From contig JAISKZ010000007.1 in assembly GCA_031260725.1 (NCBI GenBank), positions 1 through 50,351 of the forward strand: a DNA stretch of 50,351 nucleotides, given 5' to 3'. A program made the translations under genes and the position numbers. The DNA is from Desulfovibrio sp. (GTDB lineage Bacteria; Desulfobacterota; Desulfovibrionia; Desulfovibrionales; Desulfovibrionaceae). The notes beneath the pieces were generated by a model that did not search any database, was not told where the DNA came from, and worked only from the letters and a program-made list of their open reading frames with translations. This document shows positions 1 through 50,351 of the stretch, piece by piece; the stretch's first letter is position 1, and each line of letters starts with the position of its first letter.

Positions 1-2
1 TC

Positions 3-83
3 ATGGTAGAGGGAGAAGACGAAGACAAGGTCAGGGCATACGCCGCGCAACTGGCCAAAGTGGTTGTTCGGGAACTGCGCTAG
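3..83 (+). CDS. glmM: Phosphoglucosamine mutase, C-terminal end (partial, runs off the left edge)
   Basis: Frame 3 reads MVEGEDEDKVRAYAAQLAKVVVRELR*, resembling the GlmM C-terminus (..VMVEGED...A..LA..V..EL). Confidence 0.65.
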   Translation: MVEGEDEDKVRAYAAQLAKVVVRELR

Positions 84-100
84 ACATTAGAAAATCTGAC

Positions 101-131
101 AACAGAGCAGCCACGGTAGGCTGCTCTGTTT
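101..131 (+). terminator. Intrinsic terminator-like hairpin after glmM
   Basis: AACAGAGCAGCC-ACGGTA-GGCTGCTCTGTT perfect inverted repeat just after the stop codon. Confidence 0.75.
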
Positions 132-488
132 ACCGCGAATGCCTCAAGTAACCCGCTGACATGGAGCAAGGCGACGCCCTCGCCGATTTTTTTTGCCACT
201 ATATCTTGACAGTATAGAGGCAGTATTGGAGCAGTCAGAGAATTTTAAAAAGTTTCAGTAAAAAGCCAACCGCAAGTCGCGCGGTGAAACAAAGGTGCTG
301 AGCCGGCCAGGCTGACAGAATGCACACGCCGTTGTCGGGAAAATTTCTAGAAAAAATCTTCACAGCCGAAAAAAGCCGTGCTATCGTAATACTCTGCCCC
401 GGATATTTTTGGGAATACACATTCGCGGACAATCGTCGGGCGCAAGTCTGCGCGCCGCCGGATGCGGCGTGGCAGCGAGGAGAGCGGC

Positions 489-1682
489 ATGAAACTGGAA
501 CAAAAGCTCCCAAAAATCCCCAGGATAGACAGCATCCCCAATCCGCAACCGGCAAAAGCCGGCGGCGGCAGGCTTTTGCCGCTGACGTTGCTGACGCTGC
601 TGCTTATCGGCGGCGGGGCCGCCTTCTGGCTAACCCGCGACGGTGAAACACGCGCACAGTGGCGGCATCAGGCTGCGGAGGCCATCAGCAACGCCACGGA
701 GGGGACCCCGTTGGCCGGGCTGAATGACCTTTTGCGGGGCGGATCGCCCCTTCCGCCTGTCGGCGTGTCGTCAGGGCCTTCCGGACATACTGTTTATGGC
801 ACGGTTGCCGCGCCGATAGATGCAACCCCGCCGCCGCAGGGCGCCGCCGCTCCCGGGCAACAGACGCAGGCCGTAACGGCGGACAGTACTGTCCGTCCTG
901 ACTTTATAGAAGACCTTGCCGCCTGGCTTGTATCGCAGTACAAGCCGGGGCGGCCCACAGGAACGCTCGCCGTCAGCGCGCAGCGCGCCAATCAACGCTA
1001 CGGCGTAAAAATGACGGGGCTTTCCGGCGACGGACGGGCCGGCATACTGCGTTACGTCTTTCATCCGGCCATGATTCAGGGCCTGTATGCACTGTATGTT
1101 GACCGTTTTCTGGATGCTGTTCAGCGGGCAAGCGCGGCAAGGGCGCTGCCGCCCGAGCAATGCCGGCTACTGCTGCTGGCCGTTGCCGAACGTAGCGTTC
1201 TGCTGGCCGTTGCCTTGGAAGGGGTGGCCTCTGTGCCGGATCTGGATGGCCAGATCAAGAAACTGGAGTGGATCTCGCAGAATGTGGTCAGTGTGAACTC
1301 ACAGATGACCCAAGTTGTTTTTGATCTTGACGAGCTGCGTGAAAACGAGGCAGCGCAATCCAGAATTGACGAGATGCAGGCGCGCGTCACCACTCTTGCC
1401 GCCCGCTACCGCAAGGCGCTGGAAGACAGGGAAGCGGCCCGCCGCGCCCTTGTTGCCGCTGTCCGCAAGGGCGGAGGCCAGACATTTGACGAAGATTCCC
1501 TGCTCTTCCTTGCGCACTGGGTGGATCGTCGTCTGCGCACAGAGCCGCAGGCTCTGGCTTCGGTGCGGAGCGCGGCGGGCGTTTTGCGTGACCTGGCAAG
1601 GCGTTGCGCCCAGACAGGCTTACAGCAGGACACAGCCGCCGGCGCACTGCCCGCGCCTGTTCAGGGCGGCCAGGGCCAGTGA
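489..1682 (+). CDS. Membrane-anchored conserved hypothetical protein
   Basis: ORF with ATG at 489 preceded by GAGGAGAG; one N-terminal TM segment (LLPLTLLTLLLIGGGAAFWL) and a coiled-coil-like C-terminal half; stop overlaps the GTG of cobU. Confidence 0.7.
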   Translation: MKLEQKLPKIPRIDSIPNPQPAKAGGGRLLPLTLLTLLLIGGGAAFWLTRDGETRAQWRHQAAEAISNATEGTPLAGLNDLLRGGSPLPPVGVSSGPSGHTVYGTVAAPIDATPPPQGAAAPGQQTQAVTADSTVRPDFIEDLAAWLVSQYKPGRPTGTLAVSAQRANQRYGVKMTGLSGDGRAGILRYVFHPAMIQGLYALYVDRFLDAVQRASAARALPPEQCRLLLLAVAERSVLLAVALEGVASVPDLDGQIKKLEWISQNVVSVNSQMTQVVFDLDELRENEAAQSRIDEMQARVTTLAARYRKALEDREAARRALVAAVRKGGGQTFDEDSLLFLAHWVDRRLRTEPQALASVRSAAGVLRDLARRCAQTGLQQDTAAGALPAPVQGGQGQ

Positions 1683-2239
1683 AAAACCCCGCACTGCTCT
1701 TTGTCGGCGGCGTGCGCAGCGGCAAAAGCGGTCTCGCCGTGCGATGGGCGGAGCGGCAGGCGCGGCGACGGCTCTTTCTCGCCACATGCAAACCGCAGGA
1801 TGCGGAAATGGCGGAACGCGTTGCCGCGCACTTGGCGGAACGTGGCGCCAGCTGGCAATGTGTTGAAGAAACGATGAACCCGCGGGATGTCTTGCGCGCT
1901 CTTGCCGCAGCCCGCTCCGACGACGGACCGGGCGTGTTGCTGCTTGACTGCGTCAGCATGTGGGTGGCCAACATGCTGACAGCCGGTCTGACGCGGGACG
2001 CAGCACTGGACAAAGTCGCAGCCCTTGCGGCTTACCTCGTCGCCGTCGGCGTTCCCATCGCCCTTGTCAGTTCGGAAACGGGCCTCGGCCTTGTGGCACC
2101 CACATCTTTGGGACGTCAGTTTCAGGACGCCCTCGGTCGCGCCAATCAGATGCTGGCAGGCGCCTGCGATACGGTGATCTTTGTGAGTTGCGGCCTGCCC
2201 GTCGCGCTCAAGGGCGCGCTGCCGGAGGAACTATGCTGA
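1679..2239 (+). CDS. cobU: Adenosylcobinamide kinase / adenosylcobinamide-phosphate guanylyltransferase
   Basis: LLFVGGVRSGKSGLAVRWAE P-loop plus LLLDCVSMWVANML and VSSETGLGLVAPTSLGRQFQDALGRANQ motifs; GTG start overlaps previous stop. Confidence 0.88.
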   Translation: MKNPALLFVGGVRSGKSGLAVRWAERQARRRLFLATCKPQDAEMAERVAAHLAERGASWQCVEETMNPRDVLRALAAARSDDGPGVLLLDCVSMWVANMLTAGLTRDAALDKVAALAAYLVAVGVPIALVSSETGLGLVAPTSLGRQFQDALGRANQMLAGACDTVIFVSCGLPVALKGALPEELC

Positions 2240-2898
2240 ACATCAGGCGTGTGTTCGCACGCGCGCTTGCCTTGCTGTGCCTCATAGCTGTGACGGCTTT
2301 AAACCTGCCGCGTGCCGCGTCCTGTGCCGCGTCCGCGGATCCGCGCCAAACCCCGGCGGCAATCGCCGGAGCCATAGACGCTGCTGACGCCGAGGCCTTT
2401 GAACGCCTTGTGGATGTGGACTCCATTCTCAATGCGGCCCTCACGCTCTTTTTACGCGAGGCGCAACAGCCGGAGACTGCAAATGAACTGCCGCCGATGC
2501 TGGCGCTGATGTTTTCCAAAGCCGCGGCCTTGGATACGGAAGGCAATACCCTGCGCACTCTGCTTGTTCATGAGGCGAAGGCCTTTGTGATCAACGGCGT
2601 TGCCTCCGGGGCCTTTGCTGGACGCTCGCCATCGGGCCCTCCCGTCCAGGGCCTGCTGGCGCCGCTTTTTGCCGACGCGTCCACAGGACGCAAAGAAATA
2701 ACCGATATCGGTCAGCCGACGCCGCACAACAGGGACTGGCTCGTCCCCTTTGTGGTCCACGATGTGGGCAACGGTGAAAGTTATCCCGTAATATCCCGCA
2801 TCAGTCCGGTAAATACCGGTTTTCGCATGACAGGTGTGGAAAATCTGCCGGAGCTTATGCGTTGCGTCAACGAGGAACGCAACCATCAGGAAGAATAG
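2233..2898 (+). CDS. Exported conserved hypothetical protein
   Basis: ATG at 2233 with GGAGGA upstream; N-terminal signal peptide (ALALLCLIAVTALNLPRAASCA). Confidence 0.65.
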   Translation: MLNIRRVFARALALLCLIAVTALNLPRAASCAASADPRQTPAAIAGAIDAADAEAFERLVDVDSILNAALTLFLREAQQPETANELPPMLALMFSKAAALDTEGNTLRTLLVHEAKAFVINGVASGAFAGRSPSGPPVQGLLAPLFADASTGRKEITDIGQPTPHNRDWLVPFVVHDVGNGESYPVISRISPVNTGFRMTGVENLPELMRCVNEERNHQEE

Positions 2899-2904
2899 CG
2901 GTAA

Positions 2905-4194
2905 TTATCCTGCGTCGCGCCGCTCCTGCAGATGTAGCCGCAGCTTGTCTGCGAGCATGCATATTCCGCACAGCGCCGCCGCGACGGCGGTCACCACAAA
3001 AACCCCCCTGTAGCCGAAGCCCGCGTGGACGACAAGTCCGCCGATCAGTGGTGCCAACATGCCGCTGGCGTCAAAGGCTGTCATCATCGCGTTTGAGTTG
3101 ATGGACCGAGTCTCCGGCGTGGAACGGTCATACACAACGGCAGCCATCAGGGGATAGAGCAGGCCAAGCTCGAAACCGTACATGCAGGTGAGCGGCACAA
3201 AAGACCAAAGCGGACCCCAGGCAAGTCCCAGCATGCTAAAGGCCAGACCGGCGGAGCACAAGGATATCACGCTGTAGCGCGGCAAGGTATCAAGGCGGCG
3301 GCTGCCGATCAGGCGCACCAGAATGATGGTCACGGTATAGGTGGAGAAAAACCATGCCGGATGCGCGCCGGTGACGGAACACAGGCCCTTTATAAAAAAG
3401 ATCGCCAGAATGGTCATGATGCTGAAAGACAAACAGGCCAGATACACGAACATCAAGCCCGAATGGCGCACAGCATGCCAAATATCGCGTCCGAGAATGC
3501 TGTTCAGACTGCCTGATGGCATCTCCGGAGTTTTCAGACGCGACGAGAGAGGCCTCACCATCAGGAGAGAAAGCACTCCCAGGACGGCCGTCATGGCAAA
3601 AAGACGCGGTTCTGCGCCGCCGCCGCCGAGCAGAGGCAGCAGAACATGCTCGGACATCGCCGGAATAATCGAATACGGCAGAAGCATAGTCAGGGAAAAC
3701 AGCGCAAAGCCGCGCGCGCTCTGCCCGGGGGGGATGCAGCTGACCAGCACGGAAATAACGCAACTGGACTGCACAGCAAGCGCAATGCCCTGAATAATGC
3801 GCAGCAGCAGCACCGCGCCGATGATATGTTTGCCCACTATCCAAGGATAGCACAGCATAACACAGATCAGAACGGCTGTGGAAAGCGCAAGAGCAGGCAG
3901 CCTGCCGCCTCTCAGCAGCAAAAAGCTGGCCGGAGGCCGGCACAGCAGCACCATGGCAAACATTGAGGAAATCAGCGCACCGCGGTAGTTGGGACTGATG
4001 GCAAGCCCTCCCAGCCATTGTTCAAAACAATAAAAAACAGCGATGTGGCTGTTGCTGCACATTGCAAGACAAAAAAGCAAAATAAAATCGCGGCTCAAGA
4101 GTGCCTTGGGCGGCTCAATGGGCGTACCGGCTCTTGATGCGCCGACATGCGGAGCAGAGGGGAAAAACATGCGCGCCTCAATTGCTTTCGGCAA
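2905..4194 (-). CDS. Major facilitator superfamily transporter
   Basis: 429 aa hydrophobic polytopic ORF with MFS-like organisation. Confidence 0.8.
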   Translation of the reverse strand: MPKAIEARMFFPSAPHVGASRAGTPIEPPKALLSRDFILLFCLAMCSNSHIAVFYCFEQWLGGLAISPNYRGALISSMFAMVLLCRPPASFLLLRGGRLPALALSTAVLICVMLCYPWIVGKHIIGAVLLLRIIQGIALAVQSSCVISVLVSCIPPGQSARGFALFSLTMLLPYSIIPAMSEHVLLPLLGGGGAEPRLFAMTAVLGVLSLLMVRPLSSRLKTPEMPSGSLNSILGRDIWHAVRHSGLMFVYLACLSFSIMTILAIFFIKGLCSVTGAHPAWFFSTYTVTIILVRLIGSRRLDTLPRYSVISLCSAGLAFSMLGLAWGPLWSFVPLTCMYGFELGLLYPLMAAVVYDRSTPETRSINSNAMMTAFDASGMLAPLIGGLVVHAGFGYRGVFVVTAVAAALCGICMLADKLRLHLQERRDAG

Positions 4195-4202
4195 TCACGC
4201 GT

Positions 4203-6770
4203 TTAATGATATTCGCCGTTAAGAAACCTCGTGGCATAAAGCTGAACAGACTCTTCATCCACCATGAGCATATCCATCTGCCGGGTCATGATGAGCAAAC
4301 GCCCAAGCTGATCCAGCCGCGGGAGCATTTCAAGCTTGGGATATTTTCTGAATCGCGCGCACGTTCTGTCCCCCCCCACATCGACAGTAAAGCCGAGTTT
4401 AGAAAGAATCAAAGCTATGCACTGTACGCGCTTGGCGCGCTGTTTATTGCCGGCGCCGCCTCCGGCAAACTCAAACCGTATGTAATTCTTGCTGAGGGTA
4501 TCGCCGCACCAGGTGTCCAGAATGGCGTAGTGATAGCCTATGCGTGAAGAAAAATTGAGATAACGGTCAGAAACAATGGCATAACTGCGCTCGCCGAAAC
4601 GCGCCACGTCTTTCTGCTGATTGTCGCCTATCATGCTCCGCCCCACGATGGAAAGAAAACCGCGTATGTTCACCGGACGGGGACCTTTTGCCTGCACGCC
4701 AGGATGGGTCATTCCGTTGATCACCTGTCTGAAGGGCACGCTCAAAACATCCGCCGGACTGACAGATCGACACTCAGGTTGTTGCAAACCGCCGCCCAGG
4801 TCAATAACAAAAAGATCAAGGGGGACGTTACAGACAAGCCGGCTTGACGCGCCCGCACTGCTTTCAGACAGGCTGTCGGATATCTGAAACATTTCTGTAT
4901 AGCTCTTTTCGTGCGCGTAACGCATGACATCGTGCAGAGAAAGACAGTTTTCCGGAGAAAAGAGGGCAGACTTCGGGTCTGTCAAATGCAGAGGGAAAAG
5001 ATGCGGCGCCACACGCCGCAACAAACACAAGACCGGTGTATTGATATTGGGCTGCCTCGGGCTTGAAGCAAGGGATAAAAGCTCAGGAATTTTACCATGA
5101 AAAACACGTCCAGAGAATGCGTCAACAGTGACAAGTTGTCCCGCCTTGAGGCTGGATGTCGCGCCTGGCACATTCATCAGGGTGGGAATGCCGAACTCGC
5201 GGCAAAGAGAGGCCATATGCCCTGTGAGGCTGCCTGTTTCCGCAATAATCGCTGAAGCGCGCCGCATGGCGGTCGTCACACTGGGCGAGGAATGGGCGAG
5301 CAGCATGACGCCGCCTTCAGGAAAGTGCGTTATATCTCCACCCGGCTTAAGCGGCGTCACAACTCCACAGCCAACACCCTTTGCCGCCACATCAGCTCCT
5401 GAAAACAAGGGTTTAAGGTTGCCGATCGTGCTGGCGTCCAATTCCGCCGTGCTGTCAATGCCCATAGGCCGGGTTTGCAGCAGAACAACAGCGTCGTTTT
5501 CGTCTATTGCCCATTCCATGTCCTGAGGAAACTGGTAGTGACGCTCCAGTTCAAGCGCAAGGGCGGCTATTCGCTCCACCTGATCGCGCGTCAGGCAGGG
5601 GGCGTCGCGCAATGCTTCCGGCACGTCCACAACATGGGTTAAGCTTTCAGCGCCGGATTCGGCAAGCGTCATCATGGATTTTTTATGGGTGATGATCTCG
5701 CTAGTCACGCGCTTTGTAGATCTGGAAACCAGCCATACGTCCGGGGTACTGACACCGTCCACAACCATTTCACCAAGGCCCCAACGAGCGTTGATCATAA
5801 CACAATTTGAGCGCAAGTCAACAGGATGACGGGAAAAAGCCACGCCAGCGCTTTTTGCGCGCACCATTTCCAGACAACACACTCCCATACCCGTTGCTTC
5901 CAGCGGATAACCGTGCATGCTCCTGTAGGCTAGAGCGCGCTCAGAAAAAAGGCTGGCAACAACTTGCTTAAATGCCGTCAAAAGCCTGCGGCGGGAAACC
6001 CCCATGATGCTTCGATACTGCCCGGCAAAAGATTGAGGGCCATCTTCAGCAATCGCGCTGGAACGCAACGCAGCCAGAATAGCACCGTCACTGCCGAAGG
6101 CTTCATCCCACGCTGAAAACAGAGCAGCCGCCACGTCAGGGGGTGTTTCTGCTTCAAGAACAAGTGCTTCTATCGCTTCAGAGGCTTTACGAGCCGTAGA
6201 CGGCGCTTCTGGATCAACAGCGCGCAGTTGGGTATAAATATTTTTGAACAATCCCCTTGTGCGCAAAAGCAGCATGCTTCCTGCCTGTGTGGTCACGGCA
6301 AAACCGCGCGGCACGGGCATGTCAAGCATATTGCGTAATTCACCCAGATTGGCGTTTTTGCCGCCGACACTGTAAGCCATGCTGGCGTTCACCTCGGAAA
6401 GCGGCAATATCAGCGCGTTGATGTCGTCGTGCCCATGCTGCTTCAGTTCGCAGGCAATGCGCCCGGCTATGGCGGCAACCGCAGCAGTCAGCCCGTTATA
6501 GCCGCCTGCGGCCATGTCATTGAGATCCTCCGCCATGCGCTCACACTGCAAAATAGCTCTTCTGGCTTTCTGGCGGACCCAGGAGATTTCCATCGGTCGC
6601 TCCCCGCGCTGTGCCGCATCCATATCCGCCAGAACAGCTGCCAGTTCCGCGTTAGCCTGTAAAATATCTCTGAAAGAATCATAGCGCCGAACAAAGGCGG
6701 TCATGGCCTGCTCACGCGAGATGCGCGGAGCAAGACAGAAAAATTTTTTTAACGCTTGCACCGCATTCAT
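4203..6770 (-). CDS. PEP/pyruvate-binding (PEP synthase/PPDK-like) protein with a non-canonical C-terminal domain
   Basis: N-terminal PPDK_N-like region (SYSVGGKNANLGEL...SSAIAEDGPQSFAGQY) and phosphohistidine domain (TGSLTGHMASLCREFGIPTL); the C-terminal ~280 aa does not resemble a PEP-binding TIM barrel. Confidence 0.8.
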   Translation of the reverse strand: MNAVQALKKFFCLAPRISREQAMTAFVRRYDSFRDILQANAELAAVLADMDAAQRGERPMEISWVRQKARRAILQCERMAEDLNDMAAGGYNGLTAAVAAIAGRIACELKQHGHDDINALILPLSEVNASMAYSVGGKNANLGELRNMLDMPVPRGFAVTTQAGSMLLLRTRGLFKNIYTQLRAVDPEAPSTARKASEAIEALVLEAETPPDVAAALFSAWDEAFGSDGAILAALRSSAIAEDGPQSFAGQYRSIMGVSRRRLLTAFKQVVASLFSERALAYRSMHGYPLEATGMGVCCLEMVRAKSAGVAFSRHPVDLRSNCVMINARWGLGEMVVDGVSTPDVWLVSRSTKRVTSEIITHKKSMMTLAESGAESLTHVVDVPEALRDAPCLTRDQVERIAALALELERHYQFPQDMEWAIDENDAVVLLQTRPMGIDSTAELDASTIGNLKPLFSGADVAAKGVGCGVVTPLKPGGDITHFPEGGVMLLAHSSPSVTTAMRRASAIIAETGSLTGHMASLCREFGIPTLMNVPGATSSLKAGQLVTVDAFSGRVFHGKIPELLSLASSPRQPNINTPVLCLLRRVAPHLFPLHLTDPKSALFSPENCLSLHDVMRYAHEKSYTEMFQISDSLSESSAGASSRLVCNVPLDLFVIDLGGGLQQPECRSVSPADVLSVPFRQVINGMTHPGVQAKGPRPVNIRGFLSIVGRSMIGDNQQKDVARFGERSYAIVSDRYLNFSSRIGYHYAILDTWCGDTLSKNYIRFEFAGGGAGNKQRAKRVQCIALILSKLGFTVDVGGDRTCARFRKYPKLEMLPRLDQLGRLLIMTRQMDMLMVDEESVQLYATRFLNGEYH

Positions 6771-9295
6771 ACTGTATGCCCCTCTGCCCGATCCAAGACG
6801 CCGTCAGAAGAAACAACAACATACCGCAGAGCCGGACCACGCCCCTCCTTGCGCACTATACCAAGCCGGACAAAAGTCTGCAGGTCATACAGTGCCGTGC
6901 GTACGGATATAGTATCGCCCGCAAGAGCGCGATATTCCTGGCGACTGACGCGGCCCAAGGACATGACGCGCGGCAGAATTTCTTTCTGACGTGGATTGAG
7001 CTGCACAAATTTCATGCCCCAATCGTTGTTGTCCGGTGCGCGTTGTGTCGCAGCCAGACGTGGTTTGTCCGCATACCATTCCTCCCCTTCTTGTGACATT
7101 GCAGGCGCATCATCCCCAGATTCTATGGGAATATTTTCCGCAAGAATTAAATTTTTTTCACAGAATGTCAGGGCATTCGTCAGGATATTTTTCAGCTCCC
7201 GCACATTGCCGGGCCAGTCGTATCGCATAAGCCGGGCCAGAGCGCCGCGGCTGATTTTCGGGATAGTCCGCGACATTCCCGGCCTTCTCGCATTGACGGC
7301 TTCTGCCAGAAAATGCATCAGCAACGCCGGGATGTCTTCCTTACGATTGCGCAGAGACGGCGTACGGATGGTAATAACGGCAAGGCGGTAATACAGGTCT
7401 TCGCGAAATGTGCCGCCCGTATTCTCTCCGGTGAGTTCCGCATTGGTGGCCGCGAGAATTCTGGTGTCAAAAGGCAGGTCGTAATCAGCTCCCAAAGGGC
7501 GTATCCGCCTTGTGGCGAGTGTGCGCAACAAAGCCTGTTGCACTTTCGGCGTGGCATTACCCACTTCGTCAAGCAAAAGCGTGCCACCCTCCGCCGTAAG
7601 AAAGGCGCCTTTCCTGGGCTGTTTGGCTTCTGTAAACGCACCCTGCACATGACCGAATAGCGTGTCCATCAACAAGCCTTCATCCAGTGCGCCGCAATTG
7701 ATGGCGATAAAAGGCCCGTCCGCTCGCGCGCTTGATTGATGAACAGCTTCAGCAACAAGCTCTTTGCCGGTGCCGGTTTCCCCCACAATCAACACGTCCG
7801 CGTTCACCTGCGCCGCTTTCTGCACCTGACTTTTCAAACTCTGTATCACTGCGGAAAAACCAACCAGACCGTGGGAGGGCACATCTCCCGGGTCAGGGAG
7901 ACCCTCAACCGGTTCCCTTTGGGACAGCGCTGTCTCTTCAGCCTGCCTGAAAAGTCGATGCTCCATCGCTCCGTGCAGCCGCTCCAGCAGAATGTTGGAA
8001 GCTCCTTTTATCTTCTCCAGCGCCGGCAATAGAAGGGGCAGAACAAGCTGATCATCTCTGTTTTGTTCATTGCGGCTTTGCAGCTCAACGGCGAGCACAT
8101 GCAACTGGTTGTCGGCCGCATGGGTAATTCGGGCCAGGCAAAGGCCCAAAAGCAACATTCCCCCAAAAAAACAGCAGGCATAGACGCTGAACAATTGTGT
8201 GCCGGTGCGCGTTGCCGTAAAACTGCTGTCCAACACGGCAAGGCCGCCTATGACGTTCCGTTCGTCATCAGTGTCGGCAGGGGTTGTGACAGGTACATAA
8301 TTTACGCCCTCCACCAGCAACTGGCCGTCTCCCCACAATGCACCTGTTTCCGGCAAAGGGATACGGCCAACACGACGGTTTTGCACATCAACCACCATAC
8401 TCCAGTAGTTCAGATAATCCGGCGCAGGACGAAAAGCCTGACTGAACCCCGGACGTCCAAAATCTCCACGAAAGCCTGCCCGTACGGCGTCGGAGCTCAG
8501 AGGGGTTTCACGCTGTTCAACATTCGGCTTTTCCGACTGAAAAAGCATCCAGCCGTCTCTGTCAAAAAAAAGGCTGCGGACATTGGTGCTTTCTTTTGCA
8601 TCTCTGGCGGCTTCATCGGAAGAAAAAGCGGAAACAACGTCACGCATGGCCGCCAGATCAAGCGAGAGCACCAGCACTCCCTGAAAATTCCCTTTCGCGT
8701 CATGAACAGGCGTGGAAAAACGCAGGACGTGAAAAGTTAAACTCTGCACAGAATTACTGACCGGTACAAAAGCATAGCTCACTTCCAGAGGCTGCCCCAC
8801 GTTTACACGGCCGGGAAGTCTGTCGGAACCGACATTGTGAAAAGGGCCGGACAACGTGCGCATGGTAACATCCGGCGGCACAGTAATAATATCACCCATG
8901 TAGTTCAGCAAAAGATATTTGTTTTCAGGCGCAAGCCCGATAAAGGCGATTTCACGGTAATGAAAGTTCAATGAACGTGTCCGTAATTTGAGACGTCGCA
9001 CCATTGACTGCTTATCAAGCGCGCCCGCAGCCAGAATCAAAAGGTGATTGCGTGCTTCTGCGAGCAATTGCTCTAAAGCGAGAGCCATAATGCGCGTTTG
9101 GAACTGCGCATTGCGCGCCACGGTATGATTGACAATATTTTCGACAATACGGCCGTTTGTATAAAAAAGAAGCAAGAGCACAAATGCCAGAAGAGGCAGA
9201 CCAAGCAGAAGCATCCGGCTGAGCATGCTGCGATTGACAAAAAGGGAGGCGGTTTTGAAAGAATTTCCCGCAATAACAGGCAAAAAAACACGCAT
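6767..9295 (-). CDS. Sigma54-dependent transcriptional activator with membrane sensor region and winged-helix-like C-terminus
   Basis: AAA+ Walker A GETGTGKE, GAFTEA loop, LLLDEVGN Walker B, R-finger region; two TM segments flanking a probable periplasmic sensor; ATG at 9295 preceded by AGGAAA is favoured over the TTG at 9325. Confidence 0.88.
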   Translation of the reverse strand: MRVFLPVIAGNSFKTASLFVNRSMLSRMLLLGLPLLAFVLLLLFYTNGRIVENIVNHTVARNAQFQTRIMALALEQLLAEARNHLLILAAGALDKQSMVRRLKLRTRSLNFHYREIAFIGLAPENKYLLLNYMGDIITVPPDVTMRTLSGPFHNVGSDRLPGRVNVGQPLEVSYAFVPVSNSVQSLTFHVLRFSTPVHDAKGNFQGVLVLSLDLAAMRDVVSAFSSDEAARDAKESTNVRSLFFDRDGWMLFQSEKPNVEQRETPLSSDAVRAGFRGDFGRPGFSQAFRPAPDYLNYWSMVVDVQNRRVGRIPLPETGALWGDGQLLVEGVNYVPVTTPADTDDERNVIGGLAVLDSSFTATRTGTQLFSVYACCFFGGMLLLGLCLARITHAADNQLHVLAVELQSRNEQNRDDQLVLPLLLPALEKIKGASNILLERLHGAMEHRLFRQAEETALSQREPVEGLPDPGDVPSHGLVGFSAVIQSLKSQVQKAAQVNADVLIVGETGTGKELVAEAVHQSSARADGPFIAINCGALDEGLLMDTLFGHVQGAFTEAKQPRKGAFLTAEGGTLLLDEVGNATPKVQQALLRTLATRRIRPLGADYDLPFDTRILAATNAELTGENTGGTFREDLYYRLAVITIRTPSLRNRKEDIPALLMHFLAEAVNARRPGMSRTIPKISRGALARLMRYDWPGNVRELKNILTNALTFCEKNLILAENIPIESGDDAPAMSQEGEEWYADKPRLAATQRAPDNNDWGMKFVQLNPRQKEILPRVMSLGRVSRQEYRALAGDTISVRTALYDLQTFVRLGIVRKEGRGPALRYVVVSSDGVLDRAEGHTV

Positions 9296-9326
9296 AATAT
9301 TTCCTGTCGCGCAAAAAACACGCAAA
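9280..9326. repeat. Two direct copies of GCAAAAAA(A)CACGCA, candidate activator binding sites
   Basis: CACGCA cores at 9289-9294 and 9319-9324, exactly 30 bp apart, 80-120 bp upstream of the sigma54 promoter. Confidence 0.5.
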
Positions 9327-9400
9327 TATAGCGGCGACTCTACTTTGGGATCACTTTTTTTGCAAATGTTTTTTACAATTTGTCAAGGACAATCGCGCAA

Positions 9401-9416
9401 TGGCACAAGCCTTGCT
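9401..9416 (+). promoter_or_regulatory. Sigma54 (-24/-12) promoter
   Basis: TGGCAC-AAGCC-TTGCT matches the consensus TGGCAC-N5-TTGCW. Confidence 0.88.
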
Positions 9417-9500
9417 ATATAGCTGTTGAAAAACTGTGGTGTTGCTGTCGCGCGCCGCAGAAGCCTGAAATTTTCAACTTAAGGATTTATGGAGGGAACC

Positions 9501-9803
9501 ATGAAAAGAATGCGCAGGCTTTGGTTATGGATTACGGGTTGCGCGCTGCTGTTGCCCGTGCTCATGCCTTCAATCGTCCTCGCGGCGGAGAAAAAGGCCG
9601 ATGTGGTTATTGTGGCCGATACGCGCCAAGTGGACGGCATTTTGTATACGTGGGCGGAAATGTACAACGAAAGCCATTTATTTTTTGCTGTGGTAACCAT
9701 GATCAGCATTCCCCTTCTTGGCGTCGTCCTTGGCTTTATAGCTGACTTTTTCATGACCAAGATCGGCATTGATCTCGAACACCGCGAACTGGCGGAAAAA
9801 TAA
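9501..9803 (+). CDS. Small membrane protein, first gene of the exporter operon
   Basis: ATG at 9501 with GGAGGG RBS; signal/TM segment at the N-terminus and a second TM near the C-terminus. Confidence 0.75.
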   Translation: MKRMRRLWLWITGCALLLPVLMPSIVLAAEKKADVVIVADTRQVDGILYTWAEMYNESHLFFAVVTMISIPLLGVVLGFIADFFMTKIGIDLEHRELAEK

Positions 9804-9822
9804 TCCGGAAAAGGAGATACTC

Positions 9823-10884
9823 ATGGAATGGCTTTATATGTTGATGCCCATTTCCGGCGTAAATATTTTCTGGCCCGGTTTGATTATTCTCGGGCTGGGC
9901 GTCGGAATTATCGGCGGTTTCTTTGGTTTGGGCGGCGCGTGGATGGTAACTCCGGGTCTTAACATTCTCGGCTTTCCAATGGCCTTTGCTATCGGCACGG
10001 ACGTGGCGCAAATGGCCGGCAAGTCTCTGATTTCAACCATGCGTCACGGCAAATTCGGCAATGTTGACTATCTGCTTGGCCTGGTCATGCTTATGGGCAC
10101 CGTTGTGGGCGTGGAAATAGGCGCGCAGATGGTCATGTGGCTTGAACGCATCGGGCAGGTGGACAAAGTGGTACGCTGGCTCTATGTGGTGCTGCTGATC
10201 CTTCTCGCCTGGCTGGTCTTTCACGATGTGGCCAAGCGCAAGCAAAAGGAACGCGAGGCAAAGGCAAAAAATCAGGATCTGGATCAGAGCGCCACGGGCC
10301 TTGATTGGGCCTCCAAGCTTCAGGCCATCCACATTCCGCCCATGGTTCACTTCAAACGGGCCGGCGTGACCTGCTCGTTCTGGCTGCCGATTACTGTAAG
10401 TCTCTTCACAGGCTGGCTGGCCGGCATTCTTGGCATCGGTGGAGGTCTTATCCGTATGCCAGCTCTGGTCTATCTGATAGGCTGCCCCACGCACCTCGCC
10501 GTGGGAACAGACCTTTTTGAAGTGGCCATTTCCGGCCTCTACGGCGCCGCTTCTTACACCTATAAGGGCCGCACCGAGCTTGTCGCGGCCATTATCATGC
10601 TGTGCGGCGCCGCCATCGGCGCACAAATCGGCGTTGTCGCCACAAAATACGTCAAGGGTTACGGCATACGCATCGTCTTCGGCCTCGCTGTGCTGGGCTG
10701 CCTGATGTCTGTTTTGCTCAAACTGCTTCAAGCTGAATTGCCTTCATTCGCAGGTCTGCTCGGCACGCTGGCTACCATTGAGGTGCTGGCCTTTGTGAGC
10801 GCCATTTCCATCTACATCGCCGCCCGTATGGTTCAGGGCGCCAAGGCTGAACTCGCCGCCAAGCGACAGAAAGCCGGCAACTAG
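9823..10884 (+). CDS. TauE/SafE-family sulfite/anion exporter
   Basis: Repeated G-rich TM motifs (GVGIIGGFFGLGGAWMVTPGL.., GWLAGILGIGGGLIRMPALVYLIGCPTHLAVGTDLFEV); AAGGAG RBS. Confidence 0.88.
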   Translation: MEWLYMLMPISGVNIFWPGLIILGLGVGIIGGFFGLGGAWMVTPGLNILGFPMAFAIGTDVAQMAGKSLISTMRHGKFGNVDYLLGLVMLMGTVVGVEIGAQMVMWLERIGQVDKVVRWLYVVLLILLAWLVFHDVAKRKQKEREAKAKNQDLDQSATGLDWASKLQAIHIPPMVHFKRAGVTCSFWLPITVSLFTGWLAGILGIGGGLIRMPALVYLIGCPTHLAVGTDLFEVAISGLYGAASYTYKGRTELVAAIIMLCGAAIGAQIGVVATKYVKGYGIRIVFGLAVLGCLMSVLLKLLQAELPSFAGLLGTLATIEVLAFVSAISIYIAARMVQGAKAELAAKRQKAGN

Positions 10885-10897
10885 GAGGAGACAAGCC

Positions 10898-11476
10898 ATG
10901 AAAATACGTACATTGCTGATATCGGTCCTGGCCCTCTCCTTTGCCCTTGCGGCCTGTGATTTTAACAGCGGCGTGGAACAAGGGCGCGCGGTGGCTTTTG
11001 ACCCCGCAACAAAAACAATGACCATTGTGGTGGACGCAAACCGCAACAGCGCCAATCCCAGCTATACCGGCGCGGTCATCACCTACAAGCTGCCTGTCGA
11101 AGCAAAGGAAATGGGGCCCAAACCCTTAGTGGGCGGCCTTCTGAAGATCAATCTGGACAAGTCGTTGGTAATTTTTGACCCGGTTTTCAATGCCCCGAAA
11201 GAAATAGCTGTGGAATTCACAGATGTGGAAAAGAACATCGATTCCAAGCACCCCAAAGTGGCAGGCAAGACTTTTCCGCTGATAGACGAGGAAAAGGAGA
11301 GAGTCACCATCTATTCGTCTGATTTAAAAGCGCTTATAACCTTTAAACCCCAGCGGCTTCTGTCGCCGGATGTCTGGGCGGACGGAGATATAATGCGCGT
11401 CGCCTTTCGTAACGACGACAAAATACAGGCCATACGCGTGATGAACGTTTCAAAAACAGATATCTTCAAGAGATAG
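10898..11476 (+). CDS. Lipoprotein (possibly DUF4881-like)
   Basis: Signal peptide with lipobox ALAAC; RBS AGGAGGAG; follows the exporter gene by 13 bp. Confidence 0.7.
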   Translation: MKIRTLLISVLALSFALAACDFNSGVEQGRAVAFDPATKTMTIVVDANRNSANPSYTGAVITYKLPVEAKEMGPKPLVGGLLKINLDKSLVIFDPVFNAPKEIAVEFTDVEKNIDSKHPKVAGKTFPLIDEEKERVTIYSSDLKALITFKPQRLLSPDVWADGDIMRVAFRNDDKIQAIRVMNVSKTDIFKR

Positions 11477-11492
11477 CCTCTGTCGTTGTTGC

Positions 11493-11525
11493 CTGACCGG
11501 AGCGGGCCTTCTCTGCTCCGGTCAG
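11493..11525 (+). terminator. Strong hairpin after the exporter operon
   Basis: CTGACCGGAGC-GGGCCTTCTCT-GCTCCGGTCAG, 11-bp perfect stem, followed by a short T-rich stretch. Confidence 0.7.
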
Positions 11526-11565
11526 ATTGCTTTTGCGCTCCCGTAGAATATTCGGAGACACTCCC

Positions 11566-11874
11566 ATGAACAGCTACAAACAATCTCTCTATACCTGGCT
11601 CATTCGCATCGTCGCCAATCTGCTCATGTTCGCCGCAGTATTTGTCAGCATGCATCAGGCCGCACGCGGGGTATGGTCGGCAGATATCGCCTTTTGCATA
11701 TGGTTTTTCAGCATCACCATACCGCTGTGGATCACCGCCTTTTTTTTGACGCGTCTTGTTAAGAAACGCTTCCCCGCAGAGCAGGAAAGTCTTGTTAAGC
11801 TGCCGAAGCAGGGGCCGAGCCTTGTGCGTTGGAGAGTGCTTAAATCCTCACGGACTCAGGTTCTCGCGCGCTGA
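11566..11874 (+). CDS. Small two-TM membrane protein
   Basis: ATG at 11566 with GGAG upstream; two hydrophobic segments. Confidence 0.6.
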   Translation: MNSYKQSLYTWLIRIVANLLMFAAVFVSMHQAARGVWSADIAFCIWFFSITIPLWITAFFLTRLVKKRFPAEQESLVKLPKQGPSLVRWRVLKSSRTQVLAR

Positions 11875-11984
11875 CACTGGAACAGCGCAAACCACTCCTT
11901 TCTCCACGCACAAACTCCCCGTATCCAGATTGTCCCGCATCATCTTTTGTTTGTCCCCGCGCGAAGGGGGACGTATATTGCAGC

Positions 11985-12815
11985 ATGGCTGTATGTTCCG
12001 ACAATACTCTTTGGCAAACCTGCCAGGCAATCCGCAAGCGACAGCGTTTTTTCGGACGGATCAGCGCTGTTTTTATCGCAGCAACACTGTTTTGCCTTGC
12101 TGACGGCCTGTATTCTTCCGTACGCGTCGGCTCTGACGTTCTAGAACTTCTGCCTGGACAGAGCCTTATGTTTTCCGGCCCGTCGCCGTATAAAAATCCG
12201 CTCAACAGTGATGTGCAGGTTCGCATCACGCCGGAAGATTCTTCGTTGCGTTTTGTTCTGGACGGTTTTTTTGCCAGTTACTGGTTCGGCAGCGCTATGT
12301 GGCGCGGCTCTGTTCAGGTAGATGCCACGGCTCTGCCGGGTCAGCATGATTTGCTTATCCACTTCAGGGGGGCGTCCCCGAAAAGTGCACAAAAATTTAT
12401 GGTCATCGTATGGGAGGACAAGGCGGCGCAACGTGCGGGCGCGGCGTCTGTAACGCAGCGTCTGACAGGCGTCAAGCCTGTTTTGCCCGGCGTCTTCTGC
12501 GGCGTAGTGGCCCTTGCTTTTTGTACTCTCACCTATATATGGGGCAGGTTTTATTTCAACATGCTGGCAAAACTGGGTTTTTCTGAAATTTTACGCGTCG
12601 TTCAGGCTGTTGACGGATGGCGTGTCTTTTGTCTCAGTTACGGTCGGGCAGTGCCGCGTGAAGGAGCATTGCGCAGAGTGCTCACGATGAACAGCCGGCC
12701 AGTGGGCGAAGCCAAAGTAATCACGTTCCACAAAGAGACGCTTGAACTCAGTCTTCCGCCGGACGCCAAGGTCAGTATCGGACATATTGTGGAACTGTGG
12801 CCCGCAAACCCATAA
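11985..12815 (+). CDS. Conserved hypothetical membrane protein
   Basis: 276 aa; N-terminal TM and an internal TM (VLPGVFCGVVALAFCTLTYIWG). Confidence 0.6.
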   Translation: MAVCSDNTLWQTCQAIRKRQRFFGRISAVFIAATLFCLADGLYSSVRVGSDVLELLPGQSLMFSGPSPYKNPLNSDVQVRITPEDSSLRFVLDGFFASYWFGSAMWRGSVQVDATALPGQHDLLIHFRGASPKSAQKFMVIVWEDKAAQRAGAASVTQRLTGVKPVLPGVFCGVVALAFCTLTYIWGRFYFNMLAKLGFSEILRVVQAVDGWRVFCLSYGRAVPREGALRRVLTMNSRPVGEAKVITFHKETLELSLPPDAKVSIGHIVELWPANP

Positions 12816-12890
12816 AACCCGGATCAGCGGCCTTGTTTTACAACAAAATATAACTCATCTATTCTGTTGCCATAACTTGCTGAGGATCAC

Positions 12891-14231
12891 ATGCCCCATA
12901 CTCTTGAATGGTCCCAGGCATACACGCATCGTCTGTCCAAAAATGACGCGCGCGCCGTTGCGGCCCGTCAGGCAGACTTGTCACAACGTCTTGCCTATGA
13001 AACGGCTGCCGGCGAATTGCCATTTCTGACAATGCCTTATCGGGAAAAACTCGTTGCCGAATTGCCTTTTTTGCTCCCCCGTCTGAAAATCTGCAAGCAT
13101 ATGCTCGTTCTGGGCATAGGAGGTTCGGCACTTGGCGCGCGGGCCATACAACGCGCCTTTGCTCCGGGGCAGGACGGCCCGGAGCATCAGGGCCCGTGGC
13201 TGTGGATTGCCGATAATGTCTGCGCGCAGACTTTTGACGCATGGCTCAGCAAACTCAACCCGGCGGAAACAGTGGTGGTGTGCATCAGCAAATCCGGAGG
13301 CACCATTGAGACACTGGCGCAATATTTTCTTGCCTGCGACTGGCTTAAGGCATCTCTCGGTCAGAACTGGACGCAAAGGATGATCGTAATCACCGATAAA
13401 ACAAAGGGCTATCTGCGCGAAGAAGCGCTACGCCACGCCCTGATATCTCTGGAAGTGCCGCATTGTCTGGGGGGGCGTTACTCTGCCCTCTCCGCGGTTG
13501 GTCTTTTACCTGCGGCTTTTCTCGGCATTGACTGGCAGTCTCTGCTGGACGGAGCGGCTGATGTGGCCCGCCCGCTCACGCAAAATCCGTCAAGCATCGG
13601 CTCACACCCTGCTTTTTCTCTTGCCTGCTGGGCCCATGAGCTGGAAGTTCACCAATACTCACAGCTTATTTTCTTCTGTTACATACCCACATGGACCGCA
13701 TATGGTCTGTGGTTCGCGCAACTCTGGGCGGAAAGCCTCGGCAAAAAAAGTATGGGGACCATGCCTGTTCCGGCAACAGGCGTGACTGACCAGCACTCAG
13801 TTAACCAGATGTTTCTGGATGGCCCGCGCAACAAGGGGTGCCTTTTTTTGACAAGCCGCGCTCAAGCCGCCGGCAGAAATTTCGGCCAGGATCTCCCAAA
13901 ACAGTGGGCCTGGCTGCGCGGCAAGCCTTTCGGCAGCCTGCTCGAAGCGGAATCTCTCGGTACGCGTATGGCTCTCTCTGAAAGCGGCGTACCGCTTGTC
14001 CATCTGGAAATGCATGATACAAGTCCGAGGGCAGCCGGCGCGCTTATGATGCTTCTGGAAGCTGCAACTCTTTTTACCGGATGGCTCATGGACATCAACC
14101 CCCTTGATCAGCCAGCGGTGGAACTCGGTAAACGCCTTGCAAACGCCCGGCTTGGCGCAGCCGGATACCCGCAGGAAAAAGCCGATCTGTCCGCCTTTCT
14201 GTCTGCAGCAAAAAAAGAACAGCATTTTTAG
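12891..14231 (+). CDS. pgi: Glucose-6-phosphate isomerase
   Basis: HMLVLGIGGSALGARAIQ, CISKSGGTIETL, QWAWLRGKPFGSLLEAE motifs. Confidence 0.92.
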   Translation: MPHTLEWSQAYTHRLSKNDARAVAARQADLSQRLAYETAAGELPFLTMPYREKLVAELPFLLPRLKICKHMLVLGIGGSALGARAIQRAFAPGQDGPEHQGPWLWIADNVCAQTFDAWLSKLNPAETVVVCISKSGGTIETLAQYFLACDWLKASLGQNWTQRMIVITDKTKGYLREEALRHALISLEVPHCLGGRYSALSAVGLLPAAFLGIDWQSLLDGAADVARPLTQNPSSIGSHPAFSLACWAHELEVHQYSQLIFFCYIPTWTAYGLWFAQLWAESLGKKSMGTMPVPATGVTDQHSVNQMFLDGPRNKGCLFLTSRAQAAGRNFGQDLPKQWAWLRGKPFGSLLEAESLGTRMALSESGVPLVHLEMHDTSPRAAGALMMLLEAATLFTGWLMDINPLDQPAVELGKRLANARLGAAGYPQEKADLSAFLSAAKKEQHF

Positions 14232-14234
14232 TCC

Positions 14235-15743
14235 ATGATCGTTAAAAACAAATCGGCCATGGAAGAGATATCCCTCGACCGGATGGAACTTCATCAAGGC
14301 GCAGCAAGCATGCTTGTTGACACAGGTAAAGATTTGGCCTTGAGCTATGCCCGCAGCCTTTCGTGGTTCTCCCTGCTGGTTATTTTGCTGACAACCCTTG
14401 GACTTTCCTTTTTTATTTCTAATTCGGCACGCGAAACACTGCTGACGCGCCAGGAAGATTTTGTCCGTTATCTGGTCGTTAACCTCAATCATCAGATGTT
14501 CCGACGTTTCATCCTGCCCACTGTTTTGGCGCACGGGCACATTGCGCTACGCCAGCCGGAACAGTACGAGCGTCTCGACAAGGTTGTACAATCCGTCATC
14601 CAGGGCTTGCCGGTAAAACGACTGCGCATCTATGATTTTACATACCGCGTGGCCTATTCTTCTGATGCGGAAGAACTGGGCAGAATCGGACTTGCGCCGT
14701 CAAATCTTGATGCGGTTCTGGCGGGAAACACGCCCAAACCTCAAATTATTTCCGATATTCCGGCGTGGCAGGCGCCGTTCAGGCTGCCGCTACGTGAAGA
14801 CGCCTTTGTGCTGCGTGCGCTTTATCCGTTACGCGGTGAACTGGATGAAGGCCGTCAAACGCCGGTCATGGGCGCACTGGAACTGACACAGGACATTACC
14901 GGAGACTATGAACAGGTACTGGCCTTTCAGGGCATTATTGTGGTTATGTGTCTGCTCTCCTCGGTAGTGCTGTTTACACTGCTGCTCATGTTGATACACC
15001 GTGCCGAACGGGTACTGGCCGACCGAATGCAGAAAAACCGACTGCTCGAAATTGAACTGCACAGCAATGAAAAACTGGCAAGCATGGGCAGGGTGATAGC
15101 CAGCATAGCCCACGAAATACGCAACCCTCTGGGCATCATCCGCTCAAGCGCAGAACTTCTGCAAAACCGCATGGATAAGACCGACGCGGCCACTACGCGC
15201 ATTCTGAGGGCGATCTATGACGAGTCCCTGCGCCTGTCCCAAACAGTCAACGACTTTCTGGACTACGCCAGACCGCGCCGCCCCAAACAGGATATGGTGG
15301 ACGTCAATCTGGTTTTGGATCAACTTCTGGCTTTTCTGGAAGGAGAACTGGGCCACCACGGCGTGACGCTGGAACGCGCTGTAGCGCCGGCGCTTTTTGT
15401 GCGTGGCGACAAAGATTTACTGTACAGGGCCTTTTACAACATACTGGTTAATGGCCAGCAGGCCATAGACGGGCTGGGCTTTCTGCGCATCACGGCCGAT
15501 CTGGACAACCTGGGCCGCGTCCGTCTGGAATTTCTGGATTCCGGGCCAGGCTTTGACCCTGCGGCGCTGCCACAACTGCTTGACCCCTTCTTTACTACCA
15601 AGGCCGCGGGCACCGGCCTTGGCCTGCCTATTGTACAGTCCATTATCCTCAGCCACGGCGGATTGATTGAACTGGAAAACGGGCCTGTCGGCGGGGCTCT
15701 GGTACGCGTGCTTTTGCCGTACGCGCCACCGACGGCAGCGTAG
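14235..15743 (+). CDS. Sensor histidine kinase (no adjacent response regulator)
   Basis: Two TM segments, H-box IASIAHEIRNPLGIIRSSAELL, G-box GTGLGLPIVQSIILSHGG. Confidence 0.9.
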   Translation: MIVKNKSAMEEISLDRMELHQGAASMLVDTGKDLALSYARSLSWFSLLVILLTTLGLSFFISNSARETLLTRQEDFVRYLVVNLNHQMFRRFILPTVLAHGHIALRQPEQYERLDKVVQSVIQGLPVKRLRIYDFTYRVAYSSDAEELGRIGLAPSNLDAVLAGNTPKPQIISDIPAWQAPFRLPLREDAFVLRALYPLRGELDEGRQTPVMGALELTQDITGDYEQVLAFQGIIVVMCLLSSVVLFTLLLMLIHRAERVLADRMQKNRLLEIELHSNEKLASMGRVIASIAHEIRNPLGIIRSSAELLQNRMDKTDAATTRILRAIYDESLRLSQTVNDFLDYARPRRPKQDMVDVNLVLDQLLAFLEGELGHHGVTLERAVAPALFVRGDKDLLYRAFYNILVNGQQAIDGLGFLRITADLDNLGRVRLEFLDSGPGFDPAALPQLLDPFFTTKAAGTGLGLPIVQSIILSHGGLIELENGPVGGALVRVLLPYAPPTAA

Positions 15744-15856
15744 CAGTTAGCAGATGGGTCAGGCCGATGACGAACCCGCTTCGAGCTTGCCTGGCGCGCG
15801 GCAATACGGCATACTCTGTCTTAAGGCAAGGTATTCAGACAGACGCGGGGTTGGGC

Positions 15857-16657
15857 ATGCGGCCGGAACTTTTGCTTCTTGACATAGGCAATACATCCAT
15901 CAAGGTTGGACTTGCCGACAAAAGCCGTGTGCTGACTTCGTACAGTCTGCGTACCGACACAGGGCAGACGGCTGACAGTCTGGGCCTGACCCTCCTTTCT
16001 GTGCTGCGTCACGCTGAAGTGGCCGCTTCCGGAATTCAGGTCTGCGTGGCGTCGTCTGTCGTGCCGGGTTTTGACCCGTTGTTGCGCGAGGCGGTAGCCC
16101 GATATGTAAAATGTCCCTTGTACAGTGCGCTGAAAGATATGCCTGTTCCTCTGGAAAACCGCTACAAGCGGCCTGCGGAGGTCGGGGCGGACAGATTGGT
16201 GGGCGCGTATGCCGCGCGCAGGCTTTGCCCTGACGCGCCGTCTTTTGTTGTTGTGGATTTCGGCACGGCCGTCACTTTTGACTGCGTGCGCGGTCATGAG
16301 TATCTGGGGGGGCTGATTTTCCCCGGGCCGCTCACGGCAATGAGCGCGTTGGCGCGTGAAACGTCCAAATTGCCCAGAGTCAATCTGGATATCAGCGCCA
16401 AAGAGCCGGCCCCCGGCCGGGACACGGAAACAAGCATTCGCCATGGGCTGGTGTTCGGTTTCGTCTGTATGGTGGAGGGTTTGACGCGGCGGCTTGTACA
16501 ACAACTGCAAGAACCCTGTCCGGTGCTTGGCACGGGAGGTTTTGTTGCCGCCATCGCACGCCTGAGTCCCGTTTTTGATCAGGTGCTGCCCGATCTTGTC
16601 CTGGAGGGTCTGCGGCGTCTTTATTACGAATCGTCAAATGTTTTGCCAAAGCGATAA
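15857..16657 (+). CDS. coaX: Type III pantothenate kinase
   Basis: LLLLDIGNTSIKVGL, GADRLVGAYAA, VVVDFGTAVTFD motifs. Confidence 0.9.
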   Translation: MRPELLLLDIGNTSIKVGLADKSRVLTSYSLRTDTGQTADSLGLTLLSVLRHAEVAASGIQVCVASSVVPGFDPLLREAVARYVKCPLYSALKDMPVPLENRYKRPAEVGADRLVGAYAARRLCPDAPSFVVVDFGTAVTFDCVRGHEYLGGLIFPGPLTAMSALARETSKLPRVNLDISAKEPAPGRDTETSIRHGLVFGFVCMVEGLTRRLVQQLQEPCPVLGTGGFVAAIARLSPVFDQVLPDLVLEGLRRLYYESSNVLPKR

Positions 16658-18019
<1,362 letters not shown>

Positions 18020-18030
18020 AACGACATTGA

Positions 18031-18885
18031 ATGATTTTGATTGACGGTAAAAAAATCGCATTTGCACTGCGTGAGGAACTTGCGGCACAGGTGGCGGTCG
18101 GCGTGGCCGACGGCCACCGGCCACCGGGGCTGGCCGTTATTCTTGTTGGCGAGGACGCTGCTTCGCAGGTGTATGTGAGTAACAAGGAGCGGGCCTGCAT
18201 TGCGGTCGGCATTGTTTCCTTTGCCTTTCACCTGCCTGCGGCGACAGGTCAGGACGAACTGCTGGCCCTGATAGCCGAATGCAACGCTCGTCCGAATGTG
18301 GACGGCATTCTACTGCAGCTGCCGCTGCCTCCGCACCTTGACGCGCAAGCCTGTTTGCTGGCTATTGATCCGGCAAAGGATGTAGACGGCTTTCACCCGC
18401 AAAATGTGGGGCGTCTTTCCATAGGGTTGCCGGGCTTCGCGCCCTGCACTCCCGCCGGTGTTATGGAACTGTTGAAGCGTTATGACCTTTCCCCCGTCGG
18501 CAAAAAGGCGGTGGTTGTGGGCAGATCTAATATTGTGGGCAAACCGCTTGCCATGCTGCTGGCGAGGCCGGGCGCTTACTCAGACGCCACAGTGACGCTG
18601 TGCCATTCACGCACGGCGGATATTGCGGGCGAATGCCGCACCGCGGAATTTTTGTTTCTCGCTGTGGGGCGTCCGGGTTTTGTCACGGTTGACATGGTGC
18701 GTGAGGGCGCTGTGGTGATTGACGTGGGCATTAACCGTACGCCGCAAGGCTTGCGCGGCGATGCGGATTTTGAAAGCGTGAGCCGCAAGGCACGGGCCAT
18801 CACGCCTGTGCCCGGCGGCGTTGGCCCTATGACCATCGCCATGTTGTTGAAAAATACCGTCCAGGCTTGGCAGGAACGGGCATAA
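18031..18885 (+). CDS. folD: Methylenetetrahydrofolate dehydrogenase/cyclohydrolase
   Basis: VGEDAASQVYVSNKERAC, VDGILLQLPLPPHLD, VVGRSNIVGKPLAMLL, PVPGGVGPMTIAMLL. Confidence 0.96.
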   Translation: MILIDGKKIAFALREELAAQVAVGVADGHRPPGLAVILVGEDAASQVYVSNKERACIAVGIVSFAFHLPAATGQDELLALIAECNARPNVDGILLQLPLPPHLDAQACLLAIDPAKDVDGFHPQNVGRLSIGLPGFAPCTPAGVMELLKRYDLSPVGKKAVVVGRSNIVGKPLAMLLARPGAYSDATVTLCHSRTADIAGECRTAEFLFLAVGRPGFVTVDMVREGAVVIDVGINRTPQGLRGDADFESVSRKARAITPVPGGVGPMTIAMLLKNTVQAWQERA

Positions 18886-18896
18886 TTGAGGTTCTT

Positions 18897-19979
18897 ATGT
18901 ACAGAAATGCGAAAAATGTCGAGTATTACATGATCGGCAAGGGCGCGCTTTCTCAACTGGGGGATATTCTGGCGCCGTTGCGCGCGGTGGACAGAGACGC
19001 ACCGGCCCTGTTTTTTCTTGACCATTATTTTAAGGGGAAGGATCTCGCCGCCCGGCTGCCCGTGGAAAGCCGTGACATGATCCACTATGTGGATACCGGC
19101 GAGGAGCCGACAACGCAAAGCGTAGACGGATACACCGCCGATGCGGGGGCTTTTTTGAGCGGGCGCAAGCCTTGCGCCCTGCTGGCCTTTGGCGGCGGCT
19201 CCACATTGGACACCTGTAAATGCGTGGGCAATCTGCTGACAAATCCCGGCAAGGCCGAAGACTATCAGGGATGGGAGCTTGTCAAAAATCCCGCGCCGTA
19301 TAAAATCGCGGTTCCCACTCTTTCCGGAACCGGCTCTGAAACATCGCGTACAGGTATTGTGCGCAATAATGCAAAAAATCTGAAACTCGGCATGAACAGC
19401 GATTTTACCATGTTCGATCAGGTGCTGCTTGATCCTGATCTGACGGCGAGCGTGCCCAGAAATCAGTATTTTTATACAGGAATAGATACTTGGATGCATT
19501 GCTTTGAGAGTATTTCCGGTTCGTATCGCAACGTGGTTGTAGACGCACTGGCAGCCAAGTCCATGGATTTGTGCAAAAAGATTTTTCTTTCCGATGACAT
19601 GATGAGTGAGGAAAACCGCGAGACAATGATGATTGCCTCGTTTTTGGGCGGAATGGCTGCCGGTTTCGTTGGTACGGTCCACCCTGTTTCCGCGGGTTTG
19701 AGCATGGTGCTGCGTATGCCTCACGGCATTGCCAACTGTTATGCGCTTTCTGTGCAGGAAGACATTTATCCTGAAGAATACAGAGATATTATGGCAATGA
19801 TGTCACGTCAGGGCATTGATTTGCCAAAGGGCATCTGCCGTCATTTGAGTGGCGCGCAGTACGACGCCTTGTATGAAGCCAGCATTGTGCATGAAAAGCC
19901 TTTAGCAAACCGGCTTGGCCCTGATTTCAAAAAAATTCTGACCAAAGAAAACATCATCGAACGCTTCAAACGGATGTAG
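18897..19979 (+). CDS. Iron-containing alcohol dehydrogenase, KdnB-like (Kdo 8-oxidase-like)
   Basis: GGGSTLDTCKCVGNLLTNPG, PTLSGTGSETSRTGIV, metal-ligand region GFVGTVHPVSAGLSMVLRMPHGIANC; adjacent to a KdnA-like aminotransferase. Confidence 0.75.
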   Translation: MYRNAKNVEYYMIGKGALSQLGDILAPLRAVDRDAPALFFLDHYFKGKDLAARLPVESRDMIHYVDTGEEPTTQSVDGYTADAGAFLSGRKPCALLAFGGGSTLDTCKCVGNLLTNPGKAEDYQGWELVKNPAPYKIAVPTLSGTGSETSRTGIVRNNAKNLKLGMNSDFTMFDQVLLDPDLTASVPRNQYFYTGIDTWMHCFESISGSYRNVVVDALAAKSMDLCKKIFLSDDMMSEENRETMMIASFLGGMAAGFVGTVHPVSAGLSMVLRMPHGIANCYALSVQEDIYPEEYRDIMAMMSRQGIDLPKGICRHLSGAQYDALYEASIVHEKPLANRLGPDFKKILTKENIIERFKRM

Positions 19980-20039
19980 CAATAGAATTTGCCATAATTA
20001 TTGAACGCGTTTCAAGGGAATCTTTTCAAGGGATGTTTT

Positions 20040-21239
20040 GTGGAGACTAAAATCAATTTCAGCGGACGTTCCATCCGCTACACGGAAGAGGAAATCGCCG
20101 TGGTTGTGGAAGCCATGCGCTGTGCCGACCCATTGACGCAGGGTCGACACATGCGTGAGTTTGAACGTTGTTTTGCACACTACCAGAATGTTGCCGAAGG
20201 TTCCTGCTTCACTGTCATGAACGGCTGTTCCGCCCTGGAAATATCGGCCCAGCTCTGCCGCTTCAAGCCTGGCGATGAATTGGTTATTCCGGCGCATACT
20301 TTTACAGCTTCGGCTTACCCGTATGTGAAAAAAGGCGTCCGTCTTGTCTGGGCGGATGTGGACAGGCTCACGCGCGTCGTCACTGCGGAGAGCATTAAAA
20401 AAGCGCTGACGCCCAATACAAAAGCCGTGGTGGTTGTGCATCTGTACGGTTATATCGCAGACATGCCGGAAATAGCGGCTCTTTGTCGGGAACGCGGGCT
20501 TATTCTTATTGAAGACGCTGCTCAGGCTGTCGGCGCGGAAGTGGACGGCAAAAAGTCCGGCAGTTTTGGCGATATGGGCATATTTTCCTTTCATTCGCAC
20601 AAAAATCTTACTACGCTGGGCGAGGGGGGCATGCTGTATGTGCGTGATCCCGCGCTGGCGGCTGTGGTGCCGACGCTGCGTCACAACGGGCACTGCGACT
20701 ATGTTTTTGAGCGGCCGGACTACTGGAAGCCGGCCATGGGCAACGTGGACATCCCGACGCTGGACGGCGAGGCGCTGATGCCCCACAATTATTGTTTGGG
20801 CGAGGTGGAATGCGCCCTTGGCGTCAAATTGCTGGAGCGGATTGATCAGATAAATGACGAAAAACGGGCGAGAGCTCTGTATTTCATTGATGCTCTTACC
20901 GATTTTCAAGAGTTGGAATTCCACCGCGTGGATTCCCGCCGCCACAACTATCACCTGCTGGCGGCGCGTATGACAACAGGCCCGGATATGCGGGATCGCT
21001 TTATTCGCGCCATGGCTTTTGAAAAGGGAGTGAAATGCGTTGTACAGTACATCCCGCTGAACCGTTATGATTTTTACCGCCGTCTCGGCTACGGTGAAGC
21101 CTCCTGCCCGTGCGGCGACGATTTTTTTGACAGCATGGTGTCTTTCCCCTTCCAGCACTGGCTGAGCAATGAGGATATCAATTATATGCTGATGGCAACG
21201 CGTGAGGTGCTGTGCTCTTTGCGCGGGGCTGAAAAATAA
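20040..21239 (+). CDS. DegT/DnrJ/EryC1/StrS aminotransferase, KdnA-like
   Basis: GCSALEISAQL, HLYGYIADMPEI, IEDAAQAVGAE, PLP lysine motif FSFHSHKNLTTLGEGGML; GTG start after AAGGGA. Confidence 0.82.
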   Translation: METKINFSGRSIRYTEEEIAVVVEAMRCADPLTQGRHMREFERCFAHYQNVAEGSCFTVMNGCSALEISAQLCRFKPGDELVIPAHTFTASAYPYVKKGVRLVWADVDRLTRVVTAESIKKALTPNTKAVVVVHLYGYIADMPEIAALCRERGLILIEDAAQAVGAEVDGKKSGSFGDMGIFSFHSHKNLTTLGEGGMLYVRDPALAAVVPTLRHNGHCDYVFERPDYWKPAMGNVDIPTLDGEALMPHNYCLGEVECALGVKLLERIDQINDEKRARALYFIDALTDFQELEFHRVDSRRHNYHLLAARMTTGPDMRDRFIRAMAFEKGVKCVVQYIPLNRYDFYRRLGYGEASCPCGDDFFDSMVSFPFQHWLSNEDINYMLMATREVLCSLRGAEK

Positions 21240-21275
21240 TATCAAAATTGCTTATCTCCTCCCCCGCGACGAATT

Positions 21276-22931
21276 ATGGCAGATCAGACCGTGGCTGAAG
21301 GCGCTGTATGCGTGAAAAAATGTTGTATAGTCATTCCGGCCGTGAAAAAAAACGCGGTCATTCCGGATCAGCTTGTCAAACGGCTTGCCGGCGTCACGCT
21401 GATTGACCGCGCCATACACACCGCGCGCGCAGTGGCGGCCGGAGTGGATGTTTTTGTTGTCACGGACAGTCAGGAGATAGCGCTTGTCTGTGAACGCTCG
21501 GGCGTTGAATGCCGCCGCAACAGCGCTCTGCGTTTTACAAGCCTGGACATCGTGGCTGAACTGCGCGACGCACTCGCCGAACTGGCCGAACGTTACGAAC
21601 ACTGTCTTATTTTACGCGCCTCCTGTCCCCTGCTGACCTGGGTGGATGTGGAAGACGCATGGAAACAATACTGTGAAGCGCAGGCCGACAGCCTTGTTAC
21701 GGTCAAAAGCGTGCGGCAGCGTATATGGAATGTGCGCGACGGCAGCTTGGAGCGTCTGCTTGACGATGGCATCGGCGAAGAGCAGTTTTTGGTGGAAAGC
21801 CGGGCGCTGATCATTGTGCGTCTCAACCAGCTGCAAGGTGGCGGAACCGGCCACCCCAGGGTTATTCCTTACTTTCTTAACGAACGGGCCATTGAGATTC
21901 AGAGTTACCAGGACTGGTGGATCTGCGAACGCCTGCTGTTGCGGCGGCATCTGGTGTTTGTGGTTGCGGGTTATCCGGCCATCGGCTTGGGACATGTTTT
22001 TCGTGCGCTTATGCTGGCCCATGAGATAAGCAGCCACAAGATTTCCTTTGTCTGCACACGCGGAAGCGAACTCGCCGTGGAGAGTATTGCCCGCAAGGAT
22101 TACCGCATTGTGCGTCAGAACCAGGAGCATCTGGCCGACACGGTGCTTGCGTTGCGTCCTGATATGGTGATCAACGACATATTGAATACTGACGCGCCGT
22201 ATATGGGCCGGCTTGTCTCAGCCGGGGTGTGCTGCGTTAATTTTGAAGACGAGGGGGCCGGCGCTGTTATGGCGGATCTTGTTGTCAACGCGCTCTATGA
22301 AAGCGCCGGGAGCACAGAGCGTCTGCGTTGCGGACCGGAGTATTTTTGTCTGCGGGATGAATTTGTGGGCGCCTGTCGCAATGTGCTGCGGCAGCAGGTC
22401 AAAACCGTGCTCATTACGTTTGGCGGCACAGACTCCAGAGATTTTTCGCGCCGTGTGCTCAGTGTTATTGAGCCGGTCTGCCGGGCGTACAATATAGCCA
22501 TCCGCCTTGTGGCCGGGCCGGGGTATGCTCACAAGGAGGCTATGGAATCCCGTTTGCGGGAGCTTGCCAACCCTCTTGTGGAATTTACCTGGGCCACCAA
22601 TGTGATGAGCCGGATGATGGAAGGAGCGGATCTGGCCGTCTGCTCCGCCGGACGCACCGTGTACGAGCTGGCGCACATGCGCGTGCCGGCCATGGTGGTG
22701 GCCCATCACGAACGCGAAGCCGGCCATGCCTTTGCCCGGCCGCGCAACGGCTTTGCTTTTCTTGGCATTATGGACAACATCAGCGACGCTAAAATCCGCA
22801 ATGTATTTCTGGCCATGCTGAAATACAAACGGAGGGCGCGTTTTTTTGAACGCCAGTCACGACTCGACTTTACCGACAACAAGGCGCGTGTCATCGCTCT
22901 TATGATGCATGCCGCCGGATTGGCGGATTAA
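21276..22931 (+). CDS. Fusion of NeuA-type cytidylyltransferase-like domain and SpsG/PseG-like domain
   Basis: N-terminus CIVIPAVKKNAVIPDQLVKRLAGVTLIDRAI..VVTDSQEIA; C-terminus GYPAIGLGHVFRALMLAHEI..LITFGGTDSRDFSRRVL..ADLAVCSAGRTVYELAHMRVPAMVVAHHE. Confidence 0.75.
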   Translation: MADQTVAEGAVCVKKCCIVIPAVKKNAVIPDQLVKRLAGVTLIDRAIHTARAVAAGVDVFVVTDSQEIALVCERSGVECRRNSALRFTSLDIVAELRDALAELAERYEHCLILRASCPLLTWVDVEDAWKQYCEAQADSLVTVKSVRQRIWNVRDGSLERLLDDGIGEEQFLVESRALIIVRLNQLQGGGTGHPRVIPYFLNERAIEIQSYQDWWICERLLLRRHLVFVVAGYPAIGLGHVFRALMLAHEISSHKISFVCTRGSELAVESIARKDYRIVRQNQEHLADTVLALRPDMVINDILNTDAPYMGRLVSAGVCCVNFEDEGAGAVMADLVVNALYESAGSTERLRCGPEYFCLRDEFVGACRNVLRQQVKTVLITFGGTDSRDFSRRVLSVIEPVCRAYNIAIRLVAGPGYAHKEAMESRLRELANPLVEFTWATNVMSRMMEGADLAVCSAGRTVYELAHMRVPAMVVAHHEREAGHAFARPRNGFAFLGIMDNISDAKIRNVFLAMLKYKRRARFFERQSRLDFTDNKARVIALMMHAAGLAD

Positions 22932-22966
22932 CAGCCCCGTTGCCGGCACTGCCGGAGGGTATCGTC

Positions 22967-23671
22967 ATGCCGACAGGCAAAATTGTGGCTGTTGTTCAGG
23001 CCCGCTTGGGATCCAGCCGTTTGCCCATGAAATCTCTGCTCTGCCTGCGGGATATGCCGCTTGTTGACTGGGTGACGCGCCGCCTGGGGCGCGCAAAAAA
23101 TCTGGATCAGATCATAGCGGCCGTGCCGGATACTGAACGTGACGAACCGCTGCTCGACCATTTACGGCGGCACAAGGTGCCCTGTTTTGCCGGACCTGAA
23201 GATGATGTGCTTGCCCGCCTTGTTCTGGCGGCCAAAGCCGCGGACGCGGATCTGGTAGTGCGTGTGTGCGCGGATAACCCACTGATATGGGGGGAGGCAG
23301 TTGACCGTCTGATTGAGCACTATGGTCTCGTCGACTGCGACTATGCCTATAACCACATCCCCCGCGGCAACCGCTGGCCGGACGGTCTGGGGGCTGAAGT
23401 CGTTTCCCGCGAGCTTTTGGAAGAGCTGGACGAACGGGCCGACAAACCCTCACAGCGCGAACACTGCCTGAATTACATCTGGGACAATGCGGCCGTGTAT
23501 CGCATTTCCACCTTTGATCCTGCTGAGTCCTGGCTCTGTCGCCCGGATCTCAAGCTGGATGTAGATCGGCCGGAGGATTTCCGTCGTCTGGCGCTTCTGC
23601 CCCTTGAACACGACATGGATGCCCGTGCCATTGTACGGGTTTTTGACGATTCGCAAAACAGGAAGTCATGA
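22967..23671 (+). CDS. SpsF-like cytidylyltransferase
   Basis: VAVVQARLGSSRLPMKSLL, VVRVCADNPLIWGEAVDRLIEHY; GGAGGG RBS. Confidence 0.8.
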   Translation: MPTGKIVAVVQARLGSSRLPMKSLLCLRDMPLVDWVTRRLGRAKNLDQIIAAVPDTERDEPLLDHLRRHKVPCFAGPEDDVLARLVLAAKAADADLVVRVCADNPLIWGEAVDRLIEHYGLVDCDYAYNHIPRGNRWPDGLGAEVVSRELLEELDERADKPSQREHCLNYIWDNAAVYRISTFDPAESWLCRPDLKLDVDRPEDFRRLALLPLEHDMDARAIVRVFDDSQNRKS

Positions 23672-23673
23672 TT

Positions 23674-25632
23674 TCAGAGCGTTTCCTGCCGGTATTTTGC
23701 CTTGACCGCTGCTATTTTTTCTTCCTGACTGGTCATGCTTTCCAGAATCTCTTCGCTTTGCCGTTGCGCCTCTTCAAAACGTGTGAGCAGGTCGGCTGAT
23801 CGCGTGTGATCGGCATACACAGCCGGGTCGGCCAGCAGGTTTTCCGCTTCGCTTTGTTCTTCAATCACGCGGGCCAGCCGTGCTTCGAGTTCTTCATAGC
23901 GGTCTTGCAGGGGTTTGATCTCTTTGTGCAGCGCGTTGCGTTTGTCAGCCGCCTCGCGTTTGAGGCGCTTTTGTTCCTCCCGTGAGAACGCCGGGGCGGA
24001 TTTGCCGTCGGTTTGCGGCATGGGCCGCACAGTTTGGAGAGCCCGTCGCGATTCGTCGTAGGCGGCAAAATCGCTGTGCCGGGCAATGCCGTTTCTGTCC
24101 AGTTCCCATACTTCGGCGCCCACCTGCGAAAGCAGCCATCGGTCATGGGCCACCATGACGAGCGTGCCGTTATATTTTTGCAGGGCCTTTATCAGAGCCT
24201 CACGGCTTTCCAGATCCAGGTGATTTGTGGGTTCGTCCAAAAGCAGCGTGTTGCAGCGTTTCAAAAAAAGGCTTGCCAGCACAAGACGGCTTTTTTCACC
24301 ACCGGAAAGGGCGCTGACCTGGCGGTCAAAGTATTCCTGCCCGAGCAGAAAAAGCCCGAGCACGCTCATCAGTTCTTCCTCGGTTGTGTGCGGGTCTGAG
24401 AGCATGCGTATTTCACCGAGCACGGTCGTGTCCGGCCGCAGTGTTTCCATCTGGTGCTGGGTGTAATAGCCAAGGCGTATCTGCGAGGCGGAAACAAGAT
24501 TGCCGCCGCTGCGCTCGTGAACGCCTGCCAGCAGTTTGAGCAGCGTGGATTTGCCGCAGCCGTTGTGGCCCACCAGCGCCGCGCGCTGGCCGCGGTACAA
24601 CGTAAATGTGAGCGGCGGCCAGAGTTTTTTGCCGTCAGAAAAATGAAAAGCCATGTCCACGGCGGCCAGCACAATTTTTTCGGAATGTGGCGCCTCGGGC
24701 CAGGAAAAATGGAGTTCCCTGCGTTTGGGTTCAGGGCGCAAATCTTCCAGTTCTTTTTCCAGCTTTTTTGCCATCTTCTGTCGAGATCCGGCCTGACGGG
24801 CCTTGGATGCCTTGGCCCTGAAGCGATCTACAAACGCTATTTTGCGGGCTATTTCACTTTGTAGGGCGCGGGCTTCGCGTTCGCGCTGCATGTTGTATTC
24901 TGCCTGAACGGCAAGGAAGCCGGTATAGTTTGTCTTGCGGAAAACGGGGCGGGAAAGGCCCAGATAAAGAATGTGCGTCCCCACCTTGTCCATGAAAACG
25001 CGGTCATGGGCCACAAAAACAAGCGCGCCCTTGAAATCCAGCAGAAAAGTTTCGAGCCACTCCACTGCGTCCATATCCAGATGGTTGGTAGGCTCGTCCA
25101 ATAAAAGCACGTCAGCTCCTGCCGTGAGCACACGCGCCAGTTTGGCGCGTTCCCGCCAGCCGCCGGAAAGGCTGCGCAAGGTGCGCGCCCATTTATTTTC
25201 AGCAAAGCCCAGGCCGGAGAGAACGGCTTTGGCGCGGTGTTCCGGGTTATAGCCGTATAGTGCCTCCAGTTCTGTCTGGCGGCGCATGAGTGAGGCAAGG
25301 CGCTCGTCGTTCTTGCTGTCGGCAGCGGCTTTCCATTCTTTCCAGAAATTGTTCCAGTCGTGCAGAACATTCAGCACATAGCCGAGCAGTGGCGCGTCCA
25401 GGATTTCTTCCGTAAATTCCTGCTCCACATAGCCCAAACGGCAGTTTTTGGGCAGAACAGCCCTGCCTCCGTCAGGCGATTCCGCTCCGGCGATAAGGCG
25501 CAGCAGTGTGGATTTGCCCGTGCCGTTTGGCCCGCAGACGCACAGTCGGACTCCGAAATCCACCTCAAGGGAAAAGGATCTGAAAATATCCTTGCCTGTG
25601 AAGGCTTTTGAAAGTTCCTGAATGCTGATCAT
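23674..25632 (-). CDS. ABC-F family ATP-binding protein
   Basis: Two ABC domains (GPNGTGKSTLLRL, LSGGWRERAKLARVL; GHNGCGKSTLLKL, LSGGEKSRLVLASL) with DEPTNHLD motifs, no TM, C-terminal coiled coil. Confidence 0.92.
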   Translation of the reverse strand: MISIQELSKAFTGKDIFRSFSLEVDFGVRLCVCGPNGTGKSTLLRLIAGAESPDGGRAVLPKNCRLGYVEQEFTEEILDAPLLGYVLNVLHDWNNFWKEWKAAADSKNDERLASLMRRQTELEALYGYNPEHRAKAVLSGLGFAENKWARTLRSLSGGWRERAKLARVLTAGADVLLLDEPTNHLDMDAVEWLETFLLDFKGALVFVAHDRVFMDKVGTHILYLGLSRPVFRKTNYTGFLAVQAEYNMQREREARALQSEIARKIAFVDRFRAKASKARQAGSRQKMAKKLEKELEDLRPEPKRRELHFSWPEAPHSEKIVLAAVDMAFHFSDGKKLWPPLTFTLYRGQRAALVGHNGCGKSTLLKLLAGVHERSGGNLVSASQIRLGYYTQHQMETLRPDTTVLGEIRMLSDPHTTEEELMSVLGLFLLGQEYFDRQVSALSGGEKSRLVLASLFLKRCNTLLLDEPTNHLDLESREALIKALQKYNGTLVMVAHDRWLLSQVGAEVWELDRNGIARHSDFAAYDESRRALQTVRPMPQTDGKSAPAFSREEQKRLKREAADKRNALHKEIKPLQDRYEELEARLARVIEEQSEAENLLADPAVYADHTRSADLLTRFEEAQRQSEEILESMTSQEEKIAAVKAKYRQETL

Positions 25633-26672
25633 AAAAACCCTTCGCGTAGGTAACCTTCTACGGTTTCAGCCAGACCTTCGCTCAGGCTGACCGCTGGCGT
25701 CCAGCCGAGTTCTGTTTGTATACGGGAGGAGTCGCACAGCCAGCCGGACTGCTTTGCCTCACGGTATTTGTCGAAATTCCAGATAGGGACGCGGCCTTGC
25801 GGGCCTGTCAATCTGCCGCGCATACAGCCGAAGGCTGTGGAAAGCGCGGCAGTGGCGGCCATGACGGGCAAGGGCATGCGCAGCACGCGCATAGTGCCGG
25901 GCTTGCCGGTTATATCCCTCAATGTCCGGCCCATAGATCTGCAGAACTCGGCCATAGTGTGCCGCGCGCCGTCATTGACGTGGTAGACGCCGTTGGCCTG
26001 TGCCGCGCAGCAGCGCAGAACGGCCTTTGCCATGTCTTTGGCGTGCACAATGGAGACGGGAAAAGTCCGGAATGCGCCGGGACTGACGGCAATACCTTTG
26101 GCTGCGCCTTTGAAGACGGGCAAAAGGCCTTTGTCGCCCGAGCCGTAAATGATCGGCGGGCGCAATACAACAAGGCGGTCGCCGATCGCCCTCCCGAGCG
26201 TCTGCTCCGTCATGAGTTTTGACCAGCCGTAAGCGGAGACGGGCGCGGGCGGAGTTGTGTCCGTCACGCCGGGGGCGACGCAGCAGGGACCTGTGGCCGC
26301 AAGGCTTGAGACCAGAATAACCCGTTCCGGCAGCCTGTTCCCTGTTGACAGGTGCCCCAGCGCTTTGGCAAGGACTGAGGCGGCAAGGGCGTTGGCCCGC
26401 AGATAGTCCTGCCAGCCAAGGCCGAAGAGCAGGGCCGCCAAGTGGACGACCACATCCTGTTCTTCAAGGGCTTCAGCCAGCCCGGCTCCGCTTTGAAGAT
26501 CAGCCTGGGCCGCTGCAACGCCCCGCGGCAGACGCCCTGTGCGGGAAGACGCCCGCGTAAGGCAAGTGACGCGCGCGCCTGCAGCCTGAAGCAAGGGCAA
26601 AAGATGAAGGCCCACAAAACCTGTGCCGCCGGTAACGAGCACGTTTTTGCCGGCCAGATGGTCATTGTTCAT
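25629..26672 (-). CDS. NAD-dependent epimerase/dehydratase
   Basis: NVLVTGGTGFVGLHLLPLL, active-site YGWSK; 4-bp overlap with the ABC-F gene. Confidence 0.85.
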   Translation of the reverse strand: MNNDHLAGKNVLVTGGTGFVGLHLLPLLQAAGARVTCLTRASSRTGRLPRGVAAAQADLQSGAGLAEALEEQDVVVHLAALLFGLGWQDYLRANALAASVLAKALGHLSTGNRLPERVILVSSLAATGPCCVAPGVTDTTPPAPVSAYGWSKLMTEQTLGRAIGDRLVVLRPPIIYGSGDKGLLPVFKGAAKGIAVSPGAFRTFPVSIVHAKDMAKAVLRCCAAQANGVYHVNDGARHTMAEFCRSMGRTLRDITGKPGTMRVLRMPLPVMAATAALSTAFGCMRGRLTGPQGRVPIWNFDKYREAKQSGWLCDSSRIQTELGWTPAVSLSEGLAETVEGYLREGFL

Positions 26673-26704
26673 GGCGATGTTCCAGAAAATTTTCCCGTGC
26701 CGGC

Positions 26705-27832
26705 TTATGCGATTTCCCGCCGGTAAATGCGGTAGCGTTTTGTGATTATACCGGAAAAATCTTCAAGCAGATCATTGATGGCCGTATTGTCCTCCAGTAC
26801 CCAGGAACCTTCCACCCACTGAAAGTCTGGATTTACGCTGGCTTTTTCCAACATGTAATCCAGAAGCAGCAAGGGCAGGCCAAGCAGGCGGAATTCTTTT
26901 TTGACGCCGAAAAGAATTATTCTGTACCCGCTGCGGATCTGCTCTCTTGTTCGCCACCAATGCCAAAGCGCGGTGACGCCCAGCCTGCCGTTCAGGCGTT
27001 TGAGCAGGGGGTTCATGTCCGGCAGCGCCACCATGCCGGCGGCAGGTTCGTCGTTATGGAAAAAGAGGACGAAAAATTCCGGATTCAGTATCTCCTTGAG
27101 CTCCTTGACATGTTGCTCGGCTTCTGCTTCGGAAAGAGGAGAAAAACCCCAGTTGTCGGCCCAGGATTCGCGGTAGAGGTCAAGCATGATGCGTATGTCC
27201 GCGGCAAGGGTCGCTTTTGAGGACGAGCGGCGTGTGAAGCGCGCCTCGGCTTTGAGGCGGGTTATTTCATCCCGTAGCCGGTCCGGCAGAGAAAATCGCG
27301 TGCGCTCAATAAGCCAGGCAAATAAATCCTGTTCTTTGCGCAAAAGCCATGTTTCCAGCATTTCGGCATACCGGGGCGGGTTCCAGGGCATCATGATTGT
27401 CGGGGCTTTTTCAAAGCCGTCCACCAGCAGGCCGCAGGTGTAGTTTGTGGAGGGGTTCAGCGGACCGCGCATGAAGGTCATGCCCGCGCGGGCAAGACTG
27501 CAGCGCGCTGTTTCCAGCAGCGCATGGGCGGCCTGTTCGTCGTTTTCGCATTCGAAAAAGCCGAAAGCCCCGCACTGCTCTCCGGCAAAGTCGTTGTATT
27601 TTTTATCCACAATGGCGGCTATGCGTCCCACGGGCCGTCCGGCGCGCAACGCCAGAAAAAGCTCCCTGTCTGCAAAATCCCAAAAGGGATGCTCGTCCGG
27701 CGTTAAAAGTGCACGCTCTTGATTTTCGAGGGGCGGCACCCACAGCGGGGCAGCCGCGTGGACAGCAAAGGGCAGGTTGATAAAACTTGTGAATTCCTGT
27801 TTGGAACATACCGGAATAATTGATACCGTCAT
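26705..27832 (-). CDS. GNAT-like conserved hypothetical protein
   Basis: MTVSIIPVCSKQEFTSFINLPF.. ; ATG at 27832 overlaps the pyrD stop (ATGA); FFHNDEPAAGMVALPD resembles an acyltransferase core. Confidence 0.65.
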   Translation of the reverse strand: MTVSIIPVCSKQEFTSFINLPFAVHAAAPLWVPPLENQERALLTPDEHPFWDFADRELFLALRAGRPVGRIAAIVDKKYNDFAGEQCGAFGFFECENDEQAAHALLETARCSLARAGMTFMRGPLNPSTNYTCGLLVDGFEKAPTIMMPWNPPRYAEMLETWLLRKEQDLFAWLIERTRFSLPDRLRDEITRLKAEARFTRRSSSKATLAADIRIMLDLYRESWADNWGFSPLSEAEAEQHVKELKEILNPEFFVLFFHNDEPAAGMVALPDMNPLLKRLNGRLGVTALWHWWRTREQIRSGYRIILFGVKKEFRLLGLPLLLLDYMLEKASVNPDFQWVEGSWVLEDNTAINDLLEDFSGIITKRYRIYRREIA

Positions 27833-28788
27833 GCCGTTGCCGTGTGTTTGCATTGCAGGGCTGACCCGTTTTGCAAGGTTCCGCGCAGTTCTTCCATGCT
27901 TGTGATGCCGATTTCTTCGCAGGCAGCCGACAGTTGTGCCGCCACAGCAAAGGCGCAGTCCGGGCGCATAAAATTGCCGCTGCCTATCTGTACCGCGTGT
28001 GCGCCAGCCAAAATGAACTCCAGCGCGTCGTGGGCGTTCACAATGCCGCCTACGCCGACAACGGGAATATGCACGGCCTGCACAATCTGCCAGACGCAAC
28101 GCAACGCCACAGGCTTGATGGCCGGGCCGGAAAGGCCGCCCAGCACGTTGGCGAGCTTCGGGCGGCGCAAGCGCAGGTCAACAGCCATGCCGAGCAGGGT
28201 ATTGATGCACGAAACGCTGTCCGCACCCGCCTCTTCCACACTTTTCGCCATGAGCGCTATGTCCGTGACGTTCGGCGAGAGTTTGACCATAACATGCTTG
28301 CGCGGCGCGGCTTTGCGCACAGCGCTCGTGACGGCGGCGGCAAGCGTCGGATCCTGGCCGAAAAGCACGCCGCCTTTGGCGACATTGGGGCAGGAAACAT
28401 TGATTTCCAGGGCGGCCACACCGTCTTCCACGTTCAGGCGGGCGGCCAGATCGGCAAATTCATCTGCGGATGCAGCATAGATATTGGCAATAATCGGCGT
28501 ATCCCGCCATGGCAGGGACGGCAATTTGTGCGCGCAAAAGTCTTCCACACCGTCGTTTTGCAGGCCTACCGCATTGAGCATGCCGGCTGCTGTTTCCACA
28601 ACGCGCGGGCAGGGGTTGCCTTCACGCGGGAGCAGCGAAATGCCCTTCACCACAATGCCCCCCAGACTTTTCAGATCGCCGTAGGGCGCAAATTCCAGCC
28701 CGCAGCCGAACGTGCCGGACGCCGTGAGCACCGGGTTTTTGAGGGCAAGATCGTGAGTTTGCCCGCGCAGGGTGACTGAGATATCCAT
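27829..28788 (-). CDS. pyrD: Dihydroorotate dehydrogenase, catalytic subunit (class 1B)
   Basis: NPVLTASGTFGCGLEF, INVSCPNVAKGG, KLSPNVTDI, GLSGPAIKPVALR, GVGGIVNAHDALEFILAGAHAVQIGS. Confidence 0.93.
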   Translation of the reverse strand: MDISVTLRGQTHDLALKNPVLTASGTFGCGLEFAPYGDLKSLGGIVVKGISLLPREGNPCPRVVETAAGMLNAVGLQNDGVEDFCAHKLPSLPWRDTPIIANIYAASADEFADLAARLNVEDGVAALEINVSCPNVAKGGVLFGQDPTLAAAVTSAVRKAAPRKHVMVKLSPNVTDIALMAKSVEEAGADSVSCINTLLGMAVDLRLRRPKLANVLGGLSGPAIKPVALRCVWQIVQAVHIPVVGVGGIVNAHDALEFILAGAHAVQIGSGNFMRPDCAFAVAAQLSAACEEIGITSMEELRGTLQNGSALQCKHTATA

Positions 28789-28793
28789 AAATT

Positions 28794-29612
28794 TTACAAT
28801 TTCACCTGATCAGCCCAGAATACAGGTCCCTGACGGCAAGCCTGCACGAGACCGCCGCGTTTTTCCGGAGTTGGCCAGGCGTCGCTTGTTCTGGTCACGC
28901 ATCCAAGACACGCCCCTACACCGCATGCCATGGTGTTCTCAAGCGAAATCTGCGTGCGCGCCTTGAGTTCCTTGGCGAATTTGCGCACAGTTTGCAAAAA
29001 GGGCAGCGGACCGCAGGCCAGCACAAGGCCGTTTTGTTCCGCGCAGTCACGCATGCGTTCGTTCAAGGTGAAGATAAAATTATCCAGTTCTCCGTGCCTT
29101 GTTTCGCGCAGGCTGTCCAGCGGTATGTATTCGTGGATGTTGTCAACAGGGTAGCATTGCAACGGCTCGCGATGACCAAAAAGCATACTTGTGTTCCACG
29201 GTTTGGGATGCGCATTGACATAGCCCACAAAGGGCACAATTCCCATGCCTCCGGCGAGCAACAGGGTCTGGCTGTCCGGTTCCACGGCAAAGCCGTTGCC
29301 GAGCGGGCCCCATACATTCACCTCTTCGCCGTGTTTCAGCTGGGCCATGCGCCGCGTTCCTCGTCCGCAAACCTGAAAAAAACATATCAGGCAACGGGCA
29401 GTCGTATGACAGATGCTGAAGGGTCTTGCCCAGGGCAGTTCAAGCCCGAAAGCGGCTGGCCGCAACATAAGAAACTGGCCGGGCCGCCAGCTTTCCCAGC
29501 CGGGGCGGGGCAGGCGCAGGGCAAAAAAACGGTATTCGCCCTCTGGGCCGGCAGGGCCGAAGGGTGTCAGCTCCAGCGCGGGAAGACGGCTCAATATGGG
29601 CTTGCTTTGCAT
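28794..29612 (-). CDS. pyrK: Dihydroorotate dehydrogenase electron-transfer subunit
   Basis: PFSICHT flavin motif, LLLAGGMGIVPFVG, C-terminal Cys cluster MACGVGACLGCVTR; next to pyrD. Confidence 0.88.
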   Translation of the reverse strand: MQSKPILSRLPALELTPFGPAGPEGEYRFFALRLPRPGWESWRPGQFLMLRPAAFGLELPWARPFSICHTTARCLICFFQVCGRGTRRMAQLKHGEEVNVWGPLGNGFAVEPDSQTLLLAGGMGIVPFVGYVNAHPKPWNTSMLFGHREPLQCYPVDNIHEYIPLDSLRETRHGELDNFIFTLNERMRDCAEQNGLVLACGPLPFLQTVRKFAKELKARTQISLENTMACGVGACLGCVTRTSDAWPTPEKRGGLVQACRQGPVFWADQVKL

Positions 29613-29702
29613 GCATGCAGTATATATGGAGCTTTGTCCTTCGGTCAACAGAGGTTCGGCGCCACTCAGGTCGAAAGCACGGCGCGCCCGGCACATCGTC
29701 AT

Positions 29703-30221
29703 TTATCCGGTCGCGCGCCGCGCGGCAAAAAAATCCCGCAGGAGGTCGGCGCAGGCCTGTGCCCGTATGCCGCCCATATGCCAGACTTTGTGGTTGCAGA
29801 AAGGAACATCCAGGTATTCCGCGCGGGAAATCACGGCGCCGGCCCGCGCGTCCGCCGCTCCGAAAACAAGCCCGCCCACCCGCGCTTGCACCAGCGCCGC
29901 CGCGCACATGGGGCAGGGCTCCAGCGTGACAATGAGGGTACAGTTGTTCAGGCGGTAATTGTGAAGCATCTTCCCTGCCGCGCGCAACGCCAGTATTTCT
30001 GCGTGGGCCGTTGGGTCGTGCAGGCGTATGGGCGCGTTATGGGCCTGTGCGAGAATACGTCCGTCCGGGCCGGTCAGCAAGGCGCCCACAGGCGTTTCGC
30101 CGGCGTCGGCGCCTTTATGGGCAAGCGCGATGGCCATGTCCATAAGCCCTTCCCACGTGCGCCCGACAGGCGGGGCGGGCACCGGCCCGGACGGTTCAAA
30201 AACGTGCGGCAAGGCTGTCAC
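29703..30221 (-). CDS. tadA: tRNA-specific adenosine deaminase
   Basis: TAHAEILALRAAG and LEPCPMCAAALVQARV zinc motifs. Confidence 0.88.
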   Translation of the reverse strand: MTALPHVFEPSGPVPAPPVGRTWEGLMDMAIALAHKGADAGETPVGALLTGPDGRILAQAHNAPIRLHDPTAHAEILALRAAGKMLHNYRLNNCTLIVTLEPCPMCAAALVQARVGGLVFGAADARAGAVISRAEYLDVPFCNHKVWHMGGIRAQACADLLRDFFAARRATG

Positions 30222-30285
30222 ACCCCGCCATGCTTGCCCGGTTTATATACAATCAGACGATACATGCAGAGAGGTTTCTGTTTGC

Positions 30286-30954
30286 CTACACGATAATGAT
30301 TTTGCGCAGACGGCTGACCACGTCTTCCGGCGTGTCGCAAACGGTGACGAGTTTGTTGATTTCCGTCTCGTAAATAAAGCCGCCCTCTTTCATGGATGTG
30401 CCCATCCATTCGAGCAGGCCGCTCCAGAAGCTGGAGTCGTACAGGATGATGGGGACCGGCCGGGTGCGCCCTGTCTGCGCCGGCACAAATGCCTCCGAGA
30501 ACTCGTCAATGGTGCCCATACCGCCGGGCATGACGATGTAGGCCATGGCGTATTTGAGGAACATGAACTTGCGGATGAAAAAGTAGCGAAAATCGCAGCG
30601 GGTCTTCACATAGCTGTTGCAGCTCTGCTCGTGCGGCAGACGGATGTGCAGCCCGACGGATTCGCCCCCTGCCTCGCACGCGCCCTTGTTTGCCGCTTCC
30701 ATGATCCCGGGGCCGCCGCCGGTGATAACGCCGAAGCCCGCGCCTACCAGCAGGCGGGCGATTTTTTCGGCGTCCTGGTAGTGAATGCTGTCCGGAGCGG
30801 AGCGGGCCGAGCCGAAAATGGAAATACAGTTGACATTCAGGGCGTTGAGCGTGTCCAGCGCCTGTACCATTTCCGACATGATCTGGAATGCGCGCCATGA
30901 TTCGGTCGTCACGGAAGCCAGATCATCCACAATATTCTGTCGCAGTTCAGGCAT
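30286..30954 (-). CDS. LOG-family Rossmann-fold nucleotide-binding protein
   Basis: ISIFGSARS, GFGVITGGGPGIMEAANKGA, VMPGGMGTIDEFSEA. Confidence 0.88.
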   Translation of the reverse strand: MPELRQNIVDDLASVTTESWRAFQIMSEMVQALDTLNALNVNCISIFGSARSAPDSIHYQDAEKIARLLVGAGFGVITGGGPGIMEAANKGACEAGGESVGLHIRLPHEQSCNSYVKTRCDFRYFFIRKFMFLKYAMAYIVMPGGMGTIDEFSEAFVPAQTGRTRPVPIILYDSSFWSGLLEWMGTSMKEGGFIYETEINKLVTVCDTPEDVVSRLRKIIIV

Positions 30955-31062
30955 GGCTTCTCCAGGGCACGACGTTCTCAGCTGTGCAAAAAATGACGAC
31001 GATAACGGCAGTATATGCGCGTCGCAACGCGAAGGCAACTTGGGGTCTTGCGCCGGGGTCTG

Positions 31063-31662
31063 ATGACGGGCATACTGGGCGCGGGCATATTTAACTGTAG
31101 TGGAATCGCCGTGCGCATTATTGCAGGAACCCTGGGCGGACGCAGGCTTAACACCGTGAGCGGGGAAGGTTTTCGCCCTGCCATGGGCAGAACGCGCGAA
31201 GCGCTGTTCTCCATGCTCACAGCGCGGGGTATTGACTGGCAGACAACGCGCGCGCTGGATATTTTTGCCGGCAGCGGCAGTCTGGCCTTTGAGGCCCTGA
31301 GCCGCGGCGCGCCACGCGCGCTTTTTGTTGAAAACGCGCTCCATGCCGTGCGCTGTCTGCGTGGGAATGTCGCGGCATTGGGGGTTCACGCGCAAACGCG
31401 CATTGTGTGTGAAAACGCGTTGCATTTTTTGAAACGTCCTTCGACGGGAACCTTTAATCTGGTTTTTTTGGATCCGCCGTACGGCAAAAATTTGCTTGCG
31501 CCGTCGTTGACAGCTTTGCTTGAAAATGCCTGGTTGGCCCCTGGGGCCTTTGTCACGGCGGAAATTGAAAAAGAGGCCGCGTTTGAACCACCCGCTCCGC
31601 TCACGCTGTCGGCAGAGCGTTTTTTCGGCAGAACGCGTATCTGTATCTGGACGTCGCCATGA
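31063..31662 (+). CDS. rsmD: 16S rRNA (guanine966-N2)-methyltransferase
   Basis: VRIIAGTLGGRRL, RPAMGRTREALFSML, LDIFAGSGSLAFEALSRGA, FLDPPYGK; start may instead be GTG at 31111. Confidence 0.88.
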   Translation: MTGILGAGIFNCSGIAVRIIAGTLGGRRLNTVSGEGFRPAMGRTREALFSMLTARGIDWQTTRALDIFAGSGSLAFEALSRGAPRALFVENALHAVRCLRGNVAALGVHAQTRIVCENALHFLKRPSTGTFNLVFLDPPYGKNLLAPSLTALLENAWLAPGAFVTAEIEKEAAFEPPAPLTLSAERFFGRTRICIWTSP

Positions 31663-32198
31663 AAACAGTTCTTTATCCCGGCACGTTTGATCCGCTGACA
31701 AACGGCCATTTAAGCCTGATCCGACGCGCCGGCGACGTTTTTGATCAGGTTATTGTGGCGGTGGCGGACAACACGCCCAAGCTGCCGCTTTTCAGTCATG
31801 AAGAGCGTGTGGAGATGGCCCGCGAAGCACTGAAAGACAAAAGACGCGTCATTGTGGAGCCGTTTTCAGGTCTTACTGTGGAATACGCGGCAAGACGCGG
31901 GGCCTGCGCTCTAGTGCGTGGTTTGCGCGCTGTTTCCGACTTTGAGTATGAATTTCAGCTTGCCCTGATGAATCGTCGTTTACAGCGCCGCATCCAGACG
32001 GTTTTTTTGATGACGGACTATCAGTGGCTGTTCATCAGCTCCACTATTGTCAAGGCGGCGGCCAGCCACGGCGCGGACGTCACAGGCCTTGTGCCGGACA
32101 ATGTGCGGTTGAAACTGATGGAAAAATACGGGAAGGGCGAAGTGCGGCAGGGCACGCCCTGCCTTGGGCCTTCTTACGGCGGCTTTCGCGTTTCGTGA
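31659..32198 (+). CDS. coaD: Phosphopantetheine adenylyltransferase
   Basis: VLYPGTFDPLTNGHLSLIRRA, VRGLRAVSDFEYEFQLALMNRRL, ISSTIVKAAASHG; 4-bp overlap with rsmD. Confidence 0.95.
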   Translation: MKTVLYPGTFDPLTNGHLSLIRRAGDVFDQVIVAVADNTPKLPLFSHEERVEMAREALKDKRRVIVEPFSGLTVEYAARRGACALVRGLRAVSDFEYEFQLALMNRRLQRRIQTVFLMTDYQWLFISSTIVKAAASHGADVTGLVPDNVRLKLMEKYGKGEVRQGTPCLGPSYGGFRVS

Positions 32199-33136
32199 CG
32201 GACCGCGACGCCCTTGCCGTCGTTTGTCTGGCCGGGCCGACAGGGTCGGGCAAAACCGCGATGGCCCTTACTCTCGCCGAGGCGCTCAACGGCGAAGTGA
32301 TCAACGCCGACTCCCGTCAGGTCTATGCCGATTTTCCGATTGTCACGGCGCAGCCTGCGCCGGAAGAACGCGCCCGCTGCCCCCATCATCTTTATGGTTT
32401 TTTGCCCACAGATCGTAAAATCAGCGCCGGGCAATGGGCGCGGGAAGCGCTTGAAACAGTGCGCGGCGTTCTCGCTCGCGGCAAAACACCCTTGCTGGTC
32501 GGCGGCACCGGCTTGTATTTTCAGGCGATTTTGCGCGGCATCGCCGCTGTGCCGCCTGTGGATGCGGCCGTAAGCGCGGAGCTTGCGGAGCGTTTGGAAA
32601 AAGAGGGTTCGGCCGTCCTGCATACGGAACTTTGCCGCGCGGATCCAAGGTATGCCGCGCGTATTCACCCCAACGACAAACAGCGCATTCTGCGCGCGCT
32701 GGAAGTCCTGCGCTCCACCGGCCAGCCTTTCAGCTGGTGGCACGCTCACGCCATGTCGTCCCCGATGTGCCGGGGGCCGCTGCTTGTGCTGAATGCGGCT
32801 CTGTCCGTCCTGACGCCGCGTCTGGCCCGTCGTATCGATCAGATGCTCGTTGCGGGTGCGCTTGACGAGGCAAGGCAAGCCTTTGAACGCTGCGATAATC
32901 CCGGCGCTCCCGGATGGTCCGGTATCGGCGCGGCAGAGAGCCTTTCGCATATTATGGGGCATATCAGCCTTGAGGAATGCCGCAGGCTTTGGCTGAAAAA
33001 TACGCGCGCCTACGCCAAACGCCAGTTGACTTGGTTCCGCGCGCGGGCGCAGGCGCGCTTCATCGCTCCAGACGATGCCGCAGCCGCCCTGCATCTTGTT
33101 GCGCGGTTCCGCGAAGGGGAAAAATCAAAAAGATGA
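32195..33136 (+). CDS. miaA: tRNA dimethylallyltransferase
   Basis: VCLAGPTGSGKTAMAL, VINADSRQVYADFPI, LLVGGTGLYFQAIL, RIHPNDKQRILRALEV; GTG start overlaps coaD stop. Confidence 0.93.
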   Translation: MTDRDALAVVCLAGPTGSGKTAMALTLAEALNGEVINADSRQVYADFPIVTAQPAPEERARCPHHLYGFLPTDRKISAGQWAREALETVRGVLARGKTPLLVGGTGLYFQAILRGIAAVPPVDAAVSAELAERLEKEGSAVLHTELCRADPRYAARIHPNDKQRILRALEVLRSTGQPFSWWHAHAMSSPMCRGPLLVLNAALSVLTPRLARRIDQMLVAGALDEARQAFERCDNPGAPGWSGIGAAESLSHIMGHISLEECRRLWLKNTRAYAKRQLTWFRARAQARFIAPDDAAAALHLVARFREGEKSKR

Positions 33137-33312
33137 CGGCACATACAGCGCGGCGCATTCTCGTTGTGGATATCGGCGGAACCAACTGCCGTTTTGCCGC
33201 CTTTACGCTTGAAGACGGGCGTCTTGCGCTTCTGCATTGTTTTTTGGCGGACGAGCGTCTTTTCGGGTGTGAATCGCACGCGGACCTGGAACTTCTGCGG
33301 GGGGGGGCGTGA
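33133..33312 (+). pseudogene. glk: Truncated glucokinase N-terminus (59 codons)
   Basis: RRILVVDIGGTNCRFAAFTLEDGRLALLHCF is a ROK/glucokinase-type phosphate-binding start; the ORF ends right after a G9 run, and mqnA begins at the next GTG. Confidence 0.65.
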
Positions 33313-34142
33313 ATTCTGTCACATTGCGCATGGGCCGCATAGGCTATCTCAACGTGCTGCCCATTTATCATCCTCTGGAAGCGGGCATTCTGCCGCACAA
33401 TTTTGAAATTGTTTCCGGCCCTCCGGCGCTGCTCAACGACATGATGGCCAGGGGGGAGTTGCACGTGTCTTCGTGTTCCTGTTTTGAATACGCATGCAGG
33501 CCGGACCGCTATTATCTCGTGAACGATCTTGCCATCGGCTCGCGCGGCCCTGTCATGAGCGTGCTGTTGCTTTCGCGCCTGCCCGTTGAGCGCCTGAACG
33601 GGCGCGAGATTCTGATCAGCGGCGAAACCCACACGTCTGTGGCCCTTCTGCGTCTGCTCATGCGCTTCCGTTATCATCTTGACGTCAAGTTTTCCACAGG
33701 TTCCGTCGAGCAGGCCCTGCGTTTGGCCGAGCCGCCCGTGGCCTTTCTTGCCATCGGCGACGAAGCCCTGCGTCTGCGCAATCATCCCGACTATCCCTGT
33801 CGTGTGGATATGGCCGAAGCCTGGCGGGACTGGACGGGTCTGCCCTTCATTTTCGGGCTGTGGGTGATCAGCCGCGACGCTGTGGAAAAAAAGCTTTTCG
33901 CGGACGACCCCGGCGCATTGCTGCGCCGCGCGCGGGACTGGGGCCTTGCGCACATGGACGTGATTCTGAACCTCACCGGCTACGGCTGCCCGCTTTCACG
34001 CGAGGAACTGCTCGTCTATTACCGCAAAGGCCTTGTGTACAGCCTCGGCGAGGAAGAACAACAGGGCCTGCGCCTGTTTTATGACAAGCTCGCGCAGGCC
34101 GGGATGATCCCCTCCGCGCCAGGTCTGTGCTTTTATTCATAG
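33309..34142 (+). CDS. mqnA: Chorismate dehydratase (futalosine menaquinone pathway)
   Basis: MGRIGYLNVLPIYHPLE, SSCSCFEYA..YYLVNDLAIGSRGPVMSVLLLS, TGLPFIFGLWVI. Confidence 0.85.
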   Translation: MNSVTLRMGRIGYLNVLPIYHPLEAGILPHNFEIVSGPPALLNDMMARGELHVSSCSCFEYACRPDRYYLVNDLAIGSRGPVMSVLLLSRLPVERLNGREILISGETHTSVALLRLLMRFRYHLDVKFSTGSVEQALRLAEPPVAFLAIGDEALRLRNHPDYPCRVDMAEAWRDWTGLPFIFGLWVISRDAVEKKLFADDPGALLRRARDWGLAHMDVILNLTGYGCPLSREELLVYYRKGLVYSLGEEEQQGLRLFYDKLAQAGMIPSAPGLCFYS

Positions 34143-34431
34143 CGCCCGCGCTTTCCGTAAAAATAATTGACACACCTGCGCAGTTCGATATTATCTGTCG
34201 CGATACACGCGGGGTATTCAATTGATTTATTGTTCTTATACATTTTTCAGGCAGTTCGGGCGGTTCCCACTTCCTGCAGGAAGGGAGTCTGTGTGCCCTG
34301 TGTCCAGGTGTCGCTGTGACGCCCGGCAATAATCTGCCCAAAACCTTCGTGATCGGTGTGCTCCCCTGCGAGCTTGTGAACGCCTTTGTTGCGGAATTTG
34401 AGGCGGATGAAAAAGCGGCGGAGTGCGCCGC

Positions 34432-35265
34432 GTGAAATTTTCCCTGCTTGTCGTCACCACCGACAGACTGTATCTGGTTAAGCGCCTGTTCTACAGTCTT
34501 GTGGTGCAGACCTGCCGGGATTTTGAGGTGGTGCTCGTACACGGGGAGGCTTGCACGGAGCGTGCGCAAGCCTTGGCGCAAAAATTTGCCGGTCAATTGG
34601 CTATTTCGCATCTCATTGCTTCTCCTACACGTTCGCTTTCCAAGGCGCGCAATCTGGCCCTACCGCTGCTGGCGGGAGAGTATGTCGCCTTTCCTGATGA
34701 TGATTGCGTGTATGAACCTGAGACGCTTGCCAATGTGCTTAATCTGTTTTGCTATCATCCTGAAATCGACATGTTGTTGAGCGGAACAACTGATTTGGAT
34801 GATTGCAAGGGTGTTGCGGCAAAAAGTAAAATACACCGACTGAATCAATATTCCCTTTTCGGATACAGCTACAGTTTTGTGCAATTTTACAAAAAAGCCT
34901 GTGTGGACGCTGTAGGTGTCTTTGACGAACAGATCGGCGTTGGCGCGGAAACGCCTTGGGGTAGCGGCGAAGACACGGATTACGTGCTGCGGGCGTTTCA
35001 GGCCGGCTTCACTGTGTGGCACGCGCCGACAGTGTGCGTGCGGCACCCTGTTGTGAATTTCAGCAATCCTGGACTGTACGCGAAGGCGGATGCGTACGCT
35101 GGCGGTCGTATGTATTTGCTGCGCAAACACGCTATGCCGCTGTGGTTTCGTCTGTGTAATGTTGTGTACCCTTTGACGGCGCTGCTGCGGGAGGTTCCCA
35201 ATCTAAGTAAGCGTCTGCTTGGCTATCGCTGGCGCATGTTTGTCTCGCGTCTGGTAAATTTTTAA
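34432..35265 (+). CDS. Glycosyltransferase family 2
   Basis: SLLVVTTDRLYLVKRLFYSLVVQT.., SKARNLALPLLAGEYVAFPDDDCVYEP, GSGEDTDYVLRA; possible alternative GTG at 34423. Confidence 0.87.
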   Translation: MKFSLLVVTTDRLYLVKRLFYSLVVQTCRDFEVVLVHGEACTERAQALAQKFAGQLAISHLIASPTRSLSKARNLALPLLAGEYVAFPDDDCVYEPETLANVLNLFCYHPEIDMLLSGTTDLDDCKGVAAKSKIHRLNQYSLFGYSYSFVQFYKKACVDAVGVFDEQIGVGAETPWGSGEDTDYVLRAFQAGFTVWHAPTVCVRHPVVNFSNPGLYAKADAYAGGRMYLLRKHAMPLWFRLCNVVYPLTALLREVPNLSKRLLGYRWRMFVSRLVNF

Positions 35266-35300
35266 TGACTGCTGCGGTGTTTTTACAACGGTGAGATACT

Positions 35301-36527
35301 TTGAGAATAGCGTCATTGTGCCAAACACTGAAAAACAGGGCAAAGCAGTTTTATCGCAAGGCGCGGACAGAAGGCATTATATCAGCCTTCCGGGCTGTTC
35401 TGCGTTATATTTTATATAAGGTCAGCCCGATAAAAATTTTACCTTGGGGATTCATCTCAGCGGTAGATGTGCTTTTTATTGTTGGTTGTGAAGGACAGTC
35501 GCAGCGGTATAGGGTGGATAACATTGCCGCCGGATTGCGTGAGATGGGTTTTAATGCTGTTATTGTCAAGCGGTATCAAATCTGTTTGCTTAATTTAAGG
35601 CTCCCCCCTAAGGTGGTGGTTGTTTTCCGTTATGATGATTGTGACAGGGGCTTGACCTCCATTTTGCTTAACTTAAAGCGGCGTGACGTTACCTTGGTAG
35701 CAGATTATGATGATCTGGTTTTTGAATTGGACATTATTCAACAAATAGAAATGTATCGCTGTTTGCCCGCTTGGGGACAGGAAAACTATAGGCAAGGGGT
35801 ACGCGGTTATCTACAGGTGCTTGCCCAGTGCGATAAGGGAACTGCCTCGACTCCATATTTGGCGAGATCTATGGAGAAATTTATCGGCAAAACAGCGGTA
35901 ATTCCCAATACCCTTAATGGCGAGCAGATGAATTTGGCCAACATCATATGTGCGCAGGCGCAAATAAAACGCAATAAAGGCTGTCTGATGATTTTGTATG
36001 CCAGCGGAACGTATACCCATCAGACAGATTTTGAACAATGCGCGCAGGCTCTGGCAAAATTTATGGGACAGCGACCGGAAGCACGCTTCCTTTTGGTGGG
36101 TCTGCTGGATTTGCCTCAGTGTTTTGCTGATTTGCAAAATCGTATAGAGCGTAAGCCAATATTGCCGTATCAGCAACTTCTTGCCGTGACAGCTGAAGCC
36201 GACATTAATTTGGCGCCCTTGGAAAAAACGTCCTTCAATGACGCAAAAAGCGAATTAAAAATTTTTGAGGCCGGGGTTGTGCGCGTGCCAACCATTGCTT
36301 CCCCTTCAGACAGTTACGCTCGATTCATTGAAAACGGTGTGGATGGTTTTTTAGCTGAAACTGAAGGCGATTGGTACAGGGCATTGTGTATACTGGCTGA
36401 TGACCCTGAATTACGAAAATCAATGGGAGAGAAGGCTCGTGCCAAAGCATTGGTGAAGTGTGATTACAGGGATGCGGCAGTGATGGCGGCGGATTTTTAT
36501 GGGCTGAATGTAGGCCGGCGCCAGTGA
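35301..36527 (+). CDS. Glycosyltransferase (GT4-like)
   Basis: GT-B-like C-terminus: LLVGLLDLPQCF..INLAPLEKTSFNDAKSELKIFEAGVVRVPTIASPSDSYARFIENGVDGFLA; TTG start. Confidence 0.8.
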   Translation: MRIASLCQTLKNRAKQFYRKARTEGIISAFRAVLRYILYKVSPIKILPWGFISAVDVLFIVGCEGQSQRYRVDNIAAGLREMGFNAVIVKRYQICLLNLRLPPKVVVVFRYDDCDRGLTSILLNLKRRDVTLVADYDDLVFELDIIQQIEMYRCLPAWGQENYRQGVRGYLQVLAQCDKGTASTPYLARSMEKFIGKTAVIPNTLNGEQMNLANIICAQAQIKRNKGCLMILYASGTYTHQTDFEQCAQALAKFMGQRPEARFLLVGLLDLPQCFADLQNRIERKPILPYQQLLAVTAEADINLAPLEKTSFNDAKSELKIFEAGVVRVPTIASPSDSYARFIENGVDGFLAETEGDWYRALCILADDPELRKSMGEKARAKALVKCDYRDAAVMAADFYGLNVGRRQ

Positions 36528-36661
36528 AGTTCTTACCGGGTTTGGCTTCAAAAACAGGCAGTTGCCAAAAGCGAAAGGATTAACATATTGCTGTCTGGTT
36601 AAGCAGTCAAGGGTAACAGGTTTAAATAACAGGCATCTTCTTTGTTCGTTATTGAGGATTT

Positions 36662-36814
36662 ATGAGTTCTTCCAAGGTTACGTCTCCGAGCAGGTTCCCT
36701 TGGACAAGTCTGGCGTACGCTTTTGAACGACTTTTTTTGTTTGGCTGCGGCATACAAGATTTGTATTGGGAACTCATTGTCCCAGAGCAATATAGCGATC
36801 GAGGGCCAAAATGA
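36662..36814 (+). CDS. Small ORF (50 aa), translationally coupled to the downstream epimerase
   Basis: MSSSKVTSPSRFPWTSLAYAFERLFLFGCGIQDLYWELIVPEQYSDRGPK*; GAGGA upstream; stop overlaps the ATG at 36811 (ATGA). Confidence 0.4.
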   Translation: MSSSKVTSPSRFPWTSLAYAFERLFLFGCGIQDLYWELIVPEQYSDRGPK

Positions 36815-37776
36815 GGGCGGTGAGCATTTCTCGCGCTCCTGTTGTCGCCGTATTGGGTGCAAGCGGATTTATCGGCTGTAATCTGGTTTTTGCTCTTGCG
36901 AAAAGAGGCTACCGCGTCAAAGCGTTTGATAAGTACCCGTCGCCGATTGCGACGGTGTTGTCTACTCTGCCTCTTGTTGAAGTGCAAGAAGGTGATTTTT
37001 TTAATCAGGGTGATTTGCGGGCAACACTTGAAGGCGTGAATGTGCTTTTTCACCTTGTTTCAACGACATTGCCGAAAATTTCAAACGATGATCCATTGTT
37101 CGACGCCGACAGCAATATTTGTGGCACATTGCGCCTGCTGGACATAGCGGTTGAGCAAAAAGTCGATAAAATTATTTTTTCTTCGTCCGGCGGAACTGTT
37201 TACGGTGTTCCTCAAGGTGTCCCGATTTCTGAAAATCATCCGACGGAGCCGATTTGTTCCTACGGCGTTTCAAAGCTTGCCATTGAAAAATTTCTTGCGC
37301 TCTACCATCGCCTTCATGGTATTAAAACTTGTTCTCTCCGCCTGGCAAATCCCTATGGCCCGCTGCAAGGAACAACAGCCGAACAGGGCGTTATTGCCGT
37401 CTTTATGGGCAATGTATTGAACAATAAGCCGATTCATGTATGTGGTGATGGCAGCATCATAAGAGATTTTATCTATATAGATGATATTGTAAAAGCATTT
37501 ATTAATGTTTCTGAAAGTGATTTTGACTGTGAGATTTATAATGTTGGATCAGGAATAGGGCATACGCTGAATGATATAATAAATATGTTAAACAATGTTA
37601 TAAATTGTAATATTTCTGTTAGATATGGATCATCAAGAATATTTGATGTGCCTTCAAGTATTCTTGACATTACAAAAATACGAAATACGATAGGTTGGTC
37701 TCCTGAAATTACCCTTGAGAAAGGCCTTGATGAAACATGGAATTATATCTCAAACGGAGTTTTTCATGGATGTTAA
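36811..37776 (+). CDS. NAD-dependent sugar epimerase/dehydratase
   Basis: VLGASGFIGCNLVFALAKRGYRV, SSSGGTVYGVPQ, YGVSKLAIEKFL. Confidence 0.88.
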   Translation: MRAVSISRAPVVAVLGASGFIGCNLVFALAKRGYRVKAFDKYPSPIATVLSTLPLVEVQEGDFFNQGDLRATLEGVNVLFHLVSTTLPKISNDDPLFDADSNICGTLRLLDIAVEQKVDKIIFSSSGGTVYGVPQGVPISENHPTEPICSYGVSKLAIEKFLALYHRLHGIKTCSLRLANPYGPLQGTTAEQGVIAVFMGNVLNNKPIHVCGDGSIIRDFIYIDDIVKAFINVSESDFDCEIYNVGSGIGHTLNDIINMLNNVINCNISVRYGSSRIFDVPSSILDITKIRNTIGWSPEITLEKGLDETWNYISNGVFHGC

Positions 37777-39118
37777 GGAGCTTGTTTTTGACTTGTCTCA
37801 TGCGATATTTTACAGGCCACTTAATATATTATGGCGATCAATATGCCTTTTTGTAAAAATTATCTCTACGTTGCGGTATAGAGAGAACTGGCACAAATTA
37901 TGGGGGTATCTTGTTTTATATGTGAATAGTTGTTTTATTGATGAATTAGAAGAAACAAAAGCGAAAAATAAAAATCTTGAGCAATTATTAACTGTTTTGG
38001 ACTTTGTGCGGTTGTCTGAAAATAGGGTGCTTCTTGTTACACACGAACTTTCACGAACAGGTGCACCACAAGCATTATTGCAGATGGCACGTGTATTACA
38101 GAAAAAATTTGCAGTAACTCCAGTTGTTATATCGCCTACTGACGGACCATTGCGCGCAGCATTTGAAGAAACAGGAATGCATGTTATTGTTTATAAAACT
38201 ATTTTTAGTTTGTCATATGATATAAATTTAAAAAATTTTATATATCTATTTAATATTGTAATAGTAAATAGTATGGTCTCATTAAATTTTATAATCAACC
38301 ATGCTATGGTTTGTAAACATCTCTATTTATGGCTTCATGAAACAGAGATGTCTTTTAATTTGCATATGAGAAAATTTTTTAAAAACTACATTTCACAGTT
38401 GCGCATGTTGAGGTTTTCTGTTTGGTGCGGAAGCGTTTACAGCCATTCTCTAGCCGAAGTATTTGGCAAAAAAGGGGATCTCCTGCTGTACTGCATAGAT
38501 AAGCATGTTCTGCCGGAAAAGGCAGAACATGCTGAAGAAATGATTTTTCTCATCGCGGGAAGCATTGATGCGCGTAAGGGGCAGCATGTTTTTATCAAGG
38601 CAGTTGAACTCTTGCCGGCTGAACTGAGAAGTAAAGCAAAATTCTATATTATCGGCAGTCCTGGAAACGCCAATTCCAAGTACGCAAAAAACATCTTCAC
38701 AACTGCCGGTAAATTTCGTGAAATAATCATGTTGCCCAATATGCCTTTGCAGGAATTGTTGAGTTATTACAGTAAGGCGCATGTTTTGGTATCCGCTTCG
38801 TTTGATGATCCCATGCCCATTGTTGTCACCTACGGCCTTATGTTCGGCATGCCGTGCGTCGTAACCGATGCGGTCGGGCATGCCGCAATCCTCAAAAATG
38901 GGCAGGATATTGATGTTGTTCCGGTCGGAGATGCCGCCGCGCTGTCGGCCAATATGCGCAGCTATATTGAGCACCCAGAGTATCTGGCAAAATTCGGAGA
39001 CAGTCCTTGTAGGGCTTTTGACAAATATTTTTCTGTACAGGGTTTTACAGCCAACTTACGGAAGTTGCTCGGAGAAGAGGTTTTCAATCAGTCTGCCGCC
39101 AATCAGAAGTGCGATTGA
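37766..39118 (+). CDS. Glycosyltransferase family 4
   Basis: RVLLVTHELSRTGAPQALLQMARVL.., FLIAGSIDARKGQHVFIKAVELL, VLVSASFDDPMPIVVTYGLMFGMPCVVTD. Confidence 0.86.
   Translation: MDVKELVFDLSHAIFYRPLNILWRSICLFVKIISTLRYRENWHKLWGYLVLYVNSCFIDELEETKAKNKNLEQLLTVLDFVRLSENRVLLVTHELSRTGAPQALLQMARVLQKKFAVTPVVISPTDGPLRAAFEETGMHVIVYKTIFSLSYDINLKNFIYLFNIVIVNSMVSLNFIINHAMVCKHLYLWLHETEMSFNLHMRKFFKNYISQLRMLRFSVWCGSVYSHSLAEVFGKKGDLLLYCIDKHVLPEKAEHAEEMIFLIAGSIDARKGQHVFIKAVELLPAELRSKAKFYIIGSPGNANSKYAKNIFTTAGKFREIIMLPNMPLQELLSYYSKAHVLVSASFDDPMPIVVTYGLMFGMPCVVTDAVGHAAILKNGQDIDVVPVGDAAALSANMRSYIEHPEYLAKFGDSPCRAFDKYFSVQGFTANLRKLLGEEVFNQSAANQKCD
38502..38533. repeat. Intragenic perfect inverted repeat
   Basis: AGCATGTTCTGCC-GGAAAA-GGCAGAACATGCT, 13-bp perfect arms inside the GT4 gene. 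Confidence 0.85.
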
Positions 39119-39197
39119 TGGCAGGTGTCGCGTGTAGTTTGTCCTTTAGCCGGACAGCATTGAAGGTGTGCAGGGTAACAGAAAGAGGTGGTTTCCC

Positions 39198-39222
39198 GGC
39201 GTGCCAGAGGCGCTGGCACGCC
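39198..39222. repeat. Intergenic hairpin
   Basis: GGCGTGCCAG-AGGCG-CTGGCACGCC, 10-bp perfect arms, no following T-tract. Confidence 0.75.
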
Positions 39223-39360
39223 TGCGGCGGAACATATTATCCGCCGGTGAACCGCCGCGAGGTTTTGTGTCGCCGCGTCCGGGCGCGTGGTGGGTGAAAA
39301 CGGCTTCTTGATTTTTTGCCGTTGCATGATAAGTTTTTTCCATGAAGCAGACATTTCCTC

Positions 39361-40437
39361 ATGATTGAAACTCTTATTGTCACCGGCGGCGCAGGTTTTA
39401 TCGGCTCAGCCCTCATACGCGAGGCGCTTGCCACTGGCCTGCGCGTCGTCAATGTGGACAAGCTCACGTATTCCGGCAACGCCGCGTCTTTCGCGGAGGT
39501 AAAAAACGATCCGCGCTGCCATTTTATACAGGCAGACATTGCAGACGCGGCGGCCATGCGCGCGGTCTTTGAGGTGTTTGCACCGGACGCCGTCATGCAT
39601 CTCGCGGCGGAAAGTCACGTGGATCGCTCCATTGACGCACCTGCCGCCTTTATTGAAACCAACGTGCGGGGAACCTTTGTGCTGCTGGAGGAAGCCCGTC
39701 GCCACGTCAAAAGTCTTGCGGCGGCCGATCCCCAAAAGGCCCGCGATTTCCGCTTCCAGCACATTTCCACAGACGAAGTTTTCGGAGATCTGGTGGACGA
39801 CGGCGGGCTGTTTACAGAAACAACGCCCTACGCCCCGAGCTCGCCCTATGCGGCCAGCAAGGCGGCCTCCGACCATCTGGTGCGGGCCTGGCAGCGCACC
39901 TACGGGCTGCCCGTGCTGGTGACGAACTGCTCAAACAACTACGGCCCACGCCAGTTTCCGGAAAAGCTCATCCCCCTGACCATCCTGAACGCGCTTGCCG
40001 GGCGCGGGCTGCCCGTGTACGGCAGTGGCACGCAGGTGCGTGACTGGCTGTATGTGGAAGACCACGCCCGAGCGTTGCTGCTCGTGCTTGCGCGCGGCAG
40101 TGCGGGAGGTACTTGGAACATCGGCGGCAGAAACAAACAGCGGAATATTGAGGTCGTGCGCGGCGTGTGCGGGATTCTGGAAGAGCTCGCCCCGAAAAAG
40201 CCGCCAGGCGTCAGCCGCTACGAGGAACTGATCCGTTTTGTGGCCGATCGCCCAGGCCACGATGCGCGCTACGCCATCGACGCCGCAAAAATAGAGCGGG
40301 AACTCGGCTGGCGGCCCAAGGAAAACTTTGCGTCAGGACTGCGCAAAACAGTGCGCTGGTATTTGGAAAACCGGCCCTGGTGGCAGGCCGTGCTGGACGG
40401 CAGCTACCGTTGCGAACGCCTGGGCACGAACGTATAA
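39361..40437 (+). CDS. rfbB: dTDP-glucose 4,6-dehydratase
   Basis: [67 protein letters not shown]. Confidence 0.95.
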
Positions 40438-40453
40438 CGCACGGGCCGGCGTT

Positions 40454-41329
40454 ATGAACTATAAAGGCATTATTCTGGCGGGCGGCACAGGCACGCGGCT
40501 GCACCCCATCACGCTCGGCGTGTCGAAGCATCTGCTGCCCATTTACGACAAGCCCATGATTTACTACCCGATGTCGGTACTCATGCTGGCCGGCATTCGC
40601 GAGATACTGGTCATTTCCACGCCTGAAGACCTGCCGCAGTATGAAAAGCTGCTCAAAGACGGCAGCAGCTTCGGCCTTGATCTGCACTATGCCGTGCAGT
40701 CAAAGCCGGAAGGCATTGCCCAGGCCTTTCTGATAGCCGAAGATTTTCTGGCCGCATCGCCTGTCTGTCTTGTCTTGGGCGACAATATCTTTCACGGCCA
40801 GCATTTCACCGAAAAACTGCTCCGTGCCGTGTCTATTGCCGACGGCGCCACCATTTTCGGCTGTATGGTCAAAGACCCTGAACGCTTCGGCGTAATTGCC
40901 TTTGACAGGGCGGGCGCTCCCGCAGCCATTGTGGAAAAACCGGCGTGCCCGCCTTCTTCTTTTGCCGTGACCGGCCTGTATTTTTACGACAGCGCGGTGG
41001 TGGACGTCGCGCGAACCATACGTCCGTCAGCGCGCGGCGAACTGGAGATAACGAGCGTCAACCAGACCTATCTGGAGCGCGGCAGCCTGCGCGTGGAGCG
41101 CCTCGGGCGCGGTTTTGTCTGGCTCGACACGGGCACGTACACAAGCCTTCTGGAGGCGTCGGCCTATGTGCAGACCATTGAGGAGCGCCAGGGGCTCAAA
41201 GTGGCCTGTCTGGAAGAGATAGCCTGGCGGCAGGGTTGGATTAACGACGAGACCATGGAGAATGCCGGGCATTTTTTTGAAAAAACAGACTACGGCAAAT
41301 ACCTGTTGCGGCTTTTGGAAAGGCGCTGA
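40454..41329 (+). CDS. rfbA: Glucose-1-phosphate thymidylyltransferase
   Basis: [45 protein letters not shown]. Confidence 0.96.
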
Positions 41330-41357
41330 TAAACAGGGTTGACACGGGAAACGCCAC

Positions 41358-41903
41358 ATGGAATTCACCAGCCTTGCCCCAAACGGCCCTGTGCTGCTGA
41401 CGCCGCGCGTGCACAGCGACGAACGCGGTTTTTTTATGGAGACATTCCGCCAGAACGAATTTGAGACCCATTGCGGCGCGTGGCTTTTCGTGCAGGACAA
41501 CCACAGCAAATCCCGCGCGGGCGTGCTGCGCGGTATGCACTATCAGCTCGCCAGACCGCAGGGCAAGCTCGTGCGGGTTATCTGCGGGCGCGTGTACGAC
41601 GCGGCTGTGGATATGCGCGCCTCTTCCCCCACGTTCGGTAAAAGTTTTTGCGCTGTGCTGGACGACGAAAACCGCCGGATGTTCTGGGTGCCGCCGGGGT
41701 TCGCGCACGGTTTTCTGGTGCTGAGCCCCGAGGCGGAATTTGTATACAAATGCACAGACTACTACGCGCCGGACGATGAACACTGCCTGCGTTTTGACGA
41801 CCCGGCCCCCGGTATTGTCTGGCCGTTGCCCGCGCGGCAGCTGTTCATTTCCGACAAAGACAGACAGGGACTTTCTTTTGATGGCAGCCCCAAATACGCA
41901 TAA
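41358..41903 (+). CDS. rfbC: dTDP-4-dehydrorhamnose 3,5-epimerase
   Basis: DERGFFMETFRQNEFE, VQDNHSKSRAGVLRGMHYQ, PPGFAHGFLVLSPEAEFVYKCTDYYAP. Confidence 0.94.
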   Translation: MEFTSLAPNGPVLLTPRVHSDERGFFMETFRQNEFETHCGAWLFVQDNHSKSRAGVLRGMHYQLARPQGKLVRVICGRVYDAAVDMRASSPTFGKSFCAVLDDENRRMFWVPPGFAHGFLVLSPEAEFVYKCTDYYAPDDEHCLRFDDPAPGIVWPLPARQLFISDKDRQGLSFDGSPKYA

Positions 41904-42077
41904 TTCTTAAAATTTTTGTCTGCCAGCATCACCCGCGTCAAGATTCTGCTTTGGATCAATTTGAAACATGTGGATGCTTTCAATAGCAAAATGTTCTCTA
42001 AGCGGACTGCCTGTAATGTCGGTACAAAAGTAAAATGGCGTCATTTTTCCGCCATGCCGCGCAAGTTTTTCGTCTGT

Positions 42078-43484
42078 TCAGGCAGAGTCTTTTTCAAAGG
42101 GCGGCGGCGGCCGCCAGAGCCACAGCAGAGCCAGCAGCGGCGCAAGGCCGGCCAGTTCAGCGACCTCACGCGGCAGAACAAGGCCGGTTCCCCACCACAG
42201 GACGACGCCTGACACGGCTGCGGCGAGCATAAGAATCCACTGGGCGAGTCGCATGGGTCGGATGGCCCACTGAAAAAAACTGACCGTCAGCAACGCAACC
42301 CAAACTTTTGTCACAGTTAAGGAAAGAGCCGCGCCTTCCAGCGGCATGGCCGGAATAAGCGTGCAGCAACAGATGATGTTGACAGCCATGCCGCTCAAAT
42401 AAAAAAAGAGCAGCAGCACATGGCGGCGCATGCCTATCATGGCGTACGCCGCCAGATTGTGCAGAAACGCTGTGGCGAGACAGGGCGTCAGCAGGCGTTG
42501 CGCCGCAACGGCGCCGCTGTAATCCTGCCCGTAGATAAAAGGCAGAAGCCGATCGCTCTCAACACAGATCACAAAAATCATGGGCAGAGAAGCCGCCCAG
42601 AGAGAACGCGCCGTCTGACCTGACAAACGGCAAAACGCAACGCGATCCTCCTTCCACAATTTTGTCAGAATCGGAAAAATCACTTTGCCCAGCAAGGCAC
42701 TTGTCAGCAGAACGGTCAGTCCTTCCACCATTTCCCAGGCCACGCTGTAGCCGCCGACGGCCGTGTCGCCGCCGTAGCGCTTGAGAAAAAAGACGTTAAG
42801 CTTGTTATAGAACATGGCGCAGATGGTCATGCAGGTAAATACAAGACCGCTCTTCATCTGGTGGACAAGATCCATCATGTCCGCAAAACCTATGCGGGCC
42901 AAGGGGTTGCGCCCGAGGGCCAGCGCGGCGGACGCCATGCAGAGCAGCGACTCCACAACCTTGTACAGGGCTATGTATGCCAGCGGCGCATTGAGCAGAA
43001 CGCAGACAATGCCGTACCCGATTCCGACCAGCGCCGTCGGCGCGCGCACGCGCATTTCCATATCCTGCCGGCCGCGGGCCTGACAGAGCGCGAAAAAAGA
43101 TTCGCTCACGCCGTCAAGGCCAAAGCCCGCGGCAATGCACAGGACAATGAAACGCAGTTCCGGCGTGTAGCCCTGCGCGCCGGTCACAGCCCACGCGATG
43201 TACAGGGCCACCAGCAGAAGGCAGAGCTTAAGCCATGTCACTTCCCCGAGCAGGGCACGGGGGCGGCTTTCGCGACGGGCAAAGGAGGAAAGGAGAAAAT
43301 CGTTCAATCCCACGTCAGCCACTGTCTTGACAAGATAGCCGTACGAAAGGGCCAGCATGATCTGCCCGAGCATGTCCTTACTATGACGGGCCAGCAGAAT
43401 GGTAAAAACGGTCCATGCAATATCGCGCGCCCATTGCGCGCCGACAACATAGCCAAGACGCCGCGGTATGCTTTTCAGCTTCAT
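42078..43484 (-). CDS. MOP-superfamily polysaccharide flippase (Wzx-like)
   Basis: 468 aa polytopic protein, Wzx-like N-terminus and TM pattern. Confidence 0.78.
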   Translation of the reverse strand: MKLKSIPRRLGYVVGAQWARDIAWTVFTILLARHSKDMLGQIMLALSYGYLVKTVADVGLNDFLLSSFARRESRPRALLGEVTWLKLCLLLVALYIAWAVTGAQGYTPELRFIVLCIAAGFGLDGVSESFFALCQARGRQDMEMRVRAPTALVGIGYGIVCVLLNAPLAYIALYKVVESLLCMASAALALGRNPLARIGFADMMDLVHQMKSGLVFTCMTICAMFYNKLNVFFLKRYGGDTAVGGYSVAWEMVEGLTVLLTSALLGKVIFPILTKLWKEDRVAFCRLSGQTARSLWAASLPMIFVICVESDRLLPFIYGQDYSGAVAAQRLLTPCLATAFLHNLAAYAMIGMRRHVLLLFFYLSGMAVNIICCCTLIPAMPLEGAALSLTVTKVWVALLTVSFFQWAIRPMRLAQWILMLAAAVSGVVLWWGTGLVLPREVAELAGLAPLLALLWLWRPPPPFEKDSA

Positions 43485-43493
43485 CGCGGCGGG

Positions 43494-44408
43494 TTACCTT
43501 CTCCCGCCGAAATGCACCACGGCCTTAAAGCCGGGCTTGAGGTCCAGATCGGGATTGGACACGCTGAGCTCCACCATGTAATACGACGGATTTGACACAT
43601 TCATGTCGGTGGAAACCCAGGAGATTTCATTGACCGCAGCCGCGAATTTTTTATTGTCCAGCGACGGAATTTCCACTGTCGCATTGTCGCCCACCTTGAT
43701 GCCGGCTATTTCAGCCTCATACACATGCACCTGAATCAGCATAGGATCCAGCCGTCCCACGCGAACGGGAGCGGCACCCGCGTTCAACAGCACGCCCGGG
43801 TTCAGCGTGCCGTCCAGTGCAAGCACATGCCCCTTGATCGGCGAAGTGAGAACAAGCGAAGCCGGCAATTGCTCGCCTTCCCTGACAGGCACGCCGTAAT
43901 AGCCCTCCAGCTCTTGCAGCCGCGCGGCAAAATTGCTTTCTTTCTTGCGAATGGTGCTGCGCAGCAGCTCAATGCGCTGCTGAAGGGAGCGCACGTCGTC
44001 TTCCAGTCTCGCCGAGGCCAGTTTGGATCCCAGGCCCGAATCCGCCAGGTGGCGCGCCTTGTTGCGTTGAGCTGCCATTTCCGCTAGGCGGCGTTCCATC
44101 TCCAGCACCTGACTTCTGGTTTCCTCTGTGCCCGCGCCGGTTGTGACCTCGCGCTGCAAAACGCGTTCAGCCTCTTCCTGCAGATGATAGTGCAGCAGAG
44201 GCGCGCTCTGTTCCACAAGGTCGCCGGGATTGACCAGCACATCGTCCACAATGGCGTTAAACGGCATGGGCACGGCTCGTGTCACGGTGGTCACGACCTT
44301 GCCGGAAAGAATGACGGATGCGGGCTCCGCCGCGCTGCACATCGTTGCAGATGCCGAGAAAAGGCAAAAAAACAAGAGCGGCAAAACAACAGGCAAAACG
44401 TGCGGCAT
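43494..44408 (-). CDS. HlyD-family periplasmic adaptor (membrane fusion protein)
   Basis: Signal peptide, biotinyl-lipoyl-like AIVDDVLVNPGDLVEQSAPLLHY, coiled coil, LTSPIKGHVLALDGTLNPGVLLNAG; ATG overlaps the tolC-like stop (TAATG). Confidence 0.85.
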   Translation of the reverse strand: MPHVLPVVLPLLFFCLFSASATMCSAAEPASVILSGKVVTTVTRAVPMPFNAIVDDVLVNPGDLVEQSAPLLHYHLQEEAERVLQREVTTGAGTEETRSQVLEMERRLAEMAAQRNKARHLADSGLGSKLASARLEDDVRSLQQRIELLRSTIRKKESNFAARLQELEGYYGVPVREGEQLPASLVLTSPIKGHVLALDGTLNPGVLLNAGAAPVRVGRLDPMLIQVHVYEAEIAGIKVGDNATVEIPSLDNKKFAAAVNEISWVSTDMNVSNPSYYMVELSVSNPDLDLKPGFKAVVHFGGRR

Positions 44409-45889
44409 TACAGAACCTCTCCGGCCGGCAGACCCAAAAAACGCTCCTGAAGCAGATTGGCGACATACATCCATTTCAGCGTGGCCAGCTTGTATTTCAG
44501 TTCCGCTTCAATCAGGGCAATGCGCGCCTTTACCATGTCCTCATGGCGGTCGGCGACGGCGGGCAGTTGTTCCGTTCCCTCGGAAAAGGCGATATTGGCT
44601 TCCTTGTACTGCAGTTCGGCTGTGCCAAAACGTGTTTTTGCCAGCTTGAATTCTGTTTCGGCCAGCGTGACATTCTGATCCGCCTGCAGCCATTCGTTGG
44701 AATAGTCCGCCCGTTTGCGCGACAGATCGTGAAAGGCCTGCGCCTTGCTCATACGGGCCGTCTGCACGCCCCGATAACGGTGCCCCCAGTCAAGCAGTGG
44801 AAAATCAAAAGTAAAATGCAAAAACATGTCTTCGGTGCCGCCGGTCGGCTGGTACTGGCCCGCAGGCGGATATTTGCTGATATCCAGACGCATGAGGGGA
44901 AGATACTGCGCCCAGGCCACAATAATGTTGTAGTCCCCCAGCTTGACCTGAGCGCGCAACAAAAGTTCATCTTCGCACGTGGGCCAGCGTGCTTCCCATG
45001 TCAGTTTGCGGCCGTCAAAGCCGGACAGTATACCGTCAACGCTGCCGGTATCCACCTGCAAACGCTGCTGTGGCTCAACGCCGACAAGAATTTTAAGCTG
45101 TGTGCGCTGCATTGTCTCCTGCATGACGGACTGCTCCACAATAAGCCCCAGCTCACGCTCATGCTGCTTTGCCAGATTGAGCGAAACGCCCTGACGGCCT
45201 TCCACAGACTCCACCTGCTGCCAGTAACTGATCAGCTCCCTGCCCAGCGGCAAAAGTTCTTTTTGCGCATTCACAATCTGCTGTCTGGCCTGAAGCTGCA
45301 GATACGCCTGACCTACTTTGTAAATCGCCTCGCCTACGGCCTTGCGGTGCATGGCTATAGCCAGATTGACCATGATTTTTTGCGTCTGGTGTTCAAAATA
45401 TGTAGCCACAGGATTGGGAAAGGCGGCATAAAAACCGAGATCAAATTTTGTCTGCCCGTAATCGCCCGGCGTGTCTTTTGTGTTTGTATTGTACTGTGTC
45501 AGATTATTGGAAACCCTGATCGTCATGCGCGGCTCAGGCAGGTATCTCCAGACGGCGTCTGTCAGCGCCACGCGCTTGATTTCAAGGTTCACCGCGCTGT
45601 TGACCAGCATCGGCGACTGCTGGATAGACAAAAAGACGCAGTCGTCGAAACCGAATATCTTGTTCGGGTCATAGAGATTGGGAACAGCGGCTTCGAGCTT
45701 GGCCTTGTTTTCCACCGGCACGCCGGGGGCTTCGTCCAGCCAGTGCCGGGCGGGAAGTTCTGGAGATTTGCTGCCTGCCTTGTTGGAAGCGCACGCGGGA
45801 AGCAACAGCAAAAGATACAGGAACATCGCCGTAAACAAGCGCGTCTGCCGTGTTGTTAATGTGGGTCGCGCCATCTGGTTACCTGTCAT
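44408..45889 (-). CDS. TolC-family outer membrane efflux lipoprotein
   Basis: Lipobox LLLPACASN; long helical repeats typical of OEP domains; adjacent to HlyD gene; start could be 45889 or 45874. Confidence 0.8.
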   Translation of the reverse strand: MTGNQMARPTLTTRQTRLFTAMFLYLLLLLPACASNKAGSKSPELPARHWLDEAPGVPVENKAKLEAAVPNLYDPNKIFGFDDCVFLSIQQSPMLVNSAVNLEIKRVALTDAVWRYLPEPRMTIRVSNNLTQYNTNTKDTPGDYGQTKFDLGFYAAFPNPVATYFEHQTQKIMVNLAIAMHRKAVGEAIYKVGQAYLQLQARQQIVNAQKELLPLGRELISYWQQVESVEGRQGVSLNLAKQHERELGLIVEQSVMQETMQRTQLKILVGVEPQQRLQVDTGSVDGILSGFDGRKLTWEARWPTCEDELLLRAQVKLGDYNIIVAWAQYLPLMRLDISKYPPAGQYQPTGGTEDMFLHFTFDFPLLDWGHRYRGVQTARMSKAQAFHDLSRKRADYSNEWLQADQNVTLAETEFKLAKTRFGTAELQYKEANIAFSEGTEQLPAVADRHEDMVKARIALIEAELKYKLATLKWMYVANLLQERFLGLPAGEVL

Positions 45890-48800
45890 TGTTGTTAAAA
45901 TTGCTGGAAAATTCCAGATGGAGCACCGTGGCGAGCACACGCCCTTGCGTGTCCGTCACCTGAGCGTCAAAGCGCAAAAGGGAGCCTTCCTCCCACGATT
46001 TGCGCAGCTGCACGAGCCGCCTGCCGTGCACCTGCCCCAAGGCGCCGAAAAGGATGAATCCGGCCGCGTTCAGACGCCACAGCCGCAGAACCGCTGCGAT
46101 TTCCGCCGAAGAGGCGCGCAGTGCGCCGCCGCGCGAGGCGACAGCCAGCCAGGCAGTCTGAACAATTCCCTCCACAATATACAGAATCTCAGTATAGCGA
46201 CTATTTCCTTTTTGAGCAATGCCTTCTTCCGCGGCGGGCATGACTGCCTGATACATATCGTCGGGCAGTGCGGCAAAAGCCGTGATCAGACGCCAGTGCG
46301 CGCCAAGCCCCATGGCGTCGTAGCACGTTGCGGGCACAGCGTTTCCTTCCATGTCCGTTGCGCCGGGCGCGTCCCAGATCGGCGGTGTTGCGGCCGGCGC
46401 CAGCGACATGAGCGCCATGCCGCTGATCACCTCCGCGTTTTTGTCGGTGCGGCGGCCGTTGGTCGTCAGGCAGCGCACGGAAAGAACGGCGCGGCACATG
46501 CGCGTTATGACCCTGTCGTGCAGCATCCAGGGCTGCGCTTTCACGGCAAGACGGCATTCACGAGTGACCCCGGGGGGCAGGAGCGGCGCGTCAAAAAAAC
46601 ACATGTCGGAAAGCCCTGAAACCGTCAACCAGGGGAAAAGCAGCCCCGCCCCTTCCACAATCGCCTGCATGGCGCGGCTTGCGGGAAGACAGGAGATTCC
46701 CGTGTTCATGGCATATTGCGGCGTCAGGCATGTTGAGAGAGCAGGATCGGCAAAACGGGAAAAATGACAGGAGCCGTCGAGAGTGTTGACGGAAGGAGGC
46801 CACAGCGGGCGCGGATTGGGAAAAATGAGGGAAGAAACTTCCGGACGCTCAACAAAGCCGCGCCGGGGCGGTGCGTCGTCGTCGTCAAAAACGTCTTGAC
46901 GCGCCCACAGCACGTTTTCTTCCGTGCCCCGTAAAACCTCCCAAGCCAGCATGTCCCCAAGTTCGTGCCAGCCGACCGGCCTGCCGTCGTCCGCCAGACG
47001 GACAATGCGCGGCACAGCCCCCCCCGCGCGCGCCGAAGCCGCGGCAATCTGTCCGAACCGCGCTACGGCTGGAACGGATAACGCGGACAAGGGAGTCCTG
47101 CGGAAATGCAGGACATAGCGCAGACCGGCGTGCGCAGCCGGACAACGGCATGCTTCAAACAGGGCCATGTCGCAGCTTTCTTCAAGCGCGGCATCTGGAG
47201 GCGAGACAAACAACAGGCCGTCCACCCGCCCCTCGTCTGCGGCAAGCGCCTCAACGGCGGCGCGCGCGGCCTCCGCATCAGGCAGCGCTGCTCCGTCAAA
47301 CGACAGAGACACAAGACGCGAGCCTGCTTTGGCAAGCGACGCGCACTCGTCCAGCATGTCCCCGGGCACGGCAAGCACACAGTCAAGAGGCGCAAGACCG
47401 CTCAAAAGCTGCGGCAGCATTGTCCTGTCAAACACGCAGCAGGCCAGCACATCGCTGCGGCGCAGTGGCGCGCCCCCGCCGCAGGGGTCAGGCGGAAGAA
47501 AAGCCGGAGAGAGGGGCGGCGTTTCATCCGCGTTTTGTTCGCTTGTCCGCAGCGCATAGCGGCACAGAGCCGGCACGGTTCGTTTCCGCGCCGCGCCGCG
47601 TTCTTCGCCCGCAGTGTCAGTTTCGTTCGGCGCGCTCCTTGACGCGTCGGTCTCCCACAGCGCGCGCGCAAGATCTCCCACAGTCGCAACGCCGAGGAGA
47701 CGTTCAAAATGAACGCGTAGACCCAAGTTGTCTTCAATTTCCTGAATCAACAACGGAAAGCGGCTTGAGCGCAACGCGAGATCATAGCGCAGATCAGTTT
47801 CAAGCTTGATTGTTCCCGCCGGACGCCCGCTTGCCTGCGCCAGAATGTCCATCAGCCGGCGCAGCCGCTCCGCGGGCAGGGGCGGCGCTGTGCCTGTCGC
47901 GCATATTGCCGCCTTTTGCGGCGTTGCGTCAAAAGACAGCGCGTCGGTCTGCGCAACAGCAGGCACGGCCTTCCCCGCTCTGGCGTCGGCGCAGGCGCGC
48001 ACAGCGGTGCGCGGCAGAAAACCCAGGGCATACAGCCGGGCGCACGCCTGCTGCATCTGCTCTGTTTCCCTGCTCTTGCGCGCTACGGGCAGACAAAACG
48101 CGTCCGGCGCAATGTCCGTCGTCAAGCTGCAGAGCGTGTCCTGCGGCCCCAGTTCCACAAAATGGCGTATCCCTTCCCGATCCCGCATGCGGCGCACGCA
48201 TTCTGTCCATCGCACGGCATTTTCATCAAGGTCTGTGATAAAGCGGCAGATATCGGGCTGATTTTCTGGGTACAGACCTGCCGTGACATTGCTGAGCATT
48301 TTCAGTCGCGGCGCGCACATTTCAAGGGCATTGAGACGGCGTAAAGAGAGGTCGCGCAAAACGCGCATGGCGGGATGGTGGTAGGCCAGACCGACATTGA
48401 GCATAATAGACGGAATACGCCGCTTCCGCAGGCTCCAGCGGGCTTCCGAGAGCGCTTCGCGCGGTCCGCTGATAATGAACTGCCGCGGCGTATTGTAGTT
48501 GGAAACGACAAGCGCGGGCCAGAGGCCACGCATCTCGTCAATCACGTCGGCTCCGGCGTGCACCGCCATCATGCCGTTTTCACGCGTTGAAGCGGCTTCC
48601 AGTTCGGCCATATGCCGGGCGCGCGTGTCCAGTATGTACCACGCCACTTCCGGCTCATAGACGCCCGCAAAACACAGCGCGATCAGCTCCCCGAGGCTGT
48701 GCCCGCACATAAGGGCAGGCCGTAGCCCCAAAGAGGCCAACTGGCTCCACTGCGCGTATTCCAGCAAAAAAAGATAGGGCTGCTGCCACCGGGTAAGGCT

Positions 48801-49199
48801 TATTTTTTCCACGTCGCGCTCGTCCATCAGCGAGAGCACGTCCCAGTCGGCCACTGCAGCGATGTGATCCATCGCCTCTCTGGCAGCCGGAAAATTGTCG
48901 TACAGTTCACGCCCCATGTGCGGCCACGCGCTGCCGAGACCGCAGCACATCACCGCCGCCGCTGGCGCAGCAGCCTGCGCAAGCCACAGCCCATGCGTTT
49001 CCAGCGCGCTGACGCTCTCCTGCCTGGGGTTCACCCCCAGCACAGTCAGCGCCTCGCGCCAGCGCGGGTTCACGCTCCCGAGCCGCCAATGCCGGCCCGC
49101 ATGTGGCAAATCCACATAGCGCACGCCGTCAAGCGCCAGTTCTTCCGGCGCGCGCGCGTCGCCAGCCGCAACGGATGTATCTTTGACGATATCTGACAT
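45879..49199 (-). CDS. Polyketide-synthase-like multidomain protein: acyltransferase, acyl-carrier-like, degenerate reductase-like and hotdog/DH-like regions; no ketosynthase
   Basis: AT motif MCGHSLGELIALCFAG with AYHHPAM; carrier-like TDLRYDLALRSSRFPLLIQEIEDNLGLRV; C-terminal DH-like region. Confidence 0.75.
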   Translation of the reverse strand: MSDIVKDTSVAAGDARAPEELALDGVRYVDLPHAGRHWRLGSVNPRWREALTVLGVNPRQESVSALETHGLWLAQAAAPAAAVMCCGLGSAWPHMGRELYDNFPAAREAMDHIAAVADWDVLSLMDERDVEKISLTRWQQPYLFLLEYAQWSQLASLGLRPALMCGHSLGELIALCFAGVYEPEVAWYILDTRARHMAELEAASTRENGMMAVHAGADVIDEMRGLWPALVVSNYNTPRQFIISGPREALSEARWSLRKRRIPSIMLNVGLAYHHPAMRVLRDLSLRRLNALEMCAPRLKMLSNVTAGLYPENQPDICRFITDLDENAVRWTECVRRMRDREGIRHFVELGPQDTLCSLTTDIAPDAFCLPVARKSRETEQMQQACARLYALGFLPRTAVRACADARAGKAVPAVAQTDALSFDATPQKAAICATGTAPPLPAERLRRLMDILAQASGRPAGTIKLETDLRYDLALRSSRFPLLIQEIEDNLGLRVHFERLLGVATVGDLARALWETDASRSAPNETDTAGEERGAARKRTVPALCRYALRTSEQNADETPPLSPAFLPPDPCGGGAPLRRSDVLACCVFDRTMLPQLLSGLAPLDCVLAVPGDMLDECASLAKAGSRLVSLSFDGAALPDAEAARAAVEALAADEGRVDGLLFVSPPDAALEESCDMALFEACRCPAAHAGLRYVLHFRRTPLSALSVPAVARFGQIAAASARAGGAVPRIVRLADDGRPVGWHELGDMLAWEVLRGTEENVLWARQDVFDDDDAPPRRGFVERPEVSSLIFPNPRPLWPPSVNTLDGSCHFSRFADPALSTCLTPQYAMNTGISCLPASRAMQAIVEGAGLLFPWLTVSGLSDMCFFDAPLLPPGVTRECRLAVKAQPWMLHDRVITRMCRAVLSVRCLTTNGRRTDKNAEVISGMALMSLAPAATPPIWDAPGATDMEGNAVPATCYDAMGLGAHWRLITAFAALPDDMYQAVMPAAEEGIAQKGNSRYTEILYIVEGIVQTAWLAVASRGGALRASSAEIAAVLRLWRLNAAGFILFGALGQVHGRRLVQLRKSWEEGSLLRFDAQVTDTQGRVLATVLHLEFSSNFNNNDR

Positions 49200-49293
49200 A
49201 GCGTAGATTATTCACGAAAACAGAAGCCGAAGCGATCCTGCGCAAAAATCGCAGACAAATTTTGCCGGTTGCTGATGCCGTCCGTATGCGTCT

Positions 49294-49815
49294 TCAGGAG
49301 AGATAGACGTCCAACAGCCCTTCCGGAGGATTTATCTGCACGGCGCGCTTTGCCGCATCAAAGCCCTGGATGAAGCAAGGTTGCGCCGGAAACAATATTT
49401 CGTCTCCCCCATCCGTTATGATTACCCAGATATCCTGGCCGGCGGGACATTCCAGATGGTCAAAACGGCCGAGACGTCGTCCGTCCGGTAGCAGGACGTC
49501 ACCGCCGAGCAGATCCTGCACATACGACTCGTCTTCCGCCGGCTCCGGCAGCACGGCGCGCTCAACCAGAAGCTTTTGTCCGCGCAGTGCGTCTGCGGCG
49601 GTTCTGTCCGCTACTCCCTCAAAAAGAAAAAGAAGACGCCCCTGATGGCGGCGACAGGAAAGCGCCCTGACGCGCTGCGGCGGGCTGTTTTTACCGGTGA
49701 TCCACAGCAGCGCGTCCGGCGGCGGCAGGGAGGCCGCATGCCAGTCCGCGCTGATCTCGCCTTTAATGCCGTGCGGGCGCAGCAGCGTGCCCAGATGAAT
49801 CAGGGAATCCGCCAT
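49294..49815 (-). CDS. rimM: Ribosome maturation factor
   Basis: HLGTLLRPHGIKGEISADW.., PEDESYVQDLLGGDVLLPDGRRLGRF; in rpsP-KH-rimM order. Confidence 0.92.
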   Translation of the reverse strand: MADSLIHLGTLLRPHGIKGEISADWHAASLPPPDALLWITGKNSPPQRVRALSCRRHQGRLLFLFEGVADRTAADALRGQKLLVERAVLPEPAEDESYVQDLLGGDVLLPDGRRLGRFDHLECPAGQDIWVIITDGGDEILFPAQPCFIQGFDAAKRAVQINPPEGLLDVYLS

Positions 49816-49830
49816 GCAACGCTGCCGGCG

Positions 49831-50070
49831 TTATTCCAGAATCTCCAGCGCCACGCGTTTTTTCACCCTGGTGGAAACAGCGTTCAGCACGGCGCGTATG
49901 GCGCGGGCGGTACGCCCCTGCCTGCCGATAACCTTGCCCACGTCTTCTTTTGCCACCTTGAGCTCAAGAACGTAGGCCTGATCCCCTTCCGTTTCACTGA
50001 CCTGCACCGCTTCAGGATGATCCACCAGAGATTTGGCAATATACTCAATCAGGGCTTTCACTGCCTGCAT
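49831..50070 (-). CDS. khpA: KH-domain RNA-binding protein (KhpA/YlqC family)
   Basis: [41 protein letters not shown]. Confidence 0.9.
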
Positions 50071-50133
50071 CCTCACAAAATTCAAAGAAACGCAAAAATG
50101 ACAAAGGCCACGCCGGGGGAACGCCGTCTCCAG

Positions 50134-50351
50134 CTAGGGCATGTGCTTTTTTATCAGCGAGCGCACCGTGTCCGTGGATTCAGCGCCGCGCGCAAGCCAT
50201 TCTCTGATTTTGGCCGCGTCAAGCTTCACTTCCGCAGGATCAACCATGGGGTTGTAGTATCCCAGAAAATCCAGCGGACGACCGTCACGGCGGGTTTCGT
50301 CCGTGGCGGCCACTACCCGGTAAAAAGGATGCTTCTTGCTGCCGAGACGGG
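50134..50351 (-). CDS. rpsP: 30S ribosomal protein S16 (partial, runs off the right edge)
   Basis: Reverse frame reads [71 protein letters not shown]. Confidence 0.95.

Follow-up and report, generated by a model that had tools for sequence, protein, structure and literature searches.

In Pseudomonas fluorescens MYb115, a PKS paired with an alpha-oxoamine synthase (AOS), PfSgaAB, makes C24-C28 sphinganines, with PfSgaB condensing L-serine with acyl thioesters (acyl-CoAs) (PMC12134224). The capsule lipid clusters rkpA-rkpG-rkpH of Sinorhizobium and wcb of Burkholderia carry a full KS-AT-DH-MT-ER-KR-ACP synthase together with KpsMT-type export, and the heterocyst glycolipid system (hgl PKS genes and DevBCA-HgdD; PMC8277102, PMC11804610) has a full PKS set and the DevCA ABC transporter. 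Pfa-like secondary-lipid synthases form a further class (PMC3098273), built on a KS-AT-ACPn-KR core with a PfaD-like ER. As for export, the tripartite systems described use ABC, RND or MFS pumps, and a 2021 review knew of none assembled with PACE, MATE or SMR transporters (PMC8277102). What, then, are we to make of a PKS-like gene that comes with no ketosynthase (KS) and is followed by export genes with no pump?

The locus in question is a minus-strand operon of four genes at positions 42078-49199 of the window, by which we mean the whole stretch of 50,351 nucleotides that was analysed (Table 1). It encodes a KS-less PKS-like protein (PKSL), a TolC, an HlyD and a MOP flippase. We give about even chances to the reading that these genes form the acyl-loading and export half of a larger Desulfovibrio envelope pathway, nine genes in two operons, in which an AT-ACP loader would feed an AOS. 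The system is conserved and undescribed, a new combination of parts of known kinds; the literature that we searched on Desulfovibrio with AOS, PKS glycolipid or SPT holds no account of it.

Table 1. Genes of the operon and domains of PKSL, in window coordinates
Feature	Position	Strand	Basis
PKSL, KS-less PKS-like protein, 1106 aa, AT-ACP-pseudoKR-degenerate DH	45879..49199	-	ORF, Pfam, NCBIfam, hhalign
AT domain, residues 85-353	48141..48947	-	PF00698 (Acyl_transf_1) E 2.6e-30
ACP domain, residues 448-514, LRSSRFP motif	47658..47858	-	PF00550 (PP-binding) E 1.3e-5
Pseudo-ketoreductase Rossmann domain, about residues 584-771	46887..47450	-	AlphaFold2 model
Double-hotdog DH fold, about residues 806-1099	45903..46784	-	Foldseek vs PDB
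TolC-family outer-membrane factor (OMF), 493 aa from ATG	44408..45889	-	PF02321 (OEP)
HlyD-family periplasmic adaptor, 304 aa, signal-peptide-like N-terminus	43494..44408	-	PF16576 (HlyD_D23), PF13437 (HlyD_3)
MOP-superfamily (Wzx/PST-like) flippase, 468 aa	42078..43484	-	PF13440 (Polysacc_synt_3) E 6.3e-17, PF01943 E 4.1e-12

The genes are packed as the original prediction had them, in number, strand and coordinates: the TolC ATG at 45889 gives an 11-nt overlap with the PKSL gene, TolC and HlyD share TAATG at 44410-44406, and 9 nt separate the end of HlyD (43494) from the start of the flippase (43484). These spacings recur in relatives (the 1-nt TolC/HlyD overlap in 15 of 20, the 9-nt HlyD/flippase gap in 11 of 20), which indicates a conserved operon. 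An HlyD-type adaptor and a TolC-type OMF encoded together are a feature of tripartite efflux and T1SS loci; this TolC, which has a lipobox-like LPAC close to its N-terminus, is one of four OMFs in the source genome, and the idea that it was the sole one is thereby ruled out. Two features of the surrounding window may be recorded here. Genes resembling rmlB, rmlA and rmlC (39361-41903) converge on the flippase end of the operon, with no rmlD identified directly beside them, and a 551-aa protein at 21276-22931 (+), with weak CTP_transf_3 and Glyco_tran_28_C matches, is possibly a fused nucleotide-sugar enzyme within a glycan cluster.

How widely is this arrangement kept? In a class-wide sample, PKSL was found in 67 of 68 genomes of the same genus and in two further genera of the family (g33 and g50). 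A survey of the neighbourhoods of the 1106-aa homologues found TolC, HlyD and the flippase following PKSL in every one of 20 genus loci and in all 37 named loci with enough contig; this strict co-conservation of the four genes answers one anticipated objection, that homologues would usually lack such neighbours. The proposed theme of acyl transfer and envelope export is supported. In most loci of the genus, the flippase shows 68-80% identity. The named PKSL homologues belong to Desulfovibrio or Desulfovibrionaceae, among them D. piger ATCC 29098 and Ca. D. kirbyi, with one exception, L056, a MAG titled just Deltaproteobacteria bacterium. The near relative G118, with 1,410,056 bases in a single contig, has an operon 91-96% identical to that of the source genome, and within those 1.41 Mb both operons, all nine pathway genes, are intact.

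Within PKSL itself, some parts are kept to the residue and others are falling away. In an alignment of homologues, the AT residues Ser168 (GHSLGE), Arg193 and His274 are each invariant (43/43), Arg193 being the malonyl-type position at Ser+25; so are Ser478 of the ACP, the proposed 4'-phosphopantetheine site, and Arg477 before it, which stands in place of the Asp usual in carrier proteins. The rest of the protein is another matter. Modelled with AlphaFold2 (pLDDT 89), residues 535-1106 fold into a Rossmann domain plus a double hotdog, the latter matching PKS dehydratases by Foldseek (e.g., 3kg8, target-normalised TM 0.69), and the DH draws no Pfam match in PKSL; on this model, the architecture is AT-ACP-pseudoKR-DH. 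The KR region is deleted in 8 of the 43 homologues. The position of the catalytic DH His is Cys824 in PKSL, with Glu1010 present; Cys is found in the source genome and in G118, and His is kept in 25 of 43 homologues, so the alignment rules out a family-wide loss.

With AT and ACP residues invariant while KR and DH erode, the most fitting reading of PKSL is a scaffold that carries an AT-ACP loader, not a chain builder. One could go further and suppose that PKSL is vestigial, in a block that does no more than ordinary polysaccharide export; the eroding KR and DH, with the DH His lost in the source lineage, would speak for this. Against it stand those invariant catalytic residues and a gene that is intact in genomes of 1.39-1.6 Mb, and we think it very improbable. 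A second PPTase, Sfp-like, is encoded on contig C44 besides AcpS.

Where might a loader of this kind have come from? The AT-ACP region finds matches inside larger proteins, of about 2400-2600 aa, from the sister genera g14, g19 and g40; these proteins read NMO-KS-AT-ACP-KR-DH by Pfam and match PfaA and PKS_plus_SDR in NCBIfam. PKSL is collinear with residues 1197-2614 of the sister synthase, from AT to DH (hhalign E 1.3e-92), and the RSSR-type motif of its ACP is shared with the ACPs of the sister synthase, three in tandem. The sister KR has the TGGGKG (nucleotide-binding) and SxxxY...N (Tyr/Asn) motifs that the KR of PKSL lacks. PKSL looks, in other words, like a sister-type synthase minus its NMO and KS, the direction of change being taken as loss because KS-AT-ACP-KR is the usual Pfa form. 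Of five sister loci, four have glycosyltransferases and an AsnB homologue close to the synthase, and two have a homologue of the deacetylase-like protein introduced below. In an AT tree, PKSL falls together with the sister Pfa-like synthases and FabD (100/99) while the RkpA-type ATs stand elsewhere, which rules out a truncated RkpA as the origin of PKSL.

If the KS is gone from the protein, it could still be supplied from somewhere else. It had been predicted that the operon holds no KS, and this is borne out: neither PKSL nor its neighbours contain one, and the sole ketoacyl-synt match of the source genome is FabF on contig C10. A PF00109 search of 61 genomes gave a single KS match, of FabF type, in each of G000, G001, G009, G024, G025 and G035. 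Since the full system is carried by G000, G009, G024, G025 and G035 with FabF alone as KS, several complete genomes being among such carriers, a dedicated partner elsewhere, whether a conserved KS or a PfaA, is excluded.

FabF itself might then be the KS in trans. PKSL would then be one part of a split module, with FAS-II enzymes iteratively lengthening its malonyl-ACP into a special long chain that the AOS would later release. The malonyl-type Arg at Ser+25, the position of FabF as sole KS in several carriers and the KS-containing, Pfa-like nature of the sister synthase all lend this some weight. FabF would, however, have to accept an ACP that departs from FAS-II ACPs in its unusual RSS motif, with an invariant Arg ahead of Ser478. 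PKSL's own pseudo-KR and DH, moreover, cannot reduce, so that FabG, FabZ and FabI would be needed too; on balance, we hold the split module to be somewhat unlikely.

A loader needs something to load, and here the four genes turn out to be only part of the story. The partner operon encodes, in order, an AOS, a GT4, a deacetylase-fold protein, a second GT4 and an XrtA-type amidotransferase. In most relatives the AOS is divergent from PKSL: upstream of PKSL in 46 named loci lie a divergent AOS (33), rimM (7, an arrangement seen in the source genome too) or neither (6). In the source genome the five genes stand together and in order on contig C44, unlinked to the PKSL operon; between about a quarter and a third of relatives likewise have the two operons apart. 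A search of 36 same-genus relatives found AOS orthologs (69-95% identity) in 35 of them, as well as in the source genome. The deacetylase-like protein matches CE4 polysaccharide deacetylases in a fold search and has no PDB homologue by sequence search. The original prediction was sound in its theme and gene set and incomplete as a system, missing both the operon of the AOS and glycosyltransferases and the KS-containing form in the sister genera.

Alpha-oxoamine synthases are the family of BioF, Kbl and serine palmitoyltransferase. In a tree that leaves PfSgaB itself outside, the Desulfovibrio AOS nests (100/100) among AOSs beside or fused to type I PKSs, away from Kbl; this clade includes an S. 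meliloti AOS that neighbours an rkpA-like PKS, and another from a capsule-type cluster of Caballeronia. Identity to plasmid-borne AOSs that stand next to type I PKSs or are fused to them is 45-50%, and the PLP Lys, the His and the DEAH-region residues are conserved with Kbl. Among the loci compared (L126:2314-11167 / L147:2581-10179), a Pseudomonas plasmid has a type I PKS and AOS pair beside capsule genes, and in Planktothrix the two are naturally fused, the PKS reading frame containing the AOS region. The partner operon supplies a predicted carbon-carbon bond-forming enzyme other than a KS. The AT and the AOS are of different ancestries, and the PKS/AOS pair is therefore not simply an eroded rkpA/rkpG pair.

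Must the two operons belong together? PKSL might instead be an acyl or malonyl donor that directly decorates the exported glycan, with the AOS operon a parallel lipid pathway. Acyl transfer needs an AT and ACP alone, and the operons are unlinked in 13 of the 46 named loci. Yet AOS and PKSL match almost exactly in distribution, inside and outside the genus, the commonest arrangement has them divergent and adjacent, and the other members of the AOS clade are PKS-coupled; we find direct decoration of the glycan quite improbable. For the two-operon pathway, the genes and their co-conservation, the intact catalytic residues of AT, ACP and AOS, the erosion of KR and DH and the lack of a dedicated KS can all be read in the sequences themselves.

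That leaves the pump. We know of no MOP-HlyD-TolC assembly, and no ABC, RND or MFS pump is co-encoded or co-conserved in the 20 loci read; that none lies inside the operon agrees with what had been predicted. A conventional RND or ABC pump encoded elsewhere could be what HlyD and TolC serve, with the flippase acting alone on a lipid-linked glycan in the inner membrane. Precedent is on its side, described tripartite systems using ABC, RND or MFS and none with MATE having been reported (PMC8277102), and so is an AcrB-type RND gene without an adaptor gene beside it that lies directly downstream of the AOS operon, before ribBA, in the source genome (L107:4318-7419 (-); G000:C44:18320-21418). That gene, however, is split into three pieces in G118 (L193:15717-17565), which keeps all nine pathway genes; it adjoins ribBA in other relatives; several complete carriers have no close ortholog, and carriers such as G017, G025, G005 and G014 show RND matches of only about 45% identity; and the loci read show no pump gene kept along with the block. 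This particular RND is not a convincing candidate for the missing pump, and with it falls the other objection that had been anticipated, a canonical pump co-conserved elsewhere; a conventional pump elsewhere is, to our minds, a lesser possibility that still deserves a hearing. As to the flippase, it may dock on HlyD/TolC and so form a flippase-HlyD-TolC conduit. The boldest version, in which the MOP flippase is the inner-membrane partner of HlyD/TolC genus-wide and exports a glycosylated amino-lipid from a KS-less PKS remnant loading an AOS, strikes us as unlikely.

The chemistry, product, order of steps and transport route that we infer for the two-operon pathway are as follows. The Sfp-like PPTase would activate the ACP of PKSL, and the AT would load an acyl or malonyl unit on it, any elongation being assigned to FAS-II enzymes because FabF is the sole KS. 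The AOS would condense the acyl thioester with an amino acid, for which serine is the best guess, to a 2-amino-3-keto lipid. Building and trimming a short glycan would fall to the pair of GT4 enzymes together with the CE4-fold deacetylase-like protein and the XrtA-type amidotransferase, after which the flippase would turn the glycolipid over and HlyD/TolC would carry it to the outer membrane. Several things count against this scheme. The malonyl-type AT Arg suggests that long acyl chains may not be loaded; a ketosphinganine reductase (SDR) is absent from the conserved set, unlike in rkp and sga clusters; and the operons are unlinked in the source genome and some relatives.

If the two-operon pathway is real, nearly all Desulfovibrio, from gut species such as D. 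piger to symbionts of protists whose genomes have shrunk to 1.4 Mb, would make an undescribed surface amino-lipid or glycolipid. That is, PKS/AOS lipid synthesis would extend to a system without a ketosynthase of its own, a megasynthase would be seen clearly reduced to an acyl loader, and whether a MOP flippase drives an HlyD-TolC conduit would become testable. Retention of the genes in reduced termite-gut symbionts that lost several LPS genes (PMC7608387) suggests an envelope role that is hard to drop.

Set beside PfSgaAB, the Desulfovibrio set has a PKS-type protein with an AOS of the PKS-coupled clade and a proposed sphingoid-type product. It differs in having no KS-bearing, iterative chain-building PKS (just the AT-ACP residues of PKSL are invariant) and no counterpart that we could find of the reductase SgaC, and it adds glycosyltransferases, the deacetylase-fold protein, the amidotransferase and the flippase with HlyD and TolC. 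With the rkp and wcb clusters it shares an AOS of the same clade and an envelope-glycan context; a full RkpA-type synthase and KpsMT-type ABC export are lacking, with no KpsMT in the conserved set. Some Desulfovibrio (L115:6056-18427, L116:5657-18123) do have a locus resembling those clusters, with a full KS-AT-DH-MT-ER-KR-ACP synthase, a paralogous AOS, OPX, KpsM, KpsT and a Wzz-like gene; it is separate, and the KS-less system thus exists alongside the classical one. Pfa-like synthases resemble PKSL in the collinear stretch and the ACP motif, whereas PKSL lacks the full Pfa core, with no NMO or KS, one ACP instead of three and a dead KR, and is partnered by the AOS and TolC/HlyD/flippase instead. 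The closest functional precedent is DevBCA-HgdD export of heterocyst glycolipids: it has in common with the proposed pathway a PKS-derived lipid, glycosylation and an HlyD-type adaptor with TolC, and where the heterocyst has DevCA and its full PKS set, Desulfovibrio has a MOP flippase.
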